NCBI GenBank assembly: GCA_043809745.1
Contig: JBDROU010000005.1
Location: 18,222 to 82,221, forward strand
Direction of reading: 5' to 3'
DNA length: 64,000 nucleotides
Source of the DNA: JBDROU01 sp043809745 [NCBI: bacterium]
Lineage (GTDB): Bacteria > Elusimicrobiota > JBDRMW01
Part shown: positions 1-64,000 of the stretch, piece by piece
Layout of the letters: each line of letters starts with the position of its first letter
Numbering within the stretch: the stretch's first letter is position 1
Notes under the pieces: model-generated
The model's database searches: none
What the model saw: only the letters and a program-made list of their open reading frames with translations
What the model was told of the DNA's origin: nothing
Program-made: the position numbers and the translations under genes

Positions 1-480
1 ATACCTCCCCAGCGGGAGCTCAAATCTTCCGGAAACGCTGCAATGCTCTCTTTCGGCTTCATCCGATATAATGCGTCCAATAAAATTTCCTCCTAAAGAA
101 AGCGCATGATTCGACAGATTCTTTGCAATCAATTTCTCTGCATCATCATATCCATCTTTATTTAAATATTTATCAATTGTATTCCCCAGACTCACAACAG
201 CAAAACTAACCGCCAGTAAATTTTTTAACGAAGATCCGTTTTCCGGATTACTTTTTAGACATACCATACAATCCTGCCAAAGAGCTGCATGCTCAATCTC
301 GCCTTTTTCGCATGAAACTGTTTCAAAAATCGCAGCGGGAGACAAAGCACCCTCTATTTCATCAGCAACAGCGTTGAATTCCTCCTCATTTTTTTCGACA
401 GTTTCTCCTAAAGTATTTTTCAACTGCTTCCATAAAACATTTTTATTGATTGACAGCCTGAAATTCTTTATTTTATTCAT
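1..480 (-). CDS. Partial protein cut by window edge, possibly MetH-activation-domain-like
   Basis: An open frame of 160 codons runs from an ATG at 480 to the left edge with no stop, so only the N-terminal part is present. The ATG overlaps the secF stop by one base (TAATG), implying translational coupling at the end of the sec operon. The visible part is soluble, has no signal peptide, and carries DCMVCLKS and, near the edge, SGRFELPL. The order of a helical N-terminus, an AVVSLGNTID segment and a second helical region reminds me of short stand-alone relatives of the methionine synthase (MetH) reactivation domain. That is a remote impression by eye; the decisive residues may lie outside the window. 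Otherwise hypothetical. Confidence 0.6.
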   Translation of the reverse strand, partial: MNKIKNFRLSINKNVLWKQLKNTLGETVEKNEEEFNAVADEIEGALSPAAIFETVSCEKGEIEHAALWQDCMVCLKSNPENGSSLKNLLAVSFAVVSLGNTIDKYLNKDGYDDAEKLIAKNLSNHALSLGGNFIGRIISDEAEREHCSVSGRFELPLGRY

Positions 481-1382
481 TATCTCTTAATATTGCGTTG
501 TTTCTCGTTCCAAATATATACGAGAGGCGTTGCTATAAATAATGTGGAATATGTACCTATGCCCACGCCTATAATAAGAGCAACTGAAAAATCATGAAGC
601 ACCTCACCGCCAAAAAAATAAATTGCAACTAATGGGAATAATACGGTAAGTGAAGTAATAATTGTTCTTGAGAGGGTTTCGTTTAGACTGCGATTAATAA
701 TTCCGCCTAATGATTCTTTACGCAATAACCTTAAATTCTCCCTGATTCTATCGAACACTACTATAGTATCGTTTATTGAATAACCCGCTAATGTAAGAAG
801 CGCCGCTATTGTCGTTAATGTTATTTCCTTATTCAGGACTGAGAATAACCCTAATGTAATAAAAACATCATGAATGAGCGCTACAACACCTGCAAAACCC
901 CAGATGCCGGCCTTAAAACGTATAGCAACATAAATAATAATACCGACCAAGCTAAAAAAGATCGCAAAACTGGCCTGTTTCCTTAGATGCTTTCCAACCG
1001 CAGGTCCAACGAATTCAACTCTTTCAAGTGTAATCTTATTATCCTTTAACTCTTCAGCTAATACATTAGTTATTTTGTTTCCAACAACATCAGTCTGAAC
1101 TTCTTCACTCTTAACGCGAATAATAACCGAATTTATTTTGCTAAAATTCTGAAGCTCACTCTTGAACCCATTATTACTTAATATCAAGCGCAAATTATCA
1201 ATATCCGGGCTCTTTTCAAAATGTATTTGCAATAATGTACCGCCCGTAAAATCTATCCCAAGATTTGGGCCCTTATGTATAATTAACGACACGATGCCAA
1301 CTACCACCAGCAAAGCAGACGCGATAAACGCATACTTCGACTTACTTAAAAAATCAAAATTAGTTCTTTTTATAATTTCCAT
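480..1382 (-). CDS. secF: Protein translocase subunit SecF
   Basis: SecF forms, with SecD, the inner-membrane SecDF complex that uses the ion gradient to pull exported proteins through SecYEG from the periplasmic side. The 300-aa protein has the family length. A first membrane helix (about 17-36) is followed by the GIDFTGGT signature (42-49), a periplasmic domain to about residue 130 (FVGPAVGKHL at its end), and five more helices; the SINDTIVVFDRIREN motif of helix 4-5 is near residue 205. The gene begins 13 bases after the secD stop, so the pair is surely cotranscribed. No residue appears to be missing. Confidence 0.97.
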   Translation of the reverse strand: MEIIKRTNFDFLSKSKYAFIASALLVVVGIVSLIIHKGPNLGIDFTGGTLLQIHFEKSPDIDNLRLILSNNGFKSELQNFSKINSVIIRVKSEEVQTDVVGNKITNVLAEELKDNKITLERVEFVGPAVGKHLRKQASFAIFFSLVGIIIYVAIRFKAGIWGFAGVVALIHDVFITLGLFSVLNKEITLTTIAALLTLAGYSINDTIVVFDRIRENLRLLRKESLGGIINRSLNETLSRTIITSLTVLFPLVAIYFFGGEVLHDFSVALIIGVGIGTYSTLFIATPLVYIWNEKQRNIKR

Positions 1383-1395
1383 TATCCCTCCAAGT

Positions 1396-2826
1396 TTATA
1401 TACTCAATTTTTGCACAACTCTGCCGGACAAAGTATATTCGAATATTGTCCGTGTAACAACAATTGCCGTAAACATACTCGCTATCAAACCGATAGTCAA
1501 TGTAACTGCAAATCCTTTTATAGGACCTGTGCCAAACTGAAAAAGGAAAATTGCAGCCAACAGTGTTGTTATATTGCCGTCTATAATAGCGCTGAAAGCC
1601 TTCTGGTAACCTATATCAATAGCAACCCTAACCGTCTTTCCTAATCGGAGTTCCTCTCTAATTCGCTCGAATATCAGCACATTGGCATCTACAGCCATAC
1701 CCAGTGAAAGTATCATACCTGCGATACCCGGGAGGGTCAATGTGGCTCTTAAATACGCCATAATCCCCAGAATAATCAACAAGTTAAAAAGCAATGCAAA
1801 GTTTGCTATCATTCCTGAAAACTTATAATAAATCATCATAAAAATAATTATTAGGATAAACCCCAAAACTGTTGAATTAAAACCGGAACTAACTGAATCC
1901 TCTCCTAGTGATGGGCCGACAGTACGTTCTTCTATTATGTTCACTGGTGCAGGCAGAGCACCTGCTCTCAAGACCGTAGCAAGAAATTTTGCATCATCCT
2001 GCGAGAATGTACCTTCTATTATCGCCTGGCCATCAGGTATCCTTGACCTTATTACAGGGGATGATTGAACAATCCCATCAAGTACGATAGCCAAATTTCT
2101 TCCGATATTATTGCCTGTGGTTTTAGAAAAGAGCTTGGCCCCATCAGAATTAAACTTCAGCGAAACATGGGGATAACCTGTGTTGCCTCCAAATTCCATC
2201 CTTGCATCTAATAGATACGCTCCTGTTAACTCCGCTTTTGAATTCAGTATATAATAACTGTTTTCCTTGCCTTGAACAATCTCCATGCCTTCAGGAATTA
2301 TCTCTTTAACTTCCGGTATTACATCTCCGTTTTCGTCCTTATATTGAGACATCCCTTTATCAAGCTCAAGCAGTTTTTCCTGTATCTTTGATAATGTATC
2401 TGAGTTATCCACAAGCTTAAATTCCAGCAAAGCAGTCTTACCTATAAGATCCTTTGCACTCTGAACATCCTTAATTCCCGGCAGTTGAACAACAATCCAT
2501 TGTTTACCCTGTTTCGCAATAAGAGGTTCTGATACACCAAATTGATCAATCCTGTTTCTTATAACCTCAATCGCCCTGCCAACCGCATCAGCTACCGTTG
2601 ATTCATCATCAAGCTTTTCAATATCCACCTCTAAAATAAGATGCATACCGCCTTTCAAATCAAGTCCGAGGTTAAGAATTTTTTTAAGAATCGGATCTTT
2701 AACCTTCTCAAGCTTTACCCTTTCATTGGGAGACATCCGGTACCACTGATAGGTCGGATAAATCAGATAAAAAATACCCGCCAAAACGATCAGAATTACT
2801 ACCAATTTCCACTGGGTTCTAGTCAT
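1396..2826 (-). CDS. secD: Protein translocase subunit SecD
   Basis: SecD is the larger SecDF subunit. Helix 1 lies at residues 8-27 and is followed by the LGLDLKGGMHLILEV signature (about 53-67), then a large periplasmic P1 domain up to about residue 300 that includes the GGNTGYPHVSLKF segment, and five C-terminal helices. The helix-4 motif GMAVDANVLIFERIREE, including the Asp thought to carry protons, is intact. The length of 476 aa is normal for an unfused SecD. The gene sits between an HD-domain gene and secF; yajC, a usual partner, lies one gene further upstream. Confidence 0.97.
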   Translation of the reverse strand: MTRTQWKLVVILIVLAGIFYLIYPTYQWYRMSPNERVKLEKVKDPILKKILNLGLDLKGGMHLILEVDIEKLDDESTVADAVGRAIEVIRNRIDQFGVSEPLIAKQGKQWIVVQLPGIKDVQSAKDLIGKTALLEFKLVDNSDTLSKIQEKLLELDKGMSQYKDENGDVIPEVKEIIPEGMEIVQGKENSYYILNSKAELTGAYLLDARMEFGGNTGYPHVSLKFNSDGAKLFSKTTGNNIGRNLAIVLDGIVQSSPVIRSRIPDGQAIIEGTFSQDDAKFLATVLRAGALPAPVNIIEERTVGPSLGEDSVSSGFNSTVLGFILIIIFMMIYYKFSGMIANFALLFNLLIILGIMAYLRATLTLPGIAGMILSLGMAVDANVLIFERIREELRLGKTVRVAIDIGYQKAFSAIIDGNITTLLAAIFLFQFGTGPIKGFAVTLTIGLIASMFTAIVVTRTIFEYTLSGRVVQKLSI

Positions 2827-2855
2827 ATCATATCCCTTTCTCTTTTTAAATTATC

Positions 2856-3521
2856 TCAAACTACCTTTTTATCATTTATTATTAATTCAAAATTGCAGTG
2901 AAGAAACTGCGCAGCCCTCCTGCACATTATCATTCTGTCCAAAAATATCTCAAAATATTCCATTACCTGTGAAATCTGAGTATTAATGTTTAACTCAAGA
3001 CTGATCGACTTGTGCACCTGCTCTACTTTTAAGAACGATCTTTCCGCGGCATAATTTACCCGATCGTGTATATCAAATTCAACCATTCTGGGATTTCGAA
3101 CGCGTGACTGATGAACATCTGATTTATCCGCCAGGATCATCGCAGCCGCAACCGGATTAATTGGTTCACCCGTTTGTTCCTCATGATTACCGATAGCGCT
3201 GATAACGTATGCGATCTCCATCGGATCACACTTAAGTTCCTCCATCACCCTTATAGCAATCATCGCGCTGGCCCTGCCGTGATCATTCCTGTTTATCACA
3301 TTCCCAATATCATGCATATAACCGGCTATTGCCGCTAATTTAGGCAGCGGCTCGCGGTACATAAGGTGTTCCAGTATGTTTTGCGCCACATTTGACACCA
3401 AACTGGCATGCCTGAATCCGTGCTCAGTATAACCTATGGCGCCCAAATATTCATTTGCTGCCTCTATTAAACCTGAAACCAACTGATTACGTTTAACATC
3501 TTCAACAGTTATTGTAGACAT
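2856..3521 (-). CDS. HD-domain metal-dependent phosphohydrolase (paralogue A)
   Basis: This soluble 221-aa protein has the HD metal-binding set: H34 and H38 (EHGFRHA), H70-D71 (YMHDIGN), H81, H113 and D132 (ADKSDVHQSRVR). Such domains usually hydrolyse nucleotides or phosphomonoesters; the substrate is not evident. It is a clear paralogue of the protein at 6670-7347, with the same order of motifs over the full length, including RVNYAAERSFL and the C-terminal FEIFLDRM region. It lies between yajC and secD. The neighbourhood suggests a housekeeping role, possibly linked to envelope or RNA metabolism, but nothing in the sequence proves it. Confidence 0.88.
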   Translation of the reverse strand: MSTITVEDVKRNQLVSGLIEAANEYLGAIGYTEHGFRHASLVSNVAQNILEHLMYREPLPKLAAIAGYMHDIGNVINRNDHGRASAMIAIRVMEELKCDPMEIAYVISAIGNHEEQTGEPINPVAAAMILADKSDVHQSRVRNPRMVEFDIHDRVNYAAERSFLKVEQVHKSISLELNINTQISQVMEYFEIFLDRMIMCRRAAQFLHCNFELIINDKKVV

Positions 3522-3678
3522 TCTTTATCTTATCCGAAAGTAAACTCGCAAAATTTAAATAAGTTGCGCATAATTCTTATTCACTAAAAAACATACATCC
3601 TGGTTCACACAACTTCACACGCTTTTCTGCAAACATACAGCTTTACGGCTCAATCTCAAAATGCAAACTAATGTCTCG

Positions 3679-4041
3679 TTACTGTTTAAGCACTTCAGCT
3701 TGATTAACTTCCTGAATATTCGCCTGGTCCTTAACGGTAGTTGAAATTGCATGCTTTGCAACTCTGATCTTAACATCATCAGCAACCTTTAATTCCACAA
3801 CATTACCTCTTAACGCAGCAACCGTTCCATATATCCCGCCGTTCGTAAGTACCTGGTCGCCTTTCTGAATCTGACTCAGCATCTCTTGATGATCCTTACT
3901 CTTTTTCTGCTGAGGCCTGATTATCAGGAAATAAAAAATTGCGAATATTACAATTAACGGAACAAAATTCATTAATCCTGAACCGGCCTGCGGCGCTCCC
4001 TGAGCTGCCTGCGCTTCTGCATATAATAAACTTACCAACAT
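3679..4041 (-). CDS. yajC: Preprotein translocase accessory subunit YajC
   Basis: YajC is a small inner-membrane protein that associates with SecDF. The 120-aa product has a short Ala/Gln/Gly-rich N-terminus, one membrane helix (about residues 25-43, FVPLIVIFAIFYFLIIRP) and the family motif RPQQKKSKDHQEML followed by IQKGDQVLTNGGIYGTV, then a small beta-rich cytoplasmic domain. The gene is in the usual tgt-yajC-secD-secF order, here with a HEAT-repeat gene before it and an HD gene after it. The 157 bases downstream before the HD gene contain nothing I can identify. Confidence 0.96.
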   Translation of the reverse strand: MLVSLLYAEAQAAQGAPQAGSGLMNFVPLIVIFAIFYFLIIRPQQKKSKDHQEMLSQIQKGDQVLTNGGIYGTVAALRGNVVELKVADDVKIRVAKHAISTTVKDQANIQEVNQAEVLKQ

Positions 4042-4055
4042 AACAACCTCCTTAA

Positions 4056-5186
4056 TTAGTGTTTTCTAGCTCGGTTTAATTTCAATAAAATTACCCCGGC
4101 TGCATCTAACCTTATTCTATCCTCTTTGTCATCCAGCATATTTTCCAAAAATTCAACCGATTTTTTATGTTCAATGTATTTTAATGCTTCTACGACTCTC
4201 TCTCTAACATCGGGATCCTCGTTCTGCATCCCAACCTTTATTGTATCCAACCCGGCATTGGATCCTAATATTCCAAGAGATTTTGCCGCAACAATGCGAA
4301 TACTGCCGTTGTTATCTTCCAGAAACTCTTTTAATATCGGAATTATCGATCTATCCTCCATTTTTCCAAGGCCTTCTACCGCTCTGCTGCGCACGGTATC
4401 AACCGGATCATAAAGCATACTCTTCAGATCATCAAAGGCTTCTAAGCTCCCAATATTCCCCAATGCCCCTGTTGCTTCAGCCCGAACCTCGGAATCGCTA
4501 TCCTCCAAAGCCTTAACAACACTGGACAGTGTTTTTCTGCTGGCTATCTCTTCCAAAGCCTTTATTGCGGTTATTCTGACAAACTTATCTTCATCCTTTA
4601 TAGCGCTCTCAAAAAGAATCGTTTCAGTGGTGTCTCCAAGCATTGCAATTGCAATGCTTGCGGCATCACGCATGCGGCCAGTCTCGGTTTTCTTTATTTT
4701 TTTGAGTATATCTATGGATTCCTGCCTGCCAATATCCCCAAGTATTTTTGCAGCCTTTATCCTTATGTTTTCTTCGGAGAGAAACTTCATTTTAATGACA
4801 GGTGAGTTTATATCTCCGTGAACCTCAATGGGTGTTTTTACTATCTCTTCCGCAACTCCAACCCCATCCAAGTTACCTAAAGCGAATAATCCTTTTGCCG
4901 CCTCAAGCTGGATATTCTTATTAGTATCTTTCAGAAAAAGATGCAGGTCAGATTCGAAAGCCATATCACGGCTATCTGTTGCTGCTGAGATAGCCATAGA
5001 TTTAACATAGTAATTTGGATTATTAAACTCGCTTTTAACTATTTTCAGGCATTTATCATAAAGCCTTTGCTCAGCCTTACTGAGATCCTTGCCGAATACA
5101 AAGCTGATCGCAGCTATTAATATAAAAAGACCAACCATTAAAGAAAAAAGTAAACTAAATTTAAGTTTAGCGGACATTATAGCCAT
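4056..5186 (-). CDS. Membrane-anchored HEAT-repeat protein
   Basis: The 376-aa protein has an N-terminal hydrophobic segment (about 8-32) acting as signal peptide or anchor, then roughly nine helical repeats of about 31 residues from residue 55 to the end. The repeats carry the HEAT/PBS-lyase pattern (VRAEATGALGNIGS, VRSRAVEGLGKMED, IRIVAAKSLGILGS). Such arrays are protein-binding scaffolds; no catalytic motif is visible. Its position directly before yajC (14-base gap) suggests an envelope or export-related job, by inference. An in-frame ATG three codons downstream (5177) is an equally good start. Confidence 0.85.
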   Translation of the reverse strand: MAIMSAKLKFSLLFSLMVGLFILIAAISFVFGKDLSKAEQRLYDKCLKIVKSEFNNPNYYVKSMAISAATDSRDMAFESDLHLFLKDTNKNIQLEAAKGLFALGNLDGVGVAEEIVKTPIEVHGDINSPVIKMKFLSEENIRIKAAKILGDIGRQESIDILKKIKKTETGRMRDAASIAIAMLGDTTETILFESAIKDEDKFVRITAIKALEEIASRKTLSSVVKALEDSDSEVRAEATGALGNIGSLEAFDDLKSMLYDPVDTVRSRAVEGLGKMEDRSIIPILKEFLEDNNGSIRIVAAKSLGILGSNAGLDTIKVGMQNEDPDVRERVVEALKYIEHKKSVEFLENMLDDKEDRIRLDAAGVILLKLNRARKH

Positions 5187-5539
5187 AGCTCAGTAATATT
5201 ACCCGGGGTTACTTTACTGGGGTTTCCCCATTTTATTTTTTAACTTGGCAAAGCCTCTATGAAAACAGCAGAAAATATTTTGTGTAACGACTTGCAAAAT
5301 TTAGGGTTTCGAAGAAAATATTCGGAAACTTTTGCCGGCGTGTTTGAGCCACAAAAAGTCTTCGACTTTTTGCGTGCGAGTTGTCGGCAAACCGAATATT
5401 TTCGTTCATCGAAGCCCGTATAGAATTTTGCATCGGAGTGAAAAAAATGTTTTCTGCTGTTTTCACTTATTATACCAAATTTTTGTTTACTTTTATTCAT
5501 AAAATTAACAAATGTATTAATATTTTGGTGGAATGCCTG
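5187..5539. other. Long intergenic region between tgt and the HEAT gene
   Basis: This 353-base gap is the longest break in the left-hand minus-strand gene run. It is dominated by the 206-base palindrome described separately. Beside it at about 5219-5231 lies a short TGGGG-TTT-CCCCA hairpin followed by a T-rich tract on the plus strand. I see no convincing gene; the open frames over the palindrome merely follow its symmetry. No clear promoter was recognised for the HEAT-yajC-sec part. Confidence 0.6.
5260..5465. repeat. 206-bp imperfect palindrome
   Basis: The two halves are reverse complements of each other around position 5362/5363. The outer 16 bases (starting TGAAAACAGCAG) pair perfectly. 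Further paired blocks include TGCAAAATT, TTCGA, GAAAATATTCGG and TTGCCG, and the centre is a perfect CAAAAAGTC-TTC-GACTTTTTG hairpin. By hand alignment about three quarters of positions pair. As DNA this could extrude a cruciform; as RNA it would form one very long hairpin in the tgt-HEAT transcript. It could be a non-autonomous mobile element (MITE-like) or a large intergenic repeat; no transposase or target duplication is visible. Confidence 0.85.
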
Positions 5540-6673
5540 TTACTTTATACCCTCGTTCCATGCAGATAAAAACTTTTGTTTTTGAGCAAAAAAACAATCA
5601 TTTTTAATGCTTTTATTTATTAATTTCATTAATTCTACCATAAAACATAAATTATGTAAAGTAGCTAACCGAGGAGCCAGTAATTCTTTAGCTTTGAATA
5701 GATGGTGAATATAAGCTCTTGTATAATTTTTACAGGTAAAACATCCGCATCCTGCTTCTACAGGTTTAAAATCATCTCTAAAACGCGCATTATCCAGATT
5801 ATACTTGCCATTAAATGTAAATATTTGGCCCTTCCTTGCATTTCTTGTAGGAAGAACGCAATCGAACAGATCAATACCATTCTCAATAAAAAACCACAAA
5901 TCCTCCATCATGCCTATACCCATAGCATATCTAGCTTTTTCCTCCGGCAGATATAAAACAGTATTTAACGCAGACTCATACATCAACTCCTTTGACTCGC
6001 CTACAGAAAGCCCGCCTATCGCATAACCGTCAAAATCCACCTCTACAGTCTTTAATGCGCTTTCTCTCCTTAAATCCTTAAAAACACCTCCTTGGACAAT
6101 CCCAAATAACTGACTTTTATTTGGTCCTTTATCAGAATGCTCGTTAAAATAATATTTACTCCGTTTGGCCCAGGAGTGCGTTCTATCAACCGCTTTTTTC
6201 ATATATGATTTTTCTACAGGATATCCGGGACATTCATCCAGAACCATCGCTATATCAGAACCTAATTTCAACTGTATATCCAAAGCCTTCTCAGGGGTAA
6301 ATTGATGATAGGAACCGTCTATATGCGACTGAAATCTTACTTCCTCATCCGTGACGCGTGCTAAGTCAGAGAGACTGAATATCTGGTATCCGCCCGAATC
6401 AGTTAATATCGGCCCGTGCCAGTTCATAAAATTATGCAGTCCGTGCGCTTTATTTATTATATCCAGACCCGGTCTTAAGTATACATGATAAGTATTTGCC
6501 AGAATCATATTCATTTGAAGCGAATGTAACTCATGCGAAGAAAGGGTTTTTACAGCTGCATTAGTTCCCACCGGCATGAAAGCAGGTGTCGTAACACTTC
6601 CATGAGCAGTTCTGACTGTTCCTATGCGCGCTTTACATTCAACGGATTTTTTTTCAACTTTAAAACATTTCAT
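5540..6673 (-). CDS. tgt: Queuine/preQ1 tRNA-ribosyltransferase
   Basis: Tgt exchanges guanine 34 of GUN-anticodon tRNAs for preQ1, the first tRNA step of queuosine synthesis. The 377-aa protein has the base-binding DSGGYQIFSL segment near residue 92, DECPGYP, GIVQGG, IGGLSVGE, the nucleophile region DLFDCVLPTRNARKG and the zinc site CGCFTCKNYTRAYIHHL near residues 308-325. Length is normal. The start codon overlaps the stop of the HD gene upstream (ATGA type), and queA precedes that gene, so the queuosine genes are cotranscribed. Confidence 0.97.
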   Translation of the reverse strand: MKCFKVEKKSVECKARIGTVRTAHGSVTTPAFMPVGTNAAVKTLSSHELHSLQMNMILANTYHVYLRPGLDIINKAHGLHNFMNWHGPILTDSGGYQIFSLSDLARVTDEEVRFQSHIDGSYHQFTPEKALDIQLKLGSDIAMVLDECPGYPVEKSYMKKAVDRTHSWAKRSKYYFNEHSDKGPNKSQLFGIVQGGVFKDLRRESALKTVEVDFDGYAIGGLSVGESKELMYESALNTVLYLPEEKARYAMGIGMMEDLWFFIENGIDLFDCVLPTRNARKGQIFTFNGKYNLDNARFRDDFKPVEAGCGCFTCKNYTRAYIHHLFKAKELLAPRLATLHNLCFMVELMKLINKSIKNDCFFAQKQKFLSAWNEGIK

Positions 6674-7347
6674 AAAAATTTATCCTGATTAATGAAAAGA
6701 ACAAAATTACACTTTAAGAATCTTGCTGCCTTTTTCGCCATATGAAGCCTGGATAAAAATATCTCGAAATAATTCATTACACTGCATATATCAATATCAA
6801 TGTTTAACTCCAATGATATCTCTGACTTCTCTTTATCTACCCTCAAGAAAGATCTTTCACATGCATAATTAACCCGGTCGTGCATATCAAAATCACGAAG
6901 ATTTTTCTTTCTAACCCTTGTCCTGTGAACATCAGTTTTATCTCCTAAAATAGCGGCAGCTGTTATCGGTGAATGGGGATCGTAATCCCGTTCTTCATGA
7001 CATCCTATCGCATTTATCACTCTGAATATCTCGTTCTGAATCATACCCAAACGCCTCAGCACATCCATAGTAAATACGGCTCCGCTTTGCATATGCCCTT
7101 GAGCGCCGAATGCGTTACCGATATCATGCATATAAGCAGAGATCCTGGCCAGCTCACAGTCCCTTTCAGGAAATCCTAAATATTTGAGCACATTCCCCGC
7201 AATGTTCGCAGCCAGCTGAGCATGCCTAAACCCATGCTCTTTATAACCGATTGCCGCAAAATTATCATCGGCAGCTTTTAACAGAGCCTGGACCTCAGCA
7301 TCATTCTTAACATCATCTAATGCAATCAAATCGTTTTTCTTTATCAT
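6670..7347 (-). CDS. HD-domain metal-dependent phosphohydrolase (paralogue B)
   Basis: This 225-aa protein is the sister of the one at 2856-3521. Metal-site residues are H38 and H42 (EHGFRHA), H74-D75 (YMHDIGN) and H85, followed by GCHEERD and GDKTDVHRTRVR. It is soluble and lacks a GYP motif, so it is not a c-di-GMP phosphodiesterase; the substrate is unknown. It directly abuts queA (adjacent stop and start) and overlaps tgt by four bases, so its translation is coupled to both. Keeping two copies in one operon suggests divided or paired function. Confidence 0.88.
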   Translation of the reverse strand: MIKKNDLIALDDVKNDAEVQALLKAADDNFAAIGYKEHGFRHAQLAANIAGNVLKYLGFPERDCELARISAYMHDIGNAFGAQGHMQSGAVFTMDVLRRLGMIQNEIFRVINAIGCHEERDYDPHSPITAAAILGDKTDVHRTRVRKKNLRDFDMHDRVNYACERSFLRVDKEKSEISLELNIDIDICSVMNYFEIFLSRLHMAKKAARFLKCNFVLFINQDKFL

Positions 7348-8403
7348 CTAAATTATTAGCATAGCGTCGCCATAAGAGTAAAATCTGTATTTTTGCTCCA
7401 AGGCTTTTTCATATAAATTTTTTATTATTTTTTGGGATTCGTCAATAGCATCTTTTTTATTATGAATAAATGCAGCGGTTAAGAAAAGCGGGCCCGAATA
7501 TGGCAGATGAAAATTTGTTACAAGCGCATCAACAACCTTAAATACATAACCCGGGTAAATAAATATCCGGCTGAAGCCGCTTTCAGCATGAACTAATCCG
7601 TTATTTTCGCCTACGGTTTCCAACGTTCTCACGACTGATGTCCCAACCGCAATTATCCTTCCGCCCTTTTTCTTAGTATTATTTATTACTTCTGCATTCT
7701 CTTTAGAAACCTCATAGTACTCACCCAACATACTAAAAGAACTGAAATCGTCAACCTTGATTTTCTTAAAAGTAGCTAATCCAATATGAAGCAGTAACCG
7801 TGCTACAGGGACCCCCATTTTTTCAAATTTTGATAATAAATCCTCAGAAAAATGCAGGCCTGCAGTTGGAGCCGCTACGGAACCTGTTTTGGATGCAAAT
7901 ACTGTTTGATAATATGAAGCATCCACCTCATTTGACTTGCGTTTTATATATGGAGGCAACGGCATAACTCCAAATTTTTTCAGATAATCATTTATCGGAA
8001 TCCTGCCTTCCCAGCGAACCAGATAGGTACCTGCTTGAGTTCTGCTGATTACGGACAATTCATTATCTTCTTCTAAAAATAGTTTTTCGTTCAGTCTAAC
8101 GCCCGGTTTAAGGAGAACCTCAATCTCATAAGCATTATTTGCCTTTATAAAAAGGATCTCCATTTTTCCACCGGTAGATTTCTTACCGACAAACCTGGCC
8201 GGCAGCACCTTTGTTTCGTTTATTACTAGACAGTCATCTTTTTTTAGAAAACTAAGCACATTATGAAAATATTCATTAACAACCCCGCCTTTTTTTCTAT
8301 CATAAACAAGAAGTTTACATTCATCCCGTTTTTGCAACGGCACTTGAGCTATTGATTCCTTTGGAATATCAAAACAAAAATCCTGAGAGCCTTGTTTGGT
8401 CAT
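7348..8403 (-). CDS. queA: S-adenosylmethionine:tRNA ribosyltransferase-isomerase
   Basis: QueA transfers and rearranges the ribosyl group of S-adenosylmethionine onto preQ1-tRNA, giving epoxyqueuosine. The 351-aa protein shows the family pattern: N-terminal FDIPKESIAQVPLQKRD, LPARFVGKK, the core motif VAAPTAGLHFSEDLL near residue 185, and the C-terminal THFHLPYSGP-like segment (here TNFHLPYSGPLF). It sits between a SpoIID-like gene and an HD gene, with tgt following, and with queH two genes upstream, so three queuosine steps share the transcript. Confidence 0.97.
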   Translation of the reverse strand: MTKQGSQDFCFDIPKESIAQVPLQKRDECKLLVYDRKKGGVVNEYFHNVLSFLKKDDCLVINETKVLPARFVGKKSTGGKMEILFIKANNAYEIEVLLKPGVRLNEKLFLEEDNELSVISRTQAGTYLVRWEGRIPINDYLKKFGVMPLPPYIKRKSNEVDASYYQTVFASKTGSVAAPTAGLHFSEDLLSKFEKMGVPVARLLLHIGLATFKKIKVDDFSSFSMLGEYYEVSKENAEVINNTKKKGGRIIAVGTSVVRTLETVGENNGLVHAESGFSRIFIYPGYVFKVVDALVTNFHLPYSGPLFLTAAFIHNKKDAIDESQKIIKNLYEKALEQKYRFYSYGDAMLII

Positions 8404-8416
8404 AACATTAAAACCT

Positions 8417-9562
8417 TTATCTTTTATTAATACGCGTGCCTGGGTAATAGTGATTAAGTATTTTTCTGTATGAATATCCTCTTTCCGACATATCCTTTGC
8501 TCCCCACTGGCATAAACCTACTCCATGCCCCCAACCCCTGCCATGAAAGATGAAACCATTTTTTCTTCTTTCTATCCCAGTTATTTTCGTGCTCCTTAAA
8601 AGTTCCGGACCAATACCTAACCTGAATGCATTAGCATTTATCTCAAATCTCTCTCCGGGAAACCTAAAAATGAATTCTTTTGCCCTTCCTGATTCATCTT
8701 TTTTTGACACCGCAACAGATTTGATATTTTTTATCTTTGGATTCTTGCCCTGTTTTCTAAGCGCGCCGTAAATCTTTTCGGAGTCAATAAACCTCTTCCA
8801 TTTATAGTGAGGCGATTTTTTGCAGCAACAATCACCCACCGCTCTTAAATATTCAATACTATCGGATCCTCCCCAAACCGAGTTTGCTGAAGAGGTCCTC
8901 CCTCCGCAGCAAGCATGGAAATATGTCCGAGCAAGCTCGCCTTCATATGTAAGAACCAGTCCTTTTGTTGATCTTACCGCATCTTTAATCTTCGAATCAG
9001 ATGCATTCAAAGATCTGAATACCTGACAATGAACACCCGCGCATACATCAAAACCCTCTTTAGAATGCCTGCTCTTTTCCCTCAAAGCATATGTTCTAGA
9101 AATTATTGCTTGCACCATTAATGCATCCAAATTCCAGCCTGTTCCCACTTCAGCAGGCAGCACCCCAAGCAGATAATCTTCAACATCCATTTTATCTACA
9201 ACAAGAAGATACGACTTTTGCGTTCTCTTAAGGCTGATATTTCCGTAATGCGTAATCCCGCAGATTTTTATGCCTTTGGACATATGCGTTATAAATATAA
9301 GTTTTGTAAACCTTCTATCGCCGAAACTTACATAAGAATCATGAATCTTTAATGAATATTCCTTATCTTTTTGAAACACAAACCTCTTTTTAGAATGCGC
9401 ATCCTCCACAAGAAAATCCTGCGGCGCAGATATCTCAATCTGACGCTTTTCTATTATTTTTCCAACAGCGATATCTTCTGCAATTATTTGCGAAAAAGAA
9501 ATGCCCGACAAAAATATTATGAACAAGAACTGTCTTGTTATTTTTTCAAAAAATCGCCTCAT
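8417..9562 (-). CDS. SpoIID/LytB-domain protein, exported
   Basis: The domain is that of SpoIID, a peptidoglycan lytic transglycosylase that acts on denuded glycan; outside sporulators such proteins act in cell-wall remodelling. I take the ATG at 9562 (381 aa) because it gives a clean signal peptide (RRFFEKITRQFLFIIFLSGI), has an AAGGAAAG ribosome site, and overlaps the queH stop as ATGA. A longer frame exists but has no support. Landmarks are the VEDYLLGVLPAEVG motif, QAIISRTYAL, YFHACCGGRTSSANSVWGG and the C-terminal GRGWGHGVGLCQWGA. Finding it between queH and queA is unexpected for function but fits a packed operon. Confidence 0.92.
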   Translation of the reverse strand: MRRFFEKITRQFLFIIFLSGISFSQIIAEDIAVGKIIEKRQIEISAPQDFLVEDAHSKKRFVFQKDKEYSLKIHDSYVSFGDRRFTKLIFITHMSKGIKICGITHYGNISLKRTQKSYLLVVDKMDVEDYLLGVLPAEVGTGWNLDALMVQAIISRTYALREKSRHSKEGFDVCAGVHCQVFRSLNASDSKIKDAVRSTKGLVLTYEGELARTYFHACCGGRTSSANSVWGGSDSIEYLRAVGDCCCKKSPHYKWKRFIDSEKIYGALRKQGKNPKIKNIKSVAVSKKDESGRAKEFIFRFPGERFEINANAFRLGIGPELLRSTKITGIERRKNGFIFHGRGWGHGVGLCQWGAKDMSERGYSYRKILNHYYPGTRINKR

Positions 9563-10113
9563 TTCTTTCCTTTTTTTCTTTCTGACATACTGCCGCAACA
9601 TCCGCAATATTTTTGGATATAGAGGCCTAATTCTCTTGCCTTATTTTTGCTCTGATAATATGAATGCCAGAACTCTCTAAAAACAAACGAAATATTATAT
9701 TCATCCGATAGACGCTCACCTAAACTCTTAATAAAATTCGTATCCTGATAAAAACTAGAGAGAAGCGTTGTAGTGAAAAACGGAATCTCTTGCCTGGCTG
9801 CAAATCTGGCTGCATTCTTCATTCTTTCTGTATAACAAAATCTACACCGTTTTTCTTTGCTTTCAGCATGCTTTTTGCTCCGTTCAAAAAAACTATTAGT
9901 ATTTAATCCGTCACCGTATAAAATCTCATATTTTTTATTTGAGCAAAATATTTTGAACGCTTCTAATCTTTTGAAATATTCTTCCTCAGGATATATATTA
10001 GGATTATACCAGTATGCCACAATGTCAAATTCCCGCTCCAGCGCATCTGACATTTCGGGCCCGCAAGGACCGCAGCAAAAATGAAGCAGTAATTTTGGTT
10101 TAGAAATTATCAT
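9559..10113 (-). CDS. queH: Epoxyqueuosine reductase QueH
   Basis: QueH (formerly DUF208) reduces epoxyqueuosine to queuosine in tRNA and replaces the unrelated QueG. The 184-aa protein has the cysteine sets expected: CCGPC at residues 13-17, CRFCYTERM in the middle and YCGCCGS near the C-terminus, which bind an iron-sulfur cluster and a second metal. YNPNIYPEEEY and FTTTLLSSFYQD are further family landmarks. It overlaps the radical SAM gene upstream by 14 bases and the SpoIID gene downstream by four. Confidence 0.93.
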   Translation of the reverse strand: MIISKPKLLLHFCCGPCGPEMSDALEREFDIVAYWYNPNIYPEEEYFKRLEAFKIFCSNKKYEILYGDGLNTNSFFERSKKHAESKEKRCRFCYTERMKNAARFAARQEIPFFTTTLLSSFYQDTNFIKSLGERLSDEYNISFVFREFWHSYYQSKNKARELGLYIQKYCGCCGSMSERKKGKK

Positions 10114-11017
10114 CTATCCGAAGGTTTAACGGGACCGACTCTTCAGAAGGAGTTAACTGTAGCTGAATCTTATATTTTTTTGCTAATTCTTTGAGCCGTT
10201 GGGCAATTGTATCGCAATACTCGTCATTAGGGAAATCCGAATTTTGATACAACTCATTATAAGACGGAAACGCATCTACATAACTCTTTCCCAAGAGTTT
10301 CATCACTCGTTCTACATAAAATTTATTCTTTTTTCTGTTTAGACAAAGCACCGAAGGAATTATTAACTCAACACCAACATTTTCTGCTTCTGAAAACAAG
10401 TTTTTGAGCATCTCCTTTGAATCATTCACATACGGAATAATCGGCATTAATGCTACGCCTGTCGGTATATCTTTAATTATTAACTTTTCAATTATTTTCA
10501 AACGCTTTTGTGGAGGCGGCGCATTTTTCTCCCAAATATTTGAAGCATCCTCATCCATAGTTGATAATGATACCAGCACAGTAAGCAAATCCTTTTTACA
10601 TAATTCCTGCAGCAGCTCTAAATCTTTCAATATAAGCTCAGATTTAGTAATTATAGTTACGGGGCATTCATGTTTAAGAAGTGTTTCTAAAACTGTTTTT
10701 GTAAGAAGATACTTCTCCTCAATAAGCTGATAAGGATCGATATCTGCCCCCACAAGAAATGTGTACTGTTTGTCAGAATTTGACAGAAATTTGTTTAGGT
10801 GATATATAATATCTGTTTTTATGCCTACATATCCGTGATAACCGGAATCAACAATATCAACCTTTTTTTGCCTTAATGACCAACAATACTTACATCCGAA
10901 CGAACACCCTGCGTAAGGATCTACAAATAACTCGTGCAAAAATTGTGGATGAGGCTCTTTTCTAGGCACGAAAGAAAAATCAGGTTTCTGATGCAAATAT
11001 TCTACCTTAATAGACAT
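10100..11017 (-). CDS. Radical SAM protein of the SPL/Rv2578c type
   Basis: The 305-aa protein carries the radical SAM iron-sulfur motif with C38, C42 and C45 (GCSFGCKYCW), preceded by HELFVDPYAG. This arrangement is typical of the family that includes spore photoproduct lyase and Rv2578c-like proteins. A TIM-barrel-like core follows (TIITKSELILKDLELL, VSLSTMD, MPIIPYVNDS). Most family members have no proven substrate, and sporulation genes are not otherwise seen, so I would not call it a photoproduct lyase. It begins 10 bases after ruvB and overlaps queH. Confidence 0.85.
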   Translation of the reverse strand: MSIKVEYLHQKPDFSFVPRKEPHPQFLHELFVDPYAGCSFGCKYCWSLRQKKVDIVDSGYHGYVGIKTDIIYHLNKFLSNSDKQYTFLVGADIDPYQLIEEKYLLTKTVLETLLKHECPVTIITKSELILKDLELLQELCKKDLLTVLVSLSTMDEDASNIWEKNAPPPQKRLKIIEKLIIKDIPTGVALMPIIPYVNDSKEMLKNLFSEAENVGVELIIPSVLCLNRKKNKFYVERVMKLLGKSYVDAFPSYNELYQNSDFPNDEYCDTIAQRLKELAKKYKIQLQLTPSEESVPLNLRIDDNF

Positions 11018-11027
11018 AGCAGTATCC

Positions 11028-12083
11028 TTAAAATAGTTCCTTAATTTGCTCTTTCGAATTTTTCTTATTTACTTTTGATGATAGATAACCCATATGCTCT
11101 AAGGCGCGAGGAGTAGCAATCCTTCCTCTTTGTGTTCTGGAGAGGAATCCTATCTGTATCAGATATGGCTCACAAACATCGCTGACTGTATCGATCTCTT
11201 CACTTATTGCTACAGCTACCGTCTCTATCCCAACCGGACCGGCAGCAAAATTCTCAATTATTACTTTCAGCACTCTTCTATCCAGTGAATCCAATCCCAT
11301 AGAATCGACCTCAAGAGCATCCAAAGCGATACAAGTAATATCCTTAGTAATCTTTCCTTCTGTTTTAACTTCTGCAAAATCTCTTACTCTTTTTAACAAA
11401 CGGTTGGCTATCCTGGGGGTTCCTCTGGAACGCTCAGCAATAATCATTGCAGCTTCCCTGTTTATTTCAACCTCGAGCAGCTTGGCCGAACGAACAACTA
11501 TCTTTTCTAAATCCTCAACCCCATAAAACTCTAAGTGACCAATAATCCCAAACCGTTCACGCATAGGTTTAGTCAGAAGCCCGATCCTTGTAGTAGCTCC
11601 TATGAGCGTAAACTTAGGGATCGGAAGCTTTATAGTCTTCGCGCTCGGCCCTTGCCCAATAATAATATCCAGTTCAAACGATTCCATAACCGGATAGAGC
11701 GCTTCTTCCACAAGATGGTTAAGTCTATGTATCTCATCAATGAACAACACATCCCCCTCACCTAGGTTAGACAATATTGCGGCCAGATCGCCTACCCTTT
11801 CAAGCACAGGTCCTGATGTTGCCCTGCATTGTACACCAAGCTCTTGAGCAATGATATAAGCCAGAGTAGTTTTCCCCAAACCCGGAGGACCGTAAAACAA
11901 GCAGTGATCCAACGGCATCTTTCTCTTTACAGCCGAAACGATAAAAACTTCTATATTCTGCTTTAATTTATTTTGCCCAACAAACTCGTTCAGCCTTTTC
12001 GGCCTGAGCGCTACATCAAATTTATTGTCTTCTTCTTTTCTTTGCCCTAAGACAATGCCTGTGTCTTCGTTAGTTTTTTTCAT
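11028..12083 (-). CDS. ruvB: Holliday junction branch-migration helicase RuvB
   Basis: RuvB is the hexameric AAA+ motor that drives branch migration together with RuvA. Walker A is GPPGLGKT (about 65-72), Walker [10 protein letters not shown] (about 114-122), sensor 1 IGATTR and the arginine-finger region KPMRERFG. The C-terminal winged-helix ends in [10 protein letters not shown], as in the family. It overlaps ruvA by four bases, giving the order ruvC-ruvA-ruvB. Confidence 0.98.
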
Positions 12084-12694
12084 ATCTTAACCTTTTGCAG
12101 TACCTTTTTTAGAAACTCCTCTATGCGTAAACCTTTAATTTCTTCTTCGCTAAAACTGCCAAAAATACGGTCTATTTCGCCATCACGGTACCCAAGTGCA
12201 ATCAGGCTTGCTTTTGCCTGTGTATAAATATTATCTTGTGTATCCCTTTTCCATTTCTGTTTGCCTTCAACCGCAAAATCTGAGATTTTATCCTGCAGTG
12301 AACTAATCAGTTTGCCGGCTGTCTTTTTTGTAAAACCAAAAATTGTGGTAAGCAACTCACTATCCCCAGTTTTTATTGCCTGCTTAAAATCAGCAAATGA
12401 TTTTCCGGCCTTATCAACATACTCTAAAGCCTTCTTTGCACCCGTATTTGGAACATAATCCTTGAAGTAGTAGAAGGTTTCTTTTTCTGCTTTAGTTAAG
12501 AATCCATAAAGAGTAGTTGTTCCGCCATACATAGCCATTGCTTCAACCACAAAGAGTTTAGCCCTCTGCCCGATATCGCATAATCTTTCACTTGTTGAAG
12601 CGTTTATAAATATTTCATATCCAATTCCGTTTACATTTATCACCGCTTGCTGTAAACTTTTCTCTGCCAAGATACCTTCAAGAAAATTAATCAT
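12080..12694 (-). CDS. ruvA: Holliday junction DNA-binding subunit RuvA
   Basis: RuvA tetramers hold the four-way junction and load RuvB. The 204-aa protein has the N-terminal OB-fold (residues 1-64, [22 protein letters not shown]), a helix-hairpin-helix region (about 70-140, including [14 protein letters not shown] and [15 protein letters not shown]) and a C-terminal three-helix domain ([16 protein letters not shown]). The usual GVGPK of the first hairpin reads PNTGAKKA here, a mild divergence. It overlaps both ruvC and ruvB by four bases. Confidence 0.95.
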
Positions 12695-13188
12695 TTTATA
12701 CTCCCTATCCTATTCCGCACCTTTGAACTGTTAACATGGCATAATGCTACCGCAAGCGCATCTGCCACATCATCCGGCTTTGGAATATCATTTAATCTAA
12801 GAAGCACTTTCACCATCTGCTGCATCTGGTTTTTCTCAGCGCCGCCAAAACCGGTCAAAGACATCTTTATGGTTCTGGGATTATATTCAAACACCTGCAT
12901 GCCGGATTGCTGAGCCAGCAACAAAACAACCCCGCGGGCTTGCCCTAACAAAAAAATTGACAAAGCTCTCTTTGTAAAATATAATTCCTCTACCGCTAAA
13001 ACATCCGGCTTATGCCGGTTTAAAACCTCTCTCATCCGGCTGTATATTTCAGAAAGCCTTACGCCTGTAAGATCATTCGCTTTTGTTTGAATGCATCCGC
13101 ATTCTTCTAAAACGATACCCGCGTCATGCTGGGTAATAACCCCCCAGCCTGTATTGGCAAACCCAGGATCAACACCCAAAACACGCAT
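12691..13188 (-). CDS. ruvC: Holliday junction endonuclease RuvC
   Basis: RuvC resolves Holliday junctions by paired nicking. I place the start at the ATG at 13188, giving 165 aa beginning MRVLGVDPGFANTGWG, the family N-terminus; an AAGGTG site lies just upstream. Longer frames reach back into yebC and add only residues foreign to the family. Acidic catalytic residues are visible in GVDPG (D7), VEELYF and the C-terminal DDVADALAVALCH. It overlaps ruvA by four bases. Confidence 0.96.
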   Translation of the reverse strand: MRVLGVDPGFANTGWGVITQHDAGIVLEECGCIQTKANDLTGVRLSEIYSRMREVLNRHKPDVLAVEELYFTKRALSIFLLGQARGVVLLLAQQSGMQVFEYNPRTIKMSLTGFGGAEKNQMQQMVKVLLRLNDIPKPDDVADALAVALCHVNSSKVRNRIGSIK

Positions 13189-13201
13189 GTTTTGCACCTT
13201 T

Positions 13202-13954
13202 TCAATCTTTGTTAAAATTTTCGATTTCTTCTTTTGATATGTCAAAATTTGAAAATACATTTTTGACATCATCATGTTCATCTAAATCATTCATCAACTC
13301 TAACATCTGCTCTGCTTCTTTACCCGTAAGCGTTATATTAGTCTGTGCCAGCATAGTTATCTCTTCAGATGCTATAGGGATATTCTTTTCTTTTATAGCT
13401 TGTGTTACCTTATTAAAATCATTTGACTGGGTTGTTATTTCGTACAAATCATTTTCTGCATTTAAATCCTCCGCGCCCGCATCCAGCGCAATACCCATCA
13501 ATTTATCTTCTTCGATATCTTTTTTTTCAATTGTTATAAACCCCTTTTGATTAAACATCCAGCTGACGCACCCGCTTTCTCCAAGATTTCCCCCATGCTT
13601 CGTAAATATTCTTCTTATATCACCAGCTGTGCGGTTCTTATTGTCAGTGGTTGACTCACACATAACAGCAACGCCGCCAGGCCCATATCCCTCATACATA
13701 AGCTCTTCGAATACACTGCCGGGCAGCTCTCCGGTACCTCTTTGAACGGCTTTCTTAATATTATCCGCCGGCATATTCACTTCGCGGGCCTGTTCCATCG
13801 CTTTTCTGAGCCTTGGATTATTATCAGGATTACCGCCGCTTTGCTTGGCAGCGACCGAAATTTCTCTAATTATCTTGGTGAATATCTTCCCCCGTTTAGC
13901 ATCAACCGCAGCTTTCTTATGTTTTATACCAGCCCATCTGGAATGACCCGACAT
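13202..13954 (-). CDS. yebC: YebC/PmpR-family protein (TACO1-like)
   Basis: The 250-aa protein begins MSGHSRWAGIKHKKAAVDAKRGK, the hallmark of the YebC family, and continues with three domains of normal length, including ADNIKKAVQRGTGE and YEGYGPGGVA. The family was annotated as a transcription regulator; recent work links it to relieving ribosome stalling at difficult motifs. It is the first gene of the left-hand operon, with a strong GGAGGCGAT ribosome site, and precedes ruvC as in many bacteria. The unusually acidic C-terminus (NDLDEHDDVKNVFSNFD) is typical. Confidence 0.96.
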   Translation of the reverse strand: MSGHSRWAGIKHKKAAVDAKRGKIFTKIIREISVAAKQSGGNPDNNPRLRKAMEQAREVNMPADNIKKAVQRGTGELPGSVFEELMYEGYGPGGVAVMCESTTDNKNRTAGDIRRIFTKHGGNLGESGCVSWMFNQKGFITIEKKDIEEDKLMGIALDAGAEDLNAENDLYEITTQSNDFNKVTQAIKEKNIPIASEEITMLAQTNITLTGKEAEQMLELMNDLDEHDDVKNVFSNFDISKEEIENFNKD

Positions 13955-14030
13955 ATCGCCTCCATCAGATTCCTAATTTTATTGTTATTAATGATACAAA
14001 ATTATTAGCCTATATTAAACCAATTTGTGG

Positions 14031-14087
14031 GGAAAATAGGGACTGTCCCTTCTGTCGTATCTCCAAGTAGACTGTCCCTATTTTTCC
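14031..14087. repeat. REP-like inverted repeat (GGGACTGTCCC type)
   Basis: Two arms of the form GGAAAATAGGGACTGTC (14031-14047) and GACTGTCCCTATTTTTCC (14070-14087) face each other across a short spacer, and GGGACTGTCCC is itself palindromic. The right arm supplies the final codons and TAG stop of the O-antigen-ligase gene at 14078. Short GC-rich repeats of this kind are commonly scattered near RAYT transposases; one such transposase lies 8 kb away, though with a different repeat. It could also act as a terminator for the gene it ends. Confidence 0.65.
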
Positions 14088-16549
14088 AATGCATTATTTA
14101 TTTCGCTTAGCGACTTTAACGCATCCTGATAAGCCCCGGCTTCATTAGGATTATCTTTGGTAACCGAAATAATTTTTTTACATATATTTTTAGCATTCTC
14201 AAAATCATTGAGCTTCATATATGCTGCGCTTAAATTCCTCATATTTGCCACACTATTAGGGTATTTTTCTAAAACTCTGGAATACATGGACACAGCATCG
14301 GCATATTTGCCCATACTGAAATATACATTGCCCAAAAACATCAATGCTGTGCCGTGGTTCGGAGAAATCTCTAATATCTCTTTAAGCATTGATTCAGCTT
14401 CATCATATTGTGCCGCTTGAACCAGCAACTTTATATTTTCTAATTTATTATCTATCTCTAAGAAAGGATGCGATGTTTTTCCTGATCTTTTTAATGAGAT
14501 TTCCAAATTCTGTCTGCCAGGCGCAAAATCCGGATCTATTCTGAGTGTTTGGGCATAAACATCTACCGCTTTATCATACTCTTCTGTTGTAATATAAACC
14601 CAGCCTAAATTATTCCAGAAATCCCTTTCATCCGGATGAACTCTTACAGCACTTAAATATAAATCTTCTAGTAACTTAAAATTTTTCTCCTTGTCTTTAT
14701 TGCTCTGTATATAGTTAATATAGATGTTGCTCATTCCAGTGCAGATATTTTCATTAAGAGGATTTATTCTATAAGAAATGTTGTAAAATTCTAACGCCTT
14801 ATCATATTTTTGCTGCTGATTACATATAGTGGCAATATTATAATATATCTCATCATAACCGCCGTTTGCCCTTAAAGCTTCCTCATAAGACCATACGGCC
14901 TTATCATAATCCTTAAGCCGCGCATAAGCATTGCCCATTTCGTAATTGTTGTTTACTTCCAACCTTCTGTATGAATGCGCTTTTTTGAGATATTGAATAG
15001 CATTATTCAACATCCTTTTCCCGCGATAATCCTCGCTTATTTCAGGATTCACTTTTTGTGAAAGCTTAAAACCTTTGAAAAAAGCCATCTGATGCGCCTG
15101 ATAATTATATACCCTCCATATAAAAAACATCGAAATTATTATTATCAAAATACTCAATATCTTTGCCGTTCCCTTTTGCAAATTGATCTCCCTGACCAAA
15201 ACAAAACCATGCACCTCATCATTAGCAACACCAACAACATTACCCATGAACCACCAGTATAGAAAGCACGGTACCGCAAAATGGAGCGAAACATTCAACA
15301 AATTATCAAACCACATACCGATCATACCAGCCGCCAATGCAACTATTATAAACCTGGACTCATTCTGATTGGCTTTTAATTGCATAAAAGCTTTATAACT
15401 TAAAGTAAGAAAAGTTGCCAAAATTAATAAATACACACCAAAACCAATAATGCCAACCTGAGATAGTATTTCAAGCACCTCATTATGCGCATTATTTGCA
15501 TGAGTCCTCAACTTGGAGAAGATTTTATCGTAAAGCAGCGTGCCTTGATAATACGGATAATATAATTCCAGCAGCCCCCATCCAATCCCTATAAACGGAT
15601 AACTGCGCGACATTTCCCAGCTGCTTTTCCAAATTAAAAACCTCTGATGCAGCGGATTGTAAATACCTGAAGCAGCCTCTTTTACTTCAAAAAATCTTTC
15701 TTTAACAGTTGGTGCGTATCCTGCGATATTACTCCTCGGCCAGAATAATACCAATATAATCACTAATGCAATTAGTAAACCTATGAACTTCTTATTCTTG
15801 CTTACAATCGATTTATCTTTAACCATCAAAATAACAAAGAGAAAAACAATCCCAACTATCACACCAATCCATGAACTTCTTGTTAATGTACATAGCAGTG
15901 CGGCAAAGTATACTAATAAGGAAAAAAGCAATGCAAAACGGTAAACCATTTCCCTAGCAGAAAGGTAATAATACAACGTTATAGGAAGAAGCATTACTAT
16001 ATACGAAGATAAAAAATTCGGATTACCAAAAGTTGATACCGATCTTACTCCGAATGGATTAAGCACCTTTGGCCATATAAATTCCAAACCAAAATACTGC
16101 AATACCCCGTAAAAACAGGAAACAACTCCAACAACAATACTAATAATCAGAACCAAACTTCTTTGATTCTTCCTTACAAAATACACCGCTATATAATAAG
16201 CCAAGAATGAGTTTACAATAGTAAAAAAGTATCTATTACCGCCTTCGCTCAATGTTGAAAAACGAAAGTACTCAACCGGGTGCTTAATATATGAAACGAC
16301 AACTGAAACCAAAGCTACAGCTGCAAATGCAGCAATGGGTATGTCTAAAGGAGTTCGTATTAATCTCAATTTTTTTGAGATCAACGCATCTATAAGAAAA
16401 ACTATTACTATAATAAGTATTGACGCATGAAGCAGGCTTATCTGAGTGTAATAAGGATTCCTGGTTAGGTCAGTGAAGAATAGTAATGGGGTAACTATGA
16501 GTATAAAATAAACGACCCAATCAATAATACGGATACTCAACTTATTCAT
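14078..16549 (-). CDS. O-antigen ligase-like membrane protein with C-terminal TPR array
   Basis: The 823-aa protein has about 11-12 membrane helices in residues 10-480, a large loop with the Wzy/WaaL-type pattern (FLIWKSSWEMSRSYPFIGIGWG, HNEVLEILSQVGIIGF), then seven or so tetratricopeptide repeats from about 520 to 810 (YEMGNAYARLKDYDKAVWSYEE-like units). The Wzy_C/WaaL domain polymerises or ligates surface glycans in the outer leaflet of the inner membrane; the TPR tail should lie in the periplasm and bind a partner. It starts eight bases after the end of the similar gene upstream, so the two form a tandem pair. The substrate cannot be read. Confidence 0.88.
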   Translation of the reverse strand: MNKLSIRIIDWVVYFILIVTPLLFFTDLTRNPYYTQISLLHASILIIVIVFLIDALISKKLRLIRTPLDIPIAAFAAVALVSVVVSYIKHPVEYFRFSTLSEGGNRYFFTIVNSFLAYYIAVYFVRKNQRSLVLIISIVVGVVSCFYGVLQYFGLEFIWPKVLNPFGVRSVSTFGNPNFLSSYIVMLLPITLYYYLSAREMVYRFALLFSLLVYFAALLCTLTRSSWIGVIVGIVFLFVILMVKDKSIVSKNKKFIGLLIALVIILVLFWPRSNIAGYAPTVKERFFEVKEAASGIYNPLHQRFLIWKSSWEMSRSYPFIGIGWGLLELYYPYYQGTLLYDKIFSKLRTHANNAHNEVLEILSQVGIIGFGVYLLILATFLTLSYKAFMQLKANQNESRFIIVALAAGMIGMWFDNLLNVSLHFAVPCFLYWWFMGNVVGVANDEVHGFVLVREINLQKGTAKILSILIIIISMFFIWRVYNYQAHQMAFFKGFKLSQKVNPEISEDYRGKRMLNNAIQYLKKAHSYRRLEVNNNYEMGNAYARLKDYDKAVWSYEEALRANGGYDEIYYNIATICNQQQKYDKALEFYNISYRINPLNENICTGMSNIYINYIQSNKDKEKNFKLLEDLYLSAVRVHPDERDFWNNLGWVYITTEEYDKAVDVYAQTLRIDPDFAPGRQNLEISLKRSGKTSHPFLEIDNKLENIKLLVQAAQYDEAESMLKEILEISPNHGTALMFLGNVYFSMGKYADAVSMYSRVLEKYPNSVANMRNLSAAYMKLNDFENAKNICKKIISVTKDNPNEAGAYQDALKSLSEINNALEK

Positions 16550-16557
16550 ATATAAAC

Positions 16558-18837
16558 TTATTTTTTTTGAAGAATCCTTTTTACATCTTCATCATCGGGA
16601 TATAACGAAGCAATACGGTTCCACATTTTTGATGCCTCATCATTCCTCCCGGTTTCACGGTATATTACCGTTAGATTCTTCATAGCTTGCAAATTATCCG
16701 GCGAGTATTTAAGCGCATTTATGTATGCTTCTTCCGCTTCTTTCAGCTTAGCAACATATTTTTCATTATCTCCTTTTTCGTTTGCATCTTTACCTCTCAT
16801 ATATCTAAGATTCCCTAAATGAAAATACGATTCCGAATTTCCGGGATTATGTTCAAGCGAAGCCTCATATATTTTCTCCGCATCATCCTGCTGCCCAAAT
16901 TTCATATATATCATTGCCATTCTATAGAAATTTTGAGGAAATACAGGATCCAGTTTCCTGTACTTTTCGTAACTAACCAAAGAAAGTTTATAATTTTCCG
17001 TACCCATTTCCTCAAACTTACCCGCTTCCGCTTCCTTGCCCTCATCGCGCAGATCTTGAGCTTTTCTAAAATATTGTTCGGCAAGTTTTGTGTAGAGATT
17101 ACCAACCTGATGATGCATCTGAACATAATTAGGGGCAAGTTCTTTTACATCGTTATATTTTTTTAAAGCCCTATCCCAATCGCCCTCCTGCCAGCGATCA
17201 TTATACACATTACCCATAAAATAGTGCGCCATTATGTAATTAGGATTTAATCTGTTTACTTCTCTATAATGCATAAGGGCTTCATCCCATTTAGCCTGCT
17301 TTGAATAAAATATGCCCCTATTATGATGAATGTCGGCGCTAAAATATCCGTAGAAAATATGCACGAGGTATGCAGCAACAACAACTACCATTACCTGTAC
17401 GACTCTCTGAAACCATCTTGCGCTTAAAGGGAACAAAGCATTTTCAGGTGTTACAGGTTCAGGTTTAGGGGATTTCTCCGGCATAGGATTATTGACAGTC
17501 AATGAACCGATAAGCCCTATCAATAACCACAGGAATATTCCGGATGAAACAAACCGCAGGCTAACATCAACCAGATTGTGAAACAACATGGCCAGGAATG
17601 CGCTTAATATCCCCAACATATAATACGCCCTTGGCTCCTCTAAAACCTCAATTTTTTTACCGAACTTATTAACTTTTTGTGTTACCATGGAAGAAAAACT
17701 TTTTAGTGATTTTAATCCGGTAACGGTAAAGAGAATAACTATCCACATAAACAAACTAAAACCTACAATGCCGTCATCATAAAGTATCTCTAAGAATTCA
17801 TTTTCCGGATGATCTGTTTCCGTATTATGTTTCCCTTCTATATGAAATATCTCAGGCCTTCTGTATGCCGGGTAAGTAGTCTTAAATGTACCTAAACCGG
17901 TCCCTAAAACCGGATGTGTTTCAATCATCTCCCATGTAGACAGCCATGTAAACACCCTAAACCTCAGAGAATCCAGTCTCTGAAGACTTATTTTTGCTAC
18001 AAAAAATACAGATACAATTAATACCAACCCCGTGAAAACTATAAAAACCCTTCTTACAAGTTTTATCTTTCCTATTGGCAGATATATAATAGTCAAAGCA
18101 GAAAAAATAAAAATCCCTGCCGCAAATCCTAGAAAAGCTCCTTTAGATGAAGTATGATATAGGCTAAATACAGTCATAAGAAATAAAACGATATAAGGAA
18201 AAGGGTTTTTTTTCATCGTTTTAAGGATTAATGACATTATAATAGGGGCTACAATAACCAGAAAGTTACCAAAGAAATTTGGATTGCCGTGTGTAGAGAA
18301 TATTCTAGGTCCGAAAGCGCCTCTCCATATAAAAGGATCCAAACCCATCCCGGGAACTTTTGGAAAGTAATGATAATCAAGATATTGAATGATCGCATAA
18401 AAATTTGAAATAAAAGCAGCCACCAGTATCCAAATAATGAGACGCCTGATTTTTTCACCGCTGTCAAACTCTTTTATAACAATCAATGCAAACAATATAT
18501 AAAAATTTCTTCTTACGAATTCATCAAGTGTGGTGCCGGGAAAGCTGGAATGCGCAAACGATAAATAACCTAATGCCAGATAGATAATCAGCGGCACAGT
18601 AAAAATATTATTTTTTTTGAAAGGATTTTGATTTTCTTCGATTATTTTCAATAGCCAAATTGCCGCAGCAATTGCACCCAAAATCTGCATAAGCGTAATT
18701 TTTACTTGAGCAGAGTCATAAGTCCTTAAGTAGAAAGCTACTGTAACTGAAAGGTATATTAAAGGGATTAGATATTTGAGCAGTAAATCGTAAAAGGAAA
18801 TAGCGCTCAATCGTAAATCTTTATAGATTGTTTCCAT
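16558..18837 (-). CDS. O-antigen ligase-like membrane protein with C-terminal TPR array (second copy)
   Basis: I use the ATG at 18837 (759 aa), which follows an AAAAAGAG site; a longer frame would run deep into the upstream porin gene. Membrane helices fill residues 15-500, with the ligase loop (FTWLSTWEMIETHPVLGTGLG, TDHPENEFLEILYDDGIVGF) in the middle, and TPR units occupy about 520-750. Motif order matches the 14078-16549 protein, so these are paralogues or at least same-architecture neighbours. It overlaps the PorV-like gene by 17 bases, coupling a glycan ligase to an outer-membrane barrel. Confidence 0.88.
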   Translation of the reverse strand: METIYKDLRLSAISFYDLLLKYLIPLIYLSVTVAFYLRTYDSAQVKITLMQILGAIAAAIWLLKIIEENQNPFKKNNIFTVPLIIYLALGYLSFAHSSFPGTTLDEFVRRNFYILFALIVIKEFDSGEKIRRLIIWILVAAFISNFYAIIQYLDYHYFPKVPGMGLDPFIWRGAFGPRIFSTHGNPNFFGNFLVIVAPIIMSLILKTMKKNPFPYIVLFLMTVFSLYHTSSKGAFLGFAAGIFIFSALTIIYLPIGKIKLVRRVFIVFTGLVLIVSVFFVAKISLQRLDSLRFRVFTWLSTWEMIETHPVLGTGLGTFKTTYPAYRRPEIFHIEGKHNTETDHPENEFLEILYDDGIVGFSLFMWIVILFTVTGLKSLKSFSSMVTQKVNKFGKKIEVLEEPRAYYMLGILSAFLAMLFHNLVDVSLRFVSSGIFLWLLIGLIGSLTVNNPMPEKSPKPEPVTPENALFPLSARWFQRVVQVMVVVVAAYLVHIFYGYFSADIHHNRGIFYSKQAKWDEALMHYREVNRLNPNYIMAHYFMGNVYNDRWQEGDWDRALKKYNDVKELAPNYVQMHHQVGNLYTKLAEQYFRKAQDLRDEGKEAEAGKFEEMGTENYKLSLVSYEKYRKLDPVFPQNFYRMAMIYMKFGQQDDAEKIYEASLEHNPGNSESYFHLGNLRYMRGKDANEKGDNEKYVAKLKEAEEAYINALKYSPDNLQAMKNLTVIYRETGRNDEASKMWNRIASLYPDDEDVKRILQKK

Positions 18838-19789
18838 AAGTACTCTTTTTGAGAGATCTCCTATTCCCAAACCGATAACTTAACGAATATCTATGCGTTA
18901 AATCAAAATCATCAAACGGGACTAAGGCATAATCAATATCGAAGCTGTAAAGCCTAAACCCAATTCCTCCTGTTAATCCAAATGTGCCGCCCAAATCAGG
19001 ATCATTATCAATCAAGTATTTATATCCGCCTCTGACAAAAACAACTTTTTGTATCGGTAATTCAAAACCAATCCTTAAATCATTACCGGCATCACTACTG
19101 TTTAGTCCTTCGCAATACACGATAAAATCGCTGGATGTTTTTAAAGAAGCGCCAAGACGAATTATTAACGGCTGCGAAAAAGAATCATTAATATATTTAA
19201 CCTTGCCTCCAAAATTCTGAATACTTAATCCAAATATTATTCTATCTTCAACGTTCAATATAGTTAAGCCGCAATCCCCAGAAAAAACGCTTACAGATTC
19301 ATCATCGATTTGCTCTTTTATCAATTTTAATGTGAGTCCAGCACTCAGATTATCTAGCAATTTAACGGATATGCCGGCGAACAGATCATAATCTGTTGAC
19401 TTGAAATCACCGGTTTTTACATTATTCACATCATACCTGTCCATAGAACCAGAATCCAGATACCCGATCCCAAAACCCAAACCACCCCATTTTACAGGCT
19501 GCGCATATGTAATATGAGTCAGGCTAATGGATTCCACAAATACAAGTTTCTGAAAGGAAACCTCCATATTCTTAAGGAATGTTAAACCGGCGGGATTATA
19601 ATAAAGTGTCTGTGAATCATCCGCAAGGCTTACGCCGCCTTCTCCTAATGCCGCCATCCTGGCACCGCGGGCAATCTTTAAGTATGAAAGAGCCGACTCG
19701 CCGGAAGCGTCATCAGCTAAAACATGATTCACAGCTAGCCCTAATACAAAACTAACTATAATAATTAATCTAAAAAACATAATTCTCAT
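18821..19789 (-). CDS. PorV/PorQ-family outer-membrane beta-barrel protein
   Basis: The 322-aa protein has a signal peptide (MRIMFFRLIIIVSFVLGLAV, cleavage near ADDA), then the family motif ARGARMAALGEGGVSLADD and TLYYNPAGLTFL, and alternating beta-strand sequence to a C-terminal aromatic-ended strand (YSLSYRFG). PorV-like proteins are FadL-fold barrels in the outer membrane, some serving as shuttles or anchors in type IX secretion; no other type IX genes are visible here. It follows maf by one base and overlaps the glycan ligase gene, so it probably belongs to the surface-polysaccharide unit. Confidence 0.85.
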   Translation of the reverse strand: MRIMFFRLIIIVSFVLGLAVNHVLADDASGESALSYLKIARGARMAALGEGGVSLADDSQTLYYNPAGLTFLKNMEVSFQKLVFVESISLTHITYAQPVKWGGLGFGIGYLDSGSMDRYDVNNVKTGDFKSTDYDLFAGISVKLLDNLSAGLTLKLIKEQIDDESVSVFSGDCGLTILNVEDRIIFGLSIQNFGGKVKYINDSFSQPLIIRLGASLKTSSDFIVYCEGLNSSDAGNDLRIGFELPIQKVVFVRGGYKYLIDNDPDLGGTFGLTGGIGFRLYSFDIDYALVPFDDFDLTHRYSLSYRFGNRRSLKKSTYGNNL

Positions 19790-19790
19790 A

Positions 19791-20357
19791 CTATTTTAAT
19801 TTAAGCTTTAGTTTCTCAAACAATTTACTTAATTTTTCAGTAGGTAGTCCAACAACATTATTATAACTACCTGATAGCCTTCTTACAAACCTGTCCTTTT
19901 TTGACTGAATCGCGTACGCCCCTGCTTTATCTAGGTGTTTTTTACCGATAATTTTAAGCTTTTTACTCGGAATTTCCCTAAAGAAAACAAAACTTTCATC
20001 GTACCCGCAGCTTGTCTTATTTCTTAATTGATCAACCAACGCAAATCCGGTAATTACCCTATGTTTTGAACCGCTTAGAATTTTCAGCATTCTGGCTGAA
20101 TCATCAACATCTCTGGGTTTACCGATAATTTTTCCTTTACACACAACTAACGTATCAGCTCCGAGAATTATACTGTTTTTAACTCTTCTTGCCACATTTT
20201 TTGCTTTTTTTAGAGCTAAAAATACCGCCTGTTGACAATTAGAAAGTCCTTTTGGAACAGTCTCTCTTATATGCGGCTGTAAAATCCTAAATTTTACCCC
20301 CATTGTCTTTAATAATTTCTTTCTTCTGGGAGAAGCTGAAGCTAAAATAATTTTCAT
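19791..20357 (-). CDS. maf: Maf-family nucleoside-triphosphate pyrophosphatase
   Basis: Maf proteins hydrolyse dTTP, UTP or modified pyrimidine nucleotides and limit misincorporation. The 188-aa protein has the N-terminal ILASASPRRKKLL, the catalytic stretch ILGADTLVVCKGKIIGKP and GSKHRVITGF, followed by DKAGAYAIQSKKDRFV and GSYNNVVGLPTEKL. The DxxxxYAIQ context fits the dTTP/UTP-acting YhdE type. It lies between the AmrS-type gene and the PorV-like gene, with normal length. Confidence 0.95.
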   Translation of the reverse strand: MKIILASASPRRKKLLKTMGVKFRILQPHIRETVPKGLSNCQQAVFLALKKAKNVARRVKNSIILGADTLVVCKGKIIGKPRDVDDSARMLKILSGSKHRVITGFALVDQLRNKTSCGYDESFVFFREIPSKKLKIIGKKHLDKAGAYAIQSKKDRFVRRLSGSYNNVVGLPTEKLSKLFEKLKLKLK

Positions 20358-20397
20358 ATATAAACTTGTAAATTATATATAATTTCGAAGCAATTTA

Positions 20398-21408
20398 CTA
20401 TTTATTAATTATATTTATTGATGAAAACTCGGCCTTGCATTTACCGCACCTGTTATATTTTAAGCTGCTGCCTTTTATACTATAACCCGCACGCTCAATC
20501 AGAACCTCACCGCACTCAGGACAAAAAGTATTAGATCCCTCAGACAGATTCACATTCCCAAGAAAAACATATTTTAATTTATTATTAGCTAAATTATATG
20601 CCTTTATAAGAGTATCTAATTGTGTCTGCGGTCTGGAAAACTTATAATTCGGAAAATATCGTGAAAAATGCAGCGGAATATAAGGGCTGAGTGAGGCGAT
20701 CCAATCAACTAATTGTTTGATCTCATTATATGAATCATTTTCACCGGTTATCAACAGAGTAGTCAGTTCAACATGTACTTTAGCTTCGACAAAAAGTTCG
20801 ACTGACCTTTTAACAGTATCAAAATCACCGGAACAGAATTTCTTATAAAATTCATTACGAAATGCTTTAACATCGACATTTACAGCATCAATAAACGGAA
20901 TTAATTCCATTAATGGAACCTCATTTATGAATCCATTCGTAATTAATACGTTCTTAAGCCCTTCTTTTTTTGCTAATTTAGCGGTATCTAAAACCCATTC
21001 ATAGTTTATAAGCGGCTCATTATAGGTATAGGCAATCCCTATAGAAGACTTTTCTTTTGCTAAACGCACGGCTTTCTCTGGACTGAAACTATCGAGCACC
21101 TTCTCATCAAAATCTGCTTGGGATATAGACCAATTCTGACAAAATTGACAAGACATATTGCAGCCTAGAGTGCCGAAGGAGAGTATATCTCTACCAGGAT
21201 AAAAATGATATAAAGGTTTTTTTTCTATCGGGTCCACACCCACAGAGGCATGAAGGCCATACACGAGTGAGATTAAGTCACCCTTAAGGTTCTTTCGAAC
21301 ACGGCAAAAACCAACATCATTCTCTTTTATTACACAGTCATGAGGACAAAGCCTGCATTTAATATAATTATTTTCAGAATTTACTTCATAGAACAGGGCT
21401 TTTTGCAT
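20398..21408 (-). CDS. amrS: AmmeMemoRadiSam-system radical SAM enzyme (AmrS-like)
   Basis: I use the ATG at 21408 (336 aa), preceded by GGGAGA; the longer frame overlaps cutA more without support. An N-terminal CRLCPHDC zinc-type motif, the radical SAM cluster C83, C87, C90 (GCNMSCQFCQNW), a TYNEPLI segment and a C-terminal CPECGE...CGKC pair are visible. This is the pyruvate-formate-lyase-activase-like enzyme of the AmmeMemoRadiSam set; the usual AMMECR1 and MEMO partners are not in this window. Its substrate is unknown. Start overlaps the end of cutA by 28 bases. Confidence 0.88.
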   Translation of the reverse strand: MQKALFYEVNSENNYIKCRLCPHDCVIKENDVGFCRVRKNLKGDLISLVYGLHASVGVDPIEKKPLYHFYPGRDILSFGTLGCNMSCQFCQNWSISQADFDEKVLDSFSPEKAVRLAKEKSSIGIAYTYNEPLINYEWVLDTAKLAKKEGLKNVLITNGFINEVPLMELIPFIDAVNVDVKAFRNEFYKKFCSGDFDTVKRSVELFVEAKVHVELTTLLITGENDSYNEIKQLVDWIASLSPYIPLHFSRYFPNYKFSRPQTQLDTLIKAYNLANNKLKYVFLGNVNLSEGSNTFCPECGEVLIERAGYSIKGSSLKYNRCGKCKAEFSSINIINK

Positions 21409-21719
21409 ATTGAGTCTCCCAGCCACTTTAAATAGTCGGGATTGCCACCCAAAATAGGTATAGCTATCACTTCAGGAACAGAATATGAATGATTTTTTTT
21501 GACAGTACTAATAATGCTCTCCAGCATATCCTGTCTACTCTTTATTATTAGCAGCAGTTCATTCGAAATCTCAATTTTTTCTTCCCACCAGTAGTGTGAT
21601 TCTATTCCAGGAATAACATTCACACAGGCAACCAGTTTCTCATTAAGCAAAGCAGAACTTACTTTTTCTGCCTGCGTCTTATTTTCAACCGTAACAAAAA
21701 CAACAATCCCGTCTTTCAT
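21381..21719 (-). CDS. cutA: CutA divalent-ion tolerance protein
   Basis: CutA is a small trimeric PII-like protein linked to copper tolerance in E. coli but with uncertain general function. The start at 21719 (112 aa, MKDGIVVFVTVENKTQA) has a GAAAGGGG ribosome site eight bases ahead; a longer frame begins MLGHS but adds nothing known. Landmarks are LVACVNVIPGIESHYWWEEKIE and the lysine-aspartate strand ELLLIIKSRQDML, then VPEVIAIPILGGNPDYLKWL. It is the first gene of the cutA-amrS-maf-porV-ligase run. Confidence 0.95.
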   Translation of the reverse strand: MKDGIVVFVTVENKTQAEKVSSALLNEKLVACVNVIPGIESHYWWEEKIEISNELLLIIKSRQDMLESIISTVKKNHSYSVPEVIAIPILGGNPDYLKWLGDSICKKPCSMK

Positions 21720-21765
21720 TTTATTACCCCTTTCAAGTGAATGACCCAGCACAATAGCGATTTAT

Positions 21766-21771
21766 ATTATA
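21766..21771 (-). promoter_or_regulatory. Probable -10 box before cutA
   Basis: On the minus strand a perfect TATAAT lies about 46 bases before the cutA start, giving a leader of roughly 40 bases. No good -35 hexamer is found at the right spacing (TACCAA at 17), so strength is uncertain or an activator is needed. It would drive cutA, amrS, maf, the porin and the two ligases. Confidence 0.35.
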
Positions 21772-21884
21772 CTTTAAATTAATATTGATTGGTATATTTA
21801 TTGAGATCTCTCAGCTCTGCAGAATAACCCTACTATAAGCCAGTATACAGATTATCTAGGGATTTTACATTATTATGAGTAGAC

Positions 21885-21918
21885 ACGCGCCGATCCGACA
21901 CAGAATTCACCGGCGCGT
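21885..21918. terminator. GC-rich hairpin between cutA and the orphan ORF
   Basis: ACGCGCCG (21885-21892) pairs with CGGCGCGT (21911-21918) around an 18-base loop in otherwise AT-rich DNA. No T-tract follows on either strand, so it is a candidate structured end of the transcript of the orphan fragment rather than a classical intrinsic terminator. The rest of the 21720-21955 gap holds the -10 box above and nothing else I can name. Confidence 0.4.
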
Positions 21919-21955
21919 TGTTTGCGTCCAGTACAATGACTTAGTTAGATTCTAA

Positions 21956-22213
21956 TTATTTCAATCCTCTTACCCAAAACCAAGGACCAATTAAACCACT
22001 ACTTCCAGGATATATTATTACGGAAATCGAAGCGGGTATCCTTAAATTGACATAATCTCCTAAATGAAATCCCTCAAACCAACAGCGAGCGACTGATATT
22101 TTCTTCTCATCTGTAGCAAAACCTTTTTCAATACTAATACCAATAAAGTCTTTCTTCTCTTTTACTTCAAATACCTTTTTTCCATCTTGGTTGATATAAA
22201 AATCTGGGGTCAA
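21956..22213 (-). pseudogene. Orphan 85-codon fragment downstream of the RAYT element
   Basis: The frame runs from a TTG inside the left RAYT repeat to a stop at 21956 and encodes a beta-rich sequence (DGKKVFEVKEKKDFIG, FEGFHLGDYVNLRIPASISV, GLIGPWFWVRG) that I do not recognise. The TTG is part of the repeat and has no ribosome site, so the natural start was probably lost: this looks like the 3-prime remainder of a gene cut by the element. It could also be a small gene using an upstream start that I cannot see. Confidence in a functional product is low. Confidence 0.4.
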
Positions 22214-22230
22214 GTCTCGACTTGACTACA
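22206..22230. repeat. Left terminal REP repeat of the RAYT element
   Basis: This 25-base sequence is the exact reverse complement of 23273-23297. It contains the hairpin GTCAAGT-CTCG-ACTTGAC, provides the last three residues and the TGA of the transposase gene (QVET then stop), and supplies the TTG from which the orphan frame at 21956 would start. Confidence 0.85.
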
Positions 22231-23205
22231 CCTTTGTTTCAAATCATTAAATACTTTACTCATCTTAGCGTCACTATTACATTTAGTCTTAAATCTTTCG
22301 TAATATTTTGAGGCACTTTTGTAATGAATACCTCCAAATAGCTCCGCAATCTTACCATATGACAATCTGCTACATTCTCTTGCTAAACTAATAGCCATCA
22401 TCCGCGCAAGGTTCTCTTTTCCCCTTATTGAGGAATATAAATAGGTATCTTCGATATCAAATTCATTAACAATTTCTTTTTTTATTTGTTTGATAACAAT
22501 ATCGTTATGTAATAGTTTTGCTTGCGGTATTTCCTCAAATAACCGTTTTTTGTTCAAATATCTCATTTTTATTCCATCCATATATGACTCATCACCAAGA
22601 ATAATTGCCTGTACCGCGCACCGGCTTTTGTTCTGGAGATAATTAGTAAGCTCCTCGTCATTTATACTCATAAAATTGATGTATGCCCTTTTTACATTCA
22701 ACTGCTTGTCTGATTTAAACTGTTTTCTCAAAATATCATTAAATTTTAACCATTCATTTTCTTCTTGCTTCATGAAATTGTTATGGCTTGAAAAAGCAAA
22801 ATCTTTCATTGTTTTTACTATGCCGGCATTCACTGGATTACTGTGAATATATCTGATTAATCTTAATAAATAACTGCCTTCTTGCACAACAATCGCTTTG
22901 TATCTTCCTTTAAATAATGATCCATCATGATGATGCCTTCTATTATGAATTTGTGTATATACACTATTTAGCTGTCGCATAAATTCAGATAAATTTGCAT
23001 TCGGTGTGTGGACTAATAAATGATAGTGATTGGGCATTAAGCAATACGATGTAATAGTTACTTTATATAACAGACATGATTCTTTAAGACATGTAAGGAA
23101 TATGGAATAATCTTTGTTATCTAAAAATATATTTCTCTTTCCTTGCCCCCGATTTATAACGTGATAATAAGCGCCCTTAAATAATATACGCAGTGATCTA
23201 GCCAT
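22210..23205 (-). CDS. REP-associated tyrosine transposase (Y1/IS200-like)
   Basis: The 331-aa protein starts MARSLRILFKGAYYHVINRGQGKR, typical of RAYTs. The metal-binding HUH motif is PNHYHLLVHT (about 57-66) and the catalytic tyrosine lies in RLIRYIHSNPVNAG (about 115-128). The C-terminal third (about 235-325) resembles the DnaA domain IV helix-turn-helix (LARECSRLSYGKIAELFGGIHYKSASKYYERF), a common fusion in this family. It nicks and moves REP hairpins as single-stranded DNA. The last codons run into the left repeat. The gene looks intact. Confidence 0.93.
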   Translation of the reverse strand: MARSLRILFKGAYYHVINRGQGKRNIFLDNKDYSIFLTCLKESCLLYKVTITSYCLMPNHYHLLVHTPNANLSEFMRQLNSVYTQIHNRRHHHDGSLFKGRYKAIVVQEGSYLLRLIRYIHSNPVNAGIVKTMKDFAFSSHNNFMKQEENEWLKFNDILRKQFKSDKQLNVKRAYINFMSINDEELTNYLQNKSRCAVQAIILGDESYMDGIKMRYLNKKRLFEEIPQAKLLHNDIVIKQIKKEIVNEFDIEDTYLYSSIRGKENLARMMAISLARECSRLSYGKIAELFGGIHYKSASKYYERFKTKCNSDAKMSKVFNDLKQRCSQVET

Positions 23206-23272
23206 AAATTTTATTAATTCATTTGTTAAAAGTATTATCTGTTTCCGGCAAGATTATATTATGTATCATACA

Positions 23273-23297
23273 TGTAGTCAAGTCGAGACTTGACCCC
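23273..23297. repeat. Right terminal REP repeat of the RAYT element
   Basis: Exact inverted copy of 22206-22230. On the minus strand it encodes the final GQVST and stop of the HD-GYP protein, so the element landed in, or its repeat grew at, the 3-prime end of that gene. Confidence 0.85.
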
Positions 23298-24927
23298 GTA
23301 ATTCTTGTATAAACGCATCCACACAATCCGGATCAAACTGCGTGCCGGAATACTTTTTTAATTCACTAATTATATTTTCAATTGATGTTTTTTTTCTATA
23401 TGGCCTGTCAGTTATCATAGAATCAAATGTATCCACTACAGCAATAATCCTTCCAAATAACGGGATATCTTCTCCGGAAAGGCCCGAAGGATAACCCTGC
23501 CCGTCAAACCGTTCCTGGTGATGCCTGATCCCCGGAAGCGCGCTTTTAAGCTGTCTTATAGATGAAAGCATATCTGCGCCCATGGATGGATGCCTTCTAA
23601 TTGTATTCAGCTCATCTATACTCAATGCTTCTTTTTTTATAAGAATTCCCTCGGGCACACCAATTTTTCCTACATCATGCAGTAATGCCGCAAGACTTAA
23701 ATCCTTCTTCTCAGTCTCGGTCAAACCCATTCTTTCGCCAATCATCAGCGAATATCTTCTAATACGCTCACTATGCCCTCTTGTATAAGGATCCTTTGCT
23801 TCAATAGCATCCGCAATTGCCCTCAAGGTACCCATGAACAAATCGTTCAAATCTCCATATAACCTTGCTTTCTGTATCGCCATAGCTGTGGTTGTAGAAA
23901 ATGTCATAAGCATTCTCATATCTTTATTTGTGAACTCCTCACCGCTTTTCTTATTGATTGCTTCAACAACACCTATTGTATGCGTATCTAATTTCAAAGG
24001 CACCGCAAGAATGGATTTGGTAACAAATCCTGTCTGCTGGTCAGCCTTAAACGAAAACCTATTATCATAACTGACATCGGGTATCAATAAAGGAGCGCCG
24101 TTTTCAGCAACCCAGCCGGCAATCCCCTCTCCCAAATTAAGATGCACATTCTTAATCTCTTCTTTCTTTTTGCCGCTAGCCGCGACGAATTGCAATCTAT
24201 GCTTTGCCTCATCAACCAACAATATGCTTGCCGCTTCTGCTTTAATGATACGCATAACCAGAGGCAGAAGCGCATCAAGCAGATACTCCAAATTTAAATT
24301 CAAGTTAACCATTTCCATTGAATTAATCAATATATTCATTTCCTCTTTTTGATGGCTCATTTTGTTGCGGAGGATTGCATTTGTTATTACTAATCCCATC
24401 TGGGCGGTAATTATTTGCAAAAAAGCTATGATCTCCGGCGAATAAGTTTCACCATCACGATACTTATTATATATTGAAAGCACCCCTTTCAATTTTCCGA
24501 GGCAACTAATGGGTATTACAATCATATTCTGTATTTCATATACAAGTTTTTTAGTAATATCGCTGTTAAACAACTCATTATCTTCCGGATTTTTGAAATA
24601 TTCAACTGTGCCCTTTTCAAAACATTTCCCTGTTAAACTGTTATGACCGTCAAGCTCAAGAGTTTTTAGCAAATCCTTTTTTTGCTGAGGCAACGGATCC
24701 AATGACAGGCAGCTTGCTTCATAAAAATACAACTTCTTTTCTGAATCCCTGGATAAAAATATCACTGCTGCATCAGCGCCGATAGCATTAAGAATTAATT
24801 CCAGTATTTCCGAAAGGGTCTCTTTGGAGGAAGTGTTTTTTTCTATGGATTGATTAATCCTGGTGAGTACTTCTAACAAATCAAGACAACTTTTCTGAGG
24901 TACGAGTATACCTGCATCCTGGCTCAA
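23278..24927 (-). CDS. GAF-GAF-HD-GYP c-di-GMP phosphodiesterase
   Basis: The protein (549 aa from the TTG at 24927) should degrade cyclic di-GMP. Two GAF sensor domains lie at about 36-183 and 210-360, and the HD-GYP domain at about 375-545 with ALLHDVGKIGVPEG, RRHPSMGADML, HHQERFDGQGYPSGL and DTFDSMITDRPYR, all catalytic residues present. I choose the TTG because GGAG lies seven bases ahead; a longer frame starting at 25023 begins inside the apparent -35 box. No membrane helix is seen with this start. The last five residues (GQVST) come from the RAYT repeat. Confidence 0.9.
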   Translation of the reverse strand: MSQDAGILVPQKSCLDLLEVLTRINQSIEKNTSSKETLSEILELILNAIGADAAVIFLSRDSEKKLYFYEASCLSLDPLPQQKKDLLKTLELDGHNSLTGKCFEKGTVEYFKNPEDNELFNSDITKKLVYEIQNMIVIPISCLGKLKGVLSIYNKYRDGETYSPEIIAFLQIITAQMGLVITNAILRNKMSHQKEEMNILINSMEMVNLNLNLEYLLDALLPLVMRIIKAEAASILLVDEAKHRLQFVAASGKKKEEIKNVHLNLGEGIAGWVAENGAPLLIPDVSYDNRFSFKADQQTGFVTKSILAVPLKLDTHTIGVVEAINKKSGEEFTNKDMRMLMTFSTTTAMAIQKARLYGDLNDLFMGTLRAIADAIEAKDPYTRGHSERIRRYSLMIGERMGLTETEKKDLSLAALLHDVGKIGVPEGILIKKEALSIDELNTIRRHPSMGADMLSSIRQLKSALPGIRHHQERFDGQGYPSGLSGEDIPLFGRIIAVVDTFDSMITDRPYRKKTSIENIISELKKYSGTQFDPDCVDAFIQELRGQVST

Positions 24928-24994
24928 TATTCTTCTCCATTTTATAGGATCCGAAACCACAAATACAGACAGCACAAATCTTATTTCTATCTTT

Positions 24995-25023
24995 ATAGTA
25001 TATAAATAAAACTGAAATATCAA
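24995..25023 (-). promoter_or_regulatory. Sigma70-like promoter for the HD-GYP gene
   Basis: On the minus strand TTGATA (25018-25023) and TACTAT (24995-25000) are separated by 17 bases. The predicted transcript would start near 24988, upstream of the TTG start at 24927 and downstream of the alternative TTG at 25023, which supports the shorter protein. TATACT two bases off gives a second possible -10. Confidence 0.5.
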
Positions 25024-25058
25024 GATAAATGGAGCCTGAAAAATGAATAAAAAAACTG

Positions 25059-25087
25059 ATGACTGAACTTATTTTTATTTGTATACT
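25059..25087 (+). promoter_or_regulatory. Sigma70-like promoter for the methyltransferase gene
   Basis: ATGACT (25059-25064) and TATACT (25082-25087) are 17 bases apart, each matching consensus at four or five of six positions. The transcript would start about 16 bases before the ATG at 25110. No strong ribosome site is visible. Confidence 0.4.
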
Positions 25088-25109
25088 GGATTAGATCTCG
25101 GATAATTAA

Positions 25110-26105
25110 ATGTATTATAAAGACAAAATTAATTCGCTGAAAAATATTTTTAACTCTGACAATATAGAGGTTAATGCCGGTTCAATTATAATCAGCGGCA
25201 TTATATATCCTATTATTGATGATGTTATAATTCTCTCACGGCCTCAAGAATATACGTCATATGTCAAAAATAAGCTTAGAAAAAATGCTCTGTCCGATGA
25301 AAAGTCAGAAATTTTTTCAGAAGATATACAGTTCTCGTTCGGCGAGGAGTGGAAGAAATATGAGGAAATACTGCCTGAACATCAAAAGGAATTCCATCAG
25401 TACTTCGATATTGTGGAATTAAATAAACTTGAAAGCTGTACTGTCTGCGATCTGGGCTGCGGCAACGGCAGATGGAGTTATTTCTTAAAAGATAAATGCA
25501 AAGAACTCATACTCGTAGATTTTTCTGATGCCATATTTGTTGCAAGAAAGAATCTTTCAAGCTCACCAAATTGCATATTTTTTATGTGCGATTTAAAGAA
25601 AATCCCGTTCAAAGGGGATTTCGCTAATCTCATATTTTCGCTAGGAGTTTTGCACCACCTGCCGACTGATTGTCTGCAGGAAGTTAGAAACTTAAAACAT
25701 TTCGCGCCTGAACTGCTAATCTTCCTTTATTATGCGCTTGATAACAGGCCCGCACATTTCAGAATAATCCTTTCTGCTGTTACTTTTTTTAGAAAAATAT
25801 TTTCAAAATTAAGAAGCCCGATAATCAGGAATTTTGTTACAACATGCTTAACATTTATTATATATGTACCCTTAATCTATCTCGGCAAATTGATGAAGCC
25901 TTTAAACATAAGCAGCCAAATACCTTTGTATGATTTTTACAAGGATAAAAGCATTAAAAGAATAAAGCAGGACGTTTATGACCGGTTTTTCACGGGAATC
26001 GAACAGCGGGTTACCAAAAAACAGATTGAAGGTTTAAGTGATACTTTTTCAAAAGTTACAGTTTCTGAAAATCTTCCCTACTGGCATTTCATTTGCAAAA
26101 GATAG
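25110..26105 (+). CDS. Class I SAM-dependent methyltransferase
   Basis: The 331-aa protein has a short beta-rich N-terminal part (about 1-60, perhaps Trm112-like: IIISGIIYPIIDDVIILSRP), then a Rossmann methyltransferase core at about 105-215 with motif I VCDLGCGNGRWSYFL, acidic motif II ILVDFS and GVLHHLPTD. A hydrophobic region at about 230-270 may touch the membrane or a lipid substrate. The acceptor is unknown. It is a single gene divergent from the HD-GYP gene and ends at a strong bidirectional terminator. Confidence 0.87.
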   Translation: MYYKDKINSLKNIFNSDNIEVNAGSIIISGIIYPIIDDVIILSRPQEYTSYVKNKLRKNALSDEKSEIFSEDIQFSFGEEWKKYEEILPEHQKEFHQYFDIVELNKLESCTVCDLGCGNGRWSYFLKDKCKELILVDFSDAIFVARKNLSSSPNCIFFMCDLKKIPFKGDFANLIFSLGVLHHLPTDCLQEVRNLKHFAPELLIFLYYALDNRPAHFRIILSAVTFFRKIFSKLRSPIIRNFVTTCLTFIIYVPLIYLGKLMKPLNISSQIPLYDFYKDKSIKRIKQDVYDRFFTGIEQRVTKKQIEGLSDTFSKVTVSENLPYWHFICKR

Positions 26106-26118
26106 ATTAAACCTTAAA

Positions 26119-26156
26119 ACAAACCCAAGACAGATTAATTTCTGTCTTGGGTTTGT
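26119..26156. terminator. Bidirectional intrinsic terminator
   Basis: A perfect 15-bp stem (ACAAACCCAAGACAG with its complement) encloses an 8-base loop between the converging methyltransferase and FadL-like genes. A-rich sequence on one side and T-containing sequence on the other let it serve both strands. Confidence 0.85.
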
Positions 26157-26171
26157 CATTAATTAATACTA

Positions 26172-27449
26172 TTACTTAAACTTATAAGTGACGTTTAATG
26201 CGGCCATATTTGTTTGGGCTTGGTATTTTCCAGGAGCTATGTTGTTGACCACATCCCTATCGCTGGAAACCAACAAACTATAAGCTAAATCAATAACCAC
26301 ATCTTTGATTTTATAACCTGCGCCTAAAGCTATACCGTTTTTAGAACTATCCGGTATTGAAGGATTCAGATACTCTTGTGTCACAGGTGATTCAAAATAA
26401 AACCAGCCGCAGCGAATATCCCATTCATCGTTTAATGAATACTGTGTCCCCAGCCCAACACTCGAAACATCCTGCCAGTTTTTCTTTTCTGGATTTCCTG
26501 TATTTAGAACAGCCGATCTAGTGAGATCAGTTTCTGCATATTTAATATCAATTTCATTATAAGTAGACCAACCAGTCCACTCATAATCCAACTCAACTAC
26601 AACTTTTTCTGTACATTGCCAGGCATACCCTAACAGCAAACGTGGAGGCAAAGTTATATCTGTTTGTGCAGTAGTAGAATAATTAACCGGAAAACCATAC
26701 CCTGATGGGACTGGGATTGTATAAAGACCCGCAAGATTAGTTATTTTAACATCTCCATCTATATCTATTTTCGAAGAAGTTCTGTATGTAAGACCTGCGG
26801 TATGATTCTCATAAATTTCATACATAATACCGAGATAACCTCCTATACCGTCACCATCACCGCTAAGTTCAGACTTTCCCTCAGGTGAACTACCCGTATA
26901 AACCATTTTCTGGAGTGTAATATCAGTAAGCATATTATACTCTATACCCAATCCTAAAGAAAGTTTGTCGCTTACCTTATAAGCTGCGCACGGCGCCAAG
27001 GTATAAAGCGTCATCTCAGAATCAGTAGCCAGGTAACGAACTCCAGAAGTATCTTTCCAATGAGTGGCTAAACCGAAATTCATGTAATACCCAAGACCTG
27101 CAGACCAACTTTCATTTATTTTCCAGCTCGCATAAAAATTCGGGACAACAAATGTCTCGCTATCAGCGCTGTCTTTTACCCCTAAAGGTGAAGTGTAATC
27201 GAATGAAGGAAGAAGAAGCGCGGTACCTAATGAAAGCTGAATACCATCAAGCTGTGTTAAACCCGCCGGATTAAAGTAAACAGCTGCTGGATCATCAGCC
27301 TGAGCTACAAATACATTACCCATACCCAAAGCCTTTGCAGATAGCACCTGGTTTTCAAAACCGCCAGACCCCACGGCTTTTGCCGTCGCAACAAAAGCAA
27401 AAGAACATAGCACAATTAAAAAAACTGAAAAATACAACATCCTTTTCAT
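26172..27449 (-). CDS. OmpP1/FadL-family outer-membrane transport protein
   Basis: FadL-type barrels carry hydrophobic compounds across the outer membrane. The 425-aa protein has a signal peptide (cleavage after about residue 25, AKAVG), the hatch signature GGFENQVLSAKALGMGNVFV and DDPAAVYFNPAGLTQL at about 30-65, and alternating strands to the C-terminal LNVTYKFK typical of a last beta strand. A GGGGGA ribosome site lies ahead of the ATG. The upstream 400 bases carry a small leader-like ORF, a hairpin and a CRP/FNR-like palindrome, suggesting regulation. The transported compound cannot be read. Confidence 0.92.
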   Translation of the reverse strand: MKRMLYFSVFLIVLCSFAFVATAKAVGSGGFENQVLSAKALGMGNVFVAQADDPAAVYFNPAGLTQLDGIQLSLGTALLLPSFDYTSPLGVKDSADSETFVVPNFYASWKINESWSAGLGYYMNFGLATHWKDTSGVRYLATDSEMTLYTLAPCAAYKVSDKLSLGLGIEYNMLTDITLQKMVYTGSSPEGKSELSGDGDGIGGYLGIMYEIYENHTAGLTYRTSSKIDIDGDVKITNLAGLYTIPVPSGYGFPVNYSTTAQTDITLPPRLLLGYAWQCTEKVVVELDYEWTGWSTYNEIDIKYAETDLTRSAVLNTGNPEKKNWQDVSSVGLGTQYSLNDEWDIRCGWFYFESPVTQEYLNPSIPDSSKNGIALGAGYKIKDVVIDLAYSLLVSSDRDVVNNIAPGKYQAQTNMAALNVTYKFK

Positions 27450-27491
27450 TGTGTTCCCCCTATTTTGATAAATTTAACTCCCAATAAAGAA

Positions 27492-27519
27492 TTGTAATAA
27501 AAAAATAAAATTATTACAA
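27492..27519 (-). promoter_or_regulatory. AT-rich hairpin before the FadL gene
   Basis: TTGTAATAA (27492-27500) pairs with TTATTACAA (27511-27519). On the FadL transcript it forms a 9-bp stem between the leader-like ORF and the porin start, so it may be an attenuator or an RNA-stability element. The stem is A/T only and therefore weak. Confidence 0.35.
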
Positions 27520-27522
27520 CCC

Positions 27523-27588
27523 TCACAGCCCTCCTGGTGCTTTCATAAATACATTTTCAATCCCTATTTTAACAGAGTTATTAATCAT
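27523..27588 (-). CDS. Leader-peptide-like small ORF (21 aa)
   Basis: An ATG at 27588 follows a perfect AAGGAG by six bases and opens a 21-codon frame (MINNSVKIGIENVFMKAPGG, then L and TGA). It is transcribed toward the FadL gene, 73 bases ahead of it. The ribosome site is better than that of many genes in the window, which argues for translation, but with so few codons chance cannot be excluded. The peptide resembles nothing I know and has no run of a single amino acid. Confidence 0.4.
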   Translation of the reverse strand: MINNSVKIGIENVFMKAPGGL

Positions 27589-27601
27589 ATAATTCTCCTT
27601 T

Positions 27602-27617
27602 TGTGACCAAAATCACA
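27602..27617. promoter_or_regulatory. CRP/FNR-family operator candidate
   Basis: The 16 bases read TGTGA-N6-TCACA, a perfect two-fold palindrome matching the E. coli CRP core exactly. It lies directly ahead of the ribosome site of the 21-aa ORF and the FadL gene, and about 150 bases upstream of the pilin-operon promoter start. No CRP/FNR gene is in the window, so the actual regulator and its ligand are inferred. Confidence 0.5.
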
Positions 27618-27726
27618 TCTTAAATTTTAGAATCAAAAATTTACTTCTTTATTTTTTGTCTAAATATAAGGTTGAATTTACAAACTGCCGTTCTATTACA
27701 GTTGTAACAATCTTGTTAAATTCCCA

Positions 27727-27755
27727 TTGACAAACTCCTCAAGTGGTATTAGACT
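27727..27755 (+). promoter_or_regulatory. Sigma70-like promoter of the prepilin operon
   Basis: A consensus TTGACA (27727-27732) and TAGACT (27750-27755) are separated by 17 bases. The transcript would start about 85 bases ahead of the HAMP gene, whose start is preceded by AAGGAGG. The rest of the 27450-27846 gap holds the FadL-side elements listed separately. Confidence 0.6.
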
Positions 27756-27846
27756 TAAAGTAAGAAGTGCAGAATTAAATAAATTATTGGACTATTTTAG
27801 ACAAAATCTATCTTAAGTAAAGTCTAGAAAAGCAAGGAGGCAGTCA

Positions 27847-28407
27847 ATGCATAAACGAAGCATTTACATTATCAAGCGCGGTTTCCAACTACGCTACACC
27901 AGACTTCTTATAACAATGCTGGCTATTTTTTGTGCACTAATAGTAATTAATTCCATAGTGTTTATAAACACTAATAGCGCGATTTTTAGTGATATCCCGG
28001 CGGCAAGAGAAGCAATTATAACCTTCACAAAATTATTGCTTATAATCTTAGTTTCATTTGGCGCTGGCCTTGCGCTATACTCAATTTATGTATCTCACAA
28101 AGTCGCCGGTCCTATGTACCGTTTCGAACAAGTTTTAAGCGCATTATGCGAAGGAGACCTGACTGTAAGATCCAACATAAGGAAAGATGATGAACTGAAG
28201 GATTTTCAGGAAGTTATAAATAATACGATATTAAGGATTCATTCAATCATAAAAGAGGATAAAGAAAAAATTAAGCAGGCTTCTGTAATAATAAAGGAAT
28301 TAAAAGAAAATATTAAAGCCGATCCGCAAAAACATGAACCGATTATAGAAATTATTAGCAAACTTGAATCGAAAATAGAAAGTGTCAATAAATTTTTCAA
28401 AACATAG
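27847..28407 (+). CDS. Two-helix membrane protein with HAMP domain
   Basis: The 186-aa protein has membrane helices at about 19-42 and 60-82, joined by a short periplasmic loop, then a HAMP domain (SHKVAGPMYRFEQVLSALCEGDLTVR) and a charged coiled coil to the end. There is no kinase, cyclase or methyl-accepting signalling tip, so it is a minimal HAMP protein that may pass a signal to a separate partner. A strong AAGGAGG sits six bases before the ATG. It is the first gene of an operon with three prepilin-like genes, suggesting control or assembly of that surface structure. Confidence 0.82.
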   Translation: MHKRSIYIIKRGFQLRYTRLLITMLAIFCALIVINSIVFINTNSAIFSDIPAAREAIITFTKLLLIILVSFGAGLALYSIYVSHKVAGPMYRFEQVLSALCEGDLTVRSNIRKDDELKDFQEVINNTILRIHSIIKEDKEKIKQASVIIKELKENIKADPQKHEPIIEIISKLESKIESVNKFFKT

Positions 28408-28427
28408 AATTTTTTTAGCCTATTAAA

Positions 28428-30890
28428 ATGAAAATCATTTCAAACAAATTTTTTGCTAAATTTACAAAGAAATCAAAAACCGGCATATCCCTTCCGGAAC
28501 TTATGGTAGCGGTATTGATAATATCAGTAGGGCTGACAGCTTTTCTTGCATCATTTGCGGGCATAACGAGATCGATACTCTTATCAAAATCTAAAACTAT
28601 AGCTTCTAATCTTGCTCAGGAGAAAATGGAATCGCTTAAGCAGCAATCTTACTACAGACTTCTGGTAACGATAAGTTCTACCAATGATTCCAACTTTAAT
28701 CCTGTAATTGAATACGACACCGCGTATTATCCAGAGGAGAACATCACTATTGCGGATCAGGTGTTCATAAGAAGAGTATACATCTCGAAAGTAAGAGAGA
28801 GCTCCGGGGATCTGGAAGAATTATCCTGGAGTGAAGCTGACTCAGGTCTAAAACTGGTAAAAGTATATGTTGTATGGAATCTCATGAATAAATGGAGAAA
28901 ATTCGAGATAAGCAATCTGCGTGAAAATCCTGATAGGGTAAGTTTGAACGCAACCGTGGATGGGGAAGTAGAATCAGGCGGGTCAGATCTTGAAAATGCT
29001 TCAGTCAGGATTGTACAAAACACAAGTTATAACGATACGACTGACGCTGGCGGCGATTACAGTTTTTCATTAGAACCAGGCACTTTTACCGTCAGGGCTT
29101 CTAAAACAGGTTATTTCATGCACGACGAAGAGATTACAATAGAATCAGATGAAACTCAAACAGTAGATTTCGATCTCGTTGCGATGGCTTCGGGTTCGGT
29201 TTCAGGTGTCGTCTGGTTAAAAGATCATATAGTTATTTCACAGGTTGTCGGAAGCTCGATAACAGTTGACGGATTTGCACAAGAGTATGTTGAGCTGTTC
29301 AATCCAACCATATCTCAGTTTGAAGTCGCCAAAGACGCGACAACACCTTATTTAGATTTAATATATCAAAAACAGGCAACGTCCAAAGACGTAATTCTGT
29401 TGAATTATTCAACGCTGAGCATACCCGTAAGCGGTTATTATCTAATAGCTAACACTACTACCGTGCATGTAGCCGGTGTTCAGGTGACAGCAGATGCTGT
29501 TTATGATCCTGCTCAAGCGCTTGACACTATCAAAACACCTCAAGACGGCGGCATAGGTATAGCGCCTGCAGGCACATCAGACTACATCGATCAGGTGGCA
29601 TGGCAGTACAACGGTGTAAACGTCAGTTCTATCCGCGAAGGTACTCCTATTAATCAGTGGGCTGGCTTCGAAGAAAACGAGCAGTATATAAGAAAAGCCT
29701 GGCAATCAGGAACAAATTCTTCAAAAGGAAGATGTTATGATTCTAATAATAACAACTTAGATTTTTTCACGCTAAAACCAATAATTTATGAACCGAGGAA
29801 TAGTACAACCATTCAAGATATACTTACTGGCACACCTGCATTAGGCGCATTGGTATTTGTAGATGACGGATTATCCAGCTCGGCTCAGGCTTATGCCGTG
29901 GGTTCACCTCCTAACGCAGAGTTTATGGTCCAATCCGTTGCTACCGGCACATGGAATGTATTAATATCAAGCGGTATAAATTTTGTTCAAATAAGCACCG
30001 TTGCAGTTTCCGCAAGCGCTGATACAAGCCTCGGCTTGATATATTTCAGCACTACAGCTACGGAAGGATATGTTTCTGGAACAGTAAAAGACACATCAAG
30101 CACTCCTTTAGCGGATATTGTTGTAGAAGGTGTCGGAGATTCAGAGACAACAAACTCTGACGGCAGGTACTGCCTGCGCTTAAGCGAAGGATTACGCGAT
30201 ATAACCGCAAATCCCAACAACCAGAATTCCGATTATGTAAGCCAGACGGTAGCAGATGTTGCGATTACAGCCGGGAATCTTGTTTCAGGCATAGATTTTC
30301 AATTAAACTCAGGAGGATCTCTCACAGGTTTTACTTCAACTAACGGCGTGGATCCGCTTCCGGACATACCCGTTACTGCAAAACAAGGAAGCACACCGGT
30401 CGGAGAAGCTATCTCCGATGTAAGCGGTATTTTTACAATTGTCGATCTTCCGGTAGGATCATACACAGTAGAACCTTTCATTGAGTCGCAGGAATCATGT
30501 TCCCCTGAGACTGAATCTGCAACTGTAGTCGGAGGAAACACCGTATTTGTAACCACATTTACCATTTCAAATGCTTACGGAACTATTGCCGGCTCTGTCA
30601 CAAACGGCGGTGAACCGATTAAAACCGGTGTATTAATAATAATAACAACTACAACCGTCGGCGGCACACTGCCGCCCACAATGGATGCAACAGCGCGCGC
30701 AGGCGCAGCTTATTATTGCGTATCCAGCAACTCAAGCGGGGAATACTCAGCGTCACTTCCCGGAGGCTTTAATTATAATGTATATGGTTGGTATACCACA
30801 TTTGAAGGTGAAACACCAGATTTTACAAAACAAACCGGATCCATTTCATTGAGCGCGGGAGGTTCAGAAATTGTTAATCTATCCTGGTAA
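28428..30890 (+). CDS. Giant prepilin-like protein with lamin-tail-like and carboxypeptidase-regulatory-like domains
   Basis: The 820-aa protein begins with a type IV prepilin signal: KTG at 17-19 is followed by ISLPELMVAVLIISVG, with E24 at the +5 position, so prepilin peptidase should cut after G19. Residues about 174-252 form a carboxypeptidase-regulatory-like beta domain. Residues about 265-460 have the pattern of a lamin-tail domain (EYVELFNPT, SGYYLIAN, GGIGIAPAG, IDQVAWQ, NLDFFTLKP). Three more regulatory-like beta domains lie at about 544-620, 629-690 and 715-800. It is far larger than an ordinary minor pilin (about 150-250 aa) and is probably a displayed adhesin-like tip. Between the HAMP gene and a PilW-like gene. 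Confidence 0.83.
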   Translation: MKIISNKFFAKFTKKSKTGISLPELMVAVLIISVGLTAFLASFAGITRSILLSKSKTIASNLAQEKMESLKQQSYYRLLVTISSTNDSNFNPVIEYDTAYYPEENITIADQVFIRRVYISKVRESSGDLEELSWSEADSGLKLVKVYVVWNLMNKWRKFEISNLRENPDRVSLNATVDGEVESGGSDLENASVRIVQNTSYNDTTDAGGDYSFSLEPGTFTVRASKTGYFMHDEEITIESDETQTVDFDLVAMASGSVSGVVWLKDHIVISQVVGSSITVDGFAQEYVELFNPTISQFEVAKDATTPYLDLIYQKQATSKDVILLNYSTLSIPVSGYYLIANTTTVHVAGVQVTADAVYDPAQALDTIKTPQDGGIGIAPAGTSDYIDQVAWQYNGVNVSSIREGTPINQWAGFEENEQYIRKAWQSGTNSSKGRCYDSNNNNLDFFTLKPIIYEPRNSTTIQDILTGTPALGALVFVDDGLSSSAQAYAVGSPPNAEFMVQSVATGTWNVLISSGINFVQISTVAVSASADTSLGLIYFSTTATEGYVSGTVKDTSSTPLADIVVEGVGDSETTNSDGRYCLRLSEGLRDITANPNNQNSDYVSQTVADVAITAGNLVSGIDFQLNSGGSLTGFTSTNGVDPLPDIPVTAKQGSTPVGEAISDVSGIFTIVDLPVGSYTVEPFIESQESCSPETESATVVGGNTVFVTTFTISNAYGTIAGSVTNGGEPIKTGVLIIITTTTVGGTLPPTMDATARAGAAYYCVSSNSSGEYSASLPGGFNYNVYGWYTTFEGETPDFTKQTGSISLSAGGSEIVNLSW

Positions 30891-31398
30891 AAAAGCGTTC
30901 CATAGGCTTATTGCTGAAAGAAAGGGATATTCTTTGATAGAAATTATGATAACGGTTGCCATTATTGGCATTATATCTTCAGTAGGATCCCATATTTTAA
31001 TAAATTTTACAAGATTTCAGGCCCTTAATGCTGCCCGCGCCTCTATTCAAAGGGACGCCAGAATATCCATAGACGCTATGAACCGTCATTTAAGACAGGG
31101 GGTCGCCTCATCAATAACAGTTGATCAAGTTACGAATCAACCGCCGTATTCCAGGATTAATTTTCAAACTGTAGAAGGAAAAATTATTAGTTACTATCAA
31201 AACAATAAAGAACTCATTCAGGACATTGACGGGCTAACAAGCACATTATCAAAGGATTTACGGTATATCGCGTTCGCTTACCAGAACACATGGGAAGATG
31301 ACATAATATCAATTTCAATCTCGCTTGAAAAGGGAACTTACGAGGCAAAGACCAGTATTTTTAAGTTATCTATAGAAAAAGTCAGAATAATGAATTAG
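30871..31398 (+). CDS. PilW-like minor prepilin
   Basis: The 175-aa protein starts at a TTG, chosen because GGGAGG lies eight bases ahead; the frame overlaps the previous gene by 20 bases. The leader ends in RKG at 17-19, then YSLIEIMITVAIIGII with E24 at +5, the class III signal for prepilin peptidase. The globular part carries FQALNAARASIQRDARISIDAMNRHLRQG, as in PilW/GspJ-type minor pilins. It likely helps initiate or cap the pilus or pseudopilus that displays the large prepilin upstream. Confidence 0.85.
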   Translation: MLIYPGKKAFHRLIAERKGYSLIEIMITVAIIGIISSVGSHILINFTRFQALNAARASIQRDARISIDAMNRHLRQGVASSITVDQVTNQPPYSRINFQTVEGKIISYYQNNKELIQDIDGLTSTLSKDLRYIAFAYQNTWEDDIISISISLEKGTYEAKTSIFKLSIEKVRIMN

Positions 31399-31408
31399 GA
31401 GTTAAATT

Positions 31409-32674
31409 ATGAAAATAACTTATTTACAAAACAAATTAATTGAATTGCAAAAAGGAAATGTTATGCTCATATCAATGATTTTTTTAATAACATTTCTTAT
31501 AACCATACCTTATCTAGTAAGGTTATCCCAGCAGGAATCAAAACAGACTGTAAAACAACAGCAAACCACCACAGCCTTCCAACTCGCAGAAGCCGGCCTC
31601 GATAGAGGGTTCTGGAAACTCTCTGAATCATCCGCTATATGGGACACCTTGGAAACAGACAGGATAACATATTATAATTACGATAAGATATACTCCGATG
31701 TAAAAGGCGGCGAGTATACTATTGAGATGGCAAGTCATCCGACCATCAGCAAATACCGAATCATCACAGCGGCAGGCAGAGACAACTCCACCAAAGAAGT
31801 AAGAAAAATTGAGGCTATATACGAAAAACAGGAACTGGATGCGTGCATATACTGTGGTCCTAATCAAGGTATACTTGTAAAGGGCAATGTGGAAGTAAAC
31901 TGGGGACCCATAAAGTCATTGAGCCCAATAACGCTTCAAGGAGCAGCCGCAACCAATCAGTTCCCCAGGAAATACTCCGCATCATCAATTGACCCATGGG
32001 ATTTATCCCCGGCTTCCCCCAACACAAATAATTTACATTGGTGGTCATATTATAATGTACCGCCAAGACCGGAAATTGACTTTGAGATAATTAAAGCAAG
32101 CGCTCAAGCTAACGGAACTTACTATGCCGGGAATAGAAACGTAAACAACTGGTCAGATTCTAGAAACCTTTACTGGTATCATGAGCAAAATCTCAGCATT
32201 GGCGGAGGTGGTAATTACATAATAGGAAAAATATTTGTTATGGGCAATTTTACTATGACCGGAAGCGGTAACGGCAGCTACACCATAGCCAATCTTCCTG
32301 CAACCGCGGCAGATGAATACCAGGCTATAGACACCTCAGCAACAAGCGAATTTTACGGTGATGCAGGCGGCGGCCCGCCGTCAAGCTTAAAAGTTAATTT
32401 CCAGTTCGGCGCCGGCGGCAATCCTGACAAAAGGGACGCTGTTAAAGACGGAGTTTCGATTAGAGGTTTATTATACTGCGGCGGCCAGTTTAATGTTTCA
32501 GGAAACGCAACAATACACGGAGCATTAGTAGTGGATGGCAACAGCTCCACAAATATTTCACCCGGTGGATCAGCAATTGTTTTCTACGATGACACTGCTT
32601 ATGACGGACTTCCAACTTCCACGTCTCTGCCTGTAAGAGTATCATGGCGGGAATTATCGAAAACCTGGCCATAA
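31409..32674 (+). CDS. PilX-like prepilin-operon protein
   Basis: The 421-aa protein has a short basic-polar leader, a single hydrophobic helix at about 17-38 (VMLISMIFLITFLITIPYLV) and TTTAFQLAEAGLDRGFWKLSES, the PilX-type N-terminal signature. The large outer region is rich in Gly, Ser and Asn, and its end (IHGALVVDGNSSTNISPGGS) resembles the repeating strands of polymer-forming beta-helix proteins. A classical prepilin cleavage site is unclear, as often in PilX relatives. Last gene of the operon; it converges closely on queD with no recognisable terminator between. Confidence 0.8.
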   Translation: MKITYLQNKLIELQKGNVMLISMIFLITFLITIPYLVRLSQQESKQTVKQQQTTTAFQLAEAGLDRGFWKLSESSAIWDTLETDRITYYNYDKIYSDVKGGEYTIEMASHPTISKYRIITAAGRDNSTKEVRKIEAIYEKQELDACIYCGPNQGILVKGNVEVNWGPIKSLSPITLQGAAATNQFPRKYSASSIDPWDLSPASPNTNNLHWWSYYNVPPRPEIDFEIIKASAQANGTYYAGNRNVNNWSDSRNLYWYHEQNLSIGGGGNYIIGKIFVMGNFTMTGSGNGSYTIANLPATAADEYQAIDTSATSEFYGDAGGGPPSSLKVNFQFGAGGNPDKRDAVKDGVSIRGLLYCGGQFNVSGNATIHGALVVDGNSSTNISPGGSAIVFYDDTAYDGLPTSTSLPVRVSWRELSKTWP

Positions 32675-32687
32675 CGAGACAATTGAA

Positions 32688-33092
32688 TCACCCGTTTCTT
32701 AAAGCAATACTGTTGCTATCAGTTTCATCAAGCCTGATCTCAAATAAATAATCCTTCAATTTAGTCTTAGCTAAGATATCCCAGACAATCTTACAAAGAT
32801 TTTCCGATGTCGGCACAATGTTTTTAATAAATGACAACCTGTTAAAATCCTGATGATCCAGTTTTTGTATTACATTTTTATTAACTATTTTTTTAACTGT
32901 ATCTAAGTTGACAAGCATGCCGGTTATGGGATCTGCATCTCCCCTTAATGTCACCTTAAGTTCATAATTATGCCCATGAGGATATTTGCCTGCGCACTTT
33001 CCGTAAATATTTTTATTCTTAAGTCTTCCCATTTTTTTATTATATAAACTATGGGCCGCTGAAAAGAAAGTTTTATATGTTATGTATATCAT
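32688..33092 (-). CDS. queD: 6-carboxy-5,6,7,8-tetrahydropterin synthase
   Basis: QueD converts dihydroneopterin triphosphate to carboxytetrahydropterin, the first dedicated step toward preQ0 and queuosine. The 134-aa protein has the zinc histidines in FFSAAHSL and YPHGHNYEL, the catalytic Cys in KCAGKYPHGH and the Asp-His pair in KLDHQDFNRL; PTSENLCKIVWDIL follows. Length matches the family (about 120-135). It lies apart from the other queuosine genes (tgt, queA, queH) and 40 bases downstream of a glycosyltransferase gene. Confidence 0.95.
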   Translation of the reverse strand: MIYITYKTFFSAAHSLYNKKMGRLKNKNIYGKCAGKYPHGHNYELKVTLRGDADPITGMLVNLDTVKKIVNKNVIQKLDHQDFNRLSFIKNIVPTSENLCKIVWDILAKTKLKDYLFEIRLDETDSNSIALRNG

Positions 33093-33132
33093 ATATTTAA
33101 GTTATTTATAATTAGTAATTTTATTATTCACT

Positions 33133-34770
33133 TTATTTTACTTTATATAAAACAAATGTTTCTATAGGTTCCATTGCGAAAGAAAACGGCAGCGATCCTC
33201 CGGCTGAAGCATAAAAACCCGCGCCTGAAGGTATATCCATAACACGCAGCGGGAAATATGATCTATAATCGAATCTTCCAAGCTCTTCTACGGCAATTCT
33301 CCAACACGGCCTCGCAACTGAAGGGATGGAATGAGTTGAAGCAAGCAGGATATCCCCGCTAGCTGTTTTACTTTGATTAAATATTACCTGCCAACCGTCT
33401 TTTTTCAAGTAATAGCTGTAACCGAAGAAGGCATCTCCCAAAACTATTTTCTTGCCTGAATTTTTTAGCACTATTTGCTCTTTTTTTATATCATCCGCTA
33501 TTTTTCTGTATACCCCTGCCTGAACATAATCCCCCACCGCAAGCATCAGTGAAAACACCGCAGTAATCGAAATAATCGCAATTATAATATACTTAAAAAC
33601 ATATCTGTTGGGAAAATACAGCTTAATTATTTCTATTGTTAAAAATACAAACGACGGCAGTATTGTTAAATAATATCTGGCTGCCACCCACGGAATGGGG
33701 AGCAGCAGAATGGCGAATCCAACAACAAACCATAGAAATAAAAATTTATTAATCGATTTAATGTTTTTTGATAGAATAAAAAATACTACTATCGAATTAA
33801 TAAATAAAATTGAAAAGAGCCAGGACTGGCCTAATTTAAATCCGCCAAAAGGCGAAGCAAGGAATACAACCAAAACCAATAATAACGCCAAAAACGGGTA
33901 TATTAATATTCTTTTTTCTTTCAACAAAATAATAATATAGCTAATTGAAAAAATGCTTACGCCACTCAAAAAAACTAAACCGACAATTATTTTTGGCGGC
34001 CATGCCCCGGTATTGGATCTCTGGAGAGCCGCTAAAAAGTGGGATTCGCCATATGTTAGGATATTCCAGCAACCCCAGATGCCGGCAAATATCAATGGCA
34101 ACAAGAATACTAAAAAATACCTCTTTTTATTGAAGCATTCCTTCCCTCGCAATAAAATCCAAATAAATAATATTAACAGAGCTGAATATGCGGTATATTT
34201 TACTAACGGAGCTAAACCTAATGCGGCACCTCCAACCAAACAATACCCAAAACTGTTTCTTTCCCAACCCCTCATAAAAAACTCAAAACCCCAGAAAACA
34301 AATACAATCATGCACATATCAATTAACAACGAGTAGCTGCTCAACCAAAAAGCAGGTGTAACCGCAAATATAATTGAGGCCGCCAACGGATGAGAAGAAA
34401 ATCTCCTTCCGAGATTGAATACAGCCAGAGCGGCTAAAATCGGAAAAATAAGAAAGCTTAACCTTAATTTCCAGACATCATTGCCAAACAACTTTATTAC
34501 TAATGCTAAATAATAATGCATTAACGGAGGATTCACCATCCGCGGCAAACTGCCTTTCTCCCAACTAATTTGATTTTGCTTTGTATCATCGCTTTTAAAA
34601 TCATAAGGTCTCAGCGGATTATCCAGCAAACCTTCCGCCATGGTTACCTGATAAATATCATCTACAAAATATGCTCTGTTGGCGAAAGGCAATCCTATAA
34701 GCAAAACTGTAAAAATAATAATTAAAATATCTCTGTGTCTTTTTAAGGGTTCTTTTATAAATGCAAACAT
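33133..34770 (-). CDS. GT-C membrane glycosyltransferase, ArnT/PMT-like
   Basis: The 545-aa protein has about 11-12 membrane helices over residues 12-425 and a C-terminal periplasmic domain. The first loop holds the acidic catalytic pair D37-D38 (YFVDDIYQVTMAEGLLD) typical of GT-C enzymes that use polyprenyl-phosphate sugars. The motif NPPLMHYYLALVIKLFG near residue 80 matches the PMT_2 family. It should transfer a sugar to lipid or protein on the periplasmic face; the acceptor is unknown. Paired with a second GT-C-like gene eight bases upstream. Confidence 0.85.
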   Translation of the reverse strand: MFAFIKEPLKRHRDILIIIFTVLLIGLPFANRAYFVDDIYQVTMAEGLLDNPLRPYDFKSDDTKQNQISWEKGSLPRMVNPPLMHYYLALVIKLFGNDVWKLRLSFLIFPILAALAVFNLGRRFSSHPLAASIIFAVTPAFWLSSYSLLIDMCMIVFVFWGFEFFMRGWERNSFGYCLVGGAALGLAPLVKYTAYSALLILFIWILLRGKECFNKKRYFLVFLLPLIFAGIWGCWNILTYGESHFLAALQRSNTGAWPPKIIVGLVFLSGVSIFSISYIIILLKEKRILIYPFLALLLVLVVFLASPFGGFKLGQSWLFSILFINSIVVFFILSKNIKSINKFLFLWFVVGFAILLLPIPWVAARYYLTILPSFVFLTIEIIKLYFPNRYVFKYIIIAIISITAVFSLMLAVGDYVQAGVYRKIADDIKKEQIVLKNSGKKIVLGDAFFGYSYYLKKDGWQVIFNQSKTASGDILLASTHSIPSVARPCWRIAVEELGRFDYRSYFPLRVMDIPSGAGFYASAGGSLPFSFAMEPIETFVLYKVK

Positions 34771-34777
34771 ATCATAA

Positions 34778-36301
34778 TCAGTTTCTTTTAATCTTATATA
34801 AGGAAAGGGATTTCTCCAATATTACTTTTTCAATCGCGAAATATTTATCTATAAATTTTCGCGCATAATCAACTTCTAAAACCTCCGGCAGTATATAAAT
34901 ATCTCTGCCGTCTTTAAGCATATTATTGATTGATTTCAAGGATTCCGTTTTGTCTTTCTCAATCCAGTTAACATAAAATGGATGCCTGTCCGCAAAATAG
35001 GGCAAATATAATTTATAAAAACCGGACGCAACCAATACAACCGAATTCTGGCTGGTATGTTTTTTTATTATATCTGCTTCCATTAATACCCTGTTATTAT
35101 TCTTGTCAGCTAATCCTTGCATAGCATTCAGAATATTTGACAATAAAAAGATACCCAGAAAAACAATCAAAAACAGTATCTTAAACTGTTTCTTTAACCG
35201 CAATGATATTACGCTTAACATCAAAAGCATCCATAAAGGGAAAATATTTGTTAACGAATATACGAGTGTTCCAGGCTCCCATGTAACAAACAGTACTAAA
35301 TAAGGCATAAGCCATACCAAACAAAGCAATACAATAGAGCGGTACTCTTTCCAGATCCTCTTTATTCCATAAAAGAAATTTAATATTAAAACTAAAAAAA
35401 TAAATCCGGACGCATATATTAAAAATGAAAATCCGCTCCGCAGTTTCGGCAGAATATTTATTTTTTCATAAAACACCGGCAGGAACAAAGTGCAGTTCGT
35501 CTTAATTAAAGTTAGAATATTTGATGCGCTAAAACCGCCGTGCCATGCGAAATGTTTGTCAGGAGTAAGCACAGCGCTGCCCAATAACCATATGCGAAAA
35601 TCGTTAAATGATTGCGGTTTGATAACGGTTACAATCACTATTAAATATGAAATGAATAATCCCGCAAAAACATACTTGCCGAAATTTATCATTTTCAATA
35701 CTGCTGTTTTTTTGTTATAAGCGCTCTCTTCCAATATAAAGAAAAATAAAACAGGCAGAAAAAGAATATGTATTATATGCCCCAGTAAAGCCATCAAAAA
35801 CAAAAAGCAAACAGTATTAAAACGTTTAGTTATCTCAAATCTTATGCCGAATAATGTTATGAGCAGCATCGGTATATATGCAAGCGGATAAACCTGCGCT
35901 TCAGAAGCCCAAAACCAGTACCCAAACGAGAAAGCTGTTAAAAAACTGACTAAAAGAGAAATTATTCTTTGACGGGTAAATTCATACAAAATAATGTAAA
36001 AAATACTGCAGCTTAACGCAGAAAGTGTAATATTGAACAACTGGAGAGAAGTCAGAGTAGTGCCATCGTATCCCAACAGACGAATCGCTCTGTCGAAAAG
36101 AAAACCAAGAAAACCGTAAAGCAGATGATTGCCGTGGAATAAATTCTTCAGATCCCCCATCTCTACTGCAATCGCGCAGGCAACCCCATCAAAATTATAG
36201 AATTTTGAAACAAATATTATGTAAAACAGAAAAACGCTGAAGTATATTGCAAGAAAATCAATGAAAATATAATTAATTTTTGATCTTTTCTCACCTATCA
36301 T
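34778..36301 (-). CDS. GT-C-like polytopic membrane protein
   Basis: The 507-aa protein has about 11 membrane helices and a short soluble C-terminus. An acidic residue (D38, NFDGVACAIAVEMGD) follows helix 1, and HLLYGFLGFLFDRAIRLLG, YWFWASEAQVYPLAYIP and a terminal soluble part follow, as in GT-C or DUF2723-like glycosyltransferases. The activity is inferred from fold and from its neighbour at 33133. Spacing of eight bases indicates cotranscription, and the pair probably builds a surface glycan. Confidence 0.75.
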   Translation of the reverse strand: MIGEKRSKINYIFIDFLAIYFSVFLFYIIFVSKFYNFDGVACAIAVEMGDLKNLFHGNHLLYGFLGFLFDRAIRLLGYDGTTLTSLQLFNITLSALSCSIFYIILYEFTRQRIISLLVSFLTAFSFGYWFWASEAQVYPLAYIPMLLITLFGIRFEITKRFNTVCFLFLMALLGHIIHILFLPVLFFFILEESAYNKKTAVLKMINFGKYVFAGLFISYLIVIVTVIKPQSFNDFRIWLLGSAVLTPDKHFAWHGGFSASNILTLIKTNCTLFLPVFYEKINILPKLRSGFSFLIYASGFIFLVLILNFFYGIKRIWKEYRSIVLLCLVWLMPYLVLFVTWEPGTLVYSLTNIFPLWMLLMLSVISLRLKKQFKILFLIVFLGIFLLSNILNAMQGLADKNNNRVLMEADIIKKHTSQNSVVLVASGFYKLYLPYFADRHPFYVNWIEKDKTESLKSINNMLKDGRDIYILPEVLEVDYARKFIDKYFAIEKVILEKSLSLYKIKRN

Positions 36302-36325
36302 AAATAAATAATATATTACTGTTGT

Positions 36326-37618
36326 TTAAGCATTAACTCTTTGAAATATTTTATCTACCCAGCGGATATAGTATTTAATATCCAGTATTTCTTTTAATTC
36401 TTTTGGGGTAATGATTCTTGCTATTACTTTGTTTTTTGATATCAGCTTATTAAAATCAAGATTATTATCCCTTGCAAGCATAGCTTCTTTTTGAACATGC
36501 TCATATGCCTTTTGTCTTTCAAATCCTTTTTCTATAAGCTTTAGCATAATTCTTTGAGATGTTATAATTGCGCTTGTTTTTTCCATATTTCTTTTCATAT
36601 TTTCAGGATACACAACTAAATCGCTTATTATGCCGCTCATCCTGACGATCATATAATCCAGCAAAATATTGGCGTCTGGTATAATAATCCTCTCAACTGA
36701 AGAATGGCTTATATCCCTTTCGTGCCATAATGCCACATTTTCTAATGCCGACTGAGCATAACTGCGCAGAAGCCTGGCGAGCCCGCATATATTTTCGCAT
36801 CCGACAGGATTTCTTTTGTGAGGCATAGCCGAAGATCCCTTTTGGCCCTTAGTAAATGGCTCCTCAGCCTCCGAAACCTCAGTCCTTTGAAGATGGCGTA
36901 TCTCCAGGGCAAGCCTTTCAAGACAACTGCCGATTACCGCAAGCTGGCTTAAATATTCCGCGTGAATATCTCTTGAGACTATCTGAGAAGATATCACCGC
37001 GCTCTCAAGACCAAGTTTTTTGCACACATACTCTTCTATATCCGGAGCGAGATGGCTGTATGTTCCAACAGCACCGGATATCTTGCCAGTTCTCATAACA
37101 TCCAATGATTGCCGCAGCCTTCTTTGACAACGCTTAAACTCAGAATAATGGTTGGCCAACTTAAGACCGAATGTGATCGGCTCCGCATGCACCCCATGTG
37201 TCCTGCCCATCATAATAGTATATTTGTGCTTAAGCATCTGTTTTTTTAAGTTATTTAACAGGACTTTTAAGTCTTTTTGAAGTATCGATCCTGATTGCTT
37301 AATCTGAACAGCAAGCGTGGTATCTAAAACATCTGAAGAAGTCATCCCCAAATGAAGAAACCTGGCATCCGGCCCTATACTTTCAGCAATCTGTGTAAGA
37401 AAAGCAATAATGTCGTGTTTAACTGTTTTCTCAATTTCAAGAATTTTCGGAATGTTAATCTTAGCTTTTGCTCTTATATTTTTAATAGCAGTTTGCGGCA
37501 CAATCTTCTTTTGAGCCCATGCTTCGGCAGCCAAAACTTCTATATCAAACATAATCCTAAATTTATTCTCTTCACTCCAAATGTCTCCCATTTCTTTACG
37601 GGTGTATCTGGGTATCAT
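36326..37618 (-). CDS. purB: Adenylosuccinate lyase
   Basis: PurB releases fumarate twice in purine synthesis, giving AICAR and later AMP. The 430-aa protein has the three conserved regions of the fumarase/aspartase superfamily: TSSDVLDT (93-100), GRTHGVHAEP (138-147) and the signature GSSAMPHKRNP (261-271) with the mobile catalytic serine. Length is normal. It follows purN by 23 bases at the downstream end of the purine-pyrimidine cluster. Confidence 0.97.
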   Translation of the reverse strand: MIPRYTRKEMGDIWSEENKFRIMFDIEVLAAEAWAQKKIVPQTAIKNIRAKAKINIPKILEIEKTVKHDIIAFLTQIAESIGPDARFLHLGMTSSDVLDTTLAVQIKQSGSILQKDLKVLLNNLKKQMLKHKYTIMMGRTHGVHAEPITFGLKLANHYSEFKRCQRRLRQSLDVMRTGKISGAVGTYSHLAPDIEEYVCKKLGLESAVISSQIVSRDIHAEYLSQLAVIGSCLERLALEIRHLQRTEVSEAEEPFTKGQKGSSAMPHKRNPVGCENICGLARLLRSYAQSALENVALWHERDISHSSVERIIIPDANILLDYMIVRMSGIISDLVVYPENMKRNMEKTSAIITSQRIMLKLIEKGFERQKAYEHVQKEAMLARDNNLDFNKLISKNKVIARIITPKELKEILDIKYYIRWVDKIFQRVNA

Positions 37619-37641
37619 TTTAGCCCCCTTAGTATTAAATC

Positions 37642-38253
37642 TTATTTAGTAATATGTAATTTAATTTTATCTTCAGCAATTAATTTTAATGCCTCGGGAT
37701 AAATTATATGTTCAATCTCTAAAATCCTTTTTGCAAGGTTTTCAGGAGTTTCGCCGGGAAAAACATCAATCTCACGCTGAAGTATTGTGGATCCATGATC
37801 ATATTTTTCGTCCACTATATGAATGGTAGCACCGGATTTTTTCTCACCCGATTTAATAACTGATTCATGCACATGGTGCCCGTACATACCCTTCCCCCCA
37901 AATTTCGGCAGAAGCGCAGGATGGATATTTAATATCCTGCCTTTAAATTCCTTTAATAATTTTCCTTTTATAAGCAGTAAATATCCGGCCAAACAAACTA
38001 AATTTATGTTGCGCTTAATCAATTCATCAGCTACGGCACCGTTAAATTCTTCAGGACTCTGAAAAGATTTCGGATCTATAAATAATGCTTCTACCCCGTG
38101 TTTTTTTGCCCGTTCAATAGCATAAGCTTCCTTTTTATTAGAAATAACCACGCCTACTACTGCATTAGGTATAAAACCATCTTCAATACTATCTAATATA
38201 GCCTGAAGATTACTCCCGCTTCCTGATACAAGAACTCCAATTATTAAATTCAT
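37642..38253 (-). CDS. purN: Phosphoribosylglycinamide formyltransferase
   Basis: PurN transfers a formyl group from 10-formyl-THF to GAR, the third purine step. The 203-aa protein has the GSGSNLQAI motif (11-19), the catalytic Asn-His pair in NIHPALLPKF and the assisting Asp in HIVDEKYDHGS. The start overlaps the end of purM by 44 bases, giving strong coupling. Length is typical (about 200 aa). Confidence 0.97.
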   Translation of the reverse strand: MNLIIGVLVSGSGSNLQAILDSIEDGFIPNAVVGVVISNKKEAYAIERAKKHGVEALFIDPKSFQSPEEFNGAVADELIKRNINLVCLAGYLLLIKGKLLKEFKGRILNIHPALLPKFGGKGMYGHHVHESVIKSGEKKSGATIHIVDEKYDHGSTILQREIDVFPGETPENLAKRILEIEHIIYPEALKLIAEDKIKLHITK

Positions 38254-39214
38254 CCATACTCCATTTAATGATTACTTTTCTTTTGCCTTTGACTATCTCT
38301 CCAATTAAAGATGCCTCGGGAATAATTCCCCTGACTTTAGCAGCGTTATTTTTATCAAGAATAAGTATCATGCCTATCCCCATATTAAACACCCTGTACA
38401 TCTCCTCCCTTGGTATTTTCCCTTTATGCTGAATAACATCAAATATTTTAGGCACACTCCAGCCCATGGAAAATATCTTTGCTTGAGTTCCATTTGGCAG
38501 CACTCTGGGAATATTATCATAAAAACCGCCGCCTGTTATATGGCTTAATCCCTTTATTTTAATTCTTTTTCCCCTTAATTTTTGTATATCCTTTACATAA
38601 ATCTTTGTGGGTTTTAAAAGAGCGGATTGATGTTCTTTTAATTCTGCGGGCTTTAACGCCTTTCTTATCAGCGAGTATCCGTTTGAATGAGGCCCGCTTG
38701 AATGCAGTCCCATAATGACATCTCCTGCCCTGATGTCCTTATTCTGTACAACCTCTTTTGAATTAACCAATCCGACAGCAAATCCTGCAAGATCATATTC
38801 ATTTCCTTTATAGAATCCCGGCATCTCGGCAGTCTCCCCGCCCAAAAGCATACATCCGGCCATTTTGCACCCTTCAATTATGCCGGATATTACACTCTCA
38901 GCCTGATCAATATTTAATTTACTGGTTGCATAATAATCCAAAAAAAAGAGCGGTCTTGCTCCGCAGCATATTATATCATTAACATTCATAGCTACTAAAT
39001 CTATGCCTACCCCAAAATGCTTATTAAATTTGAATGCGAGTTTCAGTTTGGTCCCAACACCATCAGCAGAAGCAACAAGATATGAAGCATCCTTTAATTT
39101 GGATAACGGGAACAAACCCGCAAAACCTCCAATATGAGGCATCTTTCTTTTAATCCTTTGGACTAAAAGATTCCCCATATCAATATTAACACCGGACTGT
39201 TTATAAGTAACCAT
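38210..39214 (-). CDS. purM: Phosphoribosylformylglycinamidine cyclo-ligase
   Basis: PurM closes the imidazole ring to give AIR using ATP. Landmarks are the N-terminal VNIDMGN, IGGFAGLF, ASADGVGTKLKLAF, GIDLVAMNVNDIICCGA, LLGGETAEMPGFY and HITGGGFYDNIPRVLP. The 334-aa length is normal. The last 15 codons run into the purN gene. It follows pyrE by about 30 bases, so purine and pyrimidine genes alternate here. Confidence 0.97.
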   Translation of the reverse strand: MVTYKQSGVNIDMGNLLVQRIKRKMPHIGGFAGLFPLSKLKDASYLVASADGVGTKLKLAFKFNKHFGVGIDLVAMNVNDIICCGARPLFFLDYYATSKLNIDQAESVISGIIEGCKMAGCMLLGGETAEMPGFYKGNEYDLAGFAVGLVNSKEVVQNKDIRAGDVIMGLHSSGPHSNGYSLIRKALKPAELKEHQSALLKPTKIYVKDIQKLRGKRIKIKGLSHITGGGFYDNIPRVLPNGTQAKIFSMGWSVPKIFDVIQHKGKIPREEMYRVFNMGIGMILILDKNNAAKVRGIIPEASLIGEIVKGKRKVIIKWSMDEFNNWSSCIRKRE

Positions 39215-39243
39215 TAGTTATACCTCTACTGTTTATAAATTTT

Positions 39244-39807
39244 CTACTTAATCTTTCTGCTTCCTGGCTTGATTAAATTTAAACCCTGTTTACACAAAGG
39301 ACAATTAGCAGAATCATAAATCGCAAGCGGCAATTCCACAAGCGAATATGTAGGCACTGCGAAATTTACATTCCCAACAGACCTATTTACCACAGAAGCT
39401 AATCCTACAACCTGGGCTCCAGCTTCCTGCACTACTTTAATTACTTCCCGGCTGGATTTACCAGTTGTAAGAACATCCTCAACTACAAGCGCCCTTTCAC
39501 CCTTTTTAAGGCTGAAGCCCCTCCGCAGTTTCATCTCACCATCTTCTCTCTCTGTAAAAATAGCTCTTGTATTAAGCGCTCTGGCAACTTCATGGCCAAT
39601 GATTATGCCTCCCATGGCAGGTGAGACCACAACCTCAACATCTATTAATATTTTTTGAGCTAAATCTTCAGCTATGTTTTTCGCGATATCCGGATATTGA
39701 AGCACCAATGCGCACTGAAAATAATCCTGGCTGTGATTACCGCTGGAGAGTTGAAAATGACCGTTCAGTAATGCTTTCTTTTCCTTAAAAATCTCTATCC
39801 AATCCAT
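39244..39807 (-). CDS. pyrE: Orotate phosphoribosyltransferase
   Basis: PyrE makes OMP from orotate and PRPP. The 187-aa protein has the N-terminal LLNGHFQLSSGNHS and the PRPP loop ALVVEDVLTTGKSSREV, with a GGIIIGHEVAR segment before it. A C-terminal CPLCKQG may bind a metal and is seen in some family members. Its start overlaps the pyrF stop by one base. Confidence 0.95.
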   Translation of the reverse strand: MDWIEIFKEKKALLNGHFQLSSGNHSQDYFQCALVLQYPDIAKNIAEDLAQKILIDVEVVVSPAMGGIIIGHEVARALNTRAIFTEREDGEMKLRRGFSLKKGERALVVEDVLTTGKSSREVIKVVQEAGAQVVGLASVVNRSVGNVNFAVPTYSLVELPLAIYDSANCPLCKQGLNLIKPGSRKIK

Positions 39808-40517
39808 TATTTATCAATCCCCTTAATCACATTTTTCAAGACCTCTTTGGGATTCGGAGCCTTTATTACAGGCCTCCCAATCACTATATAATCTGCTCCA
39901 AGCTTAAATGCCCCGGCCGGCGTCATAATTCTCTGCTGATCATCATTCTTATCCTTAGCATTACCGGTATTTTCCAGCCTTATTCCAGGCACAATACATT
40001 TAGCTGGCTGACCTTTAGTAAATTGCTTTTTTAATTTAATAATTGCTGGCAATTCGTGAGCAGAAGAAACCACACCATCAATATTTTTATTTAATCCTAT
40101 TTTAACCAATCTTGAGACCTGTTTATTCACCCCGTCATTTATGCCGAGATTTTTCAACTGCTGCCCGCTAAAACTCGTTAGAACAGACACACCCCAAATT
40201 AACGGTCTGCTTTTTAAGGCTAACACGCGGCCTAACATCTCCTCACCTCCGCTTAAATGCACGCTTATCGAGTAAATATCAAGATTATTAATAACCTCAA
40301 CAGCTAAGGCTACGGTATTCGGTATATCAAATAACTTAACATCCAGGAATATCTTCTTTTTATTCTTCTGTATACGCTCTATTAAACTTCTACCGTAACG
40401 GTAGAATAATCCCGGCCCCACCTTGAAAATATCAACATATGCAGAAAGCTCATTAACCAGATGAAAGGCCTCGGTATCCGTATGTGTATCCAAAGCAATA
40501 ATCACCGGTTTTAACAT
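39807..40517 (-). CDS. pyrF: Orotidine 5-prime-phosphate decarboxylase
   Basis: PyrF decarboxylates OMP to UMP. The 236-aa barrel shows the N-terminal ALDT, the catalytic DVKLFDIPNTV (Asp-Lys-Asp network, about 59-69), the HLSGGEEM strand, and the phosphate-binding end VPGIRLE and YIVIGRPVIKAPNPKE. It overlaps pyrD by seven bases and pyrE by one. Confidence 0.97.
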   Translation of the reverse strand: MLKPVIIALDTHTDTEAFHLVNELSAYVDIFKVGPGLFYRYGRSLIERIQKNKKKIFLDVKLFDIPNTVALAVEVINNLDIYSISVHLSGGEEMLGRVLALKSRPLIWGVSVLTSFSGQQLKNLGINDGVNKQVSRLVKIGLNKNIDGVVSSAHELPAIIKLKKQFTKGQPAKCIVPGIRLENTGNAKDKNDDQQRIMTPAGAFKLGADYIVIGRPVIKAPNPKEVLKNVIKGIDK

Positions 40518-41419
40518 GAAATACTCCCAATCAGTTTAGATATGCTGTCAATTTTATTTCTCTCAAGATAATTCTCCAACCCATTAATTATTTCCGTTCC
40601 TGCTTTAGGATTAATAAAATTCACAGTACCGCAGGCAACAGCTGATGCACCGGCAATTATATACTCAAGCGCATCTGCAGTATTCATTATACCGCCTACT
40701 CCTACTATCGGCACATCCGAAACCTTTTTTACCATCCAAACATATCTCAAAGCAAGCGGTTTTATCGCAGGTCCCGAATATCCGGCTGTAACATTTGGTA
40801 TTTTTGGTTTTCTTGTGTTTATATCAACCGCCATGCCAATAAATGTATTCACTAAAGAGACCGCGTCAGTTTGCGACTTATCCGCCTCTAAAACCAAATC
40901 CATAAAATTACTGACATTAGGAGAAAGCTTTGTTATAATAGGCAAATCAGTTGATTCTCTCACCAGCCGTATGGTTTCTTTAACAATCTCAGTAGAATTG
41001 CCGTAAACAATATTCTCATTATGGATATTCGGGCAGGAAAGATTAAGTTCTAATGCTTTAATTAATTTTATCTTATCAAGTTCTTTAGAAAGCTGAACGA
41101 ATTCTGCCGGGTTGCTGCCTGCAATACTTGCTATTACCGATGTTTTTATCTTCCAGAGTTGATTTAATTTCTGCTTAATAAACTCTTCCAGCCCGATATT
41201 CTCTAAACCTATACTGTTAAGCATGCCGCCGTAAGTTTCAACTATCCTGCAAGGTTTATTGCCAATTTTGGGTTTAAGTGTTATTGTTTTTGTTATTATA
41301 CCGCCAAGCTTGTTGACATTAGTAAGTTTTGAGTATTCATTACCATAACCGAATGTGCCGGATGCTGTAAGTACCGGATTTTTTAGCGTTAATCTTCTTA
41401 ATTTTACTTTTAGGTCCAT
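40511..41419 (-). CDS. pyrD: Dihydroorotate dehydrogenase, class 1B catalytic subunit
   Basis: The enzyme oxidises dihydroorotate to orotate and passes electrons via PyrK to NAD. The 302-aa protein has LTASGTFGYG, GGIITKTIT, NSIGLENIG and the active-site strand LNLSCPNIHN, where the catalytic base is Cys (not Ser), the mark of class 1; GVGGI and AGASAV bind FMN. The next gene upstream is pyrK, confirming class 1B. Confidence 0.97.
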   Translation of the reverse strand: MDLKVKLRRLTLKNPVLTASGTFGYGNEYSKLTNVNKLGGIITKTITLKPKIGNKPCRIVETYGGMLNSIGLENIGLEEFIKQKLNQLWKIKTSVIASIAGSNPAEFVQLSKELDKIKLIKALELNLSCPNIHNENIVYGNSTEIVKETIRLVRESTDLPIITKLSPNVSNFMDLVLEADKSQTDAVSLVNTFIGMAVDINTRKPKIPNVTAGYSGPAIKPLALRYVWMVKKVSDVPIVGVGGIMNTADALEYIIAGASAVACGTVNFINPKAGTEIINGLENYLERNKIDSISKLIGSISC

Positions 41420-42196
41420 TTATACTTCTTTCCAATCAATTTCATTGCCGGGAAAAACCGGGCCATCCTTGCAGGCAAGAAAATATCCTTCACTCCTGTT
41501 TTTCTTAATTGCGCACCCTTGACACACACCGAGCCCACAGGCAAAAACCGACTCCATGGATACATAGAACGAAATCCCATTTTTTATAAGGAATAAGGCT
41601 ACCGCCCTCTCAAGCTTATGCGGACCGCACATGAAAACAACAGTATTAGAATCCAAAATATTTTTGGACTTATTAAAAAACAAATCACTTACGAAACCCT
41701 TAAATCCGGCTGAGCCATCATCTGTAGACTTAAATGTTTGCCAGTTTTTTTTATTAAAATTATTGGCAAAGACTAACTCGGCCTTACACTTTGCGCCATA
41801 GAAAAGTTTACCTTTAGACGGCTGCAGCTTTTTTGCCAGAAAATTCAACGAAGCAATACCGGTCCCGCCTGCGACAAAAACAATATTTTTCCCTTTTATA
41901 TTGTCCGGATATCCCTTCCCCAACGGACCTATAATATTCAGAGTATCTCCTTTTTTACGAGAAGACAGATATTTCGTTCCCGGCCCTATGCGCTTATAAT
42001 AAATACTTACTATATTTTTATTAATATCGGCGATGCTGAACGGCCTTCTGAAGAAAGACTCCGGCGCAGGGCAATGAATATGAATAAATTGTCCCGGTTT
42101 TGCAGATTTTGCAATATTTTCCGAGATGAATTCGATTATATAGCAATCAGAGGATAACCTCTTCTGGTTTATAATAGTGACATCAATCTGAAACAA
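41420..42196 (-). CDS. pyrK: Dihydroorotate dehydrogenase electron-transfer subunit
   Basis: PyrK is the FAD and 2Fe-2S subunit of class 1B dihydroorotate dehydrogenase. The 258-aa protein has the FAD site FRRPFSIAD (about 49-57), the NAD-binding FVAGGTGIASLNFL and the cluster cysteines in SVFACGLGVCQGCAIKK plus the later FLACKDGPVF. It overlaps the pyrC gene by 14 bases and abuts pyrD. Confidence 0.96.
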   Translation of the reverse strand: MFQIDVTIINQKRLSSDCYIIEFISENIAKSAKPGQFIHIHCPAPESFFRRPFSIADINKNIVSIYYKRIGPGTKYLSSRKKGDTLNIIGPLGKGYPDNIKGKNIVFVAGGTGIASLNFLAKKLQPSKGKLFYGAKCKAELVFANNFNKKNWQTFKSTDDGSAGFKGFVSDLFFNKSKNILDSNTVVFMCGPHKLERAVALFLIKNGISFYVSMESVFACGLGVCQGCAIKKNRSEGYFLACKDGPVFPGNEIDWKEV

Positions 42197-43472
42197 GATT
42201 GCCTCTATGCATAATTATTTTACCGTTAAGGATTGTTGTCACCGCCCAACCGAAAAGTTCGCGCCCTATAAAAGGCGAGTTTGAACTCTTAGAAAAGAAA
42301 TTTTTTACAATCTTTTTCTGCTTAATATCCACCAAAGCTATATCTGCCGGCGCGTTAATGCTTAAAGTGCCAGCTGAAAGTTTCAAAATATTAGCTGGAT
42401 TAACTGTTAATTTAGCTACAGCTTCAATGGGTTTAAGCTTCTTTGTAAGCACAAGCTCGGTAATAGTCAATGGGAGCTCTGTTTCCATGCCTATCATTCC
42501 AAAAGGAACCCGATTGAATTCCATCTCTTTTTCCTCTCTGGTATGGGGCGCATGGTCCGAAGCAATAACATCAATTGTACCATCCTGTAAACCTTTTATT
42601 ATTGCCTGCTTATCTTCAGGTGTCCTGATCGGCGGTTTTACTTTAGCCAGCGAATTATAATTTTCCAATATTTCTTCTGTAATAGTAAAATAATGAGGGC
42701 ATGTTTCTGCGGTGATATTTTTATTTTTCCGCTTTGCCCTGCGAACAATCTCCACCGATTCCTTTGTAGACAGATGAGCCAGATGCAGCCGACAACCTGT
42801 AAGTTCGGCAAGCCCTATATTTCTGGCAACCATAGTGTACTCCGCTTCTCTGGGTATACCCATCAAACCCATCTTGGCAGCCATAAATCCTTTATTAACC
42901 TGACCGTTTTTGCTTAACTCCAAATCTTCTGAATGATCTATTATAAGTAAATTAAAAATTTTTGCGTATTCCATTGCTTGCCGGTATAACTGCGCATTCA
43001 TAACTGGAAAACCATCATCCGAGATAGCAACAGCTCCGGCAAGCGCCATCGAACCAATTTCAGCAAGATCTTTGCCATTCAAGCCCTTTGTAACCGCACC
43101 GATCGGATAAACCTTGATGTATCCGCTTTCCTCAGCGCGCGAACAAATAAATCTAATTGCTGAAATATTATCTATAGGCGGATCTGTATTAGGCATACAG
43201 GCAACAGAGGTTATGCCCGATTGGGCCGCTGCTTTAGTACCGGAAATAATGTCTTCTTTGTATTCTCTGCCGGGCTCACGTAAGTGCACATGCATATCTA
43301 TAATGCCTGGAATAACCCATAAATCCTTAGCATTAAGAATTCTGGTTTTTTTATCTTTCTTTATACCGCGGCCGATCTTTTTAATCTGGCCTTGATCTAT
43401 ATATACATCCAGAACTTTATCAACTTTATTCTTAGGATCTATTACCCTGCCGCCACGAATTAAAATAGCCAA
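42183..43472 (-). CDS. pyrC: Dihydroorotase
   Basis: PyrC closes carbamoyl aspartate to dihydroorotate. The 429-aa amidohydrolase is of the long class I type: DMHVHLREPGREYKEDI holds the first metal histidines, HLAHLSTKESVE another His, and VIASDHAPHTREEKE the catalytic Asp. The C-terminal composite domain (ADIALVDIKQKK) is present, so it is a catalytic form rather than an inactive partner. Between pyrB and pyrK. Confidence 0.96.
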   Translation of the reverse strand: MAILIRGGRVIDPKNKVDKVLDVYIDQGQIKKIGRGIKKDKKTRILNAKDLWVIPGIIDMHVHLREPGREYKEDIISGTKAAAQSGITSVACMPNTDPPIDNISAIRFICSRAEESGYIKVYPIGAVTKGLNGKDLAEIGSMALAGAVAISDDGFPVMNAQLYRQAMEYAKIFNLLIIDHSEDLELSKNGQVNKGFMAAKMGLMGIPREAEYTMVARNIGLAELTGCRLHLAHLSTKESVEIVRRAKRKNKNITAETCPHYFTITEEILENYNSLAKVKPPIRTPEDKQAIIKGLQDGTIDVIASDHAPHTREEKEMEFNRVPFGMIGMETELPLTITELVLTKKLKPIEAVAKLTVNPANILKLSAGTLSINAPADIALVDIKQKKIVKNFFSKSSNSPFIGRELFGWAVTTILNGKIIMHRGNLVSD

Positions 43473-43488
43473 ACTTCATCTCCCGCTT

Positions 43489-44421
43489 TTATTTAATGTT
43501 TCCGCCGCCGGCCAACAAATATAAAATCGCCATTCTAACAGCTATGCCGTTTGTAACCTGCTCAAGTATTACAGATTGAAGCCCGTCCGCAACCTCTGAA
43601 GAAATCTCAACACCCCTGTTCATAGGGCCTGGATGCAGAACTATGCAGTCGCTCTTTGCCCATTTAAGTTTATCCTGATTAATACCGTAAAGCTTAAAAT
43701 ACTCGGACAGAGAAGGAACCAGGTTCTCCTGCTGACGCTCCAGCTGAATTCTAAGTATATTTACCACATCGGCTGAATCAAGCGCTTCTCTTAAATCATC
43801 AGTTATTTTTATTCCTAAATCCCTTAATTCCCAGGGAAGCATCGTAGACGGCCCGCAAACTGTAACCTCAGCCCCTAATTTTTTTAGGCCCCATATATTG
43901 GAACGCGCTACTCTGGAATGCAGTATATCACCAATGATTGCTACCTTTAATCCTGCGATTTTTTTCTTATACTGCTTCATAGTAAAGATATCCAGTAAAC
44001 CTTGAGTTGGATGCTCATGGCTTCCATCCCCGGCATTAATCACATGGGATTTTATGTGAGGAGCCAGCACCTCCCCTGCTCCGGAAGCCGAATGGCGCAA
44101 TATTATAAAATCCACTTTCATAGCTTCCAGATTCTTACCTGTGTCTATTATACCCTCACCCTTTTGGATACTTGAAGAAGCCAGCGAAATACTGAGAGTA
44201 TCGGCAGAAAGTCTTTTTGCTGCCAGTTCAAAAGAAAGACGTGTTCTGGTGGAAGGCTCATAAAAGAGTAAAACTACAGTTTTACCTCTTAGAGTAGGAA
44301 CTTTCTTTATTGATTGAGTGAAAAGCCTCTTAAAAGGTGTAGCGGTATCAAGTATTAATTCAATTTCTTCTGAAGAAAGATACTCTAAGCCGAGTAAATC
44401 TTTACTTTTTAATTTATTCAT
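43489..44421 (-). CDS. pyrB: Aspartate carbamoyltransferase catalytic subunit
   Basis: PyrB joins carbamoyl phosphate and aspartate. The 310-aa protein has the carbamoyl-phosphate loop [13 protein letters not shown] (about 54-66), the [17 protein letters not shown] segment and the aspartate-side [12 protein letters not shown]. No pyrI regulatory subunit gene is present nearby; a PilZ gene and pyrR precede it, so control is more likely at the RNA level through PyrR. Confidence 0.97.
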
Positions 44422-44450
44422 AATAAGTCCTATAGTTAAGCAAGACCGCT

Positions 44451-44804
44451 TTAAACCTTTAAGTTTTCAGTTATCAGCTTATGCAGCTCCAGTCTGTTTT
44501 GCAAATTAACATGTTTAAATCTCAAACCGTAAAAGTAAGAATTTCCAACATTGCACTTCCAAATAATCTGACTGTTAAATTCAAACTCCTTAATAGGATA
44601 GAAACTAATTTTGATCCTATAATCCATATCCGTACTCAGTTCTTGGCCAATTTTTAACCCTGCCCCAAAAATACTCACATTCACCAGTTCAGCCATAACG
44701 CTTTTTTGCTCCAGATCAACCCCGTGCTCCAGATGAGCTTCACCGATTAATCTGACTCTGGGAGCTGCTCTTTTGGTTTTAACATTTTGAATAACCATTA
44801 TCAA
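44451..44804 (-). CDS. PilZ-domain protein in the pyrimidine operon
   Basis: The 117-aa protein is a single PilZ domain. The c-di-GMP-binding motif RxxxR is present (R12-A-A-P-R16) and the second motif NVSIFGAG (an N in place of the more usual D) follows at about 48-55; [17 protein letters not shown] completes the barrel. It should therefore bind c-di-GMP, though its target is unknown. It overlaps pyrR by four bases and precedes pyrB by 29, so it is an embedded member of the operon. An HD-GYP enzyme and motAB are in the same window. Confidence 0.86.
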
Positions 44805-45328
44805 TTCTCAATAGTAATTCTATCTACACCGTCTACTTCTTTTAAGCTGACATTTATATTCTGGTCTAATCGAGTATTGATTTTCTCACCCACAAAATCC
44901 GCATGTATTGGAAGCTCCCTATTGCCTCTATCAATCAAGACGGCCAGTTTAACAAATTTTGGCCTTCCTAAATCAACCAATGCATCCAATGCCGCCCTGA
45001 TTGTTCTCCCGCTAAAAAGCACATCATCTACAAGTATTACTTCTTTGTCATTTAAATCAAATGGGATTATAGTCTCCTTTACTAAGGGTTGCGAGTTTAT
45101 GGCGTGCACATCATCCCGGTAAAGATTAATATCTAAAATACCGATTTCAATCTTTCTTTTTAGCAATTTCTCGAGATCTTTGCTAAGCCTCTCTGCTAAA
45201 GGAACCCCCCGGTTTCTAATTCCTATTAATACTAGTTGCTCAGAATGCTTGTGATTAGAAACAATTTCCCGAGACACCTTTTTGATTAATTCTTTTATAT
45301 CTTTTGATTTTTTTATAATTTTATTCAT
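44801..45328 (-). CDS. pyrR: Bifunctional pyrimidine regulator / uracil phosphoribosyltransferase PyrR
   Basis: PyrR binds a hairpin in pyr mRNA when UMP is plentiful and also has uracil phosphoribosyltransferase activity. The 175-aa protein has the PRPP loop VILVDDVLFSGRTIRAALDAL and the family segments RGVPLAERL and LGRPKFVKLAVLIDRGNRELPI. It overlaps purE by one base and the PilZ gene by four. I found no recognisable PyrR-binding stem in the nearest upstream gap, so whether it still regulates is open. Confidence 0.95.
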   Translation of the reverse strand: MNKIIKKSKDIKELIKKVSREIVSNHKHSEQLVLIGIRNRGVPLAERLSKDLEKLLKRKIEIGILDINLYRDDVHAINSQPLVKETIIPFDLNDKEVILVDDVLFSGRTIRAALDALVDLGRPKFVKLAVLIDRGNRELPIHADFVGEKINTRLDQNINVSLKEVDGVDRITIEN

Positions 45329-45822
45329 TAATTTTTAAGTTTTTTAGACTTTTTTATAACTTCCTTTTCCATTTCTTTCCTGTGTGCAACCAAGGCATTC
45401 CTATACTTTTTGTATTTTGCCGCCAATATCTGACAAGCCAAAATACCTGCATTCTTCGCGCCGGCATTACCGATAGCAACAGTAGCAACAGGGATGCCTC
45501 CGGGCATCTGAACAATTGAAAGCAGTGAATCTAAACCGGATAGAGATTTTGTCTGCACAGGAATACCTATTACAGGCAACACTGTTTCAGACGCAACAAC
45601 TCCCGGAAGATGAGCTGCCCCGCCTGCTCCGGCTATAAAAACCTCGACACCTGCTCTAACAGCCTTTGCAATAATCTGTCTTAAAAACTTCGGCGTCCTA
45701 TGCGCTGAAGCTATGTGAAGCTCGAAAGGAATCTCGAATTTCTTCAACATAGATACACACGACTCAATAACCGGCAAATCAGAATCAGACCCGATAACTA
45801 TACTTACTAACTTTCCCATCAA
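45328..45822 (-). CDS. purE: N5-carboxyaminoimidazole ribonucleotide mutase
   Basis: PurE moves the carboxyl group to give CAIR. The 164-aa protein has IGSDSDLPVI, SAHRTPKFL, AGAGGAAHLPGVVAS and SLLSIVQMPGGIPVATVAIG, the class I pattern. Class I enzymes normally need PurK, which is not in this window. Adjacent to purD (five-base gap) and overlapping pyrR by one base. Confidence 0.96.
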   Translation of the reverse strand: MMGKLVSIVIGSDSDLPVIESCVSMLKKFEIPFELHIASAHRTPKFLRQIIAKAVRAGVEVFIAGAGGAAHLPGVVASETVLPVIGIPVQTKSLSGLDSLLSIVQMPGGIPVATVAIGNAGAKNAGILACQILAAKYKKYRNALVAHRKEMEKEVIKKSKKLKN

Positions 45823-45827
45823 TCACC

Positions 45828-47117
45828 TCACATGTTAGATTTTTTAAGCGATCTCCAGCCTATATCCTTGCGAAAATGCATCTTATCAAAACGTATCTTC
45901 GAAACCGCTCCGTAAGATTTATCTATGGCCTCTTTAATGTAATTACCCCATGAAGTTATGCCGAGCACGCGCCCGCCGGAAGTGAACATTTTATCTCCTC
46001 GCAAAACTGTGCCTGAATGGAAAACAACTGTATCCGGCATAGCAGAAGCCTCTTCCAAACCTTCTATATATTTATTTTTTTCATAATCACCGGGATATCC
46101 ACCTGATGCAGCTACTACGCAGCAACCTGCCTGTTGAGTTTCGCAACTAACCTTCCCCTTGTATTTAGAAAGTTTTCCACTCATAGCAGCTTCAATCAAA
46201 TCAACTAAATCGAATTTTAGCAGCGGAAGAACCACCTGTGCTTCGGGATCACCGAATCTTACATTAAACTCAAGTATCTTTGGGCACTCTTTTGTTAAAA
46301 TCAATCCAAAATATATTATTCCGTTATAACGAATAGCATCTTTGTCTAATCCAGCAAGGAAAGGATTAAAAATTGTCGATTCAATTCTGGCCGCAACTTC
46401 TCTATTAAAACATAACGGCGGTCCGTATGCGCCCATCCCGCCGGTATTAGGTCCCTTATCGTCTTCGTATAATTTTTTATGATCTTGAGTTGGAACTAAG
46501 GGGAGTATCGTTTTACTGTCGCAAAAAGCCATAACAGTAAGCTCTTCACCGGTAAGAAATTCCTCTATAACTATTCTGTCAGAAGCACCTCCAAAAGCCT
46601 TTTCTATCATCATTTTCTGAAGAGCCACCTTTGCTTCCCTGGCGTCTTCACAGATTATAACACCCTTCCCGGCAGCAAGACCGCTTGCTTTTATCACCAA
46701 AGGCATTGGAAACTCTTTTATAATCTGTAAAGCTTCTTCAAAGCTATCAGTTACACGGTAGTTAGCTGTAGGTATATTATTTCTATTGCAGAAACCCTTT
46801 GCCCAGGCCTTATCTCCTTCAAGCAGGGAAGCTTTTTTCTCAGGACCAAAAATAGGAAGATTATTATTACGAAACGAATTGACGATACCTTCTACAAGCG
46901 GCTGTTCAGGACCAACAACTGTAAGATCGATTTTCTCCTTTTTGACAAAATTTATTATCTCTTCATGATCGCTGATATTGATTGATTCACACCTGGCAAG
47001 TTTACTTATCCCGCCATTACCGGGCACACAATAGATCTGCTTAACTTTTGAAGTTTGTTTTAATTTCCAAACAATCGCATGTTCACGCCCGCCGGAGCCT
47101 ATTACTAATACTTTCAT
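45828..47117 (-). CDS. purD: Phosphoribosylamine-glycine ligase
   Basis: PurD makes GAR from phosphoribosylamine, glycine and ATP. The 429-aa ATP-grasp protein has the N-terminal GSGGREHAIVWKL, the ATP-binding VIKASGLAAGKGVIICE, DHKKLYEDDKGPNTGGMGAYGPP and FNVRFGDPEAQVVLP, then the C-terminal domain with VFHSGT. It is the first gene of the purine-pyrimidine cluster; AAGGAG lies seven bases ahead of the ATG, and a probable promoter 60 bases further. Confidence 0.97.
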   Translation of the reverse strand: MKVLVIGSGGREHAIVWKLKQTSKVKQIYCVPGNGGISKLARCESINISDHEEIINFVKKEKIDLTVVGPEQPLVEGIVNSFRNNNLPIFGPEKKASLLEGDKAWAKGFCNRNNIPTANYRVTDSFEEALQIIKEFPMPLVIKASGLAAGKGVIICEDAREAKVALQKMMIEKAFGGASDRIVIEEFLTGEELTVMAFCDSKTILPLVPTQDHKKLYEDDKGPNTGGMGAYGPPLCFNREVAARIESTIFNPFLAGLDKDAIRYNGIIYFGLILTKECPKILEFNVRFGDPEAQVVLPLLKFDLVDLIEAAMSGKLSKYKGKVSCETQQAGCCVVAASGGYPGDYEKNKYIEGLEEASAMPDTVVFHSGTVLRGDKMFTSGGRVLGITSWGNYIKEAIDKSYGAVSKIRFDKMHFRKDIGWRSLKKSNM

Positions 47118-47174
47118 TATTGAACTCCTTATGCTTTCTCTATATGCTGATTTTTAGGCTGTTTTCGAATTATT

Positions 47175-47202
47175 ATCTTAACATTTTTTACTCTTATTGT
47201 AA
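47175..47202 (-). promoter_or_regulatory. Probable promoter of the purD-pyr-pur operon
   Basis: On the minus strand TTACAA (47197-47202) and TAAGAT (47175-47180) are 16 bases apart, with TG one base before the -10 (TGTTAAGAT), an extended -10 form. Each box matches four of six consensus positions. The 47118-47352 gap otherwise shows no clear terminator or riboswitch. Confidence 0.4.
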
Positions 47203-47352
47203 AGGAAGTGTTAAAAGTAGAATTTGCTAGATTAGAATTTGTGGATTTGAGCCGAATTGAATAAGCTAAGGAATACAAAACTGTAGTCAAAATACCGAAA
47301 TTTTAATCGATAACCGACTTTTTAGCGATCTTTTGTATTTGAAACTTACTAA

Positions 47353-48243
47353 TTATAATTCTAACTGGGCACCTGTGAGGCGTTTATATATGTTTAAGTA
47401 TTTGTCTCTTGTTTTGTCTACAATTTCACCGGGGAGTTCCGGGACCGGCGGTTTTTTGGCCCAATTAATTGATTCCAGATAATCTCTTACAAATTGTTTA
47501 TCGAAACTTGGCTGCGCTTTGCCGGGTTGATAATCCTTTTTATCCCAGAATCTGGATGAATCCGGCGTCAATACTTCATCTATCAAAATTAATTTTTCGT
47601 TAAGTAATCCGAACTCAAATTTTGTATCCGCTATGATTACATTATTTTTCTCTGCAATCGCAACCGCTTCCTTGTACAGTTTAATGCTGACATCTCTTAA
47701 AGTTTTCGATAACTGCACACCGACAACATTCTGCATCTGCTTAAAATTTATATTTTCATCATGCTTTCCGCTTTCTTCTTTTGTGGACGGTGTAAAAATT
47801 ATTTCCGGTAGTTTGTCCGATTCGTTCAACCCTGGAGGCAGTTTTATGCCGCAAACCGTTCCTGCCTTTTTATACTCTTTCAATCCGGACCCTGCAAGAT
47901 ACCCCCTGACTACGCACTCAATAGGAATTTTATTTGTTTTTTTTACTATCATAAATCTGCCGTTTAGCTTTTCTTTATAAGAACTTAAAGTTGAAGGCAG
48001 ATCATTTATCTCATCAGAAATAAAATGATTCTCCACAACAAAGGAAAGTTTATCAAACCAGAATTTTGAGATCTGGGTCAGCACCTTCCCCTTATCAGGG
48101 ATCGGTGTGGGCAAGACATAATCAAATGCTGAAATCCTGTCCGTTGCGATAATTAGAAGTTTATCTTCCAAACTGTAAATATCCCGAACCTTCCCTTTAC
48201 TAAACAAAGTTAAATCTAAGTTTGTGTCTATTATTGCTTTCAT
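47353..48243 (-). CDS. purC: SAICAR synthase
   Basis: PurC joins CAIR and aspartate using ATP. The 296-aa protein is of the longer form, with LFSKGKVRDIYSLEDKLLII at the start, ATDRISAFDYVLP, KKTNKIPIECVVRGYLAGSG, the TPSTKEESGKHDENI segment and LIDEVLTPDSSRFWDKKDY. It follows the SecY-like gene by 22 bases at the tail of the ATP-synthase transcript and is split from purD by a 235-base gap with a promoter. Confidence 0.97.
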   Translation of the reverse strand: MKAIIDTNLDLTLFSKGKVRDIYSLEDKLLIIATDRISAFDYVLPTPIPDKGKVLTQISKFWFDKLSFVVENHFISDEINDLPSTLSSYKEKLNGRFMIVKKTNKIPIECVVRGYLAGSGLKEYKKAGTVCGIKLPPGLNESDKLPEIIFTPSTKEESGKHDENINFKQMQNVVGVQLSKTLRDVSIKLYKEAVAIAEKNNVIIADTKFEFGLLNEKLILIDEVLTPDSSRFWDKKDYQPGKAQPSFDKQFVRDYLESINWAKKPPVPELPGEIVDKTRDKYLNIYKRLTGAQLEL

Positions 48244-48265
48244 AAATTCTCCTTTAAGATTTTAA

Positions 48266-49606
48266 TTATTTTATATAATCCTGTAAAATATTCTTAGATT
48301 TTTCAATATCAGCACCCTTTACCAAGAGGATCTTTTCTGCGAGCGGCCCCATCTGAAACCCCCAAACCCTGCCGAATGCTTCCTTCCCATAAACTTTTGA
48401 TTCTATCCCATTACTTGACAAAAGAGCCTGCATCTCAAAAAAATAAGTATCATCAGAATGTTTTGCTATTTCCACAAAGTTTTTATCTTTAGTAAGAGAA
48501 ATAAACAGCAGTGTTAGATATCCAACAAACAGCAGCCCCTGAACGCCTATTGATATTCCTATAGCAAATCCAACGTGCGTGATTTTATGCAAAATAATAT
48601 AACTGAGTAATAAAGCAAAAATAAACAATCCCCATAACAAGCTTGCTTTGTTTAGAGGTTTTTCCAATGCATTCTTGTCTATTTGCTCGGGAAGTTTAAG
48701 TTTTTCATTAAATCTTCCTGCTAATTCTTCGCTATGCATAATTAAAGGACAGTAATATCTGTAAATGACCAGCATTACTACCATGGCCTGAAAGTACATA
48801 AATATATAAAAATTACTGGATATAAACTGGCTTATTATGTATATGCAGAAGAAAGATACGATAAAATACGGCAGCAAACCTATAATAAATATTGGCACCT
48901 TGAATGATATTTTACCGGGCAACGAAACGGTTTCCTTCCTTATTATTATATATATAACCGCCACAGATATACCAACAACCGCAAAGCTAACCGCGAATAG
49001 CAAGAAGTAACCAAGAATTACAGGAATATTTTTATTCCAATAAAGAATATGCTTAATAAACTCAGTGTATTTTATATAAATCGTTTGTATTATTTCTAAA
49101 GATATTATTAAGGAAAAGCCATGCCCGATACCGTAATTGTTTATCAAACTGCCTAAAATTATATATATAAATACTCCTCCCAAAAGAGTAACAATAATTG
49201 TTACTCTTGACAAAACATTTATACTTTCTAAGGAATCAGAAGCTATAAAGTAATTCGTTAGAACAACTGAATGAATTAGAGCTAATATTATTGTTATTAA
49301 TACAACAACAAAATTTCCTTTGTTAAACCAATTTGTTTTCCAAAAATTGTTTTGTACTGAAGGAATAACCCAAATAAGCAGTGCTATTATATGGGCATTG
49401 ATAAAAGGCCACAAACCCAAAACAACTATCGAGTAATGAGTATTCCCTGCTGTTTGACCGATTAAGGGCACAGGAATAAAAGATACAATTTTATAAACTA
49501 TAATTACTGCAGCTGTTATTAACAACTTACGCTTAAACCCTGGTTCAACCAGCAGGTTTTTTAATCTGCTAAGAAATTTTAGTAAATCAGATTTTATATC
49601 TATCAT
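48266..49606 (-). CDS. Divergent SecY-like membrane protein with fused C-terminal DUF2007-like domain
   Basis: The 446-aa protein follows the SecY helix pattern. Helix 1 (about 28-48, VYKIVSFIPVPLIG), helix 2 (VLGLWPFINAHIIALLI, 62-78), the helix 4-5 turn (YGIGHGFSLIISLEI, 158-172), helix 7 (VPIFIIGLLPYFIV), HSEELAGRFNEKL (291-303) in the helix 8-9 loop and helix 10 (GFAIGISIGVQGLLFVG) all align with SecY. Between helices 1 and 2 only about ten residues remain, so the plug is missing, and the helix 6-7 cytoplasmic loop (224-236), which in SecY touches ribosome and SecA, is short. Residues about 376-446 resemble a DUF2007 domain. It starts six bases after atpD, where atpC usually is. It cannot be a normal translocon; function unknown. 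Confidence 0.82.
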   Translation of the reverse strand: MIDIKSDLLKFLSRLKNLLVEPGFKRKLLITAAVIIVYKIVSFIPVPLIGQTAGNTHYSIVVLGLWPFINAHIIALLIWVIPSVQNNFWKTNWFNKGNFVVVLITIILALIHSVVLTNYFIASDSLESINVLSRVTIIVTLLGGVFIYIILGSLINNYGIGHGFSLIISLEIIQTIYIKYTEFIKHILYWNKNIPVILGYFLLFAVSFAVVGISVAVIYIIIRKETVSLPGKISFKVPIFIIGLLPYFIVSFFCIYIISQFISSNFYIFMYFQAMVVMLVIYRYYCPLIMHSEELAGRFNEKLKLPEQIDKNALEKPLNKASLLWGLFIFALLLSYIILHKITHVGFAIGISIGVQGLLFVGYLTLLFISLTKDKNFVEIAKHSDDTYFFEMQALLSSNGIESKVYGKEAFGRVWGFQMGPLAEKILLVKGADIEKSKNILQDYIK

Positions 49607-49612
49607 TTTTCG

Positions 49613-51956
<2,344 letters not shown>

Positions 51957-51965
51957 AAATAAATA

Positions 51966-53474
51966 TTACCCGGAAAATTGGCCTTTAAATTCTTTAACTA
52001 TCGCATCAAGTTTTTCGTACATCTGATCATCAAGCATCTTTTTAAATTCAATCTCCTCCAACACCTGATTATATTTTTCCTGCACAAATGCAAAAAGCGA
52101 GCTCTCAAAATTCTTTATCTTGTTTACAGGGATATCGTCTACGAATCCCTTTATGCCGCAATAAATGATTAAAACCTGCTGTGCGGTCGTTAAAACTTTA
52201 TACTGGTCCTGTTTTAATATCTCAACCATCCTTTGGCCTCTGGCGAGCTGGTCCATAGAAGCTCTGTCAAGCTCAGCTCCAAACTGCATAAAAGCAGCCA
52301 GCTCATTATATTGGGCGATATCAAGCCTAAGCTTTCCAGCGACCTGTCTCATTGCTTTTATTTGCGCATGCCCCCCAACACGAGAAACAGACAGACCGAC
52401 ATTAATCGCAGGTCTGATGCCTGAATAGAAAAGACCGCTCTCCAAATAAATTTGTCCATCTGTAATAGAAATTACATTTGTAGGTATATAGGCCGAGATA
52501 TCGCCTGCCTGCGTTTCAATAATAGGAAGAGCTGTAATAGATCCCGCTCCATTTTCGTCGCTTAACTTACAGGCTCGTTCAAGCAATCTTGAATGGAGAT
52601 AAAAAACATCACCTGGATATGCTTCACGTCCGGGAGGTCTTCTTAAAAGCAGCGAAAGCTGTCTGTAACTCTGAGCATGCTTTGAAAGATCATCATATAT
52701 GCACAGTACATCCTTTTTGTTCCAAAGAAACTCCTCTCCAAAAGCGCATGCCGAATAAGGCGCGATATATTGCAGGGCAGCCGGGTCACTGGCTGAGGTA
52801 GCTACAACGATAGTGTAATCTAAAGCATTATGTTCTTCTAAAGTATTTACAACCCTGGCTATTGTAGAATGTTTTTGCCCTATTGCTACATATATGCAAA
52901 TAACATTCTGTCCCCGCTGATTTATTATTGTATCGATTGCAATAGCGGTCTTCCCTGTTTGGCGGTCCCCTATAATTAATTCTCTTTGACCTCTGCCGAT
53001 AGGTATCATAGAATCAACTGCCTTAATACCTGTTTGGAGCGGCACTTTTACCGGCTGACGTTCCACAACACCCGGCGACCTGACATCTATCGGACGAGTG
53101 GCATTGGTTTTGATTTCACCTTTCCCATCAATAGGTCTGGCAAGCGGATCAACTACCCTTCCAATAAGAGATTCTCCAACCGGAACCTCCATAACACTAT
53201 AAGTCCTCTTTACTTCATCACCCTCTTTTATTTCTATATCTTCTCCTAGAAGAACGCAACCTATGGAATCCTTCTCTAAATTAAAAACTATTCCGAAAAT
53301 ATTGTGCGGAAACTCAAGCAACTCACCGAACAAAGCTTTCTTTAATCCGTAAATACGGGCTATCCCATCACCAACCTGTATTACATATCCAACCTCTTCA
53401 ACCCTTAAACGCAGTTCATCATCACCAAGCTGCTTCTTAATTATTGCTGAAATCTCTTCCGATTTTATGCCCAC
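51966..53474 (-). CDS. atpA: F1 ATP synthase subunit alpha
   Basis: The nucleotide-binding but non-catalytic F1 subunit. The 502-aa protein has Walker [15 protein letters not shown] (about 169-182), [18 protein letters not shown], the catalytic arginine region [40 protein letters not shown] and the expected C-terminal helices. It follows atpH by eight bases and precedes atpG by nine. Confidence 0.98.
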
Positions 53475-53482
53475 AGTTTCTC

Positions 53483-54019
53483 CTAAGACATCATATCCCT
53501 TAATGATTTTAAATACCCTTGCAAACTAAAATCGTATCTTGTATCTCCAATCATTAATTTTATTCCACCAATCAATGAGCTGTCCAGCTCATAATTTAGA
53601 TCCATTTTCTTGGATTTATACAACCTTTCCAAGATCTTAACTATTTCCTTTTTCTCCTCATTTACCAATTCTTTTACACTAATTACAGTTCCAGACATAA
53701 TCCCGGATCTATTTTTATTCAGATCACTATAATATTCTTTAATTTGTTCGAAATATTTAATTCTTTTGCTAATAACTAGCCTAATAATAAAAGCAATGAC
53801 AATTTTATCAATTTTGCTTTGGAATACTTCGTTTATGATGTCTATTTTTTTCTGCAAACTAATTAAAGGCGTGTTTAATACTTCCCTAAGCAAATCACTG
53901 CTGTTTAGCAAATCTGAACAATTGCGCAGATCTTCTTCAACATTTGCTTCTTTATCCTTTACGCATGCAATTTCAAATAACGCTTTTGCGTAGTTCGATT
54001 GCGAAAAAGTACTCATCAA
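53483..54019 (-). CDS. atpH: F1 ATP synthase subunit delta
   Basis: The delta subunit links F1 to the b-subunit stalk. The 178-aa protein has six N-terminal helices ([42 protein letters not shown]) and the C-terminal part [43 protein letters not shown], a family signature. It sits between atpF and atpA with short gaps. Low conservation is normal for delta. Confidence 0.93.
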
Positions 54020-54025
54020 AGTCTC

Positions 54026-54535
54026 TCAATGGATTTCTTTTGAATGTTTATCAAGGTCATCAAAAAATTCGTGAATAAACTTTTCTTGGATTTTTTTATC
54101 TACAACACGCTTTAACAAACGCTCTGTTGCGTCTATGGATATCTTTACAGCATCCTGCTTTAGCTCATCAATAAGTTGTTCTTTTTCTCTATTAAGCGCT
54201 TCTTGCGTTTTCTGGTAAATAATTTTTGCTTCTTCTTTCGCTTTAAATAATATTTCTTCTTTAATCTTATCTCCTTCGGTACGCGCTCTGTCAAGGGACC
54301 TCCTCAACAGATCATCATTCTGAAGCAGTTTTTGTTGATACTCATTCTTTAATCTCTCAAGCCCCTCCCTTGTTTCCCTTGCGGCAGATATATCATCCTG
54401 CATTCTTTTCTCTCTATTTTCGATTGATTCAATCAGAGGCTTCCAAGCAATCTTAGCCAATACAAAAACAAGAATAACAAAAATAACAACCGTCCAAATC
54501 ATCAATCCGATATCAGGGTTCAGTAATGTTTCCAT
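54026..54535 (-). CDS. atpF: Fo ATP synthase subunit b
   Basis: The peripheral stalk subunit. The 169-aa protein has one membrane helix (about 10-28, GLMIWTVVIFVILVFVLAKI), then KPLIESIENREKRMQDDISAARETREGLERLKNEY and a long charged coiled coil to the end. Only one b-type gene is present (no b-prime), implying a homodimer. It starts 16 bases after atpE. Confidence 0.95.
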   Translation of the reverse strand: METLLNPDIGLMIWTVVIFVILVFVLAKIAWKPLIESIENREKRMQDDISAARETREGLERLKNEYQQKLLQNDDLLRRSLDRARTEGDKIKEEILFKAKEEAKIIYQKTQEALNREKEQLIDELKQDAVKISIDATERLLKRVVDKKIQEKFIHEFFDDLDKHSKEIH

Positions 54536-54551
54536 TTTATAATCTCAATTG

Positions 54552-54851
54552 CTATTTATGCTGCTGAGAAGAAACCTGTGCAGCCTCTTGAACATTAGGA
54601 TTTTTCGGTTCCGTCTTAACCGCTACTACCAAGCATATAACCAGGGCAAAGAATCCTATCCCTTCTATAAGCGCGGCAGGAATTATCATGCTCGTCCTTA
54701 AATCCTTTGTTGCTTCAGGCTGCCTTGCGGTTCCTTCCAAACATGCAGCTGCAAGTTTACCTATTCCTAAGCCAGCTCCCAGCACACACAGCCCTGCGCC
54801 TATACCGGCTCCCAGGTAACCAATTCCGAGATAAAGTAAATTATCCATCAA
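54552..54851 (-). CDS. atpE: Fo ATP synthase subunit c
   Basis: The ring subunit that carries ions through Fo. The 99-aa hairpin has helix 1 with the glycine run GAGIGAGLCVLGAGLGIG (14-31), the polar loop ARQPE (42-46) and helix 2 with the ion-binding Glu E63 (PAALIEGIGFFALV). Positions that bind sodium in Na+-type c subunits are replaced: I30 at the usual Gln, G64 in place of Ser or Thr, and F68 in place of Tyr, so coupling to protons is expected. The C-terminal tail (about 78-99) is longer than usual and polar. An 81-base gap separates it from atpB. Confidence 0.95.
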   Translation of the reverse strand: MMDNLLYLGIGYLGAGIGAGLCVLGAGLGIGKLAAACLEGTARQPEATKDLRTSMIIPAALIEGIGFFALVICLVVAVKTEPKNPNVQEAAQVSSQQHK

Positions 54852-54916
54852 AAACCTCCTAAAAATTAAAATATTTATTTATTATAATTTATTTCTCCTA
54901 CCAAGTAAAGCCAAGA

Positions 54917-54932
54917 ATTGGGGTCAGAGCCC
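54917..54932. repeat. REP-like GGGGTCAGAGCCC motif after atpB
   Basis: Directly after the atpB stop the plus strand reads ATTGGGGTCAGAGCCC. This GGGGTCAGAGCCC form is one I know from dispersed RAYT-linked repeats in other bacteria. It lies in the atpB-atpE gap; only one arm is clear. Confidence 0.45.
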
Positions 54933-55679
54933 TCAATGTTCGGGTTTAACCGATGCGCCTAAAAATATTGCTGTCAGCAATGTAAATATATATGCCTGCA
55001 AAAAAGCAATAAAAATCTCTAATAAAGACAAAGCTATATCCGTAATTACCGAAATTGGAGCTATTATAACTGATCCGAACAAAAATATCAAACCGATAAA
55101 TGCCAGAATCACAATATGCCCTGCAATCATGTTAGCAAACAAACGAATACATAAAGCAAACGCCTTTGTAAATAGCCCAAACACCTCTATCGGTAAAAGA
55201 ACAGGCACTATCCACCACGGAACTCCTGCCGGGACGAAATTTTTAATATATGAGAATAAACCCTGGTATTTAACACCGCAATAAACTATTAAGACCAAGC
55301 TTGAAACCGCTAAACCTCCAGTCACAGAAATATTTCCAGTGGCAGTTGCGCCGAAAGGAACCATGCCCAAAAGATTGCAAAATAAAATAAAAAAGAATAA
55401 GGTCAAAAAATAAGGCGTAAATTTTCTTCCCAAATCACCTAAAACCGGCACCAAGATTTCATCCCTCACAAAAAGAATAAACATCTCCAATAGAATTCTA
55501 AACTTCCGGGAAATATTGTTATTAAACCTGGGTATTAATCCGAATAGAATAGCCATCAACAATCCGGCAATAAACATCATAACCAGATGTTTTGTAATAG
55601 ATAGCTGAATATTTTTTACAGTAAAAGTAATTACCGGATGGTCAAGTACGTGATGTTCAATTATTTCAATAAAGTTCAT
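54933..55679 (-). CDS. atpB: Fo ATP synthase subunit a
   Basis: Subunit a forms the ion channels beside the c ring. The 248-aa protein has five to six helices and the essential arginine in FALCIRLFANMIAGHIVIL (about 178-196), with the later LEIFIAFLQAYIFTLLTAIFLG segment. The early HPVITFTVKNIQLSITKH and NLLGMVPFG motifs match the family. It lies between atpI-like and atpE genes. Confidence 0.96.
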   Translation of the reverse strand: MNFIEIIEHHVLDHPVITFTVKNIQLSITKHLVMMFIAGLLMAILFGLIPRFNNNISRKFRILLEMFILFVRDEILVPVLGDLGRKFTPYFLTLFFFILFCNLLGMVPFGATATGNISVTGGLAVSSLVLIVYCGVKYQGLFSYIKNFVPAGVPWWIVPVLLPIEVFGLFTKAFALCIRLFANMIAGHIVILAFIGLIFLFGSVIIAPISVITDIALSLLEIFIAFLQAYIFTLLTAIFLGASVKPEH

Positions 55680-55685
55680 GTTCCA

Positions 55686-56063
55686 TTAAAAATTAAGCTT
55701 AAAAAATATTACTTCTAAACCGAGGAAAAACAAATATATTCCTGTAAAACTTAACGCAACAGTAAAAAAATCATACAATCCGAATTTCAAAGCAAGTATT
55801 GAGAATATTGCAAAAACGGTTCCTCTTATAAATATACCAAACATATACGCGCTAAAAAAGACATTATTTGATTTTTCGAATACTACTATTAATATCAGAA
55901 ATGAAAAAAATACAGTCAATCCCCCTGCCAGAATACTTATAAATATACTGTTATATATTATGAAACTAAGCCCTTTACCAATCAAATTAAGTAGTATTAG
56001 TATTATAGATATTAAAGGAAGGAACCAAAATATATAACTCTTAATTAATCTTTTTTTCTCCAT
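55686..56063 (-). CDS. ATP synthase subunit I-like membrane protein
   Basis: I use the ATG at 56063 (125 aa, MEKKRLIKSYIFWFLPLISI) because AAGGAA lies just ahead; the longer frame would overlap the AtpZ gene more. Four hydrophobic helices fill the protein, as in AtpI/UncI, thought to aid c-ring assembly or Mg2+ entry. Identity is weak and rests mainly on size, topology and position ahead of atpB. It overlaps the AtpZ-like gene by 23 bases. Confidence 0.75.
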   Translation of the reverse strand: MEKKRLIKSYIFWFLPLISIILILLNLIGKGLSFIIYNSIFISILAGGLTVFFSFLILIVVFEKSNNVFFSAYMFGIFIRGTVFAIFSILALKFGLYDFFTVALSFTGIYLFFLGLEVIFFKLNF

Positions 56064-56274
56064 AGAATTCCTTAATAAAATTGTAAATACCCAGAGTAAA
56101 TCCAACAACGGCTCCGACTACGCTTAACCACGGACTGCTGGACCATTTAGCGTCTAGCCAGAATCCAACGAAAAAAAAGATTAATACAGTTACAGCCAGC
56201 TGCGTCCCGCTGTATATATGTGAAAATACATTTTTATTTTTATTATCAGGTTCTCTGTTATTTTGAGAAAACAT
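56041..56274 (-). CDS. AtpZ-like small membrane protein
   Basis: The 77-aa protein has two helices separated by a short WLDAKWSSSPWL loop (about 41-52), as in AtpZ/AtpI-family proteins: GTQLAVTVLIFFFVGFWLDAKW then VVGAVVGFTLGIYNFI. AtpZ and AtpI act together as an assembly factor or a Ca/Mg channel at the head of many atp operons. It starts 12 bases after the acetyltransferase gene, so the kor and atp genes appear to be cotranscribed. Confidence 0.85.
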   Translation of the reverse strand: MFSQNNREPDNKNKNVFSHIYSGTQLAVTVLIFFFVGFWLDAKWSSSPWLSVVGAVVGFTLGIYNFIKEFYGEKKIN

Positions 56275-56286
56275 TTTTTGAGCGGA

Positions 56287-56748
56287 CTATAACTTTTTTA
56301 TCATAGGTATTTCGTTGCAATCGGGAAAATGCGGGCATCTAACGCACTCCCCCCATACCTTGTGAGGCAGAGAATGTTTTGATATTTTTCTAAAACCAAA
56401 CTTACTAAAGTATTCTGAAACGTATGTTAAACAAAATATCTTTTTTGCTCCCAAAACCTTCGCCTCATCCAAACAAGCTCTTACAAGCAATCTGCCTATA
56501 CCTTTTTTTTGAAATTTATTATCTACAGCTAAAGATTTTATCTCTGCCAAATCCTTCCAAGAAATCTGCAATGCGCAACAACCTACCACTTTGGAGTCTA
56601 TTTTTGCTGCAAAATAACACTGAAGATTTTCGTAGAGCTCACTGAATGCCCTGGGCAGCATCAGGTCCTTCTTGGCAGCATTATTTATGATCTTATATAT
56701 GGCAGGGATATCCTTAACAACTGCTTTTTTAATTCTCATTGTATTCAT
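56287..56748 (-). CDS. Short ArgA-like N-acetyltransferase (GNAT)
   Basis: The 153-aa GNAT protein has the acetyl-CoA motif FQKKGIGRLLVRAC (about 84-97), AEIKSLAVD and a C-terminal VWGECVRCPHFPDCNE. The last motif is typical of short single-domain N-acetylglutamate synthases that begin arginine synthesis, so I favour that role. A generic acetyltransferase is the alternative; no arginine genes are nearby. It overlaps the 2-oxoacid oxidoreductase gamma gene by four bases. Confidence 0.82.
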   Translation of the reverse strand: MNTMRIKKAVVKDIPAIYKIINNAAKKDLMLPRAFSELYENLQCYFAAKIDSKVVGCCALQISWKDLAEIKSLAVDNKFQKKGIGRLLVRACLDEAKVLGAKKIFCLTYVSEYFSKFGFRKISKHSLPHKVWGECVRCPHFPDCNEIPMIKKL

Positions 56749-57281
56749 ACTTGAACAGCTCCTAAACTTAAAGCGCGTTTATTTAACTCTCCCAAATTCC
56801 CCTTTCCTTTTAATGCTTTGTCTAAAACCTTTTCTGCTACTTCTAACGGAAAGATGTTTTTATGCTTAAGAAATACACCTAAAGCAACAATATTAGTGAA
56901 TCTTGTGTCATCGAAATTACTATTAGAAAGTTCGCTTAATGGCATCGAAACAACATTACTGCCAGAAAGCTCAGAATTACCTTTAATCAGCGACTGATTC
57001 AGCAAAAACAATGACTCAGATTTTCCGGATTTAGAAAACCTGTCTAAGCTTGGCTTATTAAGAAAAATTAAATTATCCCATTTCAGTACTATTGGAGAAC
57101 CTATCTCTTCATCCGAAATAATAACAGTGCAGTTAGCCGTACCACCCCTTATCTCTGCTCCATAGGAAGGAAAAAATGTTACATTAAAATTTGCTTCAAG
57201 AGCTGATTGGGCAAGTATCCTTGCCGCAAACAGTATACCCTGTCCTCCGTATCCGGCTATAAGCACTGATTCTTTAAACAT
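56745..57281 (-). CDS. 2-oxoacid:ferredoxin oxidoreductase gamma subunit
   Basis: The 178-aa gamma subunit has the N-terminal VLIAGYGGQGILFAARILAQSAL and SYGAEIRGGTANCTVIISDEEIGSPIV, both family marks. With the alpha and beta subunits upstream it forms the enzyme that oxidises a 2-oxoacid (2-oxoglutarate or branched-chain 2-oxoisovalerate) to the acyl-CoA and reduces ferredoxin. It starts nine bases after the beta gene. Confidence 0.94.
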   Translation of the reverse strand: MFKESVLIAGYGGQGILFAARILAQSALEANFNVTFFPSYGAEIRGGTANCTVIISDEEIGSPIVLKWDNLIFLNKPSLDRFSKSGKSESLFLLNQSLIKGNSELSGSNVVSMPLSELSNSNFDDTRFTNIVALGVFLKHKNIFPLEVAEKVLDKALKGKGNLGELNKRALSLGAVQV

Positions 57282-57290
57282 TTAGGTGTT

Positions 57291-58040
57291 TTATCCTTTA
57301 AAAGTTCCTAATGGAAAAGTTTTCATCATTTCTTCTTCAATCCATTCAACTGAATCTTTCGGAGACTTTCCCCAATCAACGGGACACTGCGACAAAATCT
57401 CAACCAGAGAGAATCCTTTCCTATCTAACTGGATTTGGAATGCTTTTTTTACAGCTTTCTTAGTTTTCAAAACATTTTTAGCGTTATTGACCGCGGTCCT
57501 CTCTAAGTAAGCCACCCCATTTAGTGTTGCAAGCAGTTCACACACTCTTAAAGCATATCCGTGTTCAGCCACATTCCGCCCATTTGGAGTAGTAGCAGTT
57601 TTTTGACCTAAAACAGTTGTGGGCGCCATCTGGCCGCCGGTCATGCCATACGTCGCATTATTTACAAAAATTATGGTTATATTTTCTTTCCTATTTGCAG
57701 TATGAATCATCTCAGCCGTACCAATGGCTGCTAAATCACCGTCACCTTGATACGTAAAGACCAATCGATCCGGCAGCATTCTCTTAATACCGGTCGCGAC
57801 CGCCGGCGGCCTTCCATGAGGGGCTTCAGTAACATCAAAATTAAAAAACTCATACGCGAAAACAGCGCACCCAACTGGCGCTACAGCGACCGTCTTCTCT
57901 CTTAAATCCAGCTCATCGATTATTTCAGCAATAATTCTATGAATTATGCCGTGACCGCAGCCCGAGCAGTATTTATGCTGCACATCTTTTAGACTTTCAG
58001 GGTAACCATGAACCAGCTTTAACTCTTTTGTCTTATCCAT
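57291..58040 (-). CDS. 2-oxoacid:ferredoxin oxidoreductase beta subunit (TPP-binding)
   Basis: The 249-aa subunit binds thiamine diphosphate. It has YCSGCGHGIIHRII (about 24-37), PVGCAVFAYEFF, the GDGDLAAIG motif with Asp-Gly-Asp for the Mg2+-TPP site and NNATYGMTGGQMAPTT. Order and lengths match KorB/VorA. No separate ferredoxin-domain (delta) subunit is present in the run, so electron transfer would rely on a gene elsewhere or on direct reduction of free ferredoxin. Confidence 0.95.
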   Translation of the reverse strand: MDKTKELKLVHGYPESLKDVQHKYCSGCGHGIIHRIIAEIIDELDLREKTVAVAPVGCAVFAYEFFNFDVTEAPHGRPPAVATGIKRMLPDRLVFTYQGDGDLAAIGTAEMIHTANRKENITIIFVNNATYGMTGGQMAPTTVLGQKTATTPNGRNVAEHGYALRVCELLATLNGVAYLERTAVNNAKNVLKTKKAVKKAFQIQLDRKGFSLVEILSQCPVDWGKSPKDSVEWIEEEMMKTFPLGTFKG

Positions 58041-59130
58041 TTGAAGATGCCTTAACTTTTTCTGTGCTTTTAATCTTTGAAATCTTTTCAGTTATTTCGT
58101 CAGGTGTTATAATTTCCCCTCCGGGCTTGCCCAGAAAATCAACACTTACCTTCCCGGAAACCGACAGAAGTACATCTTCGACCATCTGCCCTGAATTCAA
58201 TTCCACAACAAGTATTGATTCCAGTTGTTTTAAATACTTTTCAAAGGCCTTTTTCGGAAACGGCCATAAAGTAATAGGCCTGATTAATCCTATTTTTTGA
58301 TCACCCAGACTTTTAATAGCTTCCTTTGCTATACGACCGGTTACCCCAAACGCGACAATAGCCTTTTTTGCATCAGCCATATTATACTCTTCCCATAGCT
58401 GCTCGCTGTCATTTATCTTTCCGTATTTTTCTTGCAGTTTATAATTATGGTCTTTTAATGCCCCATCAACCATAAATAGCGACCTGATAAACCTTGGTTC
58501 CCTGCCAACACAACCATTTAACACCCAATTCTTCTCAGGTAATTTCTCCTTTGCAATCTTATCCCTTAAATTCTTACTGTAATCTAAATCCACACCTTCC
58601 ATCATCTGAGCTAAAAATCCATCTGCCACAATGATTACCGGGCTTCTGTATTTTTCTGCCAGATGAAAACCTAAAGCAGGAAAATCATATAACTCCTGTA
58701 CGGTAGAAGGAGCTAAGCAAATGGTTCTATAATCACCATGGCCTCCCCCTCTAGTAGATTGGAAATAATCTGACTGACTTCCTGATATATTGCCTAAACC
58801 GGGACCACCTCTCATAATATTTGCAATTAAACATGGCAGCTCGCAGCCGGCCAGATAAGAGATTCCTTCCTGCATAAGACTAATTCCTGGGCTAGAAGAA
58901 GTTGTCATTGCTCTTGCACCAGTGACAGCAGCACCCAAAACCATATTAATTGAAGCAAGTTCCGATTCGGCCTGTATAAAGCTGCCATTTACTTCTATCA
59001 TTCTTTTAGACATATATGCAGGAACTTCGTTTTGCGGAGTTATAGGATAACCGTAATATGCCCGGCACCCGGATTGGACCGCACCCTCGCAAAGAGCATC
59101 ATTCCCCTTCAATAAAATCTTCTTGCTCAT
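58033..59130 (-). CDS. 2-oxoacid:ferredoxin oxidoreductase alpha subunit (KorA/VorB-like)
   Basis: The 365-aa subunit begins KKILLKGNDALCEGAVQSGCRAYYGYPITPQNE, close to the VorB group that acts on 3-methyl-2-oxobutanoate. It continues with SSSPGISLMQEGISYLAGCELPC, IMRGGPGLGNISGSQSDYFQ and GHGDYRTICLAPSTVQE. KorA (2-oxoglutarate) enzymes are related, so the substrate is between these. It overlaps the beta gene by eight bases and is separated from ppdK by a 119-base gap with a hairpin. Confidence 0.93.
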   Translation of the reverse strand: MSKKILLKGNDALCEGAVQSGCRAYYGYPITPQNEVPAYMSKRMIEVNGSFIQAESELASINMVLGAAVTGARAMTTSSSPGISLMQEGISYLAGCELPCLIANIMRGGPGLGNISGSQSDYFQSTRGGGHGDYRTICLAPSTVQELYDFPALGFHLAEKYRSPVIIVADGFLAQMMEGVDLDYSKNLRDKIAKEKLPEKNWVLNGCVGREPRFIRSLFMVDGALKDHNYKLQEKYGKINDSEQLWEEYNMADAKKAIVAFGVTGRIAKEAIKSLGDQKIGLIRPITLWPFPKKAFEKYLKQLESILVVELNSGQMVEDVLLSVSGKVSVDFLGKPGGEIITPDEITEKISKIKSTEKVKASSNG

Positions 59131-59198
59131 TTGAAATTCCTTAAATCCTTCTAGATCGCCTAAAACCGAAGCCGGCAGCCACCTTTTTGAGAGATCTC

Positions 59199-59237
59199 AT
59201 CTTCAGCGTTGTGGAAACTATTCACAACGCTGAAGAT
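59199..59237. terminator. Hairpin downstream of ppdK
   Basis: A perfect 15-bp stem (ATCTTCAGCGTTGTG with its complement) with a 9-base loop lies 12 bases beyond the ppdK stop. On the plus strand it is followed by a T-run (GATTTGTTTTTTT), but the genes run on the minus strand, where it is preceded by that A-run instead. It probably ends or protects ppdK mRNA, though it is not a textbook terminator in that direction. Confidence 0.5.
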
Positions 59238-59249
59238 TTGTTTTTTTAC

Positions 59250-61907
59250 TTATTTTGTAGAATAAGATATTTTTGACTTCTTTTCAATCACCGCGTGTGC
59301 GGCTGCTAACCGCGCGATAGGCACTCTATATGGAGAACAAGAAACATAATCAAGACCTATTCTGTGGCAAAACTTTACACTTTCCGGATCTCCGCCATGT
59401 TCACCGCAGATACCTATCTTAATGTCTTTTCTTGTTTTTCTGCCTTTCTCAACAGCTATTTTGACAAGCTGCCCGATTCCTTCCTGATCTAAAGTCTGGA
59501 ATGGATCATCTTTAAGAATCTTCTTTTCCAGATAAACTTTTATGAATTTACCCGCATCATCTCTTGAGAAACCCATGCCCATCTGGGTTAAATCATTTGT
59601 TCCGAAAGAGAAGAACTCAGCTGTCTTGGCAATCTCATCAGCTGTAAGCGCCGCGCGCGGAACCTCAATCATGGTTCCAACATGATATTTAACCTTAACC
59701 CCGTAATCCTTCATGGTTTCACTTGCTACCCTTCGGGCAATCTTCTCCTGGTTATTTAATTCACTAACGTTTCCAACCAAAGGAATCATAATTTCGGGAA
59801 ATGATTTAATGCCTTCTTTAGCCAACTCGCATGCGGCTGAAATAATAGCCTTAACCTGCATCTCGGTTATCTCCGGATAGGTTATCCCCAAACGGCATCC
59901 CCTATGCCCAAGCATTGGGTTAAACTCATGAAGCTCACCAACTTTTGCCCATATATCATCTGCTTTAACATTAATCTTCCTGGATAACTCTTCAGCTTCC
60001 GCTTTAGTTTTTGGCAGAAATTCATGCAGCGGCGGATCCAGAGTTCTTATAGTAACAGGATATCCCTTCATTTCCTTGAAAAGCCCTTTAAAATCTTCTT
60101 TCTGAAACGGCAGTAACTTCTCCAAAGCTTTCCTTCTGGATACCTCATCATTAGCCACAATCATTTCCTGCATTAAGGGGAGTCTTTCTTCTGCAAAAAA
60201 CATATGTTCTGTTCGGCACAATCCGATACCTTCAGCACCAAATTCCTTTGCTACTTTAGCATCGCGCGGTATATCTGCATTAGCCCATACTTCGAGCTTC
60301 CTTTTGTCATCAGCCCATTTCATAAACTCACCAAACTCATTAGATATTGATGGCTCGATCAAAGGAACCTTCCCGGTAATGACTCTGCCGGTACCGCCGT
60401 CAATAGTAATCCAATCATTTTCAGTTATCGTAGTGCCGTTAACTGAAAATACTCTGCTTGACTCATTAACCTTAATAGTTTCGCATCCCGCCACACATGG
60501 CTTACCCATACCGCGGGCCACAACAGCGGCATGAGAGGTCATACCTCCGCGAGCTGTCAGGATTCCTTTAGCGGCATTCATGCCATGTATGTCATCCGGA
60601 TTGGTTTCCATACGCACCAAAATTACTGGAACTGATCCAGCTTTTTCTGCGGCATCATCAGCTGTAAATACAGCCTTACCAGTAGCAGCTCCGGGAGATG
60701 CAGGTAATCCAGTAGCCAATACATTAATTTTAGCTTTTGGATCTATTATCGGATGAAGTAGCTGATCAAGCTGATCCGGAGAAACGCGCATTATAGCCTC
60801 ATCTTTAGATATAAGTTTTTCTTTGACCATATCTACGGCTATTTTTATAGCTGCTTTGGCAGTTCTCTTTCCGGTCCTTGTCTGAAGCATATAAAGCTTA
60901 CCTTTCTCGATAGTAAACTCAAAATCCTGAACATCTCTATAGTATTTTTCGAGTTTTGAAGTAATATTTCTCAACTGTTTATACGCTGCAGGCATATCAT
61001 TCTCCAGATTTATAATAGCTTGAGGTGTCCTTATACCGGCAACTACATCCTCTCCCTGAGCATTTATAAGGTATTCGCCGTAAAATTCTTTATCGCCTGT
61101 GGACGGATTTCTGGTAAAACCCACCCCGGTTGCAGAATCCTCCCCCATATTTCCGAATACCATGGCTTGAACGTTTACCGCGGTTCCAAGATCATCAGGA
61201 ATCTTATTAAGCGCTCTGTAAGTAATAGCCCTGGGATTGTTCCAAGATTTAAATACCGCATTACGCGCATTCTCCAGCTGCTTCCACGGATCCTGAGGGA
61301 AATCCTCGCCGGTTTTCTTCTTATAAAGGTTTTTGTACAAACCAACTATTTTAATCAGATCCTTTGGAGTAAGTTCCGTATCCAATTTTACATTTTTTTC
61401 TTCTTTAACCTTCTCCAAAATATGCTCAAATTCATTCTTTTCTATCTCCATAACAACGTTGCCGTACATCTGTATGAAACGTCTGTATGCATCCCACGCA
61501 AACCGTTCATTATTTGTCAGCTCGCAAAGGCCTTCGACTACAGTATCATTTGTTCCTAAATTAAGTATCGTATCCATCATTCCCGGCATCGAAAATTTTG
61601 CGCCGGATCTAACTGATACCAGCAATGGATTTTTCTTTTCCCCAAACTTTTTATTCATCGTTTTTTCTAATTTATTTACCGCCTGATTAAATTGAGGCGT
61701 CATCTCTTTAGGAAGCCGTCCTCCATTCGCATAATAATAATTGCAAACCTCAGTAGTTACAGTAAAGCCTGGAGGCACATCCACCCCTGTATTAGTCATC
61801 TCTGCAAGACCGGCTCCTTTCCCTCCCAATAAACTCTTCATGGTTCCTTTACCTTCCGCTTTTCCACCGCCAAAAAAATAAATATACTTCCTTGATTTCT
61901 TACCCAT
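59250..61907 (-). CDS. ppdK: Pyruvate, phosphate dikinase
   Basis: PpdK interconverts pyruvate, ATP and Pi with PEP, AMP and PPi, linking glycolysis and gluconeogenesis. I use the ATG at 61907 (885 aa), preceded by GAAAGGAGAG; a longer frame adds residues foreign to the family. The ATP-grasp domain is N-terminal (GGKGAGLAEMTNTGV, VRSGAKFSMPGMMDTILNLG), the phospho-histidine domain has GGMTSHAAVVARGMGKP (catalytic His near residue 455), and the PEP-binding barrel ends with FSFGTNDLTQMGMGFSRDD. It stands between a kor-type operon and the stator genes. Confidence 0.97.
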   Translation of the reverse strand: MGKKSRKYIYFFGGGKAEGKGTMKSLLGGKGAGLAEMTNTGVDVPPGFTVTTEVCNYYYANGGRLPKEMTPQFNQAVNKLEKTMNKKFGEKKNPLLVSVRSGAKFSMPGMMDTILNLGTNDTVVEGLCELTNNERFAWDAYRRFIQMYGNVVMEIEKNEFEHILEKVKEEKNVKLDTELTPKDLIKIVGLYKNLYKKKTGEDFPQDPWKQLENARNAVFKSWNNPRAITYRALNKIPDDLGTAVNVQAMVFGNMGEDSATGVGFTRNPSTGDKEFYGEYLINAQGEDVVAGIRTPQAIINLENDMPAAYKQLRNITSKLEKYYRDVQDFEFTIEKGKLYMLQTRTGKRTAKAAIKIAVDMVKEKLISKDEAIMRVSPDQLDQLLHPIIDPKAKINVLATGLPASPGAATGKAVFTADDAAEKAGSVPVILVRMETNPDDIHGMNAAKGILTARGGMTSHAAVVARGMGKPCVAGCETIKVNESSRVFSVNGTTITENDWITIDGGTGRVITGKVPLIEPSISNEFGEFMKWADDKRKLEVWANADIPRDAKVAKEFGAEGIGLCRTEHMFFAEERLPLMQEMIVANDEVSRRKALEKLLPFQKEDFKGLFKEMKGYPVTIRTLDPPLHEFLPKTKAEAEELSRKINVKADDIWAKVGELHEFNPMLGHRGCRLGITYPEITEMQVKAIISAACELAKEGIKSFPEIMIPLVGNVSELNNQEKIARRVASETMKDYGVKVKYHVGTMIEVPRAALTADEIAKTAEFFSFGTNDLTQMGMGFSRDDAGKFIKVYLEKKILKDDPFQTLDQEGIGQLVKIAVEKGRKTRKDIKIGICGEHGGDPESVKFCHRIGLDYVSCSPYRVPIARLAAAHAVIEKKSKISYSTK

Positions 61908-61965
61908 CTTTTGCTCTCCTTTCGATCGAATACATATTTGCATTAAAATTAGTTCACAATTAAAA

Positions 61966-62682
61966 TTAATACATATATCTTTTCTTTTTTGTTTTATCCT
62001 GAAACATTACCTGCTGCTGCTTAATTGAAATTCGCCTTACAATAATATCTACCCTTCTGTTTAACGATCTGTTATCGACAGTATCATTTACCAACTCAAC
62101 AGCTTTATCAATTTCACCACTTTCAAATAGTTTCATAAATAAAATCTTTTTTGCTTCCTCTTTAGGCAGGGTTGGATGGTACTTACCATACCCGGCGGCA
62201 GATATCCTCTGCGGGGGGAAACTAAGATCATTTAAGAGATACCGGGCCATATTGGTAGCGCGAGCGGTTGAAAGCTCCCAATTAGAAGGAAATTCAGGGG
62301 TATTAATCGGCCTGTTATCTGTATGCCCCTCTATTCTAATTCCGTTCGGATAGTCCATTAAAATGGCTGTAAGGTTTTTTAGAATAACCTTTGCTTCATC
62401 AAATATATCAGCTTTGCCGCTTTGAAACATTATCTTGTTCTGCAATGAAATTACGAGCCCTTTGTCATCTATACCGGTATTAACAAAACTAACTAACTTG
62501 TTTTCGGCAACATAAGAATCAATTCTTTTTTTAATCCTGTTTAATTGATCTTCCACTGAAGCCGCTGAAACTGCAAAAAGCATAACAAAAAATATCAACA
62601 ATTGAGTAATTAAGTCGGAATAAGTCAACATCCACGCAGGTGAAGACTTTCCAACAGATATATCAGCAGGTTTTTTTGGCAT
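61966..62682 (-). CDS. motB: Flagellar motor stator protein MotB
   Basis: MotB anchors the stator to peptidoglycan and carries the ion-binding Asp. I prefer the ATG at 62682 (MPKKPADISVGKSSPAWML); a TTG at 62703 would add seven residues. A single helix holds the key Asp in TYSDLITQLLIFFVMLF (D23 with this start). The OmpA-like peptidoglycan-binding domain spans about 110-200, with IEGHTDNRPINT, SNWELSTARATNMARYL and ISAAGYGKYHP. Whether the ion is H+ or Na+ cannot be judged. It follows motA closely. Confidence 0.93.
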   Translation of the reverse strand: MPKKPADISVGKSSPAWMLTYSDLITQLLIFFVMLFAVSAASVEDQLNRIKKRIDSYVAENKLVSFVNTGIDDKGLVISLQNKIMFQSGKADIFDEAKVILKNLTAILMDYPNGIRIEGHTDNRPINTPEFPSNWELSTARATNMARYLLNDLSFPPQRISAAGYGKYHPTLPKEEAKKILFMKLFESGEIDKAVELVNDTVDNRSLNRRVDIIVRRISIKQQQVMFQDKTKKKRYMY

Positions 62683-62731
62683 ATATTTTTTATACTGGAG
62701 CAACTCAGCATTTAACTAATCGACAAACTCT

Positions 62732-63535
62732 CTATACTCCTTTTGCCTTTTCAGTAATATGTGCAAACTTTCTTAACTTCGGCTCTAAATACGCCTGTAA
62801 ATTTGATTCAATAATAGACGGGGTTGTTCCTGACTGAAGCAGCAAAACTCCCCGTATTATGATCTCTTTAATATGGATCTCAGCTTCCGAACGCCTTTTT
62901 AATTTTCCTGCTATCGGAAGGAATATTAAATACGCAGCCATAGCTCCATAAAATGTGGTCAACAGGGCAACAGCCATACCCTGAGCAATCTCGCCCTGGT
63001 TCTGCAAATTGGCAAGCATCATTATTAAACCCATTATCGTACCTACCATCCCGAAAGCAGGGGTATAAGTGCCCATAGATATGAATATTTCCTGCCCGAT
63101 CTGGTGACGGGCCTGAATAAAGTTCACTTCCGTTTCAAGCATTGACCTTATGAACTCCTGATCCTGGCCGTCTATAACCAGGGTAAGCGCTCTTTTAAGA
63201 AAATCATTATCAAGCTTCTTTATATCACTTTCGATAGAAAGGAACCCTTCCCTTTTTGCTTTTTGAGCAAGCGAAACAAACAATCCAAGCAGTTTTGAAG
63301 TATCCTCATCAGGTTCAGCAAAAACCTTCCTCGCTATTCGCATAACACCCAGCACCTGTTTAACAGGATAATTAACAAGTGTCGCGGCAAATGCCGCTCC
63401 AAATGTTATCATCGCGGAAGGCAGATTCATAAATAAAAATAAATTCTTATAGCTGAAAGTGTCCCCCCTCATAACTATAGCCAGAATAACCAAAAGTATG
63501 CCAGTAAAAACTCCAACTACTGTAGTTAGATCCAT
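62732..63535 (-). CDS. motA: Flagellar motor stator protein MotA
   Basis: MotA forms the ring of the stator ion channel. The 267-aa protein has four membrane helices: two near the N-terminus, and TYTPAFGMVGTIMGLIMML and AVALLTTFYGAMAAYLIFLP in the second half, with prolines in the places conserved in the family. The long cytoplasmic loop (about 65-145, with RKVFAEPDE and REGFLSIES) carries the torque-generating charged residues. It lies between flbD and motB. Confidence 0.96.
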   Translation of the reverse strand: MDLTTVVGVFTGILLVILAIVMRGDTFSYKNLFLFMNLPSAMITFGAAFAATLVNYPVKQVLGVMRIARKVFAEPDEDTSKLLGLFVSLAQKAKREGFLSIESDIKKLDNDFLKRALTLVIDGQDQEFIRSMLETEVNFIQARHQIGQEIFISMGTYTPAFGMVGTIMGLIMMLANLQNQGEIAQGMAVALLTTFYGAMAAYLIFLPIAGKLKRRSEAEIHIKEIIIRGVLLLQSGTTPSIIESNLQAYLEPKLRKFAHITEKAKGV

Positions 63536-63604
63536 TCTCTACTCCTTTTATCGATTAGATTTAGAAAAAATCACTATTGCAAAATTATTTATAAATTCTG
63601 ATTA

Positions 63605-63808
63605 TCAGCTCTGTTTTTCATCTTCACCATTTATAACTCTGTGCCTATACTTTTTTATTTCCTCTATAACATATTCAGCGTTCTCTTTTACGAGGTACTT
63701 ATTTCCCGTAGTAAGACTTAACAAAGTATCAGGGGTAGATTCCACAGCCTCAATTAATTCCGCATTTATCACTACTTCCTGACCGTTCAATCTATGCAAT
63801 TTAATCAT
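63605..63808 (-). CDS. flbD: FlbD-family flagellar protein
   Basis: The 67-aa protein matches short FlbD proteins that precede motA in spirochaete-type flagellar operons: MIKLHRLNGQEVVINAELIE, then TTGNKYLVKENAEYVIEEIKKY. Its role is not settled but it is needed for motility in some species. The ATG at 63808 lies only nine bases after a near-perfect -10 box and has no ribosome site, so the mRNA may be leaderless. First gene of a flbD-motA-motB operon. Confidence 0.9.
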   Translation of the reverse strand: MIKLHRLNGQEVVINAELIEAVESTPDTLLSLTTGNKYLVKENAEYVIEEIKKYRHRVINGEDEKQS

Positions 63809-63817
63809 AATTTGTTA

Positions 63818-63846
63818 ATTATATAAATTAACCCTAATTATTTCAA
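63818..63846 (-). promoter_or_regulatory. Sigma70-like promoter of flbD-motA-motB
   Basis: On the minus strand TTGAAA (63841-63846) and a perfect TATAAT (63818-63823) are separated by exactly 17 bases, the best promoter in the window. The predicted start of transcription (about 63811) falls within a few bases of the flbD ATG at 63808. Confidence 0.65.
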
Positions 63847-63863
63847 TAGCGGCGAAGGCAACA

Positions 63864-64000
63864 TTATGTCAAGATCTCTGCTGACTTTCGATTTGGGACA
63901 AAACCAGGCAACCGCCATGGATTCTTATTAAAACGATCGGCCAATGCATAAAAGATACGGTCACAACTCGAATTATTGGTAAAACACCGCATCGTTCGGA
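63864..64000 (-). other. Edge-truncated open frame beyond the flbD promoter
   Basis: A minus-strand frame enters from the right edge and ends at a TAA at 63864, reading CDRIFYALADRFNKNPWR and on to SAEILT. The same bases also have a second open frame, so coding is not proven. The patch is visibly more GC-rich than its surroundings and may be the end of an inserted gene or element. I assign no function. Confidence 0.25.

What the first reader, a model, noticed from the sequence alone, without database searches (positions are those of the whole stretch)
48266..49606. Plug-less SecY paralogue fused to a DUF2007-like domain in the ATP synthase operon
The protein follows SecY from helix 1 to helix 10 (SFIPVP, LGLWPFINA, GIGHGFSL, HSEELAGRF) yet lacks the plug segment between helices 1 and 2 and has a shortened helix 6-7 loop that normally contacts ribosome and SecA. 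About 70 extra residues at the C-terminus resemble DUF2007, a small putative signalling domain. This suggests a pore-like or scaffold protein derived from the translocon and put to a new use, perhaps with FoF1.
Basis: partly seen in the sequence, partly recalled or inferred. Interest (0 to 1): 0.85.

Follow-up and report, generated by a model that had tools for sequence, protein, structure and literature searches.

The report
Repurposed SecY with added regulatory domain
A protein built on the cell's standard protein-export channel has lost the channel's plug and the sites where ribosomes and the export motor dock, and has gained a small sensor-like domain; a second bacterium has the same design, which suggests that the export channel was rebuilt for another, still unknown, job.

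Summary
The ORF at 48266-49606 (minus strand, 446 aa) is a very divergent SecY-family protein (Pfam SecY E 5.5e-15) that fails the curated SecY model (50.6 bits, cut-off 253.6). Against 91 canonical SecYs, the segment holding the plug is 11 residues (canonical 30-34), the C4 loop 10 (canonical 22), and the C5 GIRPG-type motif is absent.

A relative at 22% identity in an Elusimicrobiota-phylum genome (P0006, G287) has the same build: SecY (E 6.2e-35) plus DUF2007 above Pfam's cut-off, no plug, short C4, the same Asn-to-His change in GxGNG. G287 also has a canonical secY. DUF2007 in the window protein is weak alone (10.7 bits; 0 of 2000 shuffles as high).

The FoF1 link is not conserved: the relative overlaps purN and purB; the window gene lies between atpD and purC, where 13 of 15 fetched relatives' loci have atpC. 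Among 340 genomes of that phylum only G287 showed the fusion.

Best reading: a SecY-fold membrane protein freed from ribosome and SecA and controlled by a PII-like cytosolic domain. Cargo and function are untested.

The parts
48266..49606 (-). secYp: 446-aa fused protein (P0001), SecY-fold membrane part plus DUF2007-like tail
   Evidence: ORF; PF00344 E 5.5e-15; relative P0006
48494..49555 (-). SecY-like membrane part (about residues 18-371)
   Evidence: hhalign probability 99.8 of the pair against canonical SecY; alignment
49433..49465 (-). TM1-TM2b spacer of 11 residues where the plug (TM2a) should be
   Evidence: 11 against 30-34 in 91 canonical SecYs
49121..49123 (-). His162 codon in GIGHG; Asn in 91 of 91 canonical SecYs, His also in P0006
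48899..48943 (-). shortened TM6-TM7 (C4) loop, about residues 222-236
   Evidence: 10 residues against 22 in 91 of 91 canonical SecYs
48269..48493 (-). DUF2007-like C-terminal domain (residues 372-446)
   Evidence: same position as the Pfam DUF2007 hit in P0006; profile test; low-confidence model
49613..51040 (-). atpD, upstream neighbour (6 bp gap)
   Evidence: NCBIfam TIGR01039 E 4.9e-249
47353..48243 (-). purC, downstream neighbour (22 bp gap)
   Evidence: NCBIfam NF010568 E 1.6e-128

Best explanation
A SecY paralogue taken out of general protein export. It keeps the ten-helix SecY body (shown by sequence profile), has lost the plug and the features of the two cytosolic loops by which SecY meets the ribosome and SecA (shown as sequence loss; their roles are established knowledge), and carries on its C-terminus a small DUF2007 domain of probable PII-like fold (DUF2007 is shown in the relative and weak in the window protein; the PII-like fold is weakly supported). 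Inferred mechanism: binding of a small ligand or a partner by that domain changes the state of the plug-less pore or lateral gate, so that the protein works as a regulated channel or SecA/ribosome-independent insertase, or as a membrane-bound sensor. In G287 an ordinary SecY exists beside it; for the window's organism this is assumed. The purine-gene setting in both genomes makes a nucleotide-related signal the first candidate; this last step is a guess.
For: SecY homology over nearly the whole ten-helix region. Plug, C4 and C5 features missing in both fused proteins; plug spacer and C4 length regular in 91 canonical SecYs, C5 motif in 82 of 91. Same shared change N to H in GxGNG (N in 91 of 91 canonical). 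DUF2007 over Pfam's cut-off in P0006, weaker profile support in P0001. The DUF2007 profile's solved-structure matches include RPA1041 (2hfv, E 0.015) and a P-II protein (5ovo, E 0.14). G287 has a separate canonical secY. P0006 overlaps purN and purB by 4 bases on each side (positions); the window gene ends 22 bp before purC. Neither protein reaches the SecY equivalog cut-off.
Against: Only two members are known, and a tree does not unite them: end branches 8.7 and 5.9, the free tree puts them apart, and one clade is merely not rejected (p-AU 0.276). P0006 is only the 13th best BLASTP subject of P0001's membrane part and 4th by phmmer, behind canonical SecYs. Of 110 strongly conserved columns only 3 show a shared non-canonical residue. 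The two C-terminal domains do not match each other directly, and the DUF2007 match of P0001 has E 0.36 in the window scan. The PII-like statement rests on weak E-values, in a list that also holds a de novo designed protein (E 0.096) and a Fanzor fusion (E 0.52). The low-confidence model of the tail aligns best with regions of tRNA synthetases (Z 5.9, in the range the tool calls common), not with P-II. Neighbours differ between the two genomes. Nothing bears directly on cargo or ligand.
Confidence: 0.4

Rival explanations
1. A membrane anchor or scaffold: the SecY body only holds the DUF2007 domain (and in G287 the cysteine-rich N-terminus) at the membrane, near nucleotide-synthesis enzymes or another partner, and nothing passes through it.
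For: Conserved channel features are thinned: P0001 keeps 36 and P0006 40 of 110 columns that are at least 95% conserved in canonical SecY; P0006 has added parts at both ends (DUF2007; CX4C and CX2C cysteines read from the sequence); purine genes adjoin in both genomes.
Against: A ten-helix channel fold is a costly anchor (judgement). By eye on the alignments, the TM2b and TM5 motifs (LGLWPFINA, GIGHG) are kept while the loops are lost; this was not measured separately.
Confidence: 0.25
2. A dedicated insertase or assembly factor for FoF1 membrane subunits.
For: 6 bp after atpD in the window, in the place of atpC. A paper argues that chemiosmotic complexes can be made without SecY by YidC-type insertion (PMC8675477, passages seen).
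Against: In G287 the gene overlaps purN and purB, on another contig than the partial atpD. In the 15 atpD stretches fetched from relatives no listed frame matched either fused protein at E 1e-4; 4 of these 15 (L240, L246, L248, L252) were uninformative or had little downstream sequence.
Confidence: 0.12
3. An accessory translocon of the SecY2 kind, exporting or inserting a few special clients.
For: P0006 has weak matches to the accessory SecY2 models (E 2.4e-10 and 5.2e-8, far under cut-off).
Against: P0001 has no SecY2 match; the C4 and C5 docking features are missing. No SecA gene was recognised by eye beside either gene (ORF lists), but none was searched for by profile.
Confidence: 0.1
4. 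A decaying duplicate with no selected function.
For: Very long branches and loss of conserved columns.
Against: Both reading frames are intact (446 and 488 aa) and tightly packed between neighbours; the added domain and the parallel deletions occur in two distant genomes.
Confidence: 0.1

Closest known systems
SecY (Pfam PF00344, NCBIfam TIGR00967)
   Same: Profile match over nearly the whole ten-helix body, TM1-TM2b and GxGxG motifs
   Different: No plug, short C4, no GIRPG-type C5 motif, N to H in GxGNG, far below the equivalog cut-off, extra C-terminal domain
Accessory SecY2 (TIGR02920, PRK12417)
   Same: A second, divergent SecY beside the housekeeping one (shown for G287); weak matches in P0006
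   Different: Below cut-off; none for P0001; loops lost; DUF2007 added
DUF2007 (PF09413), putative signal-transducing domain
   Same: C-terminal domain of P0006 over cut-off, of P0001 by profile
   Different: Here fused to a ten-helix membrane protein; of 28 over-cut-off places in 340 genomes, 20 lie in frames of at most 151 aa and 1 in a SecY frame
Plug-less proto-SecY proposed in PMC8675477 (passages)
   Same: Both proteins lack the plug and have a short C4, the corresponding h1-h2 loops of the two halves in that paper's table
   Different: The paper's object is a hypothetical ancestor; these are modern proteins

Membership tests
SecY protein-conducting channel | SecY profile over both halves | tested here: met
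   PF00344 E 5.5e-15, profile 1-293/306; hhalign of the pair 99.8
SecY protein-conducting channel | Curated equivalog score (TIGR00967) | tested here: not met
   50.6 (P0001) and 108.8 (P0006) bits against 253.6
SecY protein-conducting channel | Plug segment between TM1 and TM2b | tested here: not met
   11 and 16 residues against 30-34 in 91 canonical
SecY protein-conducting channel | C4 and C5 loops for ribosome and SecA | tested here: not met
   C4 10 and 13 against 22; C5 G[IVL]R[PSA]G motif absent in both, present in 82 of 91 canonical
SecY protein-conducting channel | Works with SecE, SecG, SecA or ribosome | not testable with these tools
   needs biochemistry
DUF2007 (PF09413) | Pfam gathering score | tested here: inconclusive
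   met by P0006 (28.4 against 25.7 bits); no Pfam hit for P0001; own profile 10.7 bits, 0 of 2000 shuffles as high, E 0.36 in the window scan
PII-like fold | ferredoxin-like structure matching P-II proteins | tested here: inconclusive
   profile hits 2hfv E 0.015 and 5ovo E 0.14; model of the tail pLDDT 60 with no significant fold match
Accessory SecY2 | NCBIfam TIGR02920 / PRK12417 cut-off | tested here: not met
   32.1 and 39.6 bits against 249.6 and 353 for P0006; no match for P0001

The most novel reading that the evidence does not exclude
A translocon turned into a ligand-controlled membrane channel or insertase: a plug-less SecY body without ribosome or SecA docking whose gate is set by a fused PII-like domain, possibly reading adenine-nucleotide state and serving nucleotide metabolism, and at the same time a living example of the plug-less SecY architecture that has been inferred for the ancestor.
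Probability: 0.2. Interest if true: 0.85.

Novelty: new variant of a known kind. Interest (0 to 1): 0.6.

Why it matters
SecY is one of the few universally conserved membrane channels. A natural version that has lost its seal and its docking loops, and that gained a signalling-type domain, would show that the fold can leave protein export, and would give a natural test object for what the plug and the loops do. It also bears on the proposal that early SecY had no plug.

Tried and rejected
Own-genome search for a canonical secY: no genome is held for the window, so coexistence is shown only for G287. A2 in viral contigs: none; P0001 in plasmids: no match.

Genome searches without a fusion: 17 genomes of the loci with P0001, 8 match, all in frames of SecY length; 17 handles with PF00344, some of them the same genomes, 16 match, no full-length second copy; the phylum of G357 (a record titled Zixiibacteriota) with A2, 121 of 132 match, no listed match goes past profile position 417 of 502, so none reaches the DUF2007 part; three small phyla, 3 of 3, 5 of 5 and 6 of 6 match without fusion, apart from one weak odd match in a 2429-aa frame. 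These searches score only candidates of a loose first look.

PF00344 in the 340 genomes: 14 had more than one match. Looked at again, 5 of the 14 (G287, G335, G097, G266, G293) hold extra copies that I take as real, 6 in all; the other 9 show partial pieces, judged from coordinates. Only the copy of G287 coincides with a DUF2007 place.

P0001 alone and its tail alone were folded: pLDDT 46 and 60, not used as evidence of fold. Foldseek gave nothing at E <= 0.001, and no P-II protein or RPA1041 is among the 50 rows shown by either search; the highest VIA-align rows are mostly tRNA synthetase regions. The tree was rejected as evidence of placement because of long branches. Earlier counts are superseded: 94 'canonical' rows, 3 of which were paralogues, dropped later; 38 and 50 of 128 columns kept; patterns that covered only 62 and 69 of the 94 rows; one search used the 94. 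Canonical SecYs from viral contigs to give the folder an alignment: only fragments. PHROGs: no match for either protein. A weak DUF2304 match of P0001 (E 0.017, below cut-off) was not pursued.

Papers: search listings only; no listed paper is described there as treating a SecY-DUF2007 fusion. Of PMC8675477 only passages were read.

Full report
What is there. The window ORF 48266-49606 (minus strand) is intact, 446 aa. Pfam gives SecY with E 5.5e-15 over residues 59-355. NCBIfam's SecY equivalog model gives 50.6 bits, far below its cut-off of 253.6. phmmer against PDB sequences finds 10 distinct sequences at E <= 1, all named SecY, the best with E 0.00066. The pair P0001+P0006 compared with eight canonical SecYs gives hhalign probability 99.8 and E 4.1e-28; P0001 alone gives 96.9.

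Where it is. No genome is held for the window. Window proteins point to Elusimicrobia records: HD-domain protein 60-66% to the eight best rows; SecD 60-61% to L002, L004, L005, L016 and SecF up to 60%. For some genes (queA, ruvC, yebC) the best fetched loci are Firmicutes records, but the loci at hand were few and chosen by the HD gene. atpD is 67-80% identical in 15 of 24 genomes searched through these handles. I treat the organism as Elusimicrobiota or a close neighbour. Neighbours by NCBIfam: atpA, atpG, atpD upstream, purC and purD downstream, purN and purB further along the same pur/pyr cluster (pyr names are my reading of the ORFs and come from no family search). The gap is 6 bp to atpD and 22 bp to purC. 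On the genes' strand the consensus scan shows no terminator-like site at either junction; its one site here lies inside the gene, and the whole region has fewer sites (4) than its shuffles (mean 8.0).

A relative. Among 294 genomes of the phylum of G002 searched with P0001 (35 matched at E <= 1e-6), one match had an unusual frame and span (G287, residues 21-254, frame 617 aa). Its protein, P0006 (488 aa, L154 7245-8708), has SecY E 6.2e-35 and DUF2007 E 1.9e-6 with 28.4 bits against a cut-off of 25.7. Near its start are four cysteines (CX4C, CX2C), which I read as a zinc ribbon; no model was matched. By the positions it overlaps the gene before it and the gene after it by four bases each; Pfam names these a formyltransferase (purN-like) and an adenylosuccinate lyase (purB). 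BLASTP between P0001 and P0006: 52.0 bits, 52 of 248 identical; alignment identity 22%. G287 also holds a canonical secY (contig C40, frame 445 aa).

Anatomy against canonical SecY. 91 canonical SecYs from the fetched loci were aligned with the two fused proteins and five other paralogues. TM1-TM2b spacer: canonical 30-34, P0001 11, P0006 16. C4: canonical 22 in all 91, P0001 10, P0006 13. C5 span: canonical minimum and median 28 (maximum 128), P0001 23, P0006 19; G[IVL]R[PSA]G motif in 82 of 91, in neither fused protein. GxGNG: N in 91 of 91, H in both. Of 110 columns conserved at 95% or more in canonical, P0001 keeps 36 and P0006 40; in three of them both share a non-canonical residue. The roles of plug, C4 and C5 are established knowledge; PMC8675477 (passages) lists plug and C4 as the h1-h2 elements of the two halves, says that plug-deletion mutants are tolerated, and finds a plug-less proto-SecY plausible.

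The tail. DUF2007 is not found in P0001 by Pfam. A profile was grown from DUF2007 frames of 27 loci and rebuilt without the G287 rows (earlier rounds had included them). P0001's tail scores 10.7 bits, more than any of 2000 shuffles (best 8.3); P0006's tail scores 30.4; in the six-frame scan of the window P0001 is first but with E 0.36. BLASTP between the two tails found nothing. A profile of seven such domains, the two fused ones included, matches four PDB sequences at E <= 1: 2hfv (RPA1041, 0.015), a designed protein (0.096), a P-II protein 5ovo (0.14) and a Fanzor fusion (0.52). I recall that DUF2007 is classed near GlnB-like proteins; no call shows it. The model of the tail alone has pLDDT 60, with strand 6-11, helix 15-27, strand 31-36, helices 37-43 and 63-74; fold searches gave nothing significant.

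How common. PF00344 in 340 genomes of the phylum: 317 with a match, 14 with more than one. On a second look 5 genomes hold 6 extra SecYs. The A2 profile over the same 340 gave one full-length match, G287, which is in the profile by construction; 164 genomes passed E <= 1e-24, the other rows shown stop before the DUF2007 part, and rows were cut off. PF09413 in the same 340: 36 genomes at E <= 0.01, 27 over cut-off, 28 places over cut-off, one of them in a SecY frame. To judge from P0001's own scores, a fused protein as divergent would be missed by PF09413 but not by PF00344.

The atp slot. atpD was sought in 24 genomes: 15 matched at E <= 1e-60, and these 15 stretches were fetched. In 13 of the 15 an epsilon-subunit-like (atpC) frame follows atpD in the ORF table (one cut by the contig end, one partly masked); for G278 (L246) my ORF picker showed neither atpD nor atpC, and G287's contig ends inside atpD (atpC is named from its sequence, not by a family search). 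A profile of seven of these atpC proteins finds none in the window (best E 1.2). So in the window the fused gene stands where atpC stands in relatives; atpC may lie elsewhere in that genome.

Kinship of the two fused proteins. A tree of 30 rows gives them end branches of 8.7 and 5.9 changes per column and places them apart, with warnings about long branches; one clade is not rejected (p-AU 0.276). Among 94 SecYs and P0006, P0006 is P0001's 13th best subject by BLASTP and 4th by phmmer. Common descent therefore rests on shared architecture, parallel deletions and the shared His, and convergence from SecY is not excluded.

Reading. As far as sequence can tell, neither protein is fed by ribosome or SecA in the usual way. 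I commit to a SecY-fold membrane protein under control of a PII-like domain, as a channel, insertase or sensor, at 0.4. The FoF1 idea is weak; the nucleotide idea is suggested by two genomic contexts only.

What is new. Paper searches (listings only) brought up no such fusion. DUF2007 is named in four papers of that library.

Noticed in passing
L150 (G335) and L153 (G097): SecY paralogues that lack the plug (spacer 5 against 30-34) but keep C4 length and the GIRPG-type C5 motif, with lysine/arginine-rich C-termini: a second, different plug-less architecture.
   Followed up: partly
L149 (G335, contig C21), L151 (G293), L152 (G266): Further extra SecY copies: one with normal loop lengths but no C5 motif (42 of 110 conserved columns), two that keep C4, C5 and most conserved columns (67 and 70 of 110), one of these with a plug spacer of 24.
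   Followed up: partly
window 49606-49613: atpC is missing after atpD and was not found in the window, while an atpC-like frame follows atpD in 13 of 15 stretches fetched from relatives.
   Followed up: yes
G359 contig C128, 587-976 (L163): A weak match to the fused profile (E 1.2e-8) inside an open frame of 2429 aa; nature unknown.
   Followed up: no
window 14078-16549 and 16558-18870; L154 5109-6641: Two large window proteins that look by eye like O-antigen ligase plus TPR; a Wzy_C O-antigen ligase protein sits between purM-like and purN genes in G287.
   Followed up: no
window 44451-44804: A PilZ-domain protein (E 3.4e-8) lies between genes that I read as pyrR and pyrB.
   Followed up: no
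window 2856-3521 and 6670-7347: Two HD-domain paralogues, 49% identical, a few kb apart.
   Followed up: partly
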